Assembly: GCF_027595985.1 (NCBI RefSeq)
Contig: NC_073305.1
Coordinates: forward strand, 107,864,535-107,928,534
Direction: 5' to 3'
Source: Sorex araneus
Taxonomy: Eukaryota > Chordata > Mammalia > Eulipotyphla > Soricidae
DNA length: 64,000 bases
The translations under genes and the position numbers were made by a program. Position 1 is the first letter of the stretch; the number at the start of each line of letters is the position of its first letter. This document shows positions 1 through 64,000 of the stretch, one piece after another. Under the pieces are notes generated by a model, which was given only the letters and a program-made list of their open reading frames with translations, searched no databases and had not been told where the DNA came from.

Positions 1-206
1 TTGCCTTGCACGCAGCCGACCCAGGTTTGATTCTTCCGCCCCTCTCAGAGAGCCCTGCAAGCTACCGAGAGTATCTCGCCCACACGGCAGAGCCTGGCAA
101 GCTACCCGTGGTGTATCGGATATGCCAAACACAGTAACAACAAATGGAGATGTTACTGGTGCCCGCCCGAACAAATTGATGAGCAACAGGATGACAGTGA
201 CAGTGA
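1..206 (+). mobile_element. Composite SOR-RTE SINE (cut by window start)
   Basis: End of a SOR tRNA head (TTGCCTTGCACGCAGCCGAC, B box), then the RTE 5'-UTR segment (GCAAGCTACCGAGAGTATC … GATATGCC … CAGTAACAACAA), then the RTE 3' tip (GAGATGTTACTGGTGCCCGC) and a GACAGTGACAGTGA tail. Confidence 0.85.
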
Positions 207-361
207 CTTTTTCCTCTTAGTAGGGCTGAACTTAGAAAACTCTTTCCTTTCTATTCTATCTAGTTCTGTGTAAAAATTGAGAGCCTCCACTGCTAAGTCT
301 GTCTTTACTGCCTCTTCAGGTTAGGAAGGCACATTTTTCAATGACCAGAAAGTAATCTGTA

Positions 362-1409
362 AACAAATGGGGAGAGGAAATGAATAGACACTCCTTAGAG
401 GAAAACAGGCAGATGGCCAGTAAGCACATGAAAAATGTTCAGCATCACTTATCAGAGCAATCCAAATCAAGATGGCAATGAGATACCATTTCACAACAGT
501 GAGAATGGCACATATCAAAAATAGTAGAAACAATCTGTGTTGGCAGGGATGTGGTGAAAAAGGAACTCTCATCCACTGCTGGTGGGAATGTTGTCTGGAA
601 CACTGAACATTGAATGTTCCACCCCTGTGGAAAACAGAATAGAAAGTTCTCAGTAAACTTAGAATTGAGCTGCAATATGACCTAGCAATTTCATTTTTGG
701 GCATCTGTCCCAGGACATAAAAACACTCTCTCAAAAGGACATATGCCATTATTCATTGCTGCACTCAGTACAATAGCTAAGATATAGAATCAACCTAGTT
801 GTCCAACGATAGGTGAACAACTATTGTTGTTATGAAGATGTAGTATTATACACCGTGGAATACTATGCAGCTTCAAGGAACAATGAAATAATGCAATTTG
901 CTGCAACATGGTTGGAACTAGAAGATATCATGTTGAGTGAACTAAGCCAGAAGAAGAAAGACAAACACAGGATGATCACACTTTTCTCTGGAATATAGAT
1001 GTATATTCCAGAGAAAATGGATGAGAAAATGTATAGTAAGAAAAGGAGGATGTTTAAATCACCCTTTACCACAGTGTTTAGAGAGAAGGACAGAGAAAGA
1101 AAGAAATCAAGGAGGAATGAGAAGTAATAGGTGAACAGTCATCAGAGCTTCAGTTGTACCAGTGACATGAGTGAGAGATAGTCATATATCCAAAACACAG
1201 ACTCAATAAAACTGGAAACATGAGATCTAAGCTGCAATCACTGAAATTTTGTAAAGTGCTTGTCAATTTGGCAGGCAGGGATGAGTGGGGATTGGGCTGA
1301 AGAAAGAATATGGGAACACTGGTGGAGGGATTGGTGTTGAAATATTATATGCCTAAAATTCAACTCTCAATAACTTTGTAAATCACACTTCTTTAATAAA
1401 ATATTTTTA
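362..1409 (+). mobile_element. L1 LINE, 5'-truncated, ORF2 end plus 3' UTR
   Basis: Bounded by AGAAAGTAATCTGTA/AGAAAATAATCTGTA (347-361 and 1410-1424). The first ~370 bases translate, with breaks, to the L1 ORF2 C-terminus. The rest is an L1 3' UTR ending GAACACTGGTGGAGGGATTG … TTTAATAAAAT. Confidence 0.88.
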
Positions 1410-1424
1410 AGAAAATAATCTGTA

Positions 1425-2261
1425 GGCATAAAGAAGTGAGCAACAGGAGAGGAACAGGAAGAGAGCTGGCAATCTGTTAATTGTTTAGTACCACTTAGAT
1501 AAAGCAGGAGGGTGTAAACAAGAAAATGTAAGGAATATTAAGACATAAATGAATGATTAGACACAACAAAATAGGTGTTTTAACACCTGGACTATCTCTT
1601 TGGCCTCTAATTTTTCCTTTTTCATAAGCCATTTCTTTTCCCTTGCATCTTTAACAAATTACACTGTAAACTCTCATTCTGTCTCTACATTCTATTGATT
1701 TATTCCTGTCCCCATTAGTAATTGTAATGAAGCTCTCTCTATTGTTCAGTTTTGCACCTCCCTATCTTTGTGTACTCTGTAGCGGACGCCAGCGCATGCT
1801 CACTGCCCTCCCCTCCATCCTCTGCTAATGAGGAGCCAGACTACGAGTTTTTAGAGGTGTCCAGCCCTCTGCCAAATGACTCAAAACAGCGCCGAGCAGC
1901 CTCTCTCCTGCTCTAAGGCGCAGTCCTGGTTCTCTAATCACATTTCAATGATCTCATTTTGCCAGTGATTGGTTTAGGTCTGGGCAAGCATCTTCATTCC
2001 AGTTAATGAAGCATACGGGAAAGTCAGTTGGGTTAATTCATAGAGACACGTGCTTGCTCTTAAAAATAACTTCATTAGGAAAAGCAGGCCTTATTCTTCT
2101 GCTGGGTGTGGCTATGTTTACATTTAATACCAAGACCTGCGTTAAATTTCCTCTGACCATGAGGAAATAGGAGTAAGAAATAGAACATAAGGATGGGAGA
2201 AAAGCAAGGGTCCTTGGTGAGGTTCCAGAAGCTAGCTAGCATGGAAGCCATCTTACCCTAC
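1425..2261. other. Single-copy stretch, no gene seen
   Basis: No repeat recognised. 1780-2110 is less AT-rich, with ATTA/TAAT motifs and intact-looking complexity; it is a candidate conserved non-coding element. 2446-2944 and 3091-3365 are likewise ordinary single-copy DNA. Confidence 0.5.
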
Positions 2262-2445
2262 TTGTTCTTGTTAAAGGACTAGCGTTCTAGCATAGGGCTG
2301 ACCTGGCTCAATTCCCCCCACACCACATATGGTCCCCTGAGCACAGATCCAGGAATAAAACCTGAGCAAAATTGGCTGTGACCCAGTCCTGGGACCCTTA
2401 CCCCATCCCAGCCAAAAATAAAATAAAATAAGAAAACAAATTTCC
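2262..2445 (+). mobile_element. Old SOR SINE
   Basis: Diverged: CCACATATGGTCCCCTGAGC body block and an AAAATAAAATAAAATAAG tail. Confidence 0.55.
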
Positions 2446-2944
2446 CTGAATGTTAATAAGTGTCCCATGTTTCAGTTGAACTGAGTTGTATGTTATCTTC
2501 CCTATGTTATGTTGCATCCTAACTAATCCACAAACCTTATTCTGCTCGGTCAATGACATTTTCTCTAAGCCTTATAACTTTGGGTTCGACCTCTGAGAAG
2601 CCACCAGAAAACCCCAGGCAATGATCTTCTCCTTTTTCTCCCTCTCTTCTCCCAAGAGGAAGGCCTGTCCCTGGGAGTGGACCCCTGTCTCAGCAGTGTG
2701 GCTGTGCTTAGACTTACCAAAGTGAATTCCCCCACAGACTCATCTTTCGGAGCTGAGTCTGGAGGTTCCTGCCACCCCGCTTCAAGTCTGAAGGCAGAGG
2801 TGACAGCAAGGTCAGCACCTAGCTGGAGGGCTGCAAAGAGACAGACAAACCAATAGCTGAGTAGTAGGTAGAGCAAAAACTACTTTCCCTTTGCCCTACC
2901 ATCACAGACAATGGTTAGATTGAAGGGTGAGTAGTCACACCTGC

Positions 2945-3085
2945 CAGTGCTTAAGGGCTTATTCCTGCTCTGCTCAGGGATTATTTCAGTGGATCCTCAG
3001 GGGACCATATGTAGTGCCAGAAATCAAACCAGGGTCTGCCTCATGCAAGGCAATCACCGTACCATTGTGTTATCTCTCTGATCCA
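2945..3085 (-). mobile_element. Old SOR SINE
   Basis: Antisense body block GGGGACCATATGTAGTGCC and head block CATGCAAGGCAATCACCG. Confidence 0.6.
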
Positions 3086-3365
3086 ATTCCAGATTTGTAA
3101 ACTTTTGCTTCATGGATAAAACCTCACTATCCCATAATAACATTCAATCTGGGGTGACCTGGTTTCCGCACCAGATGTGGACACTACTGGGCTTGTAACT
3201 TTTGTCTTATGTTCATTAAATGTCCCTACACACAGGATTATGTGTCTTTAACCTACCCGCCCAGCTTCATTCCGCTCACTTGCAGATGACACTGATGGTG
3301 TGTTCTCTGATGAAACCCTTCATTGTTCTCCAGTTCCTATCATCTTCCTAAAACTCTTTCTTTGT

Positions 3366-3490
3366 GGGTTGGAGAGATAGGACAATGGTTAAGACATATG
3401 TGGCCAGCTCTGGCCCAGTGAGTAGCAATCCCTGAGCAAGAGCCTTGAGTAAGAAATGCTAGGTGAGGCCCAACGCCCCCCTCACTACAC
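3366..3490 (+). mobile_element. Old SOR SINE
   Basis: GGGTTGGAGAGATAGGACAA head and a shortened body. The (CA)n tract follows directly and may have grown from its tail. Confidence 0.55.
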
Positions 3491-3498
3491 ACACAGAG

Positions 3499-3549
<51 letters not shown>
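3488..3549. repeat. (CA)n microsatellite
   Basis: About 25 uninterrupted CA units, directly downstream of an old SOR. Confidence 0.98.
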
Positions 3550-3550
<1 letters not shown>

Positions 3551-3999
3551 CTTCCTTGATACAAGTTCTTCCTCAATGTCATTACTCAAGCAAAAGCTCT
3601 TCTCTATGTTTCTCAGACTTTGAAGATGCCACCATAACTTGTGGCATATTTAGTTATCTCTTCACTGTACAATTCTATCAAGATTATGAACTCCTGAAGT
3701 CTAGATCTATGTCCTGGTCATCTAGGTTTCCTTATCCCTATAGCACTTGGCACATAGGAGATGCTGGCTGGGATTTGAAAATGAGTTGGTGCAGTTGATA
3801 TAATGCCAGAGATGTTGCCACATGCATATGTCAACACAACCCTCCATCAGGTCGGAGCCACGCCTTGTCCAGGTGTGCTGTTCTTAGTCCTGGACACTAT
3901 TCCCCACGCCCCAGTCACAACTGGACCTTGTCTTCCTTCTTGATTCTGTCTCAGTTTTTCCACAACCCCCTTCTTTCTTCTTTTTTTCTTGTGTGTAGG

Positions 4000-4163
4000 G
4001 GGGTGTTGTGAGCCACACCTGGCGACACTCAAGGACTGACTCCTGGCTCTTTGCTTAGGATTCATTCCTAAGGCTCAGGGAACTGTATGGAATTTTGGGA
4101 ATCAAAACTGCACTGGCTATGTGCAAGGCAAGTGCCCTACCTGCCAAACTATCACTCTGGTCT
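4000..4163 (-). mobile_element. Old SOR SINE
   Basis: Antisense: GCCACACCTGGCGACACTCA to ATGTGCAAGGCAAGTGCCCT. Confidence 0.7.
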
Positions 4164-4248
4164 TCTTCCCCATTTTTTCCTAAGGATGAAGCTTACCTTA
4201 TTGCAAACACTTTTCAAAGTTGCTTTTTAATTGGCACTATTAAATTTA

Positions 4249-4911
4249 TTTTATTTTATTTTATTTTATTAAATTACCGTGTGGAAGATTACAATGCTTT
4301 CGGGCTTAGGTCTCAGTTATACAATGCTGAAACAACCATCCCTTCACCAGTGCCCATATACCACCACCAAAAAAAAAAAACAAAAACAAAAAAACCCCAC
4401 ACAGTACACCTCCCATCCCGCCCCCCCACCCCCTACCTTGTAACTGATAAGTTTCATTTTACATTCTGTTTACTTTGGTTACATTCAATATTTCAACACA
4501 AACCTCACTATTGTTGTTAGGAGTACCCCACTAGATTCAGACCTACTGTGAAGACAAATAAGGTTGCGAGGCCGCGGTAGCGGCCGCGCGGTTTTCAATT
4601 TCTGTACTTTAACAAGAAGTCCAGGGAGATTTCTTCCAGATATTAGATAATTGCAGGCTTGAAAACCCAATCTGTGGTCGTCTTAACATGGCGGCCACCG
4701 TGCCCTTCATCTCCGGAGAGAAAGAGGCGAGAGAGAGAAATACCTTTCCCCTCCTGGGCGGGCACGGGGCCGAGGCTTAGTTCTCAGGCTGGAGACATTC
4801 TGCGAGGAGTTGCTCACGCTGAAAGAGGTTTTTCTGGGTCTGGATTCACGCTTGTACAGCTGCAGAGAGGCCGCACATGCGTGCGGCCCCCGGGATCACA
4901 TCTCGGCGGTC
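4249..4911 (-). mobile_element. ORF-less L1 derivative (monomer-type 5' end plus L1-like 3' end)
   Basis: Bounded by a perfect 16-bp duplication GGCACTATTAAATTTA (4233-4248 and 4912-4927). Read on the minus strand it has a GC-rich 5' part with AACATGGCGGCCACC (YY1-like, read on the plus strand), a GCGGCCGCGCGGTTTT junction, and a 3' part ending in an A/T-rich tail. It contains no ORF. Confidence 0.8.
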
Positions 4912-4940
4912 GGCACTATTAAATTTAAAATATCATTTTT

Positions 4941-5381
4941 TTTCATTTAATTTAATTGTATTTATTTATTTATTTTTAATTTTTTATTGAGTCACCATGT
5001 GGAAAGTTACAAAGTTTTCAGGTTTAAATCTCAGTTATACAATGCTCGAATACCCATCCCTTCACCAGTGCTAATATTCCACCACCAAGAATCCCAGTAT
5101 AGCTCCACCCCGCCCCCTCACACCCCTAACCCCCCCACGCCCCTAGCCCCCCCACCTTAAGCCCCCCCCCGCCTGTGTAACTAATAAATTTCACTTTACT
5201 TTCACTTTGATTGCATACAATATTTCAACAAAACTCACTGTTATTGTTTGGAGAGTCTCTCCCCTAAAGTCAGACCTGCTGAAAAGGAAGCATTAGATAA
5301 TTTGTTTTCCATTGCTGAGGATGAAGAGGTATGAGGTCGAGTGACCACACTTAGCGGCCTCTCAGTTTTGAGTTTCTGTAT
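4941..5381 (-). mobile_element. ORF-less L1 derivative, 5'-truncated
   Basis: Same family as the preceding copy: GAGTCACCATGTGGAAAGTT, CCCATCCCTTCACCAGTGCT. Bounded by AAAATATCATTTTT at 4927-4940 and 5382-5395, so it inserted directly beside the first copy in the same orientation. Confidence 0.8.
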
Positions 5382-6123
5382 AAAATATCATTTTTATTTG
5401 GCAAAAAGTACTGCAAAGGTTGGCATGCTTTTTCTGATAAAAGATAGGCTTTTAGAAAACAAAACTATTTATATTCTTGAAATATGTGCATGCACATAAA
5501 CATATTATAAAATATCGTTTCTAAGATCAGTTAAAAAGATCCTCCACTACCCAGCCACCACCATGCTCCAGGCCGTTTTCAGAACACTCCAGCCAAGCAT
5601 CATGCATAGTGAAGCCCCACAGAACCAGGTAAAGCAGAACTTTGTGACCTTGGTCTCCAGGCTCAACGGGACCCAGAAACAGAGATCCTCTGCCTGCCTC
5701 CCTGAATCTCCAGTGCCCCAGGGATCAGACCCAGATGACCCCACCCTACCAGCGCCAGATAAATACCTCATCGGCCGACCTCGACTACCTCCACTACCCA
5801 GCCTCTGCCACGCTCCAGGCTGCTTTCCGGACCTCGAGGTCTCAAAGCAGGTACGTGACACATCATAAGACATTTAAAACCCATTTTCCATAATTACAGC
5901 ACCATATGTGATAAGGTTCTAATATGGTGTGAACCATGGGACAGCTGTAACGGTGATTAGAGGCCTCCCTAAAAGCCTCCATCCCTCTCGGAGAGCCCAG
6001 CAAGCTACCAAGAGTATCCTGCCCGCATGTCAGAGCCAGGCAAGCTACCTGAGGTATATTTGATATGCCAAAAACAGTAACAACAATGGGCCTCATTCCC
6101 CTAACACTGAAAGAGCCCCCAGT

Positions 6124-8870
6124 ATGGCAACATTAAGAAGGATGAGCAAGAAGAAGCTAATAAAATCTCAGGGATCAACTAGACTGCCCAAACGAAGAAG
6201 AACAAAAATGATTGTCTATACTTTCAACGCACGTACACTGGCATCAGAAGCATCCATCGAGGACCTGATGATGCAAGCACAGAAGATCAAGCACGATATC
6301 ATTGCTCTGCTGACGAGAAGGCATCAATCACATCATGCCATTTTCAACACTGGAGAACTCTTCCTTGGAACATTCAACAATACAGGTGTTGGTGGTGTTG
6401 GTGTCCTTGTCAACATGAACTTGACCATGAACATTGATTCATTCGAATGCTTGAACATGAATCTTACGCTGAACAGCTGTGGCTCACTGCCTGCAGTTTC
6501 TATCTTCTTCATCTATGCACCAACATCCAACTATGATGAAGAAGAAATGAAGAAGTTCTACATGGAGCTGGAGAAGTTCTATAAAGAAGACCACACCTTC
6601 TACAAGATCATTGTCAGTGATTTTAATGCCAAGATTGGACTGAGAAGGTCACCCGAAGAACTCCACATTGGGACCCATGGCCTAGAATGGAACGAACAGG
6701 GTGAGAGACTGTCTGAGTTCATCATGTTGACCAAGACCAGCCATGGTAACTCATAGTTCCAGAAGGCCAAATCTAAACGTAGGACATGGGAGTCTCCCGG
6801 TGGACAGTTCCACAATAAAATTGATCATATCATATTCAATCGACGGTTTTGCCTGACCGATGTCACTGTTATCCCAAAATTCCAAACAGGATTGTGCCAC
6901 CGTCTCCTCCATGCAAAATTCTACTCACAGAGTGGGAAAAAGGGACTGCAAAGTTTAAGTTTAAGAAGAGAACTCCCTTTAGGGCTGGAGCCATAGCACA
7001 GCAGGTAGGGCGTTTGTCTTGCACGCGGCCTATCCGGGTTCGATTCCCAGCATCCCATATGGTCCCCTGAGCACCGCCAGGAGTAATTCCTGAGTGCATG
7101 AGCCAGGAGTAACCCCTGTGCATCGCTGAGTGTGACACAAAAGGAAAAAAAATTAAATTAAATTAAAATAAAATAAAATAAAAGAAGAGAACTCCCAGAA
7201 TGACCACCAACTGGGAACTCTTCGGCACTATTGTGGCAACATGGGAAAATGCCGTCCTTGACATCGATGAGGAATACGATTGACTTGTTCAGTACCTCCA
7301 TGACTGCACAAGGAATGCTGAGAGTGGGAAAGCCACAAATAGACGCCTGTCTTCGGAAACTCTTGAGTTCATTCACCAACGTGGTTTGACACGAGCCTTA
7401 GGCAATCATAGGCTAACGTCCGAGCTCACAAAGCTGTGCAGAGAAGTGATAAAGTAAGACCTCAAAGAGAGAAGAACAGCAGTGTTGGACGATGTGGCAG
7501 AAGCCGGGAAAAGTATTTGAAACACTCTCCTGTCCTTCACCAACTACAAGACCAAGATTACTGCCCTCCTACGTCCTGATGGATCTATCACATCTTCCAG
7601 AAGGCAAATGGAGAGGATTATTCATGACATCTACTCGGATCTCTTTGACAGCCAAGTCCAGTTGCTCAAATACCAAATTCTGCAGGATGAGTATGTCCTT
7701 TCCAACATCCTCCCTTCCAAAATCCAATACACCATTTCATTGGTAAAGGTCCAGACAAGGCCAGACCCGAACACCTGAAGAATTTGCCGCCAATACTCGT
7801 CAATACACTGGCTCAGCTCTTTACATGCTACCTGTCCAAATGCAAGGTTCTCAGTGGAAAACCAGTAGGACCATTCTGTTGTACAAGAAGGGAGACATCC
7901 ACGACATTGGCAACTATCGCCCAATCTGCCTGTTGTCTGTTGTCTACAAGTTGTTCGCTTGTGTCATCCTGAATAGAATAGGCAGAACACTAGACAAAGG
8001 ACAGCCATGCGAGCAAGCAGGGTTCTGAAAAGGATTCAACATGATCCTTTTGGATATGTCGACCATATCCACACGGTGACCAAGCTCATTGAAGTTTCAC
8101 GAGAGTTCAAGATCCTGCTCTGTCTAGCATTCATCCATTTAAAGAAGACCTTTGATTCTGTTGATACTGAAGCGCTCATCTAGCCAAACAGGGCGTTCAT
8201 ACTCAGTACATCAAGATCCTCAATGAGCTGTATTATGGATTCACCACCAGGATCTCACCATTCTACAAGGAAGTGATCATTGATGTAAAGAGAGGGGTTC
8301 GGCAGGGTGATACCATTTCACCGAAGCTCTTCAGTGCCACCCTCAAGTACGTCATGGGCTGACTGGAATGGGAAGGAATGGGAGTGAATATAGATGGTCG
8401 GCAACTACACCACATCTGCTTCGATGATGATATCGTTCTCATAACACCAAACATTAGCCAATCTGCACAAATGCTGGCAGACTTCAACCACGAGTGTGGA
8501 AAGGTCGGACTAAAGCTGAATCTCAACAAGACGATGTTCATGAAAAACGAACTAGTCCCTGAAGCTCCATTTGCTCTCATTTGCCAAGACATCAAAAATC
8601 AGATGGGCTGGACACATAATGCGATTCAGAGATGACTGCTGGACTAGAGCTATTATGACTGGATTCCATGGGACGTCAAAAGACTGCATGGCTGCCCACC
8701 TAGGAAATGGTCAGCCTTCTTCATCAAAACCCTGAACGAACGGTTTGAGGCTCTTTGTGTTCCTGGAGTGAGCAGTTACCCTTGGGCTACTCTAGCACAC
8801 GACAGGGACGAATGGAGATGTTACTGGCACCCGCTCGAGCAAATTGAAGATCAACGGGATGTCAAGTGAT
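6124..8870 (+). pseudogene. Endonuclease/reverse transcriptase ORF of RTE copy 1, disrupted
   Basis: The protein would nick target DNA and reverse-transcribe the element RNA. A 210-residue endonuclease part is open at 6124-6756, starting MATLRRMSKKK. It contains the YAPTSNYDEEE and SDFNAKIG (endonuclease DFNA) motifs and THGLEWNEQGERLSEF. The expected catalytic-Glu motif reads ALLTRRH, so that Glu is missing. The frame stops at TAG 6754-6756. Later stops include TGA within the EEYD stretch near 7278. RT motifs follow: GNYRPICLLSVVYKL (about 7910), AFIHLKKTFDSV (about 8128-8163, His where Asp is expected), and HHICFDDDIVLI (about 8410, the FADD box changed to FDDD). The C-terminal stretch ending EQIEDQRD runs to within a few bases of the 3' end. 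It cannot make active enzyme. Confidence 0.88.
6978..7181 (+). mobile_element. Young SOR SINE inside RTE copy 1
   Basis: Perfect 15-bp duplication AAGAAGAGAACTCCC (6963-6977 and 7182-7196). A box TAGCACAGCAGGTAGGG, B box GGGTTCGATTCC, tail of AAATTAAATT/AAAATAAAAT repeats. It post-dates the RTE insertion. Confidence 0.95.
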
Positions 8871-9202
8871 ACAAGATCAGTTAAGTGTCTTGTAAGAATT
8901 CAGTTTCACTGTCAAATCAAATCTAAATTAGGAATGGGGAAAATGGATGGACTCAGCAAATAAATAGAACCAATAAGGCAATCACTTTCATTGCAGAACA
9001 TATAATAGGAAATTATCTAGGGGAACTGTGGATATCCAGCATTTCAACTTGGGTATTAAGGGAGTGCCATTTATGGGAATTAGGACTGCAGAAGATCAAA
9101 ATTAAATAATCCATATGTAGGATTAACTACCTGTCAGAAATATCCAACTTAAAAGTAAAAAATACAGTTGCTTTAATGACTCTTTAAAAGTCAAGACACT
9201 GG

Positions 9203-9372
9203 GGTCTGAGAGATTGGATCAGTATATAGGAGGTAAGAAGCATGCCTTGCATGTAACTGACCCAGACTTATATCCTGGAACTTCAGATGGTCTCCCTAGC
9301 CCCATCCCTGAGTGCAGAGCCAGGAGTAAGCCTTGAATACCACAAATAAACAAATAATAAAAATGAATAAAT
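9203..9372 (+). mobile_element. Old SOR SINE
   Basis: CATGCCTTGCATGTAACTGA head and GAGCCAGGAGTAAGCC body block, A-rich tail. Confidence 0.65.
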
Positions 9373-10385
9373 ATCAAGATATTGGCAGCAATGCCATAAA
9401 CTGTATTTGTAATTGGACTTTAGAATTGTATGGAATGGTTCTTTAGCAAGCTGTGTTGATTTTCACTTCTATATTTTTGGACATGATGACTTGGCTGGAA
9501 GGACAAGCTGAGACTGGCCAGGGACTTGGGTCAAGCCACCTGGAATTACAATATAATCTGCTATCTGGATGCCTATACTGGTTATCATCATTATAGTGAT
9601 TGTTTCAGACTGATAATACATAGATAAAACTACTCAGCACATTACTGGTGGGTTAAAATGAACAATATTTATTTCTTTAAGTTTAGTAGTTTAAATATCT
9701 GGCTCCTATTCCTGGTCAGCCATTTTGCAATTCTGTATCACACACACACACAAAAGATCCAAGTTGGAATAATAGAGTGAAAATAATCAATACCCAAAAA
9801 AGTGAAATAGCTAAAATAAGCTGAAATATACTATGTGGAAGGTGCTATTCTAGTCTTAAGCAATCACTAAAATAACTGCAAGAGCTTGAATGCATGCCTA
9901 TAATGCACAGGGCCACCTGCTTTGTCCCTGGCACAGCATGATCTGTCTCACTCGTACCGGTTGGTGTAGTTCATGGACGTAAGACCTACTAAATATAACT
10001 AGCAGATGGGGAAACTGAGTCACAAAGTATACCGGAGACTATGTTTTGTTAGTGATGCAAGCTTCCACCAGTTTGAAGTCATTATACTGAAGATGGCTTT
10101 CTAATGAAAGTTACAAAACTCAAAGTATACCCTGGTTTATTATTTATTTATTTAAAATTCAAGAAAAGAAAACTTCAGCACAGGTTAGGAAGAAAGTAAA
10201 TTTTGAATATTCTTGGGGACTAAATAAGGCTGTTTCTAAAATTTTTCAATATCTGTTTTATAATGTTAGGATAATGAATTGAATCAAAGTTTTAAAAGAT
10301 AGAAGAAATTGATTGTTTTAATAACAGTTTATTTAGCAACTGTCTTTTGTGGAATATTTTATTTTTCATGGAAGATTAAAATAAG

Positions 10386-10482
10386 GGGCCCAGGATATGG
10401 TTCATTAGTGGAGTGCATGTTAGCATGTGTGAGGCCCAAGGTCTCATGTACCCCACCACCAGGTACACAGAAAAGGGAAACA
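10386..10482 (+). mobile_element. Possible tRNA-related SINE fragment
   Basis: CAGGATATGGTTCATTAGTG then GTGTGAGGCCCAAGGTCTCA resembles an ID/tRNA-Ala-type head. Short and uncertain. Confidence 0.3.
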
Positions 10483-11049
10483 AAGACCAACTAAGAAGGG
10501 CATGGGTCTTAAATCTTCTAGTCTCTATAAGGGAGAGAAGATAGGCAAGAGTTCCAATAATCAAAATAAATATCCCATGAATCATACACTTGAATCATGA
10601 AAGGCACCCTCGGGTCTTACTGAGAAGTCAGATTTCTGGGTAACGTGACTTCCTTTTGGAGAAATTCTGGGCATGAAGTATAGTTATGGAGAGAAGCTTT
10701 GGTTTGTCAAAAACTTTCCTGTTTGAGCACTGAAAGTATGACAGCTTAGTTACTTTTAAGTCCCGGGAAATTCCTTGAACCTGAGCAGAACAAGAGAGTT
10801 CATGGCTCTTACATATTGCTCATTCTATCCTTACTGATGAAGGTCAGCCAATTCCTGGCAAAGTGCTGCAAAGGAATTCTCTCTCTAGGACCTCTGGGTC
10901 GGCTTACTATTTACTATCCCTTTTGCTTTAGCTACCTTATTCTTCTTAGTCTCTGAAGTTCTCCTATAGCGATACTATAGAGATTTCAAAATTCATTCCT
11001 AGAAGCATGACTCTCCTGGATTTGGGTGTTTTAAGGCTTTGTATTTTTT

Positions 11050-11221
11050 TTGGAACAAGGGATTTGGGCCACACCCAGTGGTGCTCAGAACTTACTCCTG
11101 GCTCTGTGCTCAAGGATAACTCCTGGCAGGGTTCAGATGACCATATATGGTTTCAGGGATCAAACCCAAGTTAGACACATGCATGGCAAGTACCTTACCT
11201 GCTGTACCATTTCTCCAGTTC
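11050..11221 (-). mobile_element. Old SOR SINE
   Basis: Antisense: GGGCCACACCCAGTGGTGCT to CATGGCAAGTACCTTACCTG. Confidence 0.75.
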
Positions 11222-11382
11222 AGGGAAGATTTAACTCACAGGACATTATGATAACAATAATTACTAGGCAAGATGATGATCTGAGTTCACCTCTTACACA
11301 CATATCAATATGAATCTACAATAATATCTAAAAACTTATTAGTGCGTAAATAAATGTGATCTTTTGAAAAACATTTCGAAGG

Positions 11383-11785
11383 GGGCTGGAGAGATAGTAC
11401 ATTGGATAAGTACATATGCCCATACTGAGTTTGATCCCCAGGACTAAATATGGTTCTCCTGGGAGCCGGAGCAATAGTACAGCGGGTAGGGCGTTTGCCT
11501 TGCACATGGCCAGTGTGGGTTCGATTCCCAGCTTACCATAAGGTTTCTCAACAATGCCAGGAGTAATTCCTGGGTGCAAAGCCATGAGTAATTCCTGGGT
11601 GCAAAGCCAGAAGAAACCCCTGTGCATTTCTGGGTGTGCCCCAAAAAGTCAAAAGAAAAAAAGAAAAATATATGGTTCTCTACACCTGCCAAGAGTGATC
11701 CCTGAGAGCAGAGGTCAGGAGTGTAGCCTAAGATCCTGAGCATAGTAGGATGTCACCCAAAATCCAAAGCAAAGGAACAAATAAA
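11383..11785 (+). mobile_element. Old SOR SINE split by a younger SOR
   Basis: Head 11383-11458 (GGGCTGGAGAGATAGTACAT) and body 11670-11785 belong together. The gap is the insertion at 11459-11669. Confidence 0.8.
11459..11669 (+). mobile_element. Young SOR SINE with internal duplication
   Basis: Target duplication ATATGGTTCTC (11448-11458 and 11670-11680). A 24-bp body unit (GAGTAATTCCTGGGTGCAAA…) is duplicated in tandem at about 11561-11608. Confidence 0.9.
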
Positions 11786-12117
11786 CAAAATCTTTCTAAG
11801 AATATACAGTTAAATATGTTTTGATGCATATCTAAGTTACTATAGATGTGCAATTCCTTAATTTCTTTATCTTCAAATGACCCTTTGGATTGAAATTTTA
11901 TAAAATATAGTGTCTAATATCTTGATCTAATGAGATCACTTGTACCAATCCACCTAGCTGCAAAAAAATACCAACATTTTACTTCCCTTATAATCTGCAA
12001 TTCCATCTAATCACTTTTTCCTAATTACTCTTTAGTCATTTTATAGAAATAATCTTTTAGTTATATAGTGCAATTTGTGTTAATACAGATTAGTTATATT
12101 CATTCTTAATGTCAAAA

Positions 12118-12360
12118 GCACAGCAGGTAGGGCCTTTGTCTTGCACGTGGCTGACCTGGTTCGATTCCTCCATCCCTCTCAGAAAGCCCGGCAAGCTACC
12201 AAAGAGCATCCCAACTGCATGGCAGAGCCTGGAAAGCTACCCGTGGCATATTTGATATGCCAAAAACAGTAACAACTAATCTGACAATGGAGATGTTACT
12301 TGTGCCCCTCTCCCCGCCCAGAGCAAATTGATGAACAACGGGACGACAGTGCTACAGTAC
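12118..12360 (+). mobile_element. Composite SOR-RTE SINE, slightly 5'-truncated
   Basis: Starts inside the tRNA A box (GCACAGCAGGTAGGG). Then B box GGTTCGATTCC, RTE 5'-UTR segment, RTE 3' tip with a 9-bp pyrimidine-rich insertion, and the ACAGTGCTACAGTA tail. Confidence 0.85.
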
Positions 12361-12838
12361 TACTAATTATATATTTTAATGCATATTAGCTTATTAAAAT
12401 GTGAAATTCTTAGTTGCACAGTTTTTATAAAAGTATATGTGTGTGAAGCCCACATATTTATCATGTTTTAAGATGTTTGTGTTTCACTCGAAATTTCCTT
12501 TTCAGTCAGTCCATCCCACCCCACTGTGGTTCTGAGATGGTTCATAAATATCTCACCATGTGCCCTTGTAGAGTTTCCTTCCACAATGAATAAAGATGAA
12601 CTTGGAAACACGTAGGATATTAGAAAATTATAAATTTATAGAAAGGGATGTTAAATGTCTTAACTAACTCCATCTTGTGTCCAAGAATCCATCTTACTGA
12701 ACTGTTAACTTCAAAAATGATACTACTTCACCAGCAATAACTGGTTTCCACTAGACATGATGTTTTCTGATAATAGTGCAATTTTTAAATTTTTTCCTAA
12801 GCAACCAAGCGTTTTTTTTTTATTAAAAATAAAATTTT

Positions 12839-13018
12839 GGGGGCTGGAGCAATAGTACAGCGGGTAGGGCATTTGCTTTGCATGTGGCCAACCCAGGTTT
12901 GATTCCCAGTATCCCATATGGTCCTCTGAGCACCTCTAGGGGTGATTCCTGAGTGCAGAACCAGGAGTAACCCCTGTGAATTACCAGGTGTGACCCATAA
13001 AGCAAAAACAAAAATTAA
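12839..13018 (+). mobile_element. SOR SINE, first of three in tandem
   Basis: GGGCTGGAGCAATAGTACAG head, body and A-rich tail. Confidence 0.88.
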
Positions 13019-13205
13019 AAGTCTAAGCCTGAGTGATAGGATAGCAGGTAAGAAGCTTGCCTTGCATGTGACTGACCTGGGTTCAATCCCTGGCATCACA
13101 TACGGGCCCTGAGAACCATCAGGAATGATCCCTGATTGCAGAGCCAAGAGTAAGCCCTGAGCACTTCCACATGTGGCTCAAAACCAAAAGATAAATAAAC
13201 AAACA
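13019..13205 (+). mobile_element. Old SOR SINE, second of three in tandem
   Basis: CCTTGCATGTGACTGACCTG head, CAGAGCCAAGAGTAAGCCCT body block, AAATAAACAAACAAATT tail. It starts directly after the tail of the first. Confidence 0.8.
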
Positions 13206-13217
13206 AATTAAAAGCCA

Positions 13218-13400
13218 GTGGGGTTTGGAGAGATATGTTGGGTAGGGCACTTGCCTTGCATATAACCAACTTGCATTTTATCCCCAATACCACATATGGT
13301 CCCCTGAGCCCACCAGCAATGATCCCAGGGCCAGGAGTAAATCCTTGGATTCACCAGGTGTGGCTTCCAAACAATAAACAAATAAAAAAATAAATAAAAG
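13218..13400 (+). mobile_element. Old SOR SINE, third of three in tandem
   Basis: GGGTTTGGAGAGATATGTTG head, CCACATATGGTCCCCTGAGC body block, A-rich tail. Confidence 0.75.
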
Positions 13401-15043
13401 CCAAGGAACTATAGAAAATGTAATCTATAACCTTGACCATCTTTTGCATTTTTTTCCTTCTTTCCCCATGTCCTTATTCTCTAAAATCTCCCTTAAGCAA
13501 AAGCATTAATAGGATAGTACTTGGGTTTATGCTCTCCAATTTGCAATTTCAAGACACCCAAATTAAAATGTCACAATTTCATCTTAGCCTCTTTGTAGTT
13601 TTTTCCATCAGCAGAGAAAATCTTTAAGGATGCCTCAGCTTTTGTCTTCCATTTTTTTGGGGCCACTTGTCTGTGGAAGCCACTGCAAAGTTGGGAGTCC
13701 TTACAGCAGTCAGAGAGGTTCATGTGGCAGCAGACAGCGAGCATTGAGACCTGCTGAACGTCATCAGGAAGCCCAGATCTTTTTCTAATCACTGAGTGAA
13801 CATTTTCAACATGAATCAACCAGTCCTGCTCAAACCTTCATATGCTTTAGTACTTGCCAACATCTTGACATTAATCTCATGTGAGAGACACTGAACCAGA
13901 GCCATTAGGCCATGGTAATCCCAAGTTTCAGATCCACAGAAACTATTTAGTAATGCATATTTATTATTTTTAAGATGTTATGTTTGAGGTCATTATTTGG
14001 TCAGTTAGGCAGTAATAGGTACTGTTCCTGATTCTTTTTCTGATTTTTAAAATCTTAGTTTTTGTGTATTCTAAAACTTCATGATAAAGAAATCTTAGAG
14101 TATGTCATTAACAAAGGACTTGAAAATCTAATTTTAGTTATTGGTTTGAGCCTTACCCTAAACTTTTTCTAAAGAAATCACGTTTACTGAATTTTCAGAA
14201 GAGCTGGAAGAGCTATATGTCCAAGGTAAAAACATCTCTTGTCTTAGCGATTTATCAACTTAAGTCTTACAATTTAGTAATACATTCAATTATTTGTGTA
14301 GCACATAATAAAGAACACAGTTCACATGTTACAAAGGAAAGCAGGACACTGAAATATGCACAGACATTTCTTATTAGCATATGCATGTTTTCATGTGTTT
14401 TATTATTCATCCTTTTAATTGCATATTATTTTTACTCCTTAAAAATAATCCTTTTGTGGTATCTCATGCAATCTTCTATTCTATGACCATCTCAGGGCCT
14501 TCAGTCTAGTAGGTGCTCAACAAATAAGAAAATATCTAACTAAACCAATCAGTGATTGCCATTAATTCTGGTAGCAAAGGATTAGATTTTTTGATCCTTG
14601 TGCTACATATTGTCATTAACACTTTTTGACCTGTAACCCATGTCATAAACCACATTGAGGTAGGTGTTTGAAAAAACAACCAACTTTCTGTAGCAATCAT
14701 ACATAACTGGGCAAGCAACTTGCATCACTGTGAACCTGAAACATATACCCTACTTACCACCTGCAAATTTTGGCTTGCCATTATGCCCTCAGGAATGCTA
14801 GGATTAAGTCACAAAGATACATAGGGCACAATCTCTGTTTTTTGAGTCAAAGTTTACCAACGTCTCTGAATAATGCTGTTATTTGTCTTGGAAAAAATAA
14901 ATATTTAATTTCAAAATTGTCAAGACAAAATTATAGATCTGTTTCTTTTTATTTGTATGATATATGAAAACAATATTCTACAATGTAAAATTTGAACAGC
15001 TAGTAGTTTTCCAGGCAAATAGAAGGGAGTGAAGTTGTCAAAA
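13401..15043. other. Single-copy DNA, no gene seen
   Basis: 13620-13870 has average base composition without an ORF I recognise. The remainder is AT-rich. 11786-12117 and 12361-12838 are similar. Confidence 0.5.
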
Positions 15044-15200
15044 TCTGGGCCAAGAGATAGTTAATAGACTGGAGTGTATGCTTTGCATATACGAGACCTG
15101 ATTTCTATCCCTGAAAACACATAGTCCTCAAACCAAGAGTGAGTCTCTAAATACCGCTGCAAAGCGAAGCAGCAAAGCAAAGCAAAACAAAACAAAACTG
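15044..15200 (+). mobile_element. Old SOR SINE
   Basis: GGGCCAAGAGATAGTTAATA head. The tail carries AGCAAAGCAAAGCAAAAC pentamer repeats. Confidence 0.55.
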
Positions 15201-15384
15201 CCAAATTCTGGCATTAGTAACGATGACCTCGGGGAAACCCTATCTTCTCACAAACTTGGGTGACTAGTTTGAACATAAATTTTTGAACACAGACACAAGT
15301 GAATCTTGAATTAAAAACATTGGGAAGATAATATTTCATAAACTGACTTTAGAAGCTGAGCTAACCAACTTTATATTTATTTTA

Positions 15385-15964
15385 TTTTACTTTATTTAAA
15401 ACTTTTTTATTGAATCACCATGTGGAAAGTTACACAGCTTTCAGGCTTAAGTCTCAGTTATACAATGCTCAAACACCCATCCCTTCACCAGTGCACATAT
15501 TCCATCACAGGGAACTCCAGTATACCTCCCCCTGCACCCTGCACTCCACCCCCCCCGCCTGTGTAACTGATAAATTTCACTTTACTTTTCTCTTTACTTT
15601 GATTACATTCAATATTTCAACAAAAAGCTCACTATTATTGTTTGGAGTTTCCCCCCCAAAGTCAGACCTGTTGAAAAGGAAGCATTTGATAATTTGTTTT
15701 CCATTGCTGACAATGAAGAGATATGAGGTCTTGGATTTCTGTATTTTAGTAACTAAGTCCAGGGAAATTTCTGCCAGAAATTGCATCACTGCAAGCTCAT
15801 ACCTCCCTCTTGTGGTCGTCATAAGATGGTGGTCGTGGCTCACTTCACAGTCTAGACACATTTCTGCAAGAAGCTGCTGGTGCCCAAAGTAGTTTAGCTG
15901 GCCTCTGGGGCCATGTTTGTGCAGTAGCGGAAAGGTTACATATTATATCGTGGCGGGGGGCGGC
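15385..15964 (-). mobile_element. ORF-less L1 derivative
   Basis: Same family: TTGAATCACCATGTGGAAAG at the tail side and ATAAGATGGTGGTCGTGGCT (YY1-like core) towards the 5' end. Bounded by AACTTTATATTTATTTTA/AACCTTATGTTTATTTTA (15367-15384 and 15965-15982). Confidence 0.75.
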
Positions 15965-16278
15965 AACCTTATGTTTATTTTAACCTTATGTTTATTTCTT
16001 GAATTATTTCTGCTATTATTTTTTATTTATGCATTTAGATAAATGAATGATATACTTGAATACTTGAATCCAATAACTGTGAAAGTAAAATGTAAAATTC
16101 AGGTACTTAGGACATAAATCTTCAAACCTTAAAAAATTATAGGACATGTAAAAAAGACAAAGAAGCAACTTGAAGGAGCTCCTGTTGGCTAAGCCTGGGA
16201 TGATCGGAACAACAGAATTAGTGAGAAAAATGATGATAATAATGAGTTATAACTCAGGAATTAAATAATAATGAGACT

Positions 16279-16443
16279 GGGGCCGGAGCGATAGCACAGC
16301 GGGTAGGGCGTTTGCCTTGCACTCGGCTGACCTGGGTTCGATCCCCGGCATCCCATATGGTCCCCCGAGCACCGCCAGGAGTAATTTTTGAGTGCATGAG
16401 CCAGGAGTAACCCCTGAGCATCGCTGGGTGTGACCCAAAAAGC

Positions 16444-16467
<24 letters not shown>
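16279..16467 (+). mobile_element. Young SOR SINE with (TAA)n tail
   Basis: Duplication AATAATAATGAGACT (16264-16278 and 16468-16482). Near-consensus head and body. The tail has become a (TAA)n microsatellite. Confidence 0.95.

Positions 16468-16476
<9 letters not shown>
16444..16476. repeat. (TAA)n microsatellite
   Basis: About ten TAA units grown from the tail and target duplication of the SOR at 16279. Confidence 0.97.
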
Positions 16477-16479
<3 letters not shown>

Positions 16480-16603
16480 ACTATGTAAAATCAATGATTT
16501 ACTCAATAAATAAGTGAAAAATAAGGTTTTTCTTTAGGTGAAAATAAGATAAAGATTTCCATTAAAGAAAATTCTAAGTAGTAAGTATAGAAAGAGTAAT
16601 GGA

Positions 16604-16925
16604 CATTGGGACTAGAGAGATGGAACACGTGTTAAAATTCATACCTTGTGTGTGCCTGAACTGGTTCAATTTTTTTTTTTTTGCTTTTTGGGTTACACCC
16701 AGGGATGCTCAGGGGGTAATCCTTGTTCTGCGCTCAGGAATTGCTCCCAGCAGTGCTCCGGGGACCATATGGCATGCTGGGAATTGGCTGGGTCGGCTGC
16801 AGGCAAGGCAAATGCCATACCCACTTGCTGTACTATCGCTCCAGCCCCCAGAACTGGTTCAATTCTTGACAGTACATGGTTCCTGAGCATTGCTGGGTGT
16901 GGCCCTGACAGGGAATCTCCACATG
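16604..16925 (+). mobile_element. Old SOR SINE split by a younger one
   Basis: Head 16604-16671 and rest 16865-16925 (GAGCATTGCTGGGTGTGGCC). Confidence 0.65.
16672..16850 (-). mobile_element. Young SOR SINE inside an old SOR
   Basis: Perfect 14-bp duplication GAACTGGTTCAATT (16658-16671 and 16851-16864). Antisense body and head. Confidence 0.93.
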
Positions 16926-17229
16926 ACAGGGGATGAGCAGCACTACACTCTTGGGTCTTTGCATTAAACTCAATCCAGGTATCAAAACTCATTGAGAGGG
17001 GTCCCTGGCCTCCTGAGAACGGCTTGGAGCACACCTCCAAAGAGTGTTAAAAGTATATTTGACAAAACAGAATAATAATAGCTTTAAACAAGAATCATCT
17101 ATAATCATGGTATTAGCATTAGTAAGTGAAAATATTACATAGTCTCAGAAGTCTTTTCCCACTGGATATTTAATAGTAACAATGAAAACAATAATGGTAC
17201 AATGCAGAAACCTGGCAGCCACGATTTTA

Positions 17230-18576
17230 TTTTTTTAAATTTTTTAAAAATTTATTTCATTCTTTAATTAGTGAGTCACCATAAGGGTACAGATACAAAT
17301 TCACACATTTTTGAGCTTGTTTTTCCCTCATACACTGTTCGCAAACACATCCCTCCACCACTGCACATTCTCTACCACCAATAAGCCCAGTATCCCTCCC
17401 ACCCCCCAATCCCATCTCCCCCTCACCCCACCCTGCCTCTGTGGCAGGGTATTCCCTTTTTATCTCTCTCTCTCTCTCCAATTGGGTGTTGTGGTTTGCA
17501 ATAGGGGCATTGAGTGGCCATCATGTTCAGTCTCTAGGCTACTTTCAGTACACATCTCCCTTCCCGCGCAGGATCTCCAACGACATTTTACTTGGTGTTC
17601 CCTTCTCTATCTGAGATGCCTTTTTCCCCAGCATGTGAGACCAGCTTCCAAGCCATGGAGCCAACCTACTGGTACTTATTTCTACTATTCTTGGATATTG
17701 GTCTCCTACTCTGTTATTTTATATTCCACAGGTGAGTGCAATCTTTCTATGTCTGTCTCTCTCTTTCTGACTCATTTCACTTAGCATGATACTTTCCATG
17801 TTGATCCACTTATATGCAAAGTTCATGACTTCATTTCTTCGAACAGCTGCATAGTATTCCATTGTATAGATGTATCAGAGTTTCTTTAACCAGTTATTTG
17901 TTCTTGGGCACTCAGGTTTTTTCCAGATTCTGGCTATTGTAAACAGTGCTGCGATGAACATATAAGTGCAGATGTCATTTCGACTATACTTTTTTGCTTC
18001 TCAGGGTTATATTCCCAGTAATGGTATTGCTGGGTCAAATGGAAGCTCAATTTCTAATTTTTTGAGAAGCGTCCATATTATTTTCCAAAAGGGCTGAACC
18101 AGCCGGCATTCCCACCAGCAGTGTAGAAGGGTCCCTTTCTTCCCACATCCTCTCCAACAGCGGTTGCTTTTGTTCTTTTGGATGTGTGCCAGTCTCTGTG
18201 GTGTGAGGTGGTACCTCATGGTTGTTTTTATCTGTATCTCCCTGATGACTAGTGATGTAGAGCACTTTTTCATGTGCCTTTTGGCCATCATATCTTTTCC
18301 TTGGGAAAGTCTCTGTTCATTTCTTTGGCCCATTTTCTGATGGGGTTGGATGTTTTCTTCTTGTAGAGTTCAACCAGTGCTTATATATCCTTGATATCAA
18401 CCCCTTATCTGATGGGTATTGGGTGAATATCCTTTCCCATTCTGTAGATTGTCTTTGTATTCTGTTCACTGTATCTTTTGCGGTGCAGAAGCTTCTTAGT
18501 TTAATGTAGTCCCATTTGTTTATCTCTGTTTCCTCTTGGTTGGTCAGTTGCGTGACATCTTTGAAAAAACTGTTGT
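17230..18576 (-). mobile_element. L1 LINE, 5'-truncated
   Basis: Bounded by GGCAGCCACGATTTTA/GGTAGCCACCATTTTA (17214-17229 and 18577-18592). A 108-residue open stretch at 18333-18007 carries the L1 ORF2 C-terminal signature ([50 protein letters not shown]). The 3' UTR follows to the left and ends in an A-rich tail. Confidence 0.92.
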
Positions 18577-18994
18577 GGTAGCCACCATTTTAAATGACAA
18601 AAAGCTAGCATCAACAAGTAAGGGACACAGTGATATCCAATGCATCTTCCTTCTGTGGAAGATAAGCATTGCTTCTGTGGTGTTCTTGTCCAAAATGCGT
18701 AACTAAAACTTAATCATGAGAAAACATTCAACTGAAACTTATTACTCAGAGTAACAGGCTGGTGCTCTTCAAAAGTGTGAGGGTCCTAAAAGACACAGAA
18801 GCACTGAGAATTATCTAGATCAGGGCTCTAGAACTTTAGCACACATGATAAACACCTAGGAGGTTTTGCTAAGATATGGAATGGGACCTCCTGTACTTCT
18901 CTCTGAGTTTCTGGTTCATAGATCTAGTATATGACCTAAAAATTACATACATAGTAAATTCCTGGGTGAACCACATTTTTTATGGTCTGAGGAC

Positions 18995-19145
18995 CACAAT
19001 TTTATTTTTAAAGACAATTTTATCGAGGTACCTAGGTTTAGAATACTGTTAATTCTAAATTTTTCGTGGGTGCATCATTCAAATACCACATCCATCACAA
19101 AATGCCCACTTCCCTCCACCAATGTTCCAAGGACTCTCGAGACCA
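18995..19145 (-). mobile_element. L1 3'-end fragment
   Basis: Antisense L1 3' UTR: T-rich start, then CCCACTTCCCTCCACCAATG. Ends are degraded. Confidence 0.5.
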
Positions 19146-20139
19146 CATTTTGAGACTAGTGTTTGGAAACAGGCATGTGGTATATAGCCTGTCAACTAGA
19201 TCTTGATGATTGCTTCTTTCTAAATAAAGTATCAGAATAAATAAGGCAGTCTAGTAAGGCTAGGAAATTCCATCCGGATCTGTGACACCACCTGCATATT
19301 ATCTGTGATACCATGTTCTAGCCACAAGATTCATAGTCAATAAATAGATGTGAATGAATGGACTGGATCTGGAGGGCACTAATGCCTCAGAGGATTTTCA
19401 CATAACTTAATCTCTTTCTTTCATTATAATACAATTTTAGTGAAATTTCTATACTTCCTCTAAACCCCATTCCATCATGTATCTGATGCCATGACAGTTT
19501 TAAAAGATACCAGACTTCATATAAAAAGAGAGATCTCTGCTCAAGGGTTTTACTTTTCTTGAAATGTTCTTTTAATGAATATTCATTCTTACATTTACAG
19601 AAACCTTTAAAGCACACAAACTTCCAGCCCCTGGGGAAGTTCTTCTTTGACTTTGCCTGAGCTCTATCACCCTGAGAGCTTGTACTTAATTCTTGGCAAA
19701 ACTTATTTCTTGCCTGACTGTATATCTTATCCTAAAATTCTTTTCTGACATAAAGGAAAGGACCTGGCTTTTGAGTAGAGGTTATGACTGGCTGTTTTAT
19801 TTTCTTGCAAAGAGCGTCACCTTGGCTCAGCCTGGGTACTACAGTTTTCCCTAATATGAGTTGTCAAGATTAATTCTCAAATTGAGTAGGTCAAGTGGAA
19901 TTCAGTTGAGCCTGATGGCTGCCTACTGGGGTACCCAGGTGTCTGATATGGGGGCAGCTCACTTGAATATTTTTAGTCCTGACTTCCATGACCACTCATC
20001 CCACCAACAAGAATCAACACATTTAATTGAGTATTATATTTTATGATATGTTGTCACTTTAGGAACATAGACTAGTTCTAAGAGAGACTGTCTGAGCCAT
20101 ATGGCAAAAAAGATTTACCATTTAGTCCTTTTCTCTTTT

Positions 20140-20297
20140 CTTGGATTTTGGGCCACACAGGTGGTGCTTGGGAATTACTCCTGGCTCTGTGACTAGGGGT
20201 CACTCCAAGAAGTTCACAGAGGACTTACGTGGTACAGGCCAAGATTGTCCACATGCAAGGCAAATGCTTTACCCCTTGTACTCTCTTTTTCTAGTCT
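20140..20297 (-). mobile_element. Old SOR SINE
   Basis: Antisense: GGGAATTACTCCTGGCTCTG to CATGCAAGGCAAATGC. Confidence 0.7.
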
Positions 20298-21140
20298 GCA
20301 TTTAGTCATTTTCAGAACAGGTTTACCTACATCAGGTATAGAAACTAATTAGGAAATGTGGCAACAAAAGTACATTTTCAGTACTCTCTTTAATTAGAAT
20401 CTAGATAAAAACAGGGTTTGTGATATAAGTGATAACATTTGAATGAGATTTTTAATTTTGTATAGATTTTATCATTATTGATTTCTGGCTTTTATAACTA
20501 TAATGATAATGTAAGATATTAGCATTTTAAGAGTCTCTGTAGTGAGTCTAGGGGAATCACTTGCTCAATTTTAAAGCTTTCTGTTATAAAAATTAAACAG
20601 CTCTCATTTTTTTCCACATAAGCTTAGTGTTACAAGGTTAGTGAACTTGAAGATGTGTTAATAAGACTACTCGGACTATGAGTGATTAGGGAAGTTACTC
20701 CAATCTGAATTGTTTCCTGAGTTACAAGGAAAAGTCCATAAATGTCCAATTCTAAACAACCAGCTTGACCTATAGGTTCTAATATCACTTAAACTTTAAC
20801 AGAAATAGAACAAATACAAAGCACATTCTGAGTTCAAAGTGGGAGAAAAAGGAGTTGACATGCAATAGGCCTCTCAACTGCAGCTCTGTCAGGAGACATA
20901 CTAGTGATAACTTTCACGGCAAAAAGCACTTGAATGGCTCATAACAAGAATGTTCTGCATTATTTGTTCGTATTACTATAAGATTTTGTTATAATGAAAC
21001 CCCTGGTTGCCAGCTGGTGCCTTTGTAAAGACCAAAAAGTCCTGCTTGAGATGTACATCAAGCAGAGTGCCTGGTTTAGGAAACTAATTAGCATAGAGAT
21101 TCAGAAATGGGGAAGATTTTCAACTTTGAGTACATCCCTT

Positions 21141-21326
21141 TCTCTCCCTCCCTCCCTCCCTCCCTCCCTCCCTCCCTCCCTCCCTCCCTCCCTCCCTCCC
21201 TCCCTCCCTCCCTTCTTTCCTTCCTTCCTTCCTTCCTTCCTTCCTTCCTTCCTTCCTTCCTTCCTTCCTTCCTTCCTTCCTTCCTTCCTTCCTTCCTTCC
21301 TTCCTTCCTTCCTTCCTTCCTTCCTC
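21141..21326. repeat. (CCCT)n then (CCTT)n polypyrimidine tract
   Basis: About 70 bp of CCCT repeats change abruptly to about 115 bp of CCTT repeats, pure pyrimidine on the plus strand. Long open frames here are repeat artefacts. Confidence 0.99.
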
Positions 21327-21331
21327 CAAAC

Positions 21332-21460
21332 AAACCTATTCTGAGAGGCCCTAGACAGTACAGCTGCTGAGGCACTTCCTTTGCATGCTGATTTAATCTT
21401 TGCCACCACATATGAAATCTAGAGCCCTACTAGGAGTGACCCTATGGGTTGAACCAGGAG
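21332..21460 (+). mobile_element. Possible old SOR SINE
   Basis: CCACCACATATGAAATCTAG and GAACCAGGAGTAAG blocks only; diverged. Confidence 0.4.
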
Positions 21461-22014
21461 TAAGTGAAAAAAACTATGCACACTGAAGTTTTTTACAGGT
21501 AGGCTCTGAGAACCACCAGGTGCAACTTCAAAACAAACTTCTGAAAATAGAGCTCCTACCCTTTGGCCTCTAGGTCTCTTCTCACCATCATACTTTTTTG
21601 GGTGACCCAGGTCTGTGTTTCTGATTCCTTGATGTTTTACAAAATGATAGGAAAAAAGGCGTAAGTTATATGATTCCAAAACTGGATCATGAGGGTGAGC
21701 TGAGAAGTCTCTAGAAGCATATTCTTCCTCCTACAACCTTATCCCCAGGGGACAATTTTCACAGAGCCTCCTCTGTGCACATTTTCCTTGTATTCACCAT
21801 ACATAGATAAAAGGCAAGTTTCAGTATCCTCACTTCATTGACAAGGAAAGCAAAGCATCCTAGGGATGAATGATTTTTCCAGAACTACCAACCTGTAAGT
21901 CTCTGATTGTTCATATTTACCTTGTATTTATTGGTTACAGTCTATATGATTGGAGCCTTGTAATGTGCACCAAACATGGTCCCCAATCTTCACAACTTTA
22001 ATCTGGGTTTTGAA

Positions 22015-22172
22015 GTCTTTTTGTTGTTTTGGGACTACAGTTGGTGGTGCTCAGTGCTTATTCCTGGTACTGTGCTCAGGGGTCACTTCTTGTGGGGGCT
22101 AGGGTATGAAGTGATAAGGATGAAACCCAGGTCAATTATATGCAAGTTACCTGCTGCATGATCTTTCCTGCC
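22015..22172 (-). mobile_element. Old SOR SINE
   Basis: Antisense: GGTGGTGCTCAGTGCTTATT to TATATGCAAGTTACCTGCTG. Confidence 0.65.
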
Positions 22173-22715
22173 TCTGAAGTCTTAAATCCCCTGCTATTTT
22201 CTTATTCCCTTTTCCACACAAGTCAAAACTTGTAACCACACATCCTCATCCCACTCTACTGACGTGTACTTACAACAGTAAATGACATCAACAGCAGCTC
22301 CTCCATATTAGATTTTGGGGAAATACAGCTTTCTTGGAAGCTGCTCCTTCTTATAGATTTCACACTTTCTCTTATTCCAGTCTCCTAATTTTTCCAAGGT
22401 TGTATTTTGGTACTGAAAGAATGTTGCCAAATGGTAAGAGAAGAAACTTTGGTGGAGAGGAGCAGAGCTAAGCGTGCCTGCTGGTAATAGCATCTTTGTG
22501 TGCAGGAAGAGCTGGCTGCTCCAAACCCTGAGTCCCATACCACATGATGAGACCACTCACAAGTCTTCAGAAATGTCATGACACCAAGGAGTTGTAACTT
22601 CTACTTTGTTGGATTTGAGGGCATCTGCAGATTTCACAAGAGGTATTGTATAGCATGTCAAAATAATTTATATTGCAAACCATTTCATGAGCAAAATTAT
22701 TTTTCTACTCATTTT

Positions 22716-22881
22716 TTTTGGGGGGGGTCACACCCGACGATGCACAGGGGTTATTCCTGGCTCTTCACTCAGGAATTACCCCTGGCGGTGCTCAGGGGAC
22801 CATATGGGATGCTGGGATTAGAACCCGGGTCGGCCGCGTGCAAGGCAAACGCCCTACCCGCTGTGCTATTGCTCCAGCCCC
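22716..22881 (-). mobile_element. Young SOR SINE
   Basis: Perfect 15-bp duplication TTTTCTACTCATTTT (22701-22715 and 22882-22896). Near-consensus antisense copy. Confidence 0.95.
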
Positions 22882-23014
22882 TTTTCTACTCATTTTAATT
22901 TTAAAAAGTCACTGTAGAAAAAGTCACTGTAGAAATTGAGAATTTTTTTGCGTGAAATGACAATGTGGTTGTTTAAGGAAATATGGACACTAATGTGTGT
23001 GTGTCAGGGTGGGT

Positions 23015-23173
23015 AGGGTTATGGGCCACACCTGGAAGTGCTCAGGAACTAATTTTGACTCTTTGCTTAGTGATAGCTCCTGGAGATGCTGAGGGGAACT
23101 TGTGGGGCCAGGAATCAACCCACATTTTCCTTCATGCAAAGCGTGCGCTCAACCTACTGTGCTATATGGCTTG
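23015..23173 (-). mobile_element. Old SOR SINE
   Basis: Antisense: GGGCCACACCTGGAAGTGCT to CATGCAAAGCGTGCGC. Confidence 0.7.
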
Positions 23174-23356
23174 AAAATTAAGAAATACATAGATGAAACA
23201 AAAAGACAAAATGTTAATAACTGTTGGATCTAGGTGATAAATAAATTGAACTTCATACCAGTATGCCCTATTTTTTTAGTGTATTCATAAATTTTAAAAT
23301 AATATGTGTATTTTTGATGAATCAAACTTGGGTTGTTGCCTGGCTGTGTGCAAGGC

Positions 23357-23705
23357 AAACCATGCTTTCACTCCAGGTGGCCCAAAAGGGGCGGATGAGA
23401 GCTTTCCCCACCCCAAGGGACCCAGCCCTGGCAGCCGACCTCCACTACCCAACCACTGCCACGCTCCAGGCTGCTTTCCACACACTCGGGCCGAGCCTCA
23501 CGCATGAGAGAAGTCCCATGGAACCCAGGAAATGCAGAACTCTGTGATCTTGGACTCTGGGCTCAAGGGGACCCGGGAGCAGAGATCCTCTGCCTGCTTC
23601 CCCCAGTCTCCAATGACCCAGGGATGACAACCATAGCCACCTTCTGCCGGTGCCGATAATCTCCTCATCTGCCATCCTCCAGAACTCATGGCTGCTCCTC
23701 CTGGA
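23357..23705 (+). mobile_element. RTE 5'-UTR fragment
   Basis: Shares with RTE copies 1 and 2 the stretch around CAGAGATCCTCTGCCTGC and the CCACGCTCCAGGCTGCTTTC region, about 85% by eye. It extends some 100 bp further 5' than copy 1, showing more of the family 5' end (…GAGAGCTTTCCCCACCCC…). It has no coding region and runs directly into L1 sequence at about 23712. Confidence 0.75.
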
Positions 23706-23711
23706 AGAGAG

Positions 23712-23972
23712 AATAAAAGTGAGGCCCCCTTTAAAGATACCTTTAGCTTCAATGTCATGGAGGGTTTTTCTAACCTTGTCTTCAATGTACCTGATGGATT
23801 CTCATCTGATGTTAAGGTCTTTAATTCTTTTTGATCTGACTTTTGTGCATGGTGTTAGGTAGAGGTCTGAGCCCATTGGGCACTAGACCATTGTATGACT
23901 GAAATGCAAGCATGAAAGTTTCTAAGTCTGTAACTACCTCACAGTGATTCACTAATAAAAAATTTTTTTAAA
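23712..23972. mobile_element. L1 fragment with 5' inversion
   Basis: 23712-23878 reads as L1 ORF2 on the minus strand (TTTTGATCTGACTTTTGTGC region). 23880-23972 reads as an L1 3' end on the plus strand, finishing CTAATAAAAAATTTTTTTA. Opposite orientations meeting head to head are the signature of twin priming during L1 insertion. Confidence 0.55.
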
Positions 23973-24030
23973 AAAGAATAAAATTGAAATCTGATAAGAA
24001 AAAAAAATGAGCCTCCCAAAACCATGCCAC

Positions 24031-24556
24031 TGGACTCTGCACCAAGGTGTTTTCACTCAGAGCGCCCAAGAGGGGGTGGGTGAGAGCCCTGCACTAAGGG
24101 ACCAAGCCCCAGCATTCGACCTCCACTAACCAACAGCTGCCACCTCCAAGGTGCTTTCCACACACTCGGGCCGAGCCTCACGCATAAGCGAACATATTAC
24201 TGGATCGCGCAGCTGCAACGTGGTGGCGCAACACATCATCATAAAGGGAAATATATATATATATATAAATACATATATATATATACACATACATATATGC
24301 TTCTCGGAGAGCCGAGCAAGCTACCAAGAGTATCGCGCATGCACAGAAGAGCCTGACAAGCTCCCCATGGTGTATTCGATATGCCAAATACAGTAAAAAT
24401 AACAGGTCTTATTCCCCTGACCCTGAAAGAGCCTCCAATCATTGGGAAAGATGATCAAGGAGAGGCTGCTAAAATCTCAGGTCTGGGACATATGGAGACG
24501 TTACTGGTGCCCGCTTGAGTAAATTGATGAGCAACAGGATGACAGTAATACAATGA
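24031..24556 (+). mobile_element. Internally deleted, non-autonomous RTE derivative
   Basis: The left part matches the RTE 5' UTR (GGGCCGAGCCTCACGCAT; then AGAGCCGAGCAAGCTACCAAG through CCAAATACAGTAAAAATAAC and the start of the ORF, ending AAAATCTCAGG at about 24480). It then jumps directly to the RTE 3' end (GGAGACGTTACTGGTGCCCG) and finishes with ACAGTAATACAATGA. A short AT microsatellite (24250-24300) and about 50 bp of unfamiliar GC-rich sequence (24190-24245) sit inside. It has no coding capacity and could only have moved with RTE enzymes. Confidence 0.75.
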
Positions 24557-24714
24557 TTTTTGATGAAAAGGAATGATTTTGTTTTTGGACTACATCTGGC
24601 AATGTTCAGTCATTACTCCTGTCTCTGCAATCAGGAATAACTCTTGGGGGTGTATGGGAGACCAAATGGACTGCTGAGTATCAAACCTGAGCTGGACACA
24701 TGTATCACGTGTCA

Positions 24715-27560
24715 TCCCATTGATCTTCGATTTGCTCAAGAGAGTTCCAGTAACGTCTCCATTTGTCCGGGTCGCATGCTAGTATAGCCTAGTGGTATTT
24801 GATTGCTCCAGGAACATGAAGAGCCTCAAACCGTATGATCAGAGTTTTGACAAAGAAGTCTGACCATCTCATAGGTGGGAGGCCAGGTGGTCTTTTGACA
24901 TCCCGTAGAGTCCAGTCAGTAACAGCTCTAGTCCAGCAGTCGACTCTAAATTGCATTACGTGTCCGGCCCATCTGATTTTCGATGCCTTGGCAAACAAGA
25001 CAGCGTCCCTGATTCTTGATCATCGATGGACGTCAGAACTCTGAATTCTTTCTTTCACTTGAGTGAAATGTGATATTCCAAGCAGAGATCTTTCAATTCC
25101 TCTTTGGGATACCCAAATAGCGTTCTTGTCTTGTTTTCGTAGGGCCCAGGTCTCTGAGGCATGTCAGTGCAGGAAGAACGGTTGAGTTGAAAAGATGCGT
25201 CCAGAGCCAGAGTTTCTTTGTCCTCTTAACAACTTCTTCGACACTCTTTAAGGTGTTTCCCCCCTGCTCTCTTCCATCCATGCAGTTCTGGTGCCAAGTC
25301 GTTCCTCATGTTGAGTTCTCAACCCAGATACACATAGCTGCTACATTCGGAAAAGTTCGTTCCATTGAGAGCAAATGGAACGTCAAGGACTAGTTCATAT
25401 TTCAAGAACATGGTCTTGGTGAGATTCAGCTGTAGTCGACCTTTCCACACTGGTGGTCGAAGTCAGTCAGCATTTGTGCTGTTTGGCTAATGTTTGGTGT
25501 TATTAGAATGATGTCATCAGCGAAGTAGAGGTGGTGTAGTTGCCGACTGTGTATCTTCACTCCCATTTCTTCCCATTCCAGTTGTCACATGACATTCTTG
25601 AGCGTGGCCTGAAGAGTTCCTGTGAAATGGTATCACCCTGCCAAACCCCTCTCTTTATGTTAAGATCACTTCCTTGTAGAATGGTGAGATCCTGGTGGTG
25701 AATCCGTAATACAGTTCGTGGAGGATGCTGATATACTGAGTTTGAACGCCCTGTTTGGCTAGGGCTTCAATGAGTGCTTCAGTCTCAACAGAATCAAAGG
25801 CCTTCTTTAAATGGATGAATGCTAGACAGAATGGCATCTTGAAATCTCGTGAAACTTCAATGAGCTTGGTCACCATGTGGATATGGTCCCATCGTGCTGA
25901 ATCCTTTTCAGAATCCGGCTTGCTTGCATGGTTGACCTTTGTCTAGTGTTCTGTATATTCTATTCAGGATGACTTGAGTGAAGATCTTGTAGATGATGGC
26001 CAGCAGCTAGATTGGGCGATAGTTGCTGATGTCGTGAATGTCTCCCTTCTTTTACAACAGAATGGTCCTACTGATTTTCCATTGGGATGGAACCTTGCAT
26101 TCAGACAGGTAGCATGTGAAGAGCTGAGCCAGTGTAATGACAAGTACTGGTGGAAGATTCTTCAGGTGTTCGGGTCTGACCTTGTCTGGACTGGGTGCTA
26201 TACGCGTCTTTACTGACAAAATGGTGTGTCGGATTTTGGAAGGGAGAATGTTGGAAACGACATATCCATTCTGCGGAATTAGGTATGTGGGTAGGTGGAC
26301 ATGGCTGTCGAAGAGATCCGAGTAGAAGTCATGAATAATCCTCTGCATTGCCCTTCTGGAAGATGTGATAGATCCATCAGGACGTCGGAGGGCAATGATC
26401 TTGGTCTTGTAGTTGGCAAAGGACAGGCAAGTGTTGGAAATACTTTTCCCAGCTTCTGCCACATCGGCCAACACTGCTGCTCTTCTCTCTTTGAGGTCTT
26501 CCTTTATTGCTTCTCTGCACAGCTTTGTGAGCTTGGATGTTAGCTTGTGATTGCCTGAGGCTCGTGCCAAACCACGTTGGTGAATGAGTTTGAGAGTTTC
26601 TGAAGACAGGCATCTGTTTGTGACTTTCCCACTCTTGGCATTCCTTGTGCAGTCATGGAGGTGCTGAACCAGTCGATCATATTCCTCGTCGATGTTGTCA
26701 AGGACGGCATCTTCCCACGTTGCCACAATAGTGCCAAAGAGCTCCCAGTGGTGCTCATTCTGGAAGTTCTCTTCTTAAACTTAAACTTTGCAGTTCTTTC
26801 TCCCCTCTCTGTGAAGTAGAATTTTGCACGGAGGAGACAGTGGTTCTATCCTGTTTGGAATTTTGGGACAACAGCGACATCGGTCAGGCAAAACCTTCGA
26901 TTGAATATGATGTGATCAATTTCATTGTTGAACTGTCCACCAGGAGACCCCCATGTCCAGTGTTTAGATTCGGCCTTCTGGAAATGCGAGTTACCATGGA
27001 TGGTCTTGGTCGACATAATGAACTCAGTCTCTCACCCTGTTCGTTCCATTCTAGGCCATGGGTCCCCATGTGGAGTTCTTTGGACGACCTTCTTGGTCCT
27101 ATGTTGGCATTAAAATTACCAACAATGATCTTGTACAAGGTGTGGTCTTCTTTATAGAACTTCTCCAGCTCCATGTAGAATGTCTCAATTTCTTCTTCAT
27201 CGTAATTGGATGTTGGTGCACAGACGACAAAGATAGAAACTGCCAGCAGTGAGCCACATCTATTTAAGCATAATCATCCGATTCGGGTTGTCAGGCATTC
27301 GAAATTATCAATGCTCTTGGCGAAGTTTGTGTTGACAAGGACACCGAGACCACCGACGCCTCTATTGTCACATATTCTAAGAAACAGTTCTTCTCCAGTG
27401 TCGAAAATGGCGTGATGTGATCGATGCCTTCTTATCTCGGTCAGACCAATGATGTCGTACTTGATCTTCTGCACTTGCATCATCAGGTCCTCGATGGATG
27501 CTTCTGATGCCAGCGTACGTGCATTGAAAGTACAGTCATTTTAGTTCTTCTTTGTTTTGG
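24715..27560 (-). pseudogene. Endonuclease/reverse transcriptase ORF of RTE copy 2, disrupted
   Basis: Fragments in several frames together cover the whole RTE protein. The endonuclease part (27483-27274) has GLTEIRRHRSHHAIFDTG with the catalytic Glu kept. It continues at 27174-26884, where the DFNA motif reads GNFNANIG (Asp to Asn). A 224-residue open stretch (26726-26052) covers the linker and start of the RT (MATWEDAVLDNIDEEYDRL... to SQWKISRTILL). RT motif A at 25876-25655 is AFIHLKKAFDSVETEA, with His in place of the first Asp. The catalytic box near 25525 is YFADDIILI, intact. The C-terminal part includes FAKASKIRWAGHVM (24998-24789) and ends EQIEDQWDD at the element tip. Frameshifts and stops make it inactive. 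Confidence 0.87.
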
Positions 27561-28082
27561 AAGTCTAGTTTGTACCTGAGATTTTATCAGCCTCTCCTTG
27601 CTCATTCTCCTTAACGCTGCCGTATTGGAGGCTCTTTCAGTGTCAAGGGAATGAAGTCCATTGTTGTTACTATTTTGGGCATATTGAATACACCACAGGT
27701 AGCTTGCCAGGCTCTGTCATGTGGGCGGGTACTCTCAGTAGCTTGCCGGGCTCTCTGAGAGGGATTGAGGTTTTAGGGCGGCCTCTAAGCGACCTTACAG
27801 GAGTTCTCATGGTTCACACCATATTTGAACCCCATCAAATATGGTGCAAAAATTATGGAAAATGGGTATTAAGTGTCTTCTGATGGTGCAAAAAGCTGCC
27901 TAGAGCTTGGTGGTGGCTGGATAGTGGAGGTAGTGGAGGTCGGCCGATGAGGTATTTATCTGGTGTTGATTGGGTGGGTCGTCAGGGTGTGATCCCTGGG
28001 GCGTCAAAGATTGGGGGAGGCAGGCAGAGGATCTCTGTTTCCAGGTCCCATTGAACCTGGAGTCCAAGGTCACCAAGTTCTG

Positions 28083-28140
28083 CTTTACCTGGTTTTGTGG
28101 GGCTTCACACATGTGTGAAGCCCCACAGAACCAGGTAAAG
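28083..28140. repeat. 58-bp near-perfect palindrome at the 5' end of RTE copy 2
   Basis: Two 29-bp arms (28083-28111 and 28112-28140) are reverse complements with one mismatch and no spacer; the centre is CACACATGTGTG. Both arms are RTE 5'-UTR sequence. Confidence 0.95.
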
Positions 28141-28187
28141 TGCCCTTTATGCCACGCTATCTCTCTGGCCCTGAAAAGGGATGATTT

Positions 28188-29376
28188 CTAAAGATGTACA
28201 GCTTAGGTAGAGGACTGTTTTCAAGATTCCCAGTTGTTTCCTGAGTTATGCTACCTTGTTCTTTGGCTGTTTTGGCATCTTTCTCTCTGCCTGTGTGAAT
28301 GTAGGTGAGCTATCTCAATTTCCTAAGCCTCAGTATAACTTTTTGTTTGTTGCAAACTCATTTACATGTTTAAGAATTGGTGCAAATGTCATAAAATCCA
28401 ACAATCTATGGGAATTAGAATTTCCTAAGATTGGAATTGCTTTCTTGGGGTTCTGTCTTATTGCTAAGAAGAAACTCAATAATATGCATCAAATAAAAAA
28501 ACTAATGTTTGGTATTAAAAATATATAGGTAAAAATATTGTTGGCATACTATATTATTATGAATAACAGCTATTATTCTAAGTACTGATGATGTTATGCA
28601 ATAATTATTACAATTAATAAAATATAGAGTAATTATAGAGAGTATAATGAAGTTTGGTGCCCCACTACCATGACGTTATTATATCTCTTAGTATATCACT
28701 GAGGGAACAGCAGACAAACATGTGACTTTCTGTCTTTTATCAGATGATGTATTAGAACAGGCTGGTCTATGGTTAAAAGTTACACTGTGTTAACAAATCT
28801 TATTTGCTTAATCAAGCTGTACCTCATACTGTTCATGTCACAAGGTCTTGTGAAATAGACTCCAAACACATAGTTGTAAGGTTGCCATAGTAGTGGGAGA
28901 GAAAATTGGAAGATCGTTTGGCTCTGAAATAGGATGTATCTTTTAAAATTCATTGTACTTTTAAATAAATGTACTTTTAAATAAATAAATTAACTAATAT
29001 ATTAATACGTTGTGCAGAACTAAAGGCTCCAACTACCTGCAGGCAGTTATCCAATGAGCAGTAAATGACTCTGATGCAGCAAGTACAGTGAAATACAGCT
29101 CCAAAAAACTCTGAAGATGAAGTTATTTCTGGCTGGGAAGATTCAAAAGACTTGCAAAGGTGCATTGTTTTTCTTGGCTTTCTAGTATGAACAGTGGAGA
29201 AGCAATTTTGCCTAAAAGGAGGGACTCTGCATATAAAGGAAAACACAGGTATAATTAGGAATTAAATGTTTTAAATATTTATTTATTTATTTATTTATTT
29301 TTAGAAAGAACAAGGCCTAGGGGAAGTTCTGGTACTGAAACCTGGAAATCAGTAATTAATTGTGTAGGAAAATGCT
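28188..29376. other. Single-copy DNA, no gene seen
   Basis: AT-rich, with an (ATTT)n run near 29275-29300. Nothing else recognised. Confidence 0.5.
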
Positions 29377-29626
29377 GCACAGTGGGTAGGGTGTTTGCCT
29401 TGCACGCGGCTGACCCGGGTTCGATTCCTCCATCCCTCTCAGAGAGCCTGGCAAGCTACCAAGAGTATCGCGCCCGCACGGCAGAGCCTGGCAAGCTCCC
29501 CATGGTGTATGCAATATGCCAAAAACAGTAACAACAAGTCTCACAATGGAGACGTTACTGGTGCCCACCTGAGCAAATCGATGAGCAACTGGATGACAGT
29601 GATACAGTGACAGTAATACAGTGATA
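29377..29626 (+). mobile_element. Composite SOR-RTE SINE
   Basis: tRNA-like head with GGGTTCGATTCC B box, RTE 5'-UTR segment from AGAGCCTGGCAAGCTACC to CAGTAACAACAAG, RTE 3' tip, and a long tail of ACAGTGAT/ACAGTAAT repeats. Confidence 0.88.
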
Positions 29627-29772
29627 TTAAAGAAAGCTTGAATTAGTATTAAAGAATAGGAAGGGATTGTCTAATCATACCTAATCATAAATAAGCAATT
29701 CCCTGGTCCCAAGAGAATTAAGTGACTTGTAAACCCCAAAAGGTAAAGTCATATAAATAATGGTAAAAGATT

Positions 29773-29922
29773 GATGAAAAGGAATGATTTTGTTTTTGGA
29801 CCACATATTGCAGTGCTCAGGCATTACTCCTGTCTCTGTAGCCAGGAATTCATCCTGGGGGTGTATGGGAGACCAAATGGACTGCTGAGGATCAAACCTG
29901 AGCTGGACGCATGTAAGGCAAG
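29773..29922 (-). mobile_element. 5'-truncated SOR daughter copy carrying parental flank
   Basis: Perfect 12-bp duplication TGGTAAAAGATT (29761-29772 and 29923-29934). About 90% identical to the SOR at 24580-24704, and includes the parent's unique flank GATGAAAAGGAATGA beyond the SINE tail. Confidence 0.75.
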
Positions 29923-29959
29923 TGGTAAAAGATTTAAACCTGGTTTTAAATCCGTGTTG

Positions 29960-30138
29960 ACTGTGCTGGAGAGATAATATAATATTGGGGAACATGCTTG
30001 GCTTACTTGCAGCCAACTTGGGGTAGATCCCCAGGTGCCCATATGGTTTCCCAAGGCACACAAAGTTGATCCTTGAGCCCAGGGCTAGGAGTAAGTCCTG
30101 AGTATATCAGGATGTGGCCCCAAAACAAAACAAAATCC
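29960..30138 (+). mobile_element. Old SOR SINE
   Basis: TGTGCTGGAGAGATAATATA head, CCCAGGGCTAGGAGTAAGTC body block, AAAACAAAACAAAA tail. Confidence 0.75.
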
Positions 30139-30149
30139 ATATTAGGTTC

Positions 30150-30650
30150 AGGGCCTAACTCGGTGGCTCCTAGCTTCTAGCTTTCAAGTTTAAGATTATG
30201 AGTTCAATCTCCAATACTAATTCAGTTGCCACTAACAATCCTAGAAGCTCAGCTGTGTGATACTGGAAGCTGCCGAGATGCTGTCTGTGATCCCCAGCCC
30301 TCAAGAGACTCCCAGCTGCACCACGGCACTTATTCTCAGTACCAATTATATTCTATAATAGCATAGGTGTATACAGGCACTTTAACAGTATAGGGGTGCA
30401 ACTCTGGGTGGTCACTACCGAAAGATATCCAAGCACATAGCAGAGAGGTGTTATTTCTCGAGAGCACTTGTGCAAGCGTCTCAGCGACTCCCCACACAAA
30501 GCACTATAGAATGTGTTTGAGCCCCACCGTGAAGAAAGTGCTGTTACACCCTTGTGATAGCACACTGTGTTGGACAACCCCCAACAGCTGCAGCTAAGTG
30601 TTCGAGCACCACAGTCAGGCTTGCACAGAAAGGGAAGGGAAAGACAACCA
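30150..30650 (+). repeat. Unrecognised interspersed repeat, copy A
   Basis: A tRNA-like head (GATTATGAGTTCAATCTCCA, B-box-like) is followed by about 400 bp rich in degenerate CAAGCACCAC/GAGCACCACAGTC units. It ends in GAAAGGGAAGGGAAAGAC. A similar arrangement occurs at 47050-47545. I do not recognise the family. Confidence 0.4.
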
Positions 30651-30850
30651 CCCCAAACTCCTAGGTTGCTCAGTCAGTACATGGTTTAAAAAATATATTC
30701 GTTTCCTAACTTCAAGTTCAGGGTTTGTGTTGCTCTTCCACAGTAAGAACCATGATGTAGAAGATGCATCTTGAAGTGGCATACAGAATGGACAAGATGG
30801 GAAGGAGGCCAGAGATGGGGAGATGAGTATAGAGAATATTTTGTGCATGT

Positions 30851-31344
30851 CCCTCCCTCCCTCCCTCCCTCCCTCCCTCCCTCCCTCCCTCCCTCCCTCC
30901 CTCCCTCCCTCCCTCCCTCCCTCCCTCCTTCCTTCCTTCCTTCCTCCCTCCCTCCCTCCCTCCCTCCCTCCTTCCTTCCTTCCCTCCTTCCTTCCTTCCT
31001 TCCTTCCTCCCTCCCTCCCTCCCTCCCTCCCTCCCTCCTTCCTTCCTTCCTTCCTTCCTTCCTTCCTTCCTTCCTTCCTTCCTTCCTTCCTTCCTTCCTT
31101 CCTTCCTTCCTTCCTTCCTTCCTCCCTCTCTCCCTCCCTCCCTCCCTCCCTCCTTCCTTCCTTCCTTCCTTCCTTCCTTCCTTCCTTCCTTCCTCCCTCT
31201 CTCCCTCCCTCCCTCCCTCCCTCCCTCCCTCCCTCCCTCCCTCCCTCCCTCCTTCCTTCCTTCCTTCCTTCCTTCCTTCCTTCCTTCCTTCCTTCCTTCC
31301 TTCCTTCCTTCCTTCCTTCCTTCCTTCCTTCCTTCCTTCCTTCC
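30851..31344. repeat. (CCCT)n/(CCTT)n mosaic polypyrimidine tract, about 495 bp
   Basis: Alternating blocks of CCCT and CCTT units with no purine on the plus strand except at the borders. It ends exactly at the tail side of the minus-strand SOR at 31345, so it probably grew from that SINE tail. Confidence 0.99.
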
Positions 31345-31508
31345 GTTGTTGTTTTGGGGGCACACCCGTAAATGCTCAGGGGTTACTCTTGGCTTCGCAC
31401 TTAGGAATCACTCTGGGTTGTGTTTGGTGGACCGTGTGGGATTTCGATATGCCAACGCAAATCAGCCACGTACAAAGTGCCTTACCTGCTGTCCTATTGC
31501 TCCAGCCC
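31345..31508 (-). mobile_element. SOR SINE adjoining the long pyrimidine tract
   Basis: Antisense: GGGGCACACCCGTAAATGCT to TCCTATTGCTCCAGCCCC. Its tail side abuts the (CCTT)n tract. Confidence 0.8.
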
Positions 31509-32145
31509 CTCCCCCATATGTAATTTTTCTAAATGAGGGAAAAAGAACTCTAAACTCAACCAGTTATCAAAAAGTAGGGAGAAATTTGTTAAAAAGGTGT
31601 AACTGCTTTAGAGACTACTTTCCTATTTCTTCATGATTTTGTAACCTGGGATTTCAATCAAATTTTGATTCCAAACTCTGTTAAGGTGAAGAAATGAGCA
31701 TGTGTGACTCAAGCCCACATCTCTTTCCCTGTTTTTTTTCTTCTTGGCTGCAGCCAGGGAGGATTGCGGAGGTCAAATGTAGTAGCCTTTTCTGATGACT
31801 GAGTTTAATTTTGATTTGTGAGGGATTAGAGAGTTAGAATAATCACATGGTTATGGGTTTAAGCCCCATTTCAAAACCCAACAGGAAAACTATGTCTTGG
31901 TCATCATTTGCCTTTTTTTGTGTCTGGTTATATTATATTTCTAATTTGGTTCTAGATTCAGTAAAAGGATGGATACTTATTTCTCATTCATCAATTGCAA
32001 CCATAGGAATAAAGGTTCTTTTTTTTTTTAAAAAAAGCCTTGATATCAGAATAGAAAACGCCGCAGAACATTTCCTAGTCAACATTTTTTATTATTATTA
32101 AAAATAGTCACTTTGACATTCAGAGAGTGATTATTTTTAATCATA

Positions 32146-32399
32146 AGAGACTGGAGCGATAGCACAAGAGATAGGGCGTTTGCCTTGCATGTGGCTGAGC
32201 CGGGCTTGATTCCTCCGTCCCTCTCAGAGAGCCCAGCAAGCTATTGAGAGTATCCTGCCCACACAGCAGAGCCTGGCAAGCTACCCATGGCATATTCGAT
32301 ATGCCAAAAACAGTAACAACAAGTCTCACAATGGAGACCTTATTGGTGCCCGTTCGAGCAAATAGATGAACAATGGGACGACAGTGCTAACAGTGCTAA
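32146..32399 (+). mobile_element. Composite SOR-RTE SINE
   Basis: Complete head starting CTGGAGCGATAGCACA, RTE 5'-UTR segment, RTE 3' tip with GAGCAAATAGATGAACAATG, and an ACAGTGCTA repeat tail. Confidence 0.88.
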
Positions 32400-32404
32400 T
32401 TAAA

Positions 32405-32605
32405 AATAAATTTATTTAATTTTAATTAACACGCCGTGGTTTACAAAGTTGTTCATAATAGAATTATTTCAGGCACACAATTTTTCAACACCAATCCCAC
32501 CACCGTGTCTGCAAGGTCTCTGTCATGTCCCAGCCTGCCTGCTTGGCAAGCATATAACACATTTATTTCCTATTGCTTGCTCCAACAAAACTTAAAGAAA
32601 TGGCA
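32405..32605 (-). mobile_element. L1 3'-end fragment
   Basis: Antisense L1-type 3' UTR with GTGGTTTACAAAGTTGTTCA and CAACACCAATCCCACCACC. Confidence 0.55.
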
Positions 32606-33989
32606 AATAGATTTATCATAAGGCAAATCAACAAAAGTCAATTTGTAGTGATAAATTGCTAAATGATTTTAACCTATGTAGATAAGATATTTCAAATCAT
32701 TTAACACAATATCTGCCAATTATAATTTACCTAAGTTGTCAACTATGGCATCTACAATATATTGCATTAAATTTTATTTTGTACTTGAAACTTATTGAGG
32801 TAATTATCGTATTTTACCTGTCATAAGTGAGGCTACTTTCTTGTGCTTTGCTGATGACCTGTTCTATTGTTTCTTTGAACTCATTGAGCATCCTCATCAT
32901 AGTGTCATTCAAGACACTGAGGATTTTACTGGTATTGCTTATGTCTTTGGTGATACTGTTTTCACTCATTGAACTTGGTGGATTTCAACATGCTTTCCCC
33001 ATTTGTTCTCTAGTGTTCTTTATGTGCTGAGGTCAGTTAACTCCCCCTCTCTCCTCCCCTTCCCCCCACTCCAGAAGGTGGAGTTTAAAACTAGAGGGAT
33101 TAACTGGAGGTTAATTAACTAGAGGTTGCTTCCTGTCTTCTTATAATGACAGGAAGAATAACTGTGAACAGCATGTAATTTGTGGAGTATCACGTGGTCA
33201 TTTGGAACAGGTCCAGTGATATCAGCCAGAGGTGAGCCTCACCTGGGATGTTGAAGCAGCAATCAGAAGGTCACCTGCTTCATATGAAGGGCTTACACCA
33301 CAACCTCTTCCTGACCTTTTGCTTGTCGTTCCATCTCAGGAGAAGTTCACCTCTCGCTGATATTTCTGGGCTTCTAAATGGGAGGCAGAGCTCCAATGGG
33401 TGGAAGAGCTCCTCCCTTCCAGGTGGGTCCCAGCAGTCTCCTCATCTGATAAATTAATTATTTTTTATAAGAAAAAATAAATCAGTTCTAGAACATTTGA
33501 CATTTCTGAGTTCACAGTTGCAGTGAAGTGTTGAATACTAGCTTAGAGATCTCTCTTCTACTTGATCATGGTCAGGATGGCATTGGAAAGAGAGCAAACC
33601 ATAAAAAGACATAGGAAGCCAGCAGTATGAACCACAGGGTAGTTAAAAAATATGGGTCAGGCGATATATATTTGTTTGAGAGATTTTTTTTCCCCTATGA
33701 AGGTTTTCTGTTTGGGGTAATAAAATCTGTCACATTTATAGTTTTTCCCTTAGTGACATTTATTGAGTGCTTATTCAACTCATGTTACATGTGTACCTGG
33801 ACAATACAATAAAGAAAACATAAGCAAATATATATGGCTTATATAAAAAATAGGGAAAGAATTATTGTTTGACTTTTTTACATTAAAAAATCTTAATTGA
33901 GTTGAATAGTGATGAATGGCATGAGAAAGTGTGCTTAATTTGTCGGAAAATCCATGCTTTCTTCACTGATTTGGCATCCAGATAAGAAA

Positions 33990-34425
33990 GGAAGAAATCA
34001 AGCTCTCACTATTTGCAGATAACATGATTCTATATTTAGAGAACCCTAAAGCCTCTACCAAGAAGTTCCTAGAAACAACAGACTTATATAGTAAAGTCAC
34101 AGCTATAAAATCAATACCCCAAAGTCCACGGCTTTCCTGTATGCAAATAATGAGAGAGAAGAAAATGATATGAAAAAAGCAATCCCATTCACAATCATGC
34201 CTCAGAAAATCAAGTACTTCGGAATCAGCGTAACTAAGGAGATAAAGGACCTATACAAGGAAAACTACAAAACGCTACTTCAAGAAATAAAAAAGAACAT
34301 GAGGAAATGGAAACATGTCCCCTGCTCACGTATTGGGAGAATTAACATTGTCAAACTGATTTGGGATACTACCTCTATCATATATTGTTTCTTCTATATG
34401 TCTAGGTTCATTTTTTGAAAAAAAA
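33990..34425 (+). mobile_element. L1 ORF2 reverse-transcriptase fragment
   Basis: Translates with frameshifts to the L1 RT core: LFADNMILYLENPKAS (catalytic FADD changed to FADN), then KKAIPFTIMPQKIKYFGISV and KEIKDLYKENYKTLLQEIKK, SRIGRINIVKL. Both ends are truncated. Confidence 0.88.
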
Positions 34426-36130
34426 AACACATTAGTTTTATTATAGTTTAGGTCAGTGTTTCTCAATGGTTCCTAAGCATGGCCATCTTCTACCCTTGAT
34501 TCCTTTCTACGGGCCCTGCATCTCTCCCACTCCCCTTCTGACTAACCCTTTTGTTTCATGCTATGACCACCTTGGAATATCATGGGGCATCATATGGACT
34601 CAGGTTGAAAAATGTAGTTTAGATTACACAGTTACAATAGGTTTAACATTTATGATTTTGATGTACAAATCTACTGTACTATCAGCACCAAGACATATTC
34701 ACAAACTCTCCACCAGTGTCCTCCTGTCACTTCTAGTAAGCCTGGAATTCTTTCTGAACTTTCTTTTCTTTCTACAATCTGTCTGGCTCTATGTCAGTTC
34801 CATTGCGTTGAAGGTGGTCTTGGTTTTCACAGGAAAATCAATCATATGGACAGCATAGGAGATCAGGGATTGGGTTTAAGCTTAACTGGTCTGGATCCCA
34901 AGTATTGTTTTACATTATTGTAGATGTATGTTTCTTCAGCCTCTGAGCTTCTGCTTATTCATGGGAGAGAGATAAGAATTGTCCCTACCTGCTAGACTTT
35001 CTTAAGATCAGGGAAGATACATGTGAAACATTTACTACCATTTACTACTCTTTATGGTAGATCTCCAAGGCAGAGAGCTCATACTACCACTGAAGGTATC
35101 AGAATAATGATGGACAGAGGCCGTGACTCCAGAACATGGGTCTGTTTTTATCTTGGTTTGGTTTTAGTTTATGGTTTTACTCAGCCATTCTCAGGGCTTA
35201 TTCCTGCCTCTGCAGTAGAGTTAGCTGTTTTTCACATCTGCTCTCCGCTGGAAGCAAGGCTGGGGTATACCACTGCAAAAATATTATATATCAGGAGTTT
35301 ATAGTCCTACTCAAGGAAAACATCTAATATTTATTTCTATGAGATTCCTCGGGCTTCTCACAAACTGTGTGAGGTGACTGTTTAGCTGAGGGGATTTTTT
35401 TTTTGGGGGGGGAGGGTGCCACACCTGGTGAATTTCTAATTTACACCTAGTTTTACACTCAGGAATCAGTCCTGGCATACTCAGGGTACCACATGGGATG
35501 CCGAGGATTGAACCCAGGCTGTGTGCAAGGCAAGCACCCTATCTGCTGTACTATCTCTCCAGCCTTCTTCTGGGCTTTCTGATAAGAGGGGTCTCTGTAG
35601 TTCAATTATCAGGGTCACGATCGTAACCCACAGGAGCGCTGCAGATGACTTCTAATTGTGATTCCTGTGCATAGCCCAGAAGTTAAAGTATGCAATCTCA
35701 GCTCCGCCTGGCTCAGTATACATATATAGTAATAGTAGAAGTAGTAGTAGTGTTAGTAGTAATAGTAATGGAAGAGTGTACTAATAAAAACCCACCAAGA
35801 TTTCTTAATTGGGAAAGCAGGAGGTAATTGTGGCTTGGTAAACCACATGCAAGAAGGAAATAGCAATAACTATCCGTCACCTCTATCTTCCCATCCCCTC
35901 AAGGTCCTAGGGCAGAACCTTAGCAAGGTCTAGGAATGCTCCTCTTTTAAGATAACAAGCCTTGGTGACAACTCTGGCCCATGTAGTTGGGTCATAGCAT
36001 CATCTGAACAGGAAGAACCAGTCATGGTACAATGGTGCACGGGTCTTCAGGTTGGGAGAGCTGGTACAGAAACTAATTCATGTAGTTCTTTTACCTCAGA
36101 TTAAAAAAAAAAAGAAAGAAACAAACTACT
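34426..36130. other. Mostly single-copy DNA, no gene seen
   Basis: A weak SOR-like patch may lie near 35165-35280, and the SOR at 35397 is clear. 36326-36812 and 37221-37738 also hold nothing recognised. Confidence 0.5.
35397..35566 (-). mobile_element. Old SOR SINE
   Basis: Antisense: TGCCACACCTGGTGAATTTC to CTGTACTATCTCTCCAGCC. Confidence 0.75.
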
Positions 36131-36325
36131 GAGGGGTGGAGAGATGGTCCAGCAGACAGGATACTTGCCTTCCATGAAACTGACATAGGTTTGATACACC
36201 ACATCCCATATGTTCTTCGGCGCCCTGCCAAGAGTGATTTCCTGAGTGCAGAGGTAGGAGTAAGACCTGAGCATTCTAGGTGATGCTTTAAAAACAATTA
36301 AAAATTAAAAATTAAAAAAAGTTTT
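36131..36325 (+). mobile_element. Old SOR SINE
   Basis: GGGTGGAGAGATGGTCCAGC head, GAGTGCAGAGGTAGGAGTAA body block, A-rich tail. Confidence 0.75.
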
Positions 36326-36824
36326 AAAACTTGTGGGGTTGATCTATGTCCAGTTTATATTAGTATTTTTTGCAGAATTTAATAATTATTTGTTGAATTT
36401 ATTATAAAATAAATTAATAATATTTCTTTGTCAGGAAAACAAAGCTTATGAATACTTTGAAACAATTTCCAAGATGGGTTTGAAGTACGAGTTTTTTTTT
36501 ATTAAATGAATATTCCCCTATGTGCTGTTCTTATTTCATTTGTACAAGAAAATTATGGTGCTGTCCACAGTGTATTAATTTTATTAAAATTGCAAAATAT
36601 TTTAACTCTTGGACATGGATATTATATAAACATGCATTAGTAGTGAGCTTTCTCTTAAAATCGTTTATACGGTGCATGTTAAATTCAATATTGTACATCC
36701 ACATGAAGCTTATAAGGTACAATAAACTTGCAGATTGACTCTAATGTTTTATTTGAACAGAGTTACTTTTGTTATGTCTTTACTTATACATTTTTTAGGA
36801 AGTAAAGAAAGGAAAACCATGCAG

Positions 36825-37000
36825 TGGTGTCAGAGTGATGGTACAATGGGGAGGGCATTTCCTTGCATGCTAACGTCGGTTCAAGTCCCAGCACCCCACA
36901 TGGTTCCCTGAGCACTACTAGGTGTGATTCCTGAGCATAGAGCTGGAATAAGCCCTGAGCACTGCTGGATGTGATCCAAACAAACAAACAAAAAAAACCC
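36825..37000 (+). mobile_element. SOR SINE
   Basis: Perfect 12-bp duplication AAAACCATGCAG (36813-36824 and 37001-37012). Complete but moderately diverged. Confidence 0.9.
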
Positions 37001-37094
37001 AAAACCATGCAGCAAAAATATTTTAAAAGAACTTCTGCCATGCCCTCATTTGAATTTAACTTTTTTCTATAAATTTCAAAAGTTTTTTTAAATT

Positions 37095-37220
37095 TACCCA
37101 TGGCATATTTGATATGCCAAAGCCAGTAACAACAAGTCTCACAATGGAGACGTTACCGGTGCCCGCTTGAGCAAATCGATGAGCAACAGGATGACAGTGA
37201 TACAGTGACAGTGACAGTGA
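37095..37220 (+). mobile_element. Composite SOR-RTE SINE, strongly 5'-truncated
   Basis: Only the end of the RTE 5'-UTR segment (TACCCATGGCATATTTGATA), the 3' tip and a GATACAGTGACAGTGACAGT tail remain. 5' truncation is typical of target-primed reverse transcription. Confidence 0.8.
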
Positions 37221-37738
37221 TCTGCTGTTAACTACTTTGCTGGAAAAAAATGAGGATAAAATAATATATGCAATGAATAGGGCTTGATCTGTTTGATAGA
37301 GGCCAAGTCAGATACACTGATATGCTGAAATAAAATAGTTGAATAATGGAATTTTGAAATTTGTGCATTAACTTAAGAGATTTGAATCTCAATCTTTTAT
37401 GAATGAATTGTACACCAATGGATGTAAAATGTACAATGGATGTACACAAATGGATGTATTCTGAACAGAATTATAGTGGCAAAATTTTTTATAATCTGAT
37501 GCCACCTGGTGTCTTCACCAAGTTACTACAACCCACATTTATAAATCTATAAAAATAATCACAACTAATATTCCTTAGATAATTTTCAGGGTTAGGCACC
37601 ATAAAAAATCCCTTTTTATGTTCACTAGTAGTTAACTCAAAAAGTGCATAGCAATAGCTACTAGCCAGTAATTTTTATGTAAATCTATCCCATGACATCA
37701 TTCTAGGAAGTTTTAATTTTTTTATTAAAAATAATTTT

Positions 37739-38184
37739 TTTTTTACAGTGACACAATATCATTTTTCTACTTACACTGCTGTATACCTCATGTCCACTAT
37801 CCGAGTGGCAGGATCTGTGCCATTCAAACTTGGGAGATCTTTATCCCAAGTTCTCCTCTCCCCTTTCTTGACTTTATCCCGGGACCCTCAGATTACACTT
37901 TGTTTGACCTTTTTTCATGATTCTTTCCACTGGGAATTTTCTAATCTCTTGCTTTGTTTATTCATACTCTGAAAATGAATGAGATAATCTGGTGTTTGTC
38001 TTTTTCTTTTTGACTCACTTAACTTACCATGACTTCCTCCGATTCCATCCAAATTATAGAGAACTGTAAGATTTCACCTTTTCTCATAGCTGAGTAGAAG
38101 TTCGCAGTGTATATGTACCACAATTTCTTTATCTGCTCTTATGTTGTTGGACCTTTCAATTTTTTCCAGATCTTGGCTGTTTTA
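37739..38184 (-). mobile_element. L1 3' end, outer left part
   Basis: Reads right to left as an L1 3' region with its A-rich tail at 37739. It is interrupted at 38184 by the element at 38185-39277 and resumes at 39290. Confidence 0.7.
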
Positions 38185-39277
38185 TTTTTTTATTTATTTA
38201 TTTTTTAGCAAGTATAGTTCACTGAACTACTAATTCTTACATTTATTTTAAAATTTATTATTTATTGAATTATAATTGTTTTAAGACTGGATTTTAAGGT
38301 ATAGAGTGATTACTTTATACATGTATATTTTGCAAAGTGGTTAAGACAATGTTAGCTTGTATATCTTTTACCTCCCATGCATTTTATGTGGGGTAGGAAT
38401 AACCAAGCCATTCAAATTTATTCTTAAATCAACCATCTGTTTTTACATCACATCCACCCTTTTTCACATTCTCAGGACCCTCTTCTTCGGCCATAATCTT
38501 GGTTTTGTAGTCAATGTTTCTTGACTTGTTCTTATTAATTTTATTTCTGTTTGTCAGTTTTTTTATTATTATTTTTTAAATTTTATTTTATTATATTGAA
38601 TCTGTGAAAAAAAATACAAAGCTTTCAGGTTTAAGTCTCAGTCATATAATAATTGAACCCCCATCCCTTCACCAGTGCACATGTTCCACCACCAAGAACC
38701 CCAATATACCCTTCTCCCACCCAGCCCCCACCTAAGTAGCTAATGATCTTCATTTTATACTCTCTATACTTTGAATACATTCAATATTTCAATAGAGAAC
38801 TCACTATTATTGTTTGGAATTTTCCCCCAACAATTAGGCCTGCTAAAAAGGCATCATTTAATAATTTCTTTTCATTGCTGAGAATAAAGATTCTATGAGC
38901 TTGCGCGGCTGCTGTTGTGGCCGCACGGTTTTGGATTTCTGATATTTTAGTTCAGTTCACAGTCTAGACACATTTCTGTAAGAAGCCGCTCTGGGAGCCA
39001 AAATGGGTTAGAAGACCTCTTGAATCATAGTCTTTAGGAGCAGAGGGTCTGTTTGGCAAGCAGCAGCTCCGGATCTTATCTGGGCCGAGGGCATGCCGGT
39101 AATGCCCCCTTCCCATGATCGCCTATGAACCACAATATTGCAAAGTTCCTACCTCTGGGTGGAAGTCTTAGGGGGTGGCTCTCGCCACATGGATGATGCC
39201 ACTGCTGCCATTTTCCGTGCAGAAAAACACGGTGGAGAGGGAAAATCCCTCCCCAGATGGAACATAGCTGTAGTACA
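38185..39277 (-). mobile_element. ORF-less L1 derivative with apparent 3' transduction
   Basis: Bounded by a perfect TTGGCTGTTTTA duplication (38173-38184 and 39278-39289), inside an older L1. On the minus strand, 39277-38570 is the family body (GCTGCCATTTTCC on the plus strand, ACAGTCTAGACACATTTCTG). About 370 bp of unrelated sequence and a second A-rich tail at 38185-38205 follow. The extra 3' segment is best read as downstream DNA carried along by read-through. Confidence 0.65.
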
Positions 39278-39289
39278 TTGGCTGTTTTA

Positions 39290-39531
39290 AATAATGCTAT
39301 GATTAACATATATACCTGAATATTAATTTTATTTTATTATTCTTGGGATAGATGTTCAGGGTGAGAATTGCAGGTCATATGGAAACGCTACTATTTTTGA
39401 AGAAGTCTCTAACTCCTTTTCTGTAAAGGATGAACTAGAAAATACTCCTACAAACAATGATTGAGGGTTCTGTTGTCAGTGCATCTTTACCAAAATTGGT
39501 GGTTTTCATTCTTTTTGAAATGATCCATTTT
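39290..39531 (-). mobile_element. L1, continuation of the interrupted copy
   Basis: Picks up directly after the duplicated TTGGCTGTTTTA and continues the L1 3' region (AATAATGCTATGATTAACAT…). It ends about where a SOR SINE is inserted. Confidence 0.65.
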
Positions 39532-39535
39532 CAGG

Positions 39536-39668
39536 GCTGGAGCAATAGGACAGAGGGTAGGGTATTTGCCTTGCACATAGCCACCAGGTTCGATCCCTGG
39601 CATCCCATATGGTTCCCTGAGCCATGCTAGGAGTGATTCTTGAGCTCTGAGTAGAGTAATTCCTGCTT
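39536..39668 (+). mobile_element. SOR SINE, 3'-incomplete
   Basis: GGGCTGGAGCAATAGGACAG head and GGTTCGATCCCTGGCATCCC. The body ends early. Confidence 0.8.
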
Positions 39669-39679
39669 TTATTTCTTGT

Positions 39680-40640
39680 TTGAAGTACTAGGAAGACAAT
39701 GGCTTGCTTATGTGATATGTATATATTTTTGGTAATTAAAGGAAATTTACAGAATATATTTCAGAAGTGTTAACCATTTTACATTCATTTTAGAAGTGTG
39801 TTAGAGTTCTGGTTGTTGCACATTCTTGACAACAAGTAAAAAGATCAATCTTATTACTTAGTATAAGACAGTGTGTTGTGTTGTGCTATGTTACTATTAT
39901 TGCTGTTAATTTTTTAAATATTGTATTTTCATTTACCTCAATATTTTCTAATTTTCTTTTAATTTTTTCGACTTAGTGATTATTTGGGAGTATATTATTA
40001 ATTTCATATGCTGTGAATGCCCTAAATTTCGTTATTGTTTTCTGATTTTGTTCCATCGTGATGAAAGCAATATTATTTCTTTTTTTTTAAAGCAGTATTA
40101 TTTCTTGTGTTATTTCAAATTCCTTTAAAAGTAGAGGAAAATATTTTCTGCCTAATATATATGTATATACTATGGTCTTTGTGAACTTGAGAAGAATGCA
40201 TGGCTTGCTGTTGTTGGATAGAGTTTTGTAGGTAGATGTGTTAGGTTTAGCTTGTATGTACTATGTTTAAGTAATAAACCGCTAATTCGTTTTCTTTTTT
40301 TTTTTTTCCTGGGCCACACCTGGCTCTGTGCTCAGGGATCACTCCTGCTGGGCTTGGGAACCAAATAGGGTGCCAGGAATTGAATTCGGGAGTTGGCCAT
40401 GTACAAGGTAAGCACCTCATTTTCTATACTATTTCTCTGGTCCTGCCTCAACTTATTTCTAATTAGTTACTCTGTACATTATGGAAAGTAGAATGTTGAC
40501 GCTCTCAGTAACTGTTGTTGAATATCCATTTCTCCTTCAATTTCCATCAATCTTTGTTCTGTGCATTAACTGCTATATTGTTAGATTGTATATGAATTTA
40601 TAATTGTCAAATCTTTCTGAAGGATTGACCCTTTTACTGT
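39680..40640 (-). mobile_element. Old L1 ORF2 fragments, antisense
   Basis: Several stretches resemble L1 ORF2 read antisense, for example TTGAGAAGAATGCATGGCTT near 40188 and GAAGGATTGACCCTTTTACT near 40619. It is highly diverged and interrupted by an old SOR at 40288-40443. Confidence 0.55.
40288..40443 (-). mobile_element. Old SOR SINE inside old L1
   Basis: Antisense: GGGCCACACCTGGCTCTGTG to CTATACTATTTCTCTGGTCC. Confidence 0.75.
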
Positions 40641-40875
40641 TATTTGTATTTATTTTTAGGTTACAAAGATATGATTGAGTTTCAGGTGTAGAATGTTTCA
40701 ACAGCAAGCCAAGTCCACTACCCTTCACCAATACCCCCAGTTACTCTCCCACACCCCAGCCTTCCTCTGTGGCAGGCACTTTTCTTCTCCACCATCGTCC
40801 TAGTGTTCTCTTCCCTAATTTATCTTTCCACCCCAACCCCATTGCCAATCCTAACTGGATAACTTATTCTTTTTT
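40641..40875 (-). mobile_element. L1 3'-end fragment
   Basis: Antisense L1 3' UTR: T-rich start, then AAGTCCACTACCCTTCACCA and a C-rich stretch ending CTCTGTGGCAGGCAC. Confidence 0.5.
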
Positions 40876-40904
40876 TCCCAAATTTGTTCTTTATTGGGTT
40901 TTAG

Positions 40905-41085
40905 TCATACAATGTATGGCTTACAGACCCTGGGGAGAGGTGAATGGGAGGGGGTTATTTTGGGAAGGGAAATGGGCACTTTGGTAGAGGGAGTGATATT
41001 GGATTGATATATTCATGATCCAAAAATTCCAATGTATGAATGATCATACATTGTATGACTGAAACACTTTTGCTATTATTAAATG
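40905..41085 (+). mobile_element. L1 3'-end fragment
   Basis: Contains ACAGACCCTGGGGAGAGGTG and TTGGTAGAGGGAGTGATATT, matching the 3' UTR of the neighbouring L1 at 41088-42140, and ends in CTATTATTAAA. It is head to head with the preceding antisense fragment. Confidence 0.6.
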
Positions 41086-41137
41086 TCCCCATGGAATGTC
41101 AAATAATTTAATCTCTTTGAAAAACAACATGATACTT

Positions 41138-41305
41138 TTTCTCTTTTTGGTTTTTGGGTCACATCCGGCAATGCTCAGGGGTTACTCCTGGCTCTGTACT
41201 CAGGAATTACTCCTGGCGGTGCTCGGGGGACCATATGGGATGTTGGGAATCCAACCCGGGTTGACTGCATGCAAGGCAAACCCCTACCCACTCTACTGTC
41301 ACCCC
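41138..41305 (-). mobile_element. Young SOR SINE inside L1
   Basis: Perfect 14-bp duplication ACAACATGATACTT (41124-41137 and 41306-41319). Confidence 0.93.
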
Positions 41306-41520
41306 ACAACATGATACTTCTAAAAAAATCAAGAAATGAGCTTCAATTCGATCCAGCAATTCTGCTTCTCAGCATCTATCCCAAATGTCCCCAAACAGTA
41401 TTTTGATGAGATTTCCTATATTCATTTGCAGAATTATTCACTATAGCCATGATCTAGAAACAACCCAAATGTCCAAGAACAGATGACTGGATAAAGAATT
41501 TATGGTATGTATACTGAATG

Positions 41521-41760
41521 GGCTGGAGCGATAGCACAGTGGTAGGGCGTTCGCTTTTCACGCAGCCGACCCATGTTCGATTCCTCTGCCCCTCTCAGAG
41601 AGCCTAGCAAGCTACCGAGAGTATCGTGCCCGCACAGCAGAGCATGGCAAGCAACCTGTGGCATATTGGATGTGCCAAAAACAGTAACAAATAAGTCTCA
41701 CAATCGAGAGATGTTACTGGTGCCCGCTCGAACAAATCGATGAGCAACAGGATGGCAGTG
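41521..41760 (+). mobile_element. Composite SOR-RTE SINE inserted into an L1
   Basis: Bounded by the 12-bp duplication GTATACTGAATG/GCATACTGAATG at 41509-41520 and 41761-41772. Full head, RTE 5'-UTR segment and RTE 3' tip are present, ending GATGGCAGTG. The L1 3' region continues on both sides, so the composite SINE is younger than that L1. Confidence 0.92.
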
Positions 41761-42246
41761 GCATACTGAATGGAATAGTATTCAGCTATAAGAAAAGACA
41801 AAATTATGCAACTTGCTTCTTCTACTTGTATGTAACTGAACGGCATCATGCTGAATGACATCAGAAGGAGAGGGACAGATACAGAATGATCTCCCTCATT
41901 TGTGGATTATAAAGAAACATAGTAAGGGAGCAACAAATGACTGAAGGCAACAGATCTGGAATGTTGGCCTACAGAACCTGGGGAGAGGTGGATGGGAGGG
42001 GTCCTTGGGGCATTTGTGGAGGAAAGTAGGCACTCTGGTGGAGGGAGTGGTATGGCAATGATGTACACATGAAACCACATCATTAACAATATTGTAAACA
42101 ACAGTGATTCTATTTAAAAGATTGAAATATAATCAATAAAATATACCTATGTATCTCAATGATTTTTTTTAAAGTTTTAGAGTTTATTTTATTGGATAAA
42201 AATTGAAAGTATGTCTTCAATAGACATATTTAGTTGAAAATTAATT

Positions 42247-42419
42247 TTGTTCTTGTTTTGTTGAGCCACATTCCACTAGTTCTTGAACTTAATCCTGGCT
42301 CTCTGTTCAGGGATCACTCCTGGCAATGCTCAGGGAACCATATGAAGTGCATGGGATTGAACCATGGTCAACCACATGCAAAGCATGCACCCAACTCATT
42401 GTACTATCTCTCTGTCCTT
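42247..42419 (-). mobile_element. Old SOR SINE
   Basis: Antisense: GAGCCACATTCCACTAGTTC to TTGTACTATCTCTCTGTCC. Confidence 0.7.
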
Positions 42420-42926
42420 GTGTTTTGATTTTCTAATTTTTCTGCCTTTATTGTAAATAATAATACTTTAAATAATCTATTGATATGTTGAATTTCAGGA
42501 CACATTTTCAGATTTAAATAGAATTTGTTATCCCATGTTTTAATCGATTCTAATATTTTTCTTTATTGTACTTTACAGAACACTGTTGAGTATTTTAGTC
42601 CCTTTGCTCATGAGAAATATTTATTTGTAGATTTCATACATTGTACATTCATAAATCATATAAATCCTTATATGATTTACTATATGGTGATGCTATCATA
42701 TAGTGAATTAGATAGATAGGTTATCTTCTAAATTCTGGAAATTTATAATAGAATTGGTAATATTTCTTCTTTAAACATTTAGTAGAACTTACCAGAACAG
42801 TCACCTGACATTGAAAGTTTTCTTTATTGAAATGTTTTAAAGTATAAATTTACTTTCCTCAATAGACAGGGAAATTTTGGTCTAAAATAATCTTCCTGGT
42901 CTGAAATAAAACAAGTCTTTCTTTTG

Positions 42927-43100
42927 TTTTTGTTTTTGGGCATACCTGGTGATGCTCAGTGTTAATCCTGGCTCCGCACTCAGGAATTACTCCTGGCAGT
43001 GCTGGGGGAACTGCCAGAGTTCTTGAGATCCAACTAGGAAGGAACAGGTGTGTGCAAGGCAAGCACCCTGTACTATTGCTGTACTATCTCTCTGGCCCCC
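42927..43100 (-). mobile_element. Old SOR SINE
   Basis: Antisense: GGGCATACCTGGTGATGCTC to CTGTACTATCTCTCTGGCCC. Confidence 0.78.
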
Positions 43101-43770
43101 TAACTGAAAATTTTTAAAATAATGTTATCCATTTTTAAATCTTATTTTTACTTATACATAAATTTGGATATTGTAAAATTCTGTCTTACCTATTTTGTAG
43201 ATATACATTAATATAAATTAAGTGCATTTAATTTTCTCTTTCATTCTTTTTTTTTAAAGGAAGATTATATAGGAGAATTGAGATTTATAAATCTCAATTT
43301 ATAAACTCACTACTGTCAGGAACTCATCAGTGTATGAAGGTGTATTCTACTGACACTATTCCAGCTTATGTTAAATAACAAAGAAAGATTTTCACAGCAG
43401 GTGGAACCAGGTTGTGAAATCAGGTAAGATAACTTTATGGTCATTAGGTGTTCTTTTGGTTCCCCAGCAGCAATTCCCCATTAGTCTGATATCAGCTTCT
43501 TATTTATGTTTGGATACTCTTCTCTTTTACTTTGGGTATAGTCTCATCAGTGAAATATTTTACTTATTCACCAAGAATCTAGGTTAGCAATCTAGGCTAA
43601 CCACATTCTCTCTGCTAAGGATTAAATCCTGAACAGAAATTCTCAAAGCCAAATACAGTAGGAGAAGTAAACTAATCATAGGGTTTTAAATATATTTACA
43701 GGTCTCTAAATGTCATTTCTTTAATTGTATCTCTGAGGCTGTACTTGTTTCAGCTCTTTCAAGGATGTCC

Positions 43771-43776
<6 letters not shown>

Positions 43777-43805
<29 letters not shown>

Positions 43806-43817
43806 CTGTGTGTGTAT
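43777..43817. repeat. (GT)n microsatellite
   Basis: Imperfect GT repeat with a TATGTC interruption. Confidence 0.97.
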
Positions 43818-43854
43818 GACTTGCCAAATTTTCTTTTATATTTATTTTATTTTT

Positions 43855-44718
43855 TTTTTCTTTTTAAAATTTTTATTATATATATATTTTTAAAGAAATA
43901 TTTTATTGAACCACCGTGAAAACAAGAAAAAAAATACAAAGCTTTCAGGTTTAAGTCACAGTCAAATACTGATTAAACCACCATCCCTTCACCAGTGCAC
44001 CCGTTCCACCACCAAGAACCCCAATACACCCCCTCCCACCCCACCCCCCATCTAAGTAGCTAATGATATTCCCATTATTCTCTCTATATATTGAGTACAT
44101 TTCATATTTCCATACAGAACTCACTATTGTTGATTGGAAATTTTCCCCAACAATCAGGCCTGCTGAATAAGCATCATCTAATAATTTCTCTTCCTTGGTA
44201 AAAGTGAAGACTTTGAGTCCGCGCGGCCGCTATCGCGCGGTTTTGGGTTTCTAATATTTTAGCTCAGTTCACAGTCAAAATGGATGGCTGCAAGAATCTG
44301 CTCTGGTGCCAAAATGGGTTAGGAGACCTTAGGATCACAGTCAGTAGGCGTGGAGGCTCTGCTTCTCGTGCCGCGGCTCTTGGTTCATCTCTGGGCGGAA
44401 GGCGCGCCGGGAACACCTCCCCTCCCAGGATCACCTACAGGCTACGTCACTAAAGAGAGTCCTACCTCCTGGTGGAGGGGTCTTAGAGGGTGGCTCTCAC
44501 CGCGTGGCTGCTGCCGCTGCCGCCATTTTCGCTCAGAAAAATGGGGTGGAGAGGGAAAAAAAATCCCTCCCCGGGCTGCACGAGGTTGTAGTTCAGTTCA
44601 CAGTCAAAATGCATGGCTGCAAGAATCTGCTCTGGTGCCAAAATGGGTTAGGAAACCTCAGGATCACAGTCAGTAGGCGCGAGGCTCTGCTTCTCGTGCC
44701 GCGGCTCTTGGTTCATCC
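43855..44718 (-). mobile_element. ORF-less L1 derivative with tandem 5' monomers
   Basis: Bounded by a perfect 19-bp duplication TTATATTTATTTTATTTTT (43836-43854 and 44719-44737). The right half holds a tandem repeat with a period of 329 bp: CAGTTCACAGTCAAAATG recurs at 44265 and 44594, and GCGGCTCTTGGTTCATC ends both units. The monomer includes GCCGCCATTTTCGCTCAG, a YY1-like site. The left half is the L1-like 3' end. Confidence 0.85.
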
Positions 44719-44737
44719 TTATATTTATTTTATTTTT

Positions 44738-44880
44738 ATAAAATTATTCACAGTGATTTATTATATTCATTATTCCAATACCAATCCCACCACCATTACA
44801 CCTTCCCACCACCATTATTTCCTATTCTCCTAACCATCACCCAAGCCTGTCCCAGTAGCAGATCCTACATGATTTATTTT
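44738..44880 (-). mobile_element. L1 3'-end fragment
   Basis: Antisense L1-type 3' UTR: ACAGTGATTTATTATATTCA, CCAATACCAATCCCACCACC and a C-rich run. It is interrupted or bounded on the left by the ORF-less L1 derivative at 43855-44718. Confidence 0.55.
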
Positions 44881-44947
44881 GTATTGCTTGTTATGATTAA
44901 TTTTTAAAAATGATCAAAAAAGATTTACTTAAAACAAAGTGTGTGAA

Positions 44948-45183
44948 CAACACCCAAAAGGAGAGAGAACAAAATGGAATGCCCTGCCACAGAGGCAGGG
45001 TGGGGTGGGGTGGGGGGACGGGAGTGGAGGGTGGGAGGGATACTGGGTTCATTGGTGGTGGAGAATGGACACTGGTGGAGGGATGGGTTCTCAACATTGT
45101 ATGAGAGAAACACAAGGACGAAGATGGGTAAATTTGTAACTATACCCTCATGGTGACTCAATTATTAAAAAATAAATAAAAAA
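44948..45183 (+). mobile_element. Very short L1 3' end
   Basis: Only 236 bp of L1 3' UTR (GACACTGGTGGAGGGATGGG … CTCATGGTGACTCAATTATT and A-tail). Bounded by a perfect 17-bp duplication AAAACAAAGTGTGTGAA at 44931-44947 and 45184-45200, so it is a complete, extremely 5'-truncated insertion. Confidence 0.9.
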
Positions 45184-45200
45184 AAAACAAAGTGTGTGAA

Positions 45201-45947
45201 GATTGTTGTATCTCACCCTAGAGCCATTAATCTCTTATATAAGAGATTATTATCATGTTGTTGCAGATTAATTAACCTGTGTGTTAATATTTTATATTTT
45301 ATGTTAATGTGTTATTAACTGTGTGTTAATATTTTCTTAATCAAGATTGGTTGCCTTCTACTTCCAGCCAATGTGGTGTGTTACTCCTGGTTCATCAGTG
45401 GCGTAGAGTATGAGATGTTGCAGCCATGTACTCCAGAAATTCTAAAATTTTGATGGGGTGATACCGCTGGGGTTAAATTGTTAACTGGAGACTGGAAGCA
45501 TCACTGCAGCTGGCTGATCTCTTTTGAGATTTTTCTTTTTTTTTTTTTAATGAGTATTTGGATCATGGCTGGTTAATGAGCTCATTTGGTGTCAGAAGAA
45601 GTCCCTGGGTGTAAATTCCAGGCTCCCGGAAGAACAGGGGTATGGGGGGAGGTCATTCATCCCTGACTCTGTGGGATACTGGAGACTTTGGTCACAAAAT
45701 CCACATACCTGAGTTTTCAACAGATTCATTCAAAGATGAGGCTCATCTGAGTCTGTTTGACAAATTTTCTAAAGTAATGATAGTTTACTTAAATTATCTA
45801 TCAATTGAAAATTTTTTGGTTTCAGTACTTGTAACCAAATTAGTTTAACTAATAAAAAAGCAACCTATAGCTGTTGATCACTAGGCAGAAAACACAGGGT
45901 GTAAACATGCTGTATGATATTTATAGTGTGTATATGTTATATGGACC
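45201..45947. other. Single-copy DNA, no gene seen
   Basis: Between the short L1 and the first solo LTR. No recognised element. 47786-48411 is similar except for the (AAT)n tract. Confidence 0.5.
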
Positions 45948-45953
45948 ACCAAT

Positions 45954-47005
45954 TGTAGGATAACATAGCCTCAGGTAGTTTAGGTTTATCGGGTTACTCC
46001 CACCACAGTGCTCCCATTCCTCTGTGTTTATTTATAACTTCTTTCTTTGTGTTCTGTTGACTTGTAAATATTGTTTTCTCTTCTCTTTGAGTCTTTTGCA
46101 TAGAGCTTTGCATAGTCCCTTATTCAGAGCCATGTCCTTTTGTATGGGCACAGGAAGACTTAGCAAATGCTATGCTTTTGTAACCTGGGAGTCATTTGAC
46201 TCTACGTGATATTTTCCTCCTGGGCATCTGTTCTCTCCACCTAAGCCTCAGCTGCCCTTACTTCCTAGCACCCCCAAAAGCAGGGTCCTGACGAGGGACG
46301 GGATGGACTCAGTGGTGAGTGGTGAGTTGTGTGCTACCCTGGCATCGAGATGGGCCTGGCCAAGGTGCCTAATGCTTAACTATAAGTTAAGAGCTTGGTC
46401 ATGGACAAATGCTGTCATGATCCAAGAAGTAATAACTAGATTTGGACCCTATCAGGTTAGGAATGATTAATCTGGCCTGAACCTGTGGCTAGACCCAGGA
46501 GAGCTGCCCTACAATGTACCTCAATGTATCTCTTACTGTACCCATAGATGCTAGGAGGAAGGGAATGCCCCTAGGTGGTTGCCCCTGGGTGGTGTTTCCT
46601 TTGAACCTGGTGGGCCCTCAGGAAGGGCTTTCTTATGTTGATTTTGCTACCAGACTGTGTGTAGCCTAGAGGGCAAGGTGGAGAGAGAGACAAGTAGGGG
46701 GAGAGACTAGTGAAGAGAGGAGAATCCTGAGAGCCGGTTGGAGGAGTGAGGAGCTAGGAAGGAAGAGTGCTGGGGGAGAGAGAGGAGAGAGGAGAAATGG
46801 GGAGCTCAGAGAGAGTGGAACAGGCACATGGAGAGAATGATCAATCAACCGGTTTGGCCCTTGTTTCCTCCTCCGTCTGCCCCATGGCCCAGGCCGCTCC
46901 GGCTGGGTGAGCATCCCGGGACTGATCCCCTGAACCCGGGGGTGGCCGATGGGGAGAGCTGCTGGGGATCTTCCCCGAGTCGCCCCCTGCCAAATGTTTT
47001 TTACA
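45954..47005 (+). mobile_element. Solo LTR of a class-II-type (ERVK-like) endogenous retrovirus
   Basis: Starts TGTAGGAT and ends TTTTTTACA, flanked by a perfect 6-bp duplication ACCAAT (45948-45953 and 47006-47011). Six-base duplications point to betaretrovirus-like class II elements. The first ~900 bp matches the LTR at 48680-49685 in inverse orientation. There is no internal viral sequence, so it is a solo LTR left by recombination. Confidence 0.85.
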
Positions 47006-47049
47006 ACCAATATCAAAGTGGAGGAAGTTATAAAATGCAGATACTGACC

Positions 47050-47545
47050 TGGAGTGATTCAAAGAATCTGGCAAATGTATGGTCATAAGTTCAAATTCTC
47101 AATGTCTTACATGCACCGAGCATGATTTTGGTATCTCTGTTTGTGGCAGCTATGCTATTTGTGCTCCTCACCACAAGTACTTTGTAGCCACATCACATCC
47201 AGGTGTGTGTAAGCACCACAAAGAGATGCAGCTCCTGGGGAGCAGCATAACTAAAAGGATGTTCAAACCCATGGCTAGCAAGTATACCCTGTAGCTAGCC
47301 TGTGTGTGAGCACCAGAGCAATCTCTGGCAAGCACCACAACCAGGACTTGTGTGCTTGTACATGTGCAAGCACTGCAACTAAGGAATTTAAACTTTTGTG
47401 AGCAGTTGCAGCCAAGTGCACAAGCACCACAGTCTGATGTGAGAGCTCCAGCAGACACCAGAGCTAAAATTGTGTACGCACCATATCCAGGCATGTATTC
47501 AATCTCTCATCATTGCAGCTACAACATGAGCAACAAGGAAAGGAA
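47050..47545 (+). repeat. Unrecognised interspersed repeat, copy B
   Basis: GGTCATAAGTTCAAATTCTC head, then degenerate units such as GTGTGAGCACCAGAGCAATC, GCAAGCACCACAACCAGGAC, GTGCAAGCACTGCAACTAAG and GCACAAGCACCACAGTCTGA. It ends GGAAAGGAAAGAGGGG. Organised like copy A. Confidence 0.4.
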
Positions 47546-47627
47546 AGAGGGGAGCAAAATTTTTAAAAAAATCAATGAAAAAGCATCAATAGGAGAAAGT
47601 ATGAGAAAACTCTAAATAGAAACAGTT

Positions 47628-47785
47628 GAGATCCCAGAGAGATAAATAGGGGTTAAGACACTTTCCTTGCATGCAGCTGTCCCTGGTAGATCTCCAGCAT
47701 TGTATATGGTCTCGGGAGAACCCCTAGGCGTGATTCCTGAGGGTAAAGTCAAAAGTAAGCCTCTATCACCTTTAGTATTCTCCCT
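47628..47785 (+). mobile_element. Old SOR SINE
   Basis: TTTCCTTGCATGCAGCTGTC head and GCGTGATTCCTGAGGGTAAA body block. Confidence 0.65.
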
Positions 47786-48074
47786 CCAAGAAACCCCCAC
47801 TGCTACCAACAATACTACAAACAAATAAACAATACCCAAATAAAACAAAGCACAGTAAACAAAAGAGTAAAGTAGGACAAATAAGAAATCAATGCAGTAG
47901 AGGAACTCAATAATAAAATAAAAAAGTAAATTGGTGAAATCATAAAAAGGGAAGAAAAAATTTTTAAATGAAGATATCATACAAGCGTTTATGAGGAACT
48001 ATAAACAGGAACAAAACTGCATAATAAGAATTTCATAAAAGAAAGATGAAAGGGCAGGATTCTTAGTTGAAGAC

Positions 48075-48077
<3 letters not shown>

Positions 48078-48112
<35 letters not shown>
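48078..48112. repeat. (AAT)n microsatellite
   Basis: About eleven AAT units, not obviously attached to a SINE. Confidence 0.97.
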
Positions 48113-48411
48113 CAACAATTCCCCCAAATATGAGATACTCATATTCAGGAAAACTAAGGAGCTTCAAACAAAACAAATGTAAATAGATATACACTACTAC
48201 ACATTGTAATTAAATTGGCAGAAGTCAAATACATAGATAATCCTACAAGTAGTTATAAAACAAAAGAATCACATAAAAGGGAACCCCCAAAAGATTTACA
48301 TCAAATTTCTCAAATCAAACATCTTTAGGCTACAAGGGAACAGTATTCATAGTATTGAATGAAAAGGACCTTCAACCAAGAGTATTCTATCAATCTCAAT
48401 TATCTGATTTT

Positions 48412-48585
48412 TAGGGTCCACAGGGATAGTACAGTTGGTAGGATGCTTGTCTTGAATGCAGCTGACTGGGGTTTTGTCACCTGCATTCCATGTGGTCCCC
48501 CCAACCCCAACAGGAATAATTCCGAGTCAGGAGTAACCCTGACTCTGAACTCAGTTGGGCATTGGCCCAATAAACAAACCAAAAA
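48412..48585 (+). mobile_element. Old SOR SINE
   Basis: GGGATAGTACAGTTGGTAGG head, CCATGTGGTCCCCCCAACCC body block, AAACAAACC tail. Confidence 0.7.
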
Positions 48586-48679
48586 GGTTTTCAGACAAAA
48601 ACAGCTAAAGGAATTCCTGTTTTTTTTTAACTCTGCTAGAAATACTAAAGGATTCCATAAAGGGAAATGAAAGCCCACT

Positions 48680-49685
48680 TGTAAAAAACTAAAGCACGCA
48701 GACGGGTGTGTGCACTCGCGGGCTCTCCGGGCGGCTCTGTCTCACCACCCGAGTTCGGTGCTCTGGACCCGCAGTGTGTGGACTGGATCAGGACGGCCAG
48801 TGGTCAAGGACAGGCGAAGGAAGAACAAGGACCAAGCTAGTTGCTGATTAGTTACCGTTTATTCAATCTTCCATCTTTCTCATCTCCCGCACTCCCAGCT
48901 CTGGCCTCTCTCTCTCTCGATCAACTGCCGCCTCTCTCTTCTCTAGTCTCTCCTCCTACTTGTCTCTCCCACCTTGCCCTCTAGGCTACACCCAGCCAGG
49001 TAGCAAAATCAACATAAGAAAGCCCTTCCTGACTCTTAAGGTTTTTTTCCTTTCCTTAGTCCAAACACTTATTAACATCTTAATACTAGTTATTTTTGTA
49101 TGGACATAGCAAGAGATACATTGAGGCTTGCAAGGCAGCTCTCCTGGCAACATCTTGCCACAGGCTCAGACCACAGCACTCAGGCCAGATTAATCATTCC
49201 TCACCCTAGCAGGGTCCAAATCTAGTTATCATCGTTTGGATCATGACAACATTTGTCCATGATCAAGCTCTTAATTTACAGTTAAGCATTAGGCACTTTG
49301 ACCAGGCCCATCTCAATGCCAGGGTAGCACACAACTCACCGCTTGCCCTGGGTCCATCTCGTCCCTCGTCAGGACCCTGCTTTTGGGAGTGCTAGGAAGT
49401 GAGGGCAGCTGAGGCTTAGGTGGAGAGAACAGATGCCCAGGAGGAAAATATCCTGTAGAGTCAAATGACTCCCAGGTTACAAAAGCATAGCATTTGCTAA
49501 GTCTTCCTGTGTCCATACAAAAAGGACATTGCTCTGAATAAACTATGCAAAGGACTCAAGGAGAAGAGAAAAACAATATTTACAAGTCAACAGAACACTA
49601 AGAAAGAAGTTACAAATAAACAAAGAGGAATAGGAACACTGTAACGGGGAGTAACCCGATAAACCTGAGGCTATGTTATCCTACA
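48680..49685 (-). mobile_element. Solo LTR of the same ERV group, inverted
   Basis: On the minus strand it starts TGTAGGAT and ends TTTTTTACA, flanked by a perfect 6-bp duplication CCCACT (plus strand, 48674-48679 and 49686-49691). An AATAAA signal lies on the minus strand at 48863-48858. Its R/U5 end differs from that of the other copy, so the two LTRs belong to different subfamilies. Confidence 0.85.
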
Positions 49686-49818
49686 CCCACTTATAAGATA
49701 GAGTACATAAAAAACATAAAATGTGGGGGAAAAGAGAGTAGGATTGGATCTTCTGCAATGCTCTTGAGTCTTACATGTTTTAAAATTAAAATGAGAAATA
49801 CACTTAATACTTTAGATG

Positions 49819-50069
49819 GGCTGGAGCAATAGCACAGCGGGTAGGGTGTTTGCCTTGCATGCGGGTCTACCCGGGTTCGATTCCTCTATCCCTCTTGGAG
49901 AGTCCGGCAAGCTACCGAGAGTATCTCACCCACATGGCAGAGCCTGGCAAGCTACTCGTGGCATATTCGATATGCCAAAAACAGTAACAGCAAGTCTCAC
50001 AATGGAGATGTTATTGGTGCTCACGTGAGCAAAATGAAGAGCAATGGGATGACAGTGACACTGACAGTA
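49819..50069 (+). mobile_element. Composite SOR-RTE SINE
   Basis: Bounded by the duplication ACTTTAGATG/ACTTTAAATG (49809-49818 and 50070-50079). GGCTGGAGCAATAGCACAGC head, RTE 5'-UTR segment, RTE 3' tip, and a GACAGTGACACTGACAGTA tail with no poly(A). Confidence 0.92.
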
Positions 50070-50111
50070 ACTTTAAATGTAAATTTCATGGTAACCTCAA
50101 AAAAAACTACA

Positions 50112-51014
50112 GCACATGTGTGGCCCCTCTGTTGCTGAACGCCCATGATCCCAGAGGCCATCTAACTACTTTTGGTACCAGCAGCCTCTTGTAGAAATGC
50201 CTCCAGACTGTGAACTAAGCCATGGTTCCATGTCGCCCGAGGAGGGGAAAGGTTTTTCTCTCTTGGCTTTTCCTTTCCAGGGGGGCAGCATGGTGACTGC
50301 CATCTTATAAGGCCCACTAAAGAGAGGTACGAGCTTGCAGCAACGGGACGTGCAGAAGATCTCAGGATGCGGGGGTGGTACTGGCGCCACTCTCCACCAT
50401 GTGCAGCCCCTCTGTTGCTGAACGCCCATGATCCCAGAGGCCATCTAACGATGTTCGGCACCAGCAACTTCTTGCAGAAATGCCTCCAGACTGTGAACTA
50501 AGCCACGGCCCCATGCCGCCCTAGGAGGGAAAAGGTTTCTCTCTCTCAGTTTTTCCTTTCCGGGCCGGTGGGGGTGGAGTGGTGTGGCAACCACCATCTT
50601 ATAAGGCCCACTAAACAGAGGTACGAGCTTGCAATGATGCAAGTTTTGGCAGAAACTTCCCTGGACTTAGTTACTAAAATACAGAAATTCAAAACCGCGC
50701 AGCCGCTATTGCGGCCACACGACCTCATATTTCTTCATTCTCAGCAATGAAAATGAAATTTTCAAATGCTGCCTTTTCAGCAGGTTCGAGTTTTATGTTG
50801 AAATATTGAATGTAATCAAAGTAAAGAGAAAGTAAAGTGAAAATTATCAGCTAAACACGTGGGGGTGGGTGGGAGGGGAGGTATACTGGGGTTCTTCGTA
50901 GTGGAACATGTGCACTGGTGAAGGAATGGGTGTTTGAGCATTGTACGATGGAGACTTAAGCCTGAAACCTTTGTAACTTTTCACATGGTGATTCAATAAA
51001 AAATTTAAAAAACC
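50112..51014 (+). mobile_element. ORF-less L1 derivative with tandem 5' monomers, plus orientation
   Basis: Two 5' monomers with a 283-bp period: CCCCTCTGTTGCTGAACGCC recurs at 50124 and 50407, each with AAATGCCTCCAGACTGTGAA and ACCATCTTATAAGGCCCACT or a variant. Then come AAACCGCGCAGCCGC and the 3' part ending TTCACATGGTGATTCAATAA plus an A-tail, into which a SOR is inserted at 51015. Confidence 0.82.
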
Positions 51015-51185
51015 TGGGGCTGGAGCGATAGCACAGCGGGTAGGGCGTTTGCCTTGCACGCGGCCGACCCGGGTTCGATCCCCGGCATCCCATATAGTCC
51101 CCCAAGCACTGCCAGAAGTAATTCCTGAGTGCAAAGCCAGGAGTAACCCCTGAGAATCGCTGGGTGTGACCCAAAAAGGAAAAAA
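51015..51185 (+). mobile_element. Young SOR SINE in the tail of an ORF-less L1 derivative
   Basis: Duplication AAATTTAAAAAACC (51001-51014, and near-identical at 51186-51200). Almost consensus sequence. Confidence 0.95.
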
Positions 51186-51212
51186 AAATTTAAAAAAACC
51201 CAAAACTACAAG

Positions 51213-51395
51213 GAGCCGAAGCGACAGTATAGCACTTAAGGCACGTGTATTGCTAATAGCTGACTAGGGCTCGATCCCTGGAATCTCACATGGTTCCCCT
51301 AGGTTCATGAAGAGTGATTTTTGAGTACAGAACCAGTATCAAATTCTTAGCACAATGGTGTATGCCCCCCAGACAAAACAAAAAACAAAATTAAA
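51213..51395 (+). mobile_element. Old SOR SINE
   Basis: GGAGCCGAAGCGACAGTATA head and GGGCTCGATCCCTGGAATCT B-box region. Confidence 0.7.
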
Positions 51396-51751
51396 TCAAT
51401 GCCCCCTCCAACCCAAAATACAAGAAACAAAACAAAAGGCAAATGGGAACTGATCACTATGTAATAAGCATGTGAAAATATAAAGGAAGAAAGAAAAGTC
51501 CAAACAATAAATGATTAAACTGCAACATAAAATCTACATAGAAAAATAACATTACATTTATTTGTATCAATATTTACTCTGAATATCAATATATTGAACT
51601 CCCTAATCAAATGGCAGAGAGTGGTCAGGAAACAAAACCCAACCTTCAGCTCCCTACATGACATCCACTTAAATCTCAGTGACAAATGCAGGCTCAAAGT
51701 AAACATTTGGAAGGTAATTATACGACTAAATGGTAGCTAAAATTGAAGAGG

Positions 51752-51925
51752 GATGCGTAGATAGTAGAGTGGGTAGGGAGCTTGCCTTGCATGTGGCTAA
51801 CCCAGGTTTGACCCCCAACATCCCATATGAGCACTGCCAGGAGTAATTCCCGAACACAGAACCAGCAGGAGTCACCCCTGAGCATCACCCAGTGTGGCCT
51901 CCAAACAAACAAACAAAAACAAGGA
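51752..51925 (+). mobile_element. SOR SINE
   Basis: GCTTGCCTTGCATGTGGCTA head, GAGCACTGCCAGGAGTAATT body, CAAACAAACAAACAAAAAC tail. Confidence 0.85.
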
Positions 51926-53616
51926 TGACTATGCTTATATCAACAAAAGGCTAGTGCCCTGCTCCGACAGGCCTGGGGTTCCTCCCTGGTGCCACAAAAA
52001 ATCAGTAAGGAAACAACAATCTGAAATAAAGAGTTGGAAGAGCTGAATTTCACAAATATTTATAGAGTACTCACTCCCCCAAAAGAAATAAACACAAACA
52101 TTCTTTTTCAGTATACATGGAGCTTTTGCCACACTAGATGACGTGCTGGAACATAGCACAATAGAGTTATGAAGACTGTAGTATCTTTTCAGATCACAAT
52201 ACTATGCAATCTGAATACATATCAGATCTGAATAAATTTCAGTGTATATCCTTTCAGATCACAATACTATGAAGGGAGGAAAAAAATCTGGGAAAAATTC
52301 AAACATTTGGAGACTAAATAGCATAATATTGAATAAATATTGGGTCAAGGGGAAAATTGAGGAGGAGGAAAAAATATTTTTGGAAATAAACAAGAATTTA
52401 GTACTAATTAAAACCTAGCTTCCCCCCTTCCAAAAAAAACAAACAGAATTGTGTCTTTTATTCCTACTTCCATCCCAGTGATGCTTGCTCTATTGTGGCC
52501 CAGGTTGGTGGTTTGAGGCCAGCAATGTGGTGCCTAGGAAGTCACCCATGTTATACCTGGTGTAGCTGGAGATGGAGATGAGGTGACAGGATTTAGTAGC
52601 TCACACCCAACTCGGGGCTTTGCACCTGCGAGGGAAGTACTCTGCTATTTGAGACATTTTTTCACTCCTAGTTTAATTGTTTTTATAAAGTATATTCTTG
52701 ATGCAAGTCCCTTATTATTCTACCACTGGGCCTCCTCAAGTTCCCCATATTTTATGTCATGTTTGTGTCTGCTGGTCATATGAAAGAAGTATTTTGCATT
52801 CCACATGTCATGATATTGCAAGTAGATGATATGGTTGAGGGTCTTGTGATATTCCTACAGAATATCACAGGAGGTTTTCCTACAGACATAGAACGATTTT
52901 GCCAGTCTTTAGTTCTAATTTAATGAAAGGTGTTTGTAAAGGAAATGGCTCTTAAATCAGCATGCTTTATATATATATTTTTTATAAACTTTGTACCTTT
53001 GGTCATTCAGGTTCTTGAGGCCTAATACTAAGAAATCAGTCTTTAAAATTAAAATTATTAAATTATTATCTCTGACATTATCTTTACAATCTATTTAAAA
53101 AATTTAAAGGAAGAATTTGACTTCTTTGATTCTTGTCTTCCTAGATGCCTCTGGTTGAATTTTAATGGGTTCAGGGACCACGACATGATACAAGGAAATA
53201 TTATGATGCTATCTATGCAAGATAAGAGTCCAAAACCAAACTGAGTTCGAGCAGATACAGGTTGCACAATAGTGAAGTTCAGGGGCAAACCGTGAGTCAG
53301 AAGTCATCCTGAAAAAAAAAAAAGAATAGAAGCTCTTTTAATTTATAAAGTATTCTTATAAATTTCTCAAAATTATATACTTTTTTTATAAATTCATTTT
53401 CCAACTTAATACCAATGACATGTGTCAGAGTGGCCCTCAGGGCATCCCCATGGCTACCAGGCAGATGTGGCCGTGTGGGTAAGGGTAAGGAAAATGCTGG
53501 TCACACAAATCTGTTAGGTATCTTCTTTGCTGCTTCTGACTATATGTGATGGGAACTCCAAACTTCTTAGATGAACAAATCTCCCTCTGATTTTTTCCCC
53601 CGTCTTTTCTTTTTTT
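51926..53616. other. Mostly single-copy DNA, no gene seen
   Basis: Contains only a possible L1 ORF2 remnant at 52270. 53787-54000, 55001-55555 and 56546-56882 also hold nothing recognised. Confidence 0.5.
52270..52430 (+). mobile_element. Possible L1 ORF2 fragment
   Basis: One frame reads KNSNIWRLNSIILNKYWVKG and then KIEEEEKIFLEINKN, resembling the stretch after the L1 ORF2 endonuclease domain. It is short and diverged. Confidence 0.4.
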
Positions 53617-53786
53617 TTTCTTTTTGGGTCACACCCGGCCATGCACAGGGGTTACTCCTGGCTCTGCACTCTGCACTCAGGAATTACCCCCTGGCAGTGC
53701 TCAGGGGACCATATGGGATGCTGGGAATCAAACCTCGGTCGGCCGCAAGGCAAACGCCCTACCCACTGTGCTAGCACTGCAGTCCC
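53617..53786 (-). mobile_element. Young SOR SINE
   Basis: Antisense, near consensus: TTGGGTCACACCCGGCCATG to GTCGGCCGCAAGGCAAACGC. Confidence 0.9.
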
Positions 53787-54043
53787 ATGAAAACATTCTT
53801 GACTTCCCAATGCAGAGCTTATTGTTGTGTTTCATTTTGTGCACATAATTCAATAGCCCATGGCTTTGCATTGCAATTGTTGGTGGAGCTGTCTGCATTC
53901 TCTGTCTACTTGGACATTTGTAAAGGCTAAACTATACTAAACTCATACTTGTCTCAATGGTGGCTTTTTGTTGGCTGATACAGAATAGAGACTTACTATT
54001 TTGAGAGGGAGATTCTTCAGTATGATCATAGAAAAGTGGGGGA

Positions 54044-54688
54044 TGTGAGAAGCGGCTAACTCGCCTCTTCTCACTCTGGCCATAAAGTTTGTAGGAGACA
54101 ACTCAGGCCAGGAAGGATATATGACTTAACTGAGCTAATTGGTTAACAGTACCACTTGGTGGGAAGCAGCTCTGGTCATGAAGGATATATGACTGAGCTA
54201 ATGGACTAAAGGAACTAACTGCTGTTTACACAGACACAGAGTTGGAAGGACAGGAGTCAACACACCTGTGTCTTGTATCCTGCGTCTAACTGATAAGATG
54301 CTTTCTTGAATGTATGGAAATGTCTTGCTTTCTTGATGTATGGAATTGGGAATGTCATATTGATATATTATTCCTGTATGCTTTTGTTCATTATGATATA
54401 TTTTAGGTTATTCTTGCTTTTTTCCTATATGCTTTTGTTCATTATGAAATGTTTGAAGTTATTTCTGCTTTTGGAATTGTTTATTGTTGTGCCTACTCCT
54501 GAAGCCTGTGTGCCCAGGATGGCTATATAAACCCTCTGCTGTAAGCCTCAGGGTCAAGCTCTGACCTCCTGCTATGGCAGGACAGCTCGGCCCCAGCTAG
54601 CTGGAATAATAAAGTCTTGGTGTGTGTTTTGCAGTCCTGCTGGACTCTTTGTCTCTCTGAATCCTGAGGGGTGATCTTGGTCCGAACA
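54044..54688 (+). mobile_element. LTR of a class-I-type (gamma-like) endogenous retrovirus with adjoining polypurine tract
   Basis: Starts TGTGAGAAGC and ends GTCCGAACA. It contains a TATA box (GCTATATAAACC, 54522-54533) and AATAAA at 54608-54613, at normal U3/R spacing. Just upstream, GAAAAGTGGGGGA is a polypurine tract, which marks it as a 3' LTR with a remnant of internal sequence (about 54001-54043). No viral gene is left. Confidence 0.75.
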
Positions 54689-54822
54689 ACTATATCCTTA
54701 CTATTCCTTCTATTCTTTTACTTTAATTCTCCCAGGCCTACATTTTAGCATTTTAGCACTACTTGAACACGTATAAGGTAAAGTTTGGTTGCTGGTTGCT
54801 CACTTTTAAAGATATTTAATTT

Positions 54823-55000
54823 GGGGCTTGAGAGATAGTTCAGCAGGTAAGGTGCATGCCTTGATTGTAGACCATTTGGGTTTGAACCCTGACCCTTCAT
54901 CTGATACCCTGAGCACTGCCAGAAGTAATCCTCGAGCACAGAGGCAGGAGTAAGTCCTGAGCACAATCGGATGTGCCCCTCTCCCCCACCCCAAATTAAA
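54823..55000 (+). mobile_element. Old SOR SINE
   Basis: GGGGCTTGAGAGATAGTTCA head and CTGAGCACTGCCAGAAGTAA body block. Confidence 0.8.
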
Positions 55001-55555
55001 TTTGATTATGGTAATGAAACTATTATCTCTCTCTACCTTTATCCTTTGTTCTAATTAAATAAAAAATTACTTCACTTATAACAACACACACTATATTATG
55101 TGACAGAAGTAAACATGAAGCTAAGATAAAAATAATTCCCTCCAGTGTTGGCTATTTGGTCCTAGTATGGGAGTAGGAATAATGGAGACATAACTTTGGG
55201 TTTTCTTTGGGCGGTTTTTAATTTATGTATTTCCATCCCAGTCATAACACAGGCAACAGTTTCATCCCTTTGCTTTCCCTCAAACCCTGTACTCACTCTT
55301 TTTCCTTGCCTCTTGCAAAATGCAAGGATTGTTGAAGGTAAAACATACTGAGGAGGAACATTGTTTTCTAGACTTCTTTCTCAAGCTGATCCCATACACT
55401 CTTCTTAAAGTTCTGCTTTGAGTCAATTATTCCCTAACTACTACCACCTCCTCACCGCCCATCTTCATTCCATAAAAATGCTTTCAATTTTGTCTATCAT
55501 ATTTTACTATTCTTTGTAAACTGATGGAGAGAAATGCTATCTTTTAAATTTTTGA

Positions 55556-55707
55556 AATTTTTTGCGGGGTGGGAGGGACATTTGGTGGCTACTCTGCTCT
55601 GCACTCAAACATCCCTCCTGGGAACCATATGGGATGCTGGGAATCAGACCCCGGCTGGCTGCATGAAAGGCAAGCGCTTGACTAGCTGTACTATCTCTCC
55701 CTCCCCA
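55556..55707 (-). mobile_element. SOR SINE with internal deletion
   Basis: Antisense: CTGGGAACCATATGGGATGC to AGCTGTACTATCTCTCCCTC. About 20 bases of the body are missing. Confidence 0.75.
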
Positions 55708-55734
55708 TTATCTTTGTATTAAACAAAAGTGGTG

Positions 55735-55862
55735 CTGAGTATGGTGCTGAGCATGGTGGGGTGGGGGACCCCAGGACTACAGGCAGCAATGCCAGGTATC
55801 AATCTCATGGCCTTATACAGACCAGACATGGCTCCACTACTTTGAATTATCTCCCTGGCCTT
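55735..55862 (-). mobile_element. Old SOR SINE fragment
   Basis: Antisense and diverged, ending TTGAATTATCTCCCTGGCC. Confidence 0.45.
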
Positions 55863-56034
55863 GTACTCTAGGTGAAACAATTTGACTACTGTAGAAAGTT
55901 TATTATTAATGTAAATTAATGATTCAAATTCTCCAGGTCTATGATAATTAAACTTATCAGGTCAATTTTGAAAACAACAAAAACAATACAAACAACAACA
56001 AAACAGCCATTGACCCTGGGTTATAGAAATAAGA

Positions 56035-56365
56035 AGGCCAAGGAAGGAGGGTAATAGGGGCTGGGTGTGGGGAAGAGAGGGATGACTGGAAGTAACATTT
56101 GTGCATCTATGATTTGGATGACTTGGTACTGTAGAGGTGAGGTAATTGTTTCAAAACTGTAAAGCCAACACTATTGTAAACATGTGCTCTTAACTATAAT
56201 TATAAAATGATATTAACAAAGAATGATATGGAGGCAGGATGTGGGGTAGGAGAGAACCTTTGGTCATTGGTAGAGAGACTGTGACATGGGTGATGGGTTG
56301 AGTTGGAAGAGTGGATGCCTGAAACTCATTGTAGCATTGTGAATCAAAGTACCTAAATAAAAAAA
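56035..56365 (+). mobile_element. Old L1 3'-end fragments
   Basis: Two successive stretches have the L1 3'-UTR pattern (GGAGGGTAATAGGGG; then TCATTGGTAGAGAGACTGTG … GCCTGAAACTCATTGTAGC … CTAAATAAAAAAATA). They are diverged. Confidence 0.5.
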
Positions 56366-56389
56366 TATTTGAAAAATATCTTTTGAATT

Positions 56390-56545
56390 TATATTGTATA
56401 TATACAATTGAATTCATATTGTATATGTTATATATACAATATAAGTTATTTTGTATACATAAATATATATAAATAAATATTATAAATATACTTATATATA
56501 ATTACATATACATATAAATTATAATATATAATCATATATTGTCTT
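56390..56545. repeat. AT-rich (TATA)-type tract
   Basis: Imperfect TATATA/ATAAATAT sequence with repeats of GAATTTATATTGTATA. Confidence 0.85.
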
Positions 56546-56882
56546 TGAATTTATATTATTGATTTACAGGATAAAATCTAAGTTCATCTCTTTTATTAAG
56601 ATAAATTCAGAAAAGCCAAAATCAATAATAATCTATATTCGCTTATTAAACATTCAAGGAGGACTTGAATTTTACTTATTAGGCATTCAAGGAGAGTTTG
56701 AAGAGAAGAGGCTATAGCAGTGATTAATGCAGCTTTCTGCATTATTCCTATTAAGCAATGCCAATCAGTGATCTTTTCTTTTTCGTACAGGATAATCATA
56801 GTAAAACATTTGAGATGAGAAAAGACAAGCTATAGTTTAAAAATAAGCCCCGGGGAAGTCTTTGTTTAGAAATTTTGCTTAC

Positions 56883-57030
56883 TTGGGCCAGAGGAATACT
56901 ACACGGGTTAAGGCTCTTAACAAGTGGCCCTGCTGCTTCCATCCTTGGCAGGAGTGGGCCCTGAGCCCCTCCAGAAGTGTCCCTTAAGTATAAGCACAGC
57001 CAGGCATGACCCCTCCACCCCCGCCAACAA
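56883..57030 (+). mobile_element. Old SOR SINE
   Basis: GGGCCAGAGGAATACTACAC head and GGGCCCTGAGCCCCTCCAG body. Weak. Confidence 0.5.
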
Positions 57031-57319
57031 AAACGAAAAAAAGAAAAAAAAAAGCCACCATAACCCAAAAAACAAATTTTGCCTTCCTCTTTTTTGGAAC
57101 CTACCTATGGAAAGAACTTTAGACTTCAACCAAATTTTAGCCAAATAAAACAATGTAGATAGTTTTAAAAAAGCATACATTTAAAAAATGGAAAGTACAC
57201 GGAAACCGATAATGAATGTGAATGACATTGGCACAGGAACAAATCCGAGCAAAGCGTGCAACCTTGCAGACCAGCGTCTGGGGCCCTGGCCCAAGGCAAC
57301 TCCTTTTGGAAACGCTCTA

Positions 57320-57573
57320 CCTTCAGAAGCAATTTCATTGGCGCTCACCTGCCCGTTCGCAGCCGCCCCAGAGCGTCTTCCGCTTGCGCGCAGTGGGCAA
57401 AGGCGGCCCCGCCTTTCTCACCGCCTTTCCCACCTCCGATCTCAGAAATCTCATTGGTCGTTTCCGCGAGGCGGCTCCTACGGCTCAGCCAATGCGGAGG
57501 CGGCCTTCGAGCTCCGCCCGTCACTGCCGGCTGCGAGCTGCAGCTCCGCTTGCGGACCCGGCGGCTGGTGGGG
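57320..57573 (+). promoter_or_regulatory. BCKDHB: BCKDHB promoter and 5' UTR, CpG island core
   Basis: The sequence switches abruptly from AT-rich to GC- and CpG-rich. Three CCAAT boxes are visible: reverse ATTGG at 57337-57341 and 57453-57457, and forward CCAAT at 57489-57493. CCCCGCC/CCGCC Sp1-like boxes lie near 57405-57425. No TATA box is seen, as usual for housekeeping CpG-island promoters. Spacing to the ATG at 57574 suggests transcription starts at roughly 57500-57560; that is inference. CpG richness continues through exon 1 to about 57900. Confidence 0.75.
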
Positions 57574-57769
57574 ATGGCGGCTAGAGCGGCGACTGCGAGC
57601 CGGCTGTTGAGGCTCGTTGAGGTCCGGCCCGAAGGACGCTGGCGTTGGTCGCATGGCGCCAGTCTCTCCCCGGGGTTCCTGCGGCCCGCCTTGGGCGGCG
57701 GGCATGCAGCGCAGAGAAGGTCGGTGGCTCATTTCACGTTCCAGCCGGACCCGGAGACCCAGGAATATG
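57574..57769 (+). CDS. BCKDHB: BCKDHB exon 1, coding part (branched-chain 2-oxoacid dehydrogenase E1-beta subunit)
   Basis: BCKDHB is the beta subunit of the E1 (thiamine-diphosphate) component of the mitochondrial branched-chain 2-oxoacid dehydrogenase, which decarboxylates the keto acids of leucine, isoleucine and valine in the matrix. Only exon 1 is in the window. The ATG at 57574 opens 65 codons plus one base, ending at a canonical donor (GTGAGC from 57770). The predicted N-terminus is Arg-rich (MAARAATASRLLRL...), a typical mitochondrial presequence. The end AQRRSVAHFTFQPDPETQEY matches the start of the mature mammalian protein, which I recognise as VAHFTFQPDPE. Exon length (196 coding bases, phase 1) equals what I recall for the human gene. 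The presequence is diverged while the mature start is conserved, as expected for this protein. Reading continues into the intron with no homology, supporting the splice call. Loss of this gene causes maple syrup urine disease in humans. Confidence 0.93.
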
Positions 57770-58704
57770 GTGAGCTCGGGATCACCTCGTCCTCTCCCAG
57801 TGCCACCCGCATTCTCGGGCCCGCGCTCGCGCCCCGAGAACCTTCATCTCCGTCCTGGGGGTAGCGGAGGCGCGGTACCCGGCTGATCTTGCATTCCGGC
57901 CTCTCCTGCTCCCCAAGGCAGGAGCCGCCCTGCTCTGTGCTTCCCCCCTCGCCGCCGTGTTTGTGCCACCCCGCTGCCCTGGAGCTGTTGTCCCTTGTCA
58001 CTCTCCAGATGGGTGAGAGGGCACACGCGCCTGCAAGGACTCGGGGTGGGGGGTGGACAGGTGGGTCCTCAGGGAAAGAACGCGTTCCTTCCTTGTCCAT
58101 CCCTGGTATCGCTGGTCTTGCTTTTGTCCCAGCTTGCGGGGGACTGGCAACTCTAACCCTGCAGGCTGCAGAGTTTAAAAGGAAGGAGTTTCCCTCCTCC
58201 CCACCCACCCCAGCTCTCTGACTGTTGAGAAAGAGGTGGTTACTGAGTAGGATTTCCCAAGGTCATCAAACAGGTTCTTTCTAGCGGTGGGAAAGAATCC
58301 AGACCTCCTTTCTGAGCCCGGTAGGGAGCTTGTTGCCCGGCTACTTTACCTTGTGGTCAAGGAGAAGTTCATGGGGCGAGTCCTGGAGAAAACTCATCTC
58401 CAGCTTCCGACACAGCAAGGGCATGTAGCAAACTCTTCAATATTTCACTTACCCATCTCCAAAAGATACAATGTCGGTCCCCACAAATGTCAGAAACAGA
58501 CGAAAAGTTAGTGTTTTCTTTCTCTAAGACAGATTTCGCACATTATAACGCTTTTGGAAATATGTCAGTAAGAAAGACATTTTATTGAGTGCTTGCCAGG
58601 GTAAGCATTATGTTGGGAAATTTACATTCATCATGGTCGTTTGATGGTTAGGCTAACCTTAGGAGGTAGTATTTTTATTAATGAAAAAAATATTGACTTC
58701 ACCC

Positions 58705-58838
58705 TTTGGTTCTTAGGGCTTGCTTACTCCTGGCTCTGAACTCAATGATCATTCCTGTCTGACCATGTGTGGTTCCTGGGATCTCACCAAAATGTATGCT
58801 TGCAAGGCATTACCTGCTGTAGTAGTTCTCTATGGCCC
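58705..58838 (-). mobile_element. Old SOR SINE
   Basis: Antisense: GCTTACTCCTGGCTCTGAAC to GTAGTAGTTCTCTATGGCCC. Confidence 0.6.
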
Positions 58839-58904
58839 AAGATGTAGACAGTGTTTTTATTCTCCATTTTTCTTTCCTTATTTATTTATTGAAATATATT
58901 TGGA

Positions 58905-59027
58905 CCTGGTGATGCTGAGGGAGCACTCCAGGCTTGCTTTGGGGAACCATATATGGTGCCTGGGACCAACTGGGTCAGCTGCATGCAAAGCAAGTGCTCT
59001 ACACACTGTACTTTCTCTCCAGCACCT
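58905..59027 (-). mobile_element. Old SOR SINE
   Basis: Antisense: CCTGGTGATGCTGAGGGAGC to CTGTACTTTCTCTCCAGC. Confidence 0.7.
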
Positions 59028-59332
59028 TTGTTTTCTATTTTCCAGTTAGGTTAACTAAGGTCTCAGATAGTTTGTTCAAAGGTCCACAGTCAGTTAGTAG
59101 AACTTTATCTTTGAGGTCTAAGTTTTCAGATTTCAGAGTATTCATACATGCAGAGATGATTACTAAGAGGTGTCCTGATGAAACAGTAGGTATACAAAAG
59201 TGAAAAGCATTTTTTTCTTTACCAATAAGATAGACCTTAGATTTGGTATTCAAAGCATGAAAACATTAACCTAATACTTGAGAAAAAGAGTACAAGTTTG
59301 AAGCTCTTCTTCCATAATTATACTAAAGTCAT

Positions 59333-59432
59333 TGGCCCAGAGAGTTAGCTTAATAGATTGAACCTGTGCTTTGCATGCAGAAGGCCCGGTTTGATCCCTG
59401 GCACTCTATGGTCCCTAGAATACCACACACAC
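59333..59432 (+). mobile_element. Old SOR SINE fragment
   Basis: TGGCCCAGAGAGTTAGCTTA head and GGTTTGATCCCTGGCACTC. Confidence 0.6.
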
Positions 59433-59734
59433 AATCCAATACTAAACTTAGTAAGTGATAATTATCTCACAATTTCTTCTTCTTAAGTAAACAATTAAAG
59501 TGTATTGCTTATTTTCCTTCTATCCAAATACATACTTTGGATAGCCGGAAAGGTTAAAAGGAGGGTAATCTCATCACCCACAACTATAAGTATTGACACT
59601 TTGAGTAAATCTTTTTTAGGTATTTTCTTTTCCTCTTTTGGATAAGGTGTTTTCCTTTGGATATACATTCTAGGTATTTTCACTTTATTTGTGTTTTCCA
59701 TAAATATAATTTTAATACAAATGCAGTCTGTAGG

Positions 59735-59867
59735 AATAAGGATGTATGATGGGGTGGGTTGGGGGCAGCCAAAAAGTGATGAAGGGAAACAGATACTCTG
59801 GTGTGTTGTAAACATAAAAACCTGCCATTGATAGTATTGTGAATCACAGTGACTGAAGAAAATAATT
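59735..59867 (+). mobile_element. Possible old L1 3'-end fragment
   Basis: ACAGATACTCTGGTGTGTTG and TAGTATTGTGAATCACAGTG recall L1 3' UTRs of this genome. Weak. Confidence 0.35.
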
Positions 59868-59868
59868 A

Positions 59869-60058
59869 GGGCTGGAGTGATACTCTGGTGATTAGTGCAT
59901 TTGTCTTGCACATGGCTGACCTGGATTTGGTCTCCAGCACCCATATGATCCCCAGAGTCCACCAAGAATGATCCCTGAGAGCAAAGCCAGAAATAAGCCC
60001 TGAGCACTGCTGGATGTGGCACCAAACAAAAACAAACAGAAAGATTAAAAACAAAACA
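59869..60058 (+). mobile_element. SOR SINE
   Basis: GGGCTGGAGTGATACTCTGG head, CCTGAGCACTGCTGGATGTG body end, AAACAAAAACAAACAG tail. Confidence 0.85.
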
Positions 60059-60220
60059 AAACAAAAAAAAACCCACAACCTCAAAGACATGCAGGCTGCA
60101 TTACTTAATGAGAAGTGTTTTCCCATATAGTTATGTACTTTTAAAAATCTCTGGATGAAGGCATGCTCTATATGTTAAAACACTGTGATTCAGTGATTAA
60201 AACCTTTAGAATCAAATTTT

Positions 60221-60388
60221 CTTTTCTTTTTGGGTGTTGGTGTCACACCTGGCTGTGCTCAGGGCTTACGCCTGACTCTGCTTAGGGATCACTCCTGATA
60301 GTGCTCTGGGGACTATATGAATTGTTGGGGATGGAACCCAGGTTGGTTGTGTGCAAAGCAAGCACCTTGTACTATCTTTAGGGCTCCG
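60221..60388 (-). mobile_element. SOR SINE
   Basis: Antisense: GTCACACCTGGCTGTGCTCA to TGTGTGCAAAGCAAGCACCT. Confidence 0.8.
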
Positions 60389-60496
60389 AGAATCATATTT
60401 TCTTGGCCTACTACTTAGGACTTTGAATTAATCAGTTGCCCTCCTTAAAGCCTCAGTTTCTTTATCAGTAAAGGATAAATAATAATACTTGTGGGT

Positions 60497-60649
60497 TTTT
60501 TTTTGTTTGTTTGTTTGTTTGTTTTGGGGCCATATGCAGCAGTGCTCAGGGGCTGCTTTTGGTTCTGTGTTTAAAGGTCATTTCCAGAGACGGGCGCTAC
60601 AATACCAGGAATCACACTTTTAACCTGTTGAGTTGGCTTTCTGGCCCTT
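60497..60649 (-). mobile_element. Old SOR SINE
   Basis: Antisense, starting with (TTTG)n tail repeats, then GGGGCCATATGCAGCAGTGC. Confidence 0.65.
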
Positions 60650-60874
60650 AAGAAGTATTTAGACTTTGTTTAGACTTTGTCTTGAAGTCTAAACAAAGGA
60701 TACTGTGTATAATGTACTTTACCCAGTCTCAGAATTATAAAATATCACTGAATAAAAGGAAACTCACTAGTTACCATTATGCTTTTATTATTACAGTTAT
60801 ATCAATTTTGCCATCATTGCAGGTATGCTTCCTGTGTGTAAAAGCATGTGCTCCAGCCGCTTCTGCTGTCTTTC

Positions 60875-60958
60875 CAGTTTAGTGCTGGGATCAAACCCAG
60901 GGTCTCCCTCTTCCTTGCAAGCAGTTGTTCTACTGTCAAGCCACATTTCTGTGCCCTG
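60875..60958 (-). mobile_element. Possible tRNA-type SINE fragment
   Basis: Antisense: GCTGGGATCAAACCCAGGGT then CTTGCAAGCAGTTGTTCTAC. It has an ID-like head rather than a SOR body. Confidence 0.35.
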
Positions 60959-60971
60959 AATAGATTTCTTA

Positions 60972-61132
60972 TTTGTTGGGCCACACTGGGCGGTGTTCAG
61001 AACTTACTTTGGGCTCTACACTCAGGGGTTACTCCTGGTGTTTCTCAGGGGACCATATGTAGTGCTGGATATTGATCTGGGGTCAGCAACAAGCAAGGCA
61101 AGTACCTTACCTTCTGTACTATTTCTCCAGTA
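60972..61132 (-). mobile_element. Old SOR SINE
   Basis: Antisense: GGGCCACACTGGGCGGTGTT to TCTGTACTATTTCTCCAGTA. Confidence 0.75.
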
Positions 61133-61539
61133 TAGATTTTGAATGCATAGCTCAAAGGACTAATTTGTAGCTTCATATGCATAAGTAGAAATGGGAGTAC
61201 TGGGTGTCAAGATAAAGTCACAGGTGTAGTAATATACATTGCAATATTATAATTTATAATAAGAAATATGTAGATGACACTAGCATCTGTGGGTATTGAT
61301 TCTAGGCCCCTCACCCCTATGGGTACCAAAATCCTAGGGGGCCATGTCTTTCATATGAAACAGGGTACTCTTTTTATATAACTTGTGTACATCCTCTTAT
61401 ATACTTTATATCATCCTATATATTTTTTATAATCCCCAGTGCATTGTAAGTGCAATGTAATTAGTTATTAAATTGTGTTGTTTGAGGGACTAATAAGAAA
61501 AATCTGGCAATGTTGAGGTACAGATTCATAATAGGTCTC

Positions 61540-61700
61540 ACTATATGATATATATGTATTTATGTAGTTATATATAGTGTGAATATATGTAGTTTATATA
61601 GTTTATATATTTATATATAACAATATATGTGTGCATATATATGTGTACATATATATACATATACATATATACACACATGTATATGTAATATATATATCTT
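61540..61700. repeat. (TA)n/(ATGT)n AT-rich tract
   Basis: Imperfect TATATA, ATATGTG and ACATATAT units between the DNA transposon body and an old SOR. Confidence 0.9.
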
Positions 61701-61848
61701 ACATATAGTTTGTTTTAAACCACCCTCGACTGTACTCACCGCTTACTCTGGGTTCTCTGCTCAGGGATTACTCATGCTGGGCATTAAAATGAGATCAACT
61801 GTGCACAAGGCAAATGCCTTAATCCCTATACTATCTCTCTGGTCCTAA
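61700..61848 (-). mobile_element. Old SOR SINE inside the DNA transposon fossil
   Basis: Antisense: CTCGACTGTACTCACCGCTT to ATACTATCTCTCTGGTCC. Confidence 0.65.
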
Positions 61849-62425
61849 TATATGCTTTTGATCTGAGGTTCACTGAATCTGTGGATATAGAGGGATAACT
61901 ATTTCACTGTTTTCTGTTTCTGGTACCATGTCACAAAACCCTTGCAACTTCCTGTGATGACAGTTTAATAAAAACAGCACAGCATGTAATGTATACTTAT
62001 AGTATTCAATAGTGTAATTTAATACAAGGTGTCTTTTAATATATTTATGTGATCTGGAAACACTCTAAAGTTACTTATGGGTGTGATTGGTCACCAAAGA
62101 AAACAACATTATGATCCTCTAATGGAACATTGGTCTCCCCTTTCCCCAACCTCTGAGCAGGGAAGAGTGGTAGGAAGTTGAATCAGTCCCACAGGCTGAT
62201 TTAACCAGTCACGGCTAGGTAAAGTGGTCTCCATTAAAATCCCTCAAAGGATGAGGTTCAGAGAGCTTCCAGGTTGGTGAACACGTAGAGATTGCTTGGA
62301 AGGTGGTGGGCTCACAGAAGCCTTAAGCTCCTTCCCATGTTCCTTCCACTCTCTTTATGTGACTGCTCTTGAGTTATATCCGTTTATGGTAAACTGGTAA
62401 TCTTGTAAGTAGAATGTTTATCTGA

Positions 62426-62602
62426 GGGCTGGAGTGATAGTACAGTGAAGTAGGGTGCTTGCCTTTCATGCAAGCAGCCTGAGTTCATTCCCGGCACCCC
62501 ATATAGTTCCTGAGTCTGCCAGGAGGGATCCTTAAGATCCTTACTCCCAGGAAGGAGTAAGCCTTGAATACCATGGTGTGTAGCCCCAAACAAAAACAAA
62601 AT
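62426..62602 (+). mobile_element. SOR SINE
   Basis: GGGCTGGAGTGATAGTACAG head, GGCACCCCATATAGTTCCTG body, CCAAACAAAAACAAAA tail. Confidence 0.82.
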
Positions 62603-63892
62603 GTTTAGAGACCTATGAGCCATTCTGGCAAATTAATTACACCCAAAGAAGGGCCTGTGGGAGGTGCCAGTCTGCGGCTGGTCAGTTAGAAACAGGCGAT
62701 GACCTGCGCTTGTGGTTGGCATCTGAACTGGTGAGGATGGGGGTATGATTCATTAGAGACATACCTATGTGATTTGACATTATCTGCAAGTAGATAGTTC
62801 AGAATTGAGCTGGATTGTTGGATGGCTGGTGTTGCAGAATTGCTTGGTATTGTGTTAAAAACAACACAGCTTAAAATTGTATTAGGCATATTAAGGTCTT
62901 TTGTGCTAGTTGTATTTTTTTTATTATATGCTGATTTCATTTATGTGGAGGAATACTTCTCTATGTATTTCTTCACTGGGTTTGTCTTTTGTAAATTGCA
63001 TGTTTCTTCAACTTAAAAATTTGGATATAGTTGATATATGTTATTTTCAGTTACTCAGCTGATTCCATAGATGAATGCAGTGTGGAATTATTGTTTTATT
63101 AGTCTAATGAATATCTGATATTTCTTGTTTTTGTATATTTAAAAAGTTGTAATCTTAAGTCTTTTTCATTGAACATTTATCTATTGTTGAGCAATTGCTA
63201 TATTCTAGGTACTAATATTAAGATAGATATCAGTTTATAATATTGTCAGTTTATAATCTCTGTGAATTAGAGAGTGTTTTATTCATTTTGCAAAGGACAA
63301 AGTTACCATCTGCTAAGTAACAGGGTCCAAAAGTGAAGCCAGGCATTGCCATGGTTAACTTCAATTCTTCCCTCACTTGCTGTGCTGGAGTTTTTAATAT
63401 TAATACTTCTAATGAAAACAATATGTTCTAGCTTTTTGTTTGTGCTGTAAATAATTTTCATTTATTTTAATTCTGTTAACTTTTGAAAGAGAATATTAAA
63501 TGAAGTCAGCCCTGGGGTCATGACATTTAAGCTACTTTGTGAATAATGACAAAGAAATCAGCTCAACAGAGACCAAGAGGAAACTGTTTTTCTGAAATAA
63601 ACAAGTTGTGGTGCAGGCCCTATTATGGGATATAGGGACTGAGAAAAACCGTTTTGGGTAAGACCTCCTGTGGAGGGGGCATAGGCAACCTTCAAGAAGT
63701 CAATATATATATATGTCCAGCTCTTTTGTGGGAGTGGGGTCTTCTTACTAGTAGTAAGGGTCTTAAGGATGAATAAATAAATAAATTAGGAAATGTGAGG
63801 TTTATATTAGGAGTTGAAAATAGTGAGCTTGGAAAAAATGAGGGTAGGAAATAATTTGGAAAGGTTAAGTAGGGGCCTTAAGATTCAGAATA

Positions 63893-64000
63893 GGGGCTGG
63901 AGCAATAGCACAGTGGGTAGGGCTTTTGCCTTGCATGCGGCCGACCTGGGTTGATTCCCAGCATTTCATGTGGTCCCCCAAGCACTGCTAGGAGTAATTC
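63893..64000 (+). mobile_element. Young SOR SINE (cut by window end)
   Basis: GGGGCTGGAGCAATAGCACA head, complete A and B boxes and body as far as TAGGAGTAATTC. Confidence 0.92.

What the first reader, a model, noticed from the sequence alone, without database searches (positions are those of the whole stretch)
41521..41760. Composite SINE family: SOR tRNA head + RTE 5'-UTR segment + RTE 3' tip
Seven copies (1-206, 12118, 29377, 32146, 37095, 41521, 49819) share one architecture. A SOR-type tRNA head (~75 bp) is followed by ~105 bp matching the RTE 5' UTR (5985-6095 of copy 1), then ~62 bp matching the last bases of the RTE. Tails are ACAGTG/ACAGTGAT repeats, not poly(A), as in RTE-clade elements. 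The head supplies a pol III promoter and the tail should recruit the RTE enzyme. This parallels the Bov-tA/BovB pair of ruminants, but built on a LINE apparently acquired from a parasite. I do not know whether this family has been described.
Basis: partly seen in the sequence, partly recalled or inferred. Interest (0 to 1): 0.9.

Follow-up and report, generated by a model that had tools for sequence, protein, structure and literature searches.

The report
Shrew SINE built from nematode-type LINE
The repeat is a real and very common shrew mobile element that joins a shrew tRNA-type promoter to both ends of a LINE whose closest known relatives are in parasitic nematodes; it is a striking but not unprecedented kind of genomic parasite-of-a-parasite.

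Summary
Seven copies in the window share one architecture: a ~65-nt head like the shrew SOR SINE (lost at 37095, cut in copy 1), ~110 nt matching the RTE 5' UTR (5977-6086), a short linker, ~55 nt matching the RTE end, and ACAGTG-type tails. With the SINEs masked, middle and 3' part significantly match only the three RTE-derived elements. The 3' part is not UTR: it is the last ~18 codons of the RTE ORF, recognisable in strongylid nematode proteins, so that part moved from RTE to SINE. In the host genome both junctions recur exactly 8,632 and 5,281 times (controls 0). A 200-kb sample holds 21 copies, suggesting ~250,000. Target duplications exceed chance. Internally deleted RTEs (N1, N2) share 3' variants with the SINE, moderately supporting RTE, then bipartite RTE, then SOR-head gain. 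RTE-driven mobility and pol III transcription are inferred. The architecture matches Bov-tA and hagfish SINEs: a new member of a known kind. My paper searches found no description, but Repbase, SINEBase and Kojima 2018 could not be read. Side finding: an old RTE copy with an open 1049-codon frame.

The parts
41521..41760 (+). SINE copy of the finding; exact 11-nt target-site duplication ATACTGAATGG at 41511-41521 and 41763-41773; subfamily with AATAAGTCTCACAATNGAGAGA-type linker
41521..41584 (+). SOR (tRNA-type) head of the 41521 copy, A box TAGCACAGTGG
41590..41690 (+). segment from the RTE 5' UTR in the 41521 copy (matches 5983-6083, 86%)
41691..41707 (+). linker region (ATAAGTCTCACAATCGA)
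41708..41759 (+). segment from the 3' end of the RTE ORF
1..206 (+). SINE copy cut by the window edge; linker deleted
12117..12362 (+). SINE copy, tail type ACAGTGCT; head 5'-shortened
29377..29626 (+). SINE copy, tail ACAGTGATACAGTG; head 5'-shortened
32146..32403 (+). SINE copy, tail type ACAGTGCT
37095..37220 (+). 5'-truncated SINE copy without head
49818..50066 (+). SINE copy with full head
5609..8874 (+). RTE copy A (broken; alignable part, true 5' end not fixed), interrupted by a SOR at about 6978-7181
5977..6086 (+). 5' UTR segment of RTE A shared with the SINE
8812..8864 (+). 3' end of RTE A ORF shared with the SINE (encodes WRCYWHPLEQIEDQRD)
24701..28108 (-). RTE copy B (broken); shared segments at 27769-27661 and 24762-24710
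24302..24553 (+). RTE-N1: internally deleted RTE, 5' UTR plus ORF start fused to the 3' end
51016..51180 (+). young SOR SINE whose head resembles the composite head

Best explanation
It is a composite tRNA-type SINE of a shrew. The SOR head supplies an internal pol III promoter. The rest is a bipartite, internally deleted copy of a nematode-type RTE LINE (RTE1_Sar): a 5' UTR piece joined by a short linker to the last codons of the ORF and an ACAGTG-type tail. The 3' end of the SINE RNA would be recognised by the RTE protein, which copies it by target-primed reverse transcription and leaves target duplications (11-15 nt in the clearest copies). Likely origin: an RTE lost its interior and became a non-autonomous element; then a SOR head was joined at GATTCC, by template switching or recombination. 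Shown: anatomy, junctions genome-wide, coding origin of the 3' part, target duplications, abundance, divergence like that of RTE copies A and B. Inferred: pol III transcription, use of the RTE enzyme, mechanism and order of fusion. Taken from the literature: horizontal transfer of the LINE.
For: Significant matches restricted to RTE elements. The 3' part of all seven copies has its best protein match at the C-terminus of the same Nippostrongylus RTE protein P0083 (...DEWRRYWRPLEQIDDQRDD): five at E 1e-4 or better, 49819 at 0.024 and 12117 at 0.032; head plus middle of the same copies, an internal control, reach 0.056 at best (tblastn, very small database). In RTE copies upstream UTR, middle and downstream are contiguous. 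Exact junction counts 8,632 and 5,281, controls 0. 21 copies in 200 kb. Flanking repeats scoring 8 or more in 11 of 29 copies against 1.5% of 812 mismatched flank pairs. SINE and N1/N2 share 3' variants against the RTE majority (in-window version). Non-CpG K2P: SINE copies of the window 0.130 mean pairwise, RTE A to B 0.128. Exact B box GGTTCGATTCC in 3 of 6 headed window copies, A box at the right place by script in 2 of 6, no internal TTTT in 5 of 6.
Against: No experiment. 15 of 29 copies have no flanking repeat scoring 7 or more. No significant RNA fold (typed consensus: z -1.35, 20 of 200 shuffles as good) and no net covariation support (term +0.67). The 41521 copy itself has an internal TTTT. 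Shared variants with N1/N2 are few, N2 rests on two copies, and the SINE middle consensus is nearer the RTE majority (115 of 131) than N1 (97 of 125) or N2 (103 of 131), so the exact donor is open. Most RTE copies used were chosen by protein score, which biases the RTE majority to young copies.
Confidence: 0.9

Rival explanations
1. The RTE took its 5' UTR segment from an older shrew SINE, instead of the SINE taking it from the RTE.
For: The segment is non-coding and no nematode DNA could be searched, so its presence in nematode RTEs is untested; translated comparison of the 120 listed nematode-type proteins with the shared middle of RTE A and B gave nothing better than E 0.17, as expected for non-coding DNA.
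Against: In 11 of 14 RTE copies the segment lies contiguous with other RTE 5' UTR sequence on both sides, without head, linker or tail of the SINE. Of 40 middle hits in 264 kb, 0 have a SOR head without an RTE tip. The 3' part is conserved coding sequence shared with nematodes.
Confidence: 0.07
2. The SINE is mobilised by L1, as SOR probably is, and the RTE parts are passengers.
For: The head comes from SOR, and L1 can mobilise varied RNAs (established knowledge, not from a call).
Against: None of the 34 correctly oriented copies displayed ends in poly(A); most end in ACAGTG-type repeats; tail and 3' end match RTE derivatives.
Confidence: 0.05
3. Separate fragments of SOR and RTE lie next to each other by chance or by nested insertion.
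For: SOR and RTE are both dense in this genome.
Against: Identical junctions recur 8,632 and 5,281 times, with flanking repeats around the whole unit.
Confidence: 0.01

Closest known systems
Bov-tA / Bov-A2 with BovB (ruminants)
   Same: tRNA head plus RTE-clade tail in Bov-tA; Bov-A2 is listed with the 5' end of BovB in the promoter column; the LINE was horizontally acquired (PMC3747384 Table 1 passage; PMC8620236 passages)
   Different: other RTE lineage (nematode RTE1_Sar type), SOR head and not tRNA-Glu, ACAGTG-type tail
SINE1-1_EBu and SINE2-9/2-10_EBu (hagfish)
   Same: small-RNA head followed by bipartite RTE sequence (5' UTR plus 3' end), explained through an internally deleted RTE (PMC7245038 passages)
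   Different: other host, other RTE family; 7SL-derived or tRNA plus UCON3 parts there
RTE1_Sar (Sorex araneus)
   Same: the donor LINE; nearest named proteins are in strongylids
   Different: autonomous LINE; the paper's main text has 0 occurrences of a word beginning with SINE (PMC6542046; supplements not read)
SOR / Sor SINE (shrews)
   Same: head, 63 of 65 comparable majority columns
   Different: SOR has its own body and an A-rich end (read) and lacks the RTE parts

Membership tests
tRNA-type SINE | tRNA-related 5' head with A and B boxes | tested here: met
   boxes are decayed in some copies. ARAGORN calls tRNA-like structures in two SOR-like places (Ala at 51021, Glu at 62430), none in a composite copy
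tRNA-type SINE | short element dispersed in many copies with target duplications | tested here: met
tRNA-type SINE | pol III transcription | not testable with these tools
   only boxes and the lack of TTTT were looked at
RTE-dependent SINE with bipartite RTE body (as in Bov-A/Bov-tA, hagfish SINEs) | piece of the 5' region and the 3' end of one RTE | tested here: met
RTE-dependent SINE with bipartite RTE body (as in Bov-A/Bov-tA, hagfish SINEs) | 3' microsatellite-like, non-poly(A) tail like the LINE | tested here: met
   the RTE majority, dominated by young copies, has a somewhat different repeat (ACAAGTG)
RTE-dependent SINE with bipartite RTE body (as in Bov-A/Bov-tA, hagfish SINEs) | mobilised by the RTE protein | not testable with these tools
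   inferred from the shared 3' end
SOR SINE family | SOR body after the head | tested here: not met
   diverges after GATTCC; a chimera, not a SOR subfamily
RTE1_Sar relatives | RT/endonuclease protein similar to strongylid RTE1_Sar proteins | tested here: met
   P0001 and P0002 (no organism shown) 65 and 64%; near-full-length Ancylostoma, Necator and Haemonchus proteins 60-61%

The most novel reading that the evidence does not exclude
An undescribed SINE family of about a quarter of a million copies, most of whose length descends from a LINE that reached shrews from a parasitic nematode; the LINE spawned several internally deleted non-autonomous families before one captured a SOR promoter, so the SINE dates the transfer and shows how a foreign LINE is itself parasitised.
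Probability: 0.35. Interest if true: 0.6.

Novelty: new member of a known kind. Interest (0 to 1): 0.42.

Why it matters
It shows a further mammalian case, like BovB and Bov-tA, in which a horizontally acquired RTE LINE was captured by a host tRNA-type SINE and amplified massively. The main text of the paper on this LINE's transfer does not mention a SINE, so the DNA traceable to that transfer may be larger than reported. Presence or absence of the SINE across shrews and moles would help to date the transfer.

Tried and rejected
Ribozyme or other known RNA in the element: no Rfam match at gathering score in the window; three sub-threshold, chance-like hits (E 5-8.7) in 41400-41800. Conserved RNA structure: not supported. 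Copy 1 as an ancestral direct junction: rejected; its exact junction occurs twice in the genome against 8,632 for the linker form (patterns of 28 and 36 nt). In one search, 26 of 27 readable copies keep the linker, some with changes; 8 of 35 rows were not readable by the script, one because L005 was taken on the wrong strand. Linker as foreign filler: left open; it may be RTE 5' UTR with a small deletion. Headless precursor at L032: rejected, it carries a head. Pfam scan of three ORFs gave nothing, one of them on the wrong strand. Scans of viral contigs and plasmids: no match. Paper searches on the family; nothing listed describes it, as far as titles, abstract starts and the passages I opened show. 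Kojima 2018 (PMC5786205; title seen in a reference list, content only recalled: LINE 5' parts in SINE bodies) is not held. Repbase, Dfam and SINEBase could not be searched.

Full report
OBSERVATION. A BLAST of 41521-41760 against the window finds the seven named places. Alignment gives one architecture: head, RTE middle, linker, RTE 3' part, tail. Copy 37095 lacks the head; copy 1 is cut by the window edge. With all seven copies masked and a typed consensus as query, the middle hits RTE copy A (5977-6086, 89%), RTE copy B (27769-27661, 88%), the internally deleted RTE-N1 (24302-24402, 84%) and one weak place (26.5 bits); the 3' part hits the same three elements only (N1 93%, A 87%, B 85%); the head hits SOR copies. 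Shuffled queries (100 each) reach at most 27.4 bits for the head, 31.9 for the middle and 30.1 for the 3' part.

HOST. The window lies in a genome of 2,405,902,106 bases in 65 contigs. Soricidae-directed SINE oligos from PMC8608897 (passages read) match the window with up to 3 mismatches 13, 25 and 8 times; one mononucleotide shuffle gives 0 for each. No tool named the species; a shrew close to Sorex araneus is my reading.

THE LINE. A read-through query of the RTE finds 559 proteins at E <= 0.001 among 7915 candidates; 120 are listed, and the listed rows that show an organism name are strongylid nematodes (Ancylostoma, Necator, Haemonchus, Nippostrongylus, Heligmosomoides); the two best rows have no name. 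This agrees with RTE1_Sar, reported as horizontally transferred between a strongylid and S. araneus (PMC6542046: abstract, passages and section 10 read); the authors leave the direction partly open. I did not test transfer myself.

DIRECTION. Nematode RTE proteins end in sequences such as RDEWRRYWRPLEEVDDQRDDR. In all seven SINE copies the best match to the 120 proteins is the C-terminus of P0083 (Nippostrongylus) in the 3' part: five at E 1e-4 or better, 49819 at 0.024, 12117 at 0.032; the best match in head plus middle, an internal control, is 0.056. The 3' part thus derives from LINE coding sequence. The SINE, like N1, lacks one base relative to RTE A and B near the end, which takes the stop codon out of frame. 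For the 5' UTR segment direction is less firm. Of 14 RTE copies examined (A, B, L029-L040), 8 carry upstream UTR, middle and downstream UTR contiguous and in the ORF's orientation (A, B, L030, L031, L032, L034, L038, L039); 3 carry the same contiguous block inverted relative to the ORF (L033, L036, L037), as after a 5' inversion; in 3 it was not seen at the RTE 5' end (L029, L035, L040; middle hits in L035 and L040 lie in what look like SINE copies). Of 40 middle hits in 264 kb, 23 have SOR head and tip, 4 are truncated with tip, 13 lie in RTE or RTE-N context, 0 have a SOR head without tip.

GENOME SCALE. Exact 36-nt junction of the two RTE parts: 4313 + 4319 = 8,632, control 0. Exact 31-nt head-middle junction, two positions degenerate: 2654 + 2627 = 5,281, control 0. 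The copy-1 form without linker: 2, control 0. That is 105 per Mb, or about 250,000 in the genome (Poisson 95% about 156,000-386,000, my arithmetic, if C1-C3 are representative). The window has 7 in 64 kb.

RETROTRANSPOSITION. Of 29 copies (17 from the sample, 5 from the window, 7 fetched by likeness to 41521), 14 have a flanking repeat scoring 7 or more and 11 score 8 or more; mismatched pairs give 5.9% and 1.5% (812 pairs). The 11 best repeats are 11-15 nt long. The 41521 copy has an exact 11-nt duplication. Tails are mostly ACAGTG, ACAGTGAT or ACAGTGCT repeats, none poly(A). Copies 12117 and 32146 share a GAACAAYGGGACGACAGTGCT variant; 41521 falls with L002-L004 and L006-L008, which were fetched by likeness to it.

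INTERMEDIATES. Besides RTE copies there are internally deleted RTEs: N1, joining about position 774 of my A numbering to 3187, and N2, about 725 to 3163. Script classes in the 200 kb are 4 and 4; I reassign L017_2759 and L023_3014 from N2 to N1; the tip paired with L010_5500 is 196 nt away and doubtful; L016_6708 was classed as RTE, although one search shows a tip 9 nt from it, so it is probably N1. N1 (10 copies), N2 (2 copies) and SINE share 3' variants absent from the RTE majority, though the SINE middle is nearer the RTE majority. I read this as a non-autonomous lineage from which the SINE arose, moderately supported. Divergence (non-CpG K2P to own majority): SINE full length mean 0.084, n=28; middle segment: SINE mean 0.063, n=40; N1 mean 0.128, n=10; RTE 0.005-0.038 for eight copies picked by protein score and 0.10-0.24 for seven others, the top value being L016_6708. 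By this measure N1 is older than the SINE and some RTEs are younger.

MECHANISM. Exact B boxes are seen in 3 of 6 headed window copies and A boxes at the right place in 2 of 6; the script's A-box pattern missed or misplaced it elsewhere; the 41521 copy has an internal TTTT. Transcription, RTE dependence and template switching are inferences from knowledge of SINE/LINE pairs (PMC3747384 passages) and of template switching by RTE-type LINEs (PMC4476161 passages).

KNOWN KIND. PMC7245038 (passages) states that RTEs often give internally deleted bipartite elements that sometimes acquire small-RNA heads. PMC3747384 Table 1 (passage) lists Bov-tA, Bov-A2, RTESINE1, MAR4 and RTE1-N1_LA; its main text has 0 occurrences of Sorex or shrew. 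Hence new member of a known kind; whether it is named in Repbase is unknown.

SIDE FINDING. L039 (G000:C12:345154239-345157115, minus) is the only long match among 55 rows without an internal stop; two short fragments also have none. It has an open frame of 1049 codons with RVT_1 and endonuclease domains. Its nearest other match in a 701-nt search is 87% (40 of 8870 candidates scored). Against the majority of 13 other copies it shows 3 stop-making among 343 single changes, while the 13 show 96 among 1901. Its nonsynonymous/synonymous counts (215/125; 194/87 against older copies) are not lower than in dead copies, so protein-level constraint is not shown. It could be a chance survivor, a recent source or a co-opted gene.

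Noticed in passing
L039 (G000:C12:345154239-345157115, minus strand): An RTE copy as diverged as dead copies (nearest match 87%) but with an open frame of 1049 codons and RT plus endonuclease domains; nonsynonymous/synonymous counts are not reduced. Chance, recent activity or co-option are all open.
   Followed up: partly
window 24302-24553; L010, L012, L017, L022, L023 and others: At least two kinds of internally deleted non-autonomous RTE (N1, N2), apparently common in the genome.
   Followed up: partly
window 6963-7196: A SOR SINE sits inside RTE copy A; AAGAAGAGAACTCCC on both sides looks like its target duplication (read).
   Followed up: no
window 28100-28140: The 5' end of RTE copy B carries a 26-nt inverted repeat of its own sequence, as after a 5' inversion.
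   Followed up: no
L033, L036, L037: The 5' UTR block of these RTE copies is inverted relative to the ORF, suggesting that 5' inversions are common in this RTE.
   Followed up: no
window 20994-21411 and 30686-31371: Long purine/pyrimidine (GAAG/GGGA-type) microsatellite tracts that read as long KEGR/PSLPPS frames.
   Followed up: no
window 23420-24200: Two further pieces resembling the far 5' UTR of the RTE (23439-23679 by BLAST; about 24115-24190 by eye), with another repeat between them.
   Followed up: no
L030-L034, L036-L038: Eight RTE copies have 5' UTR middles within 0.5-4% of their majority, younger than the SINE copies sampled; the RTE majority tail repeat is ACAAGTG.
   Followed up: partly
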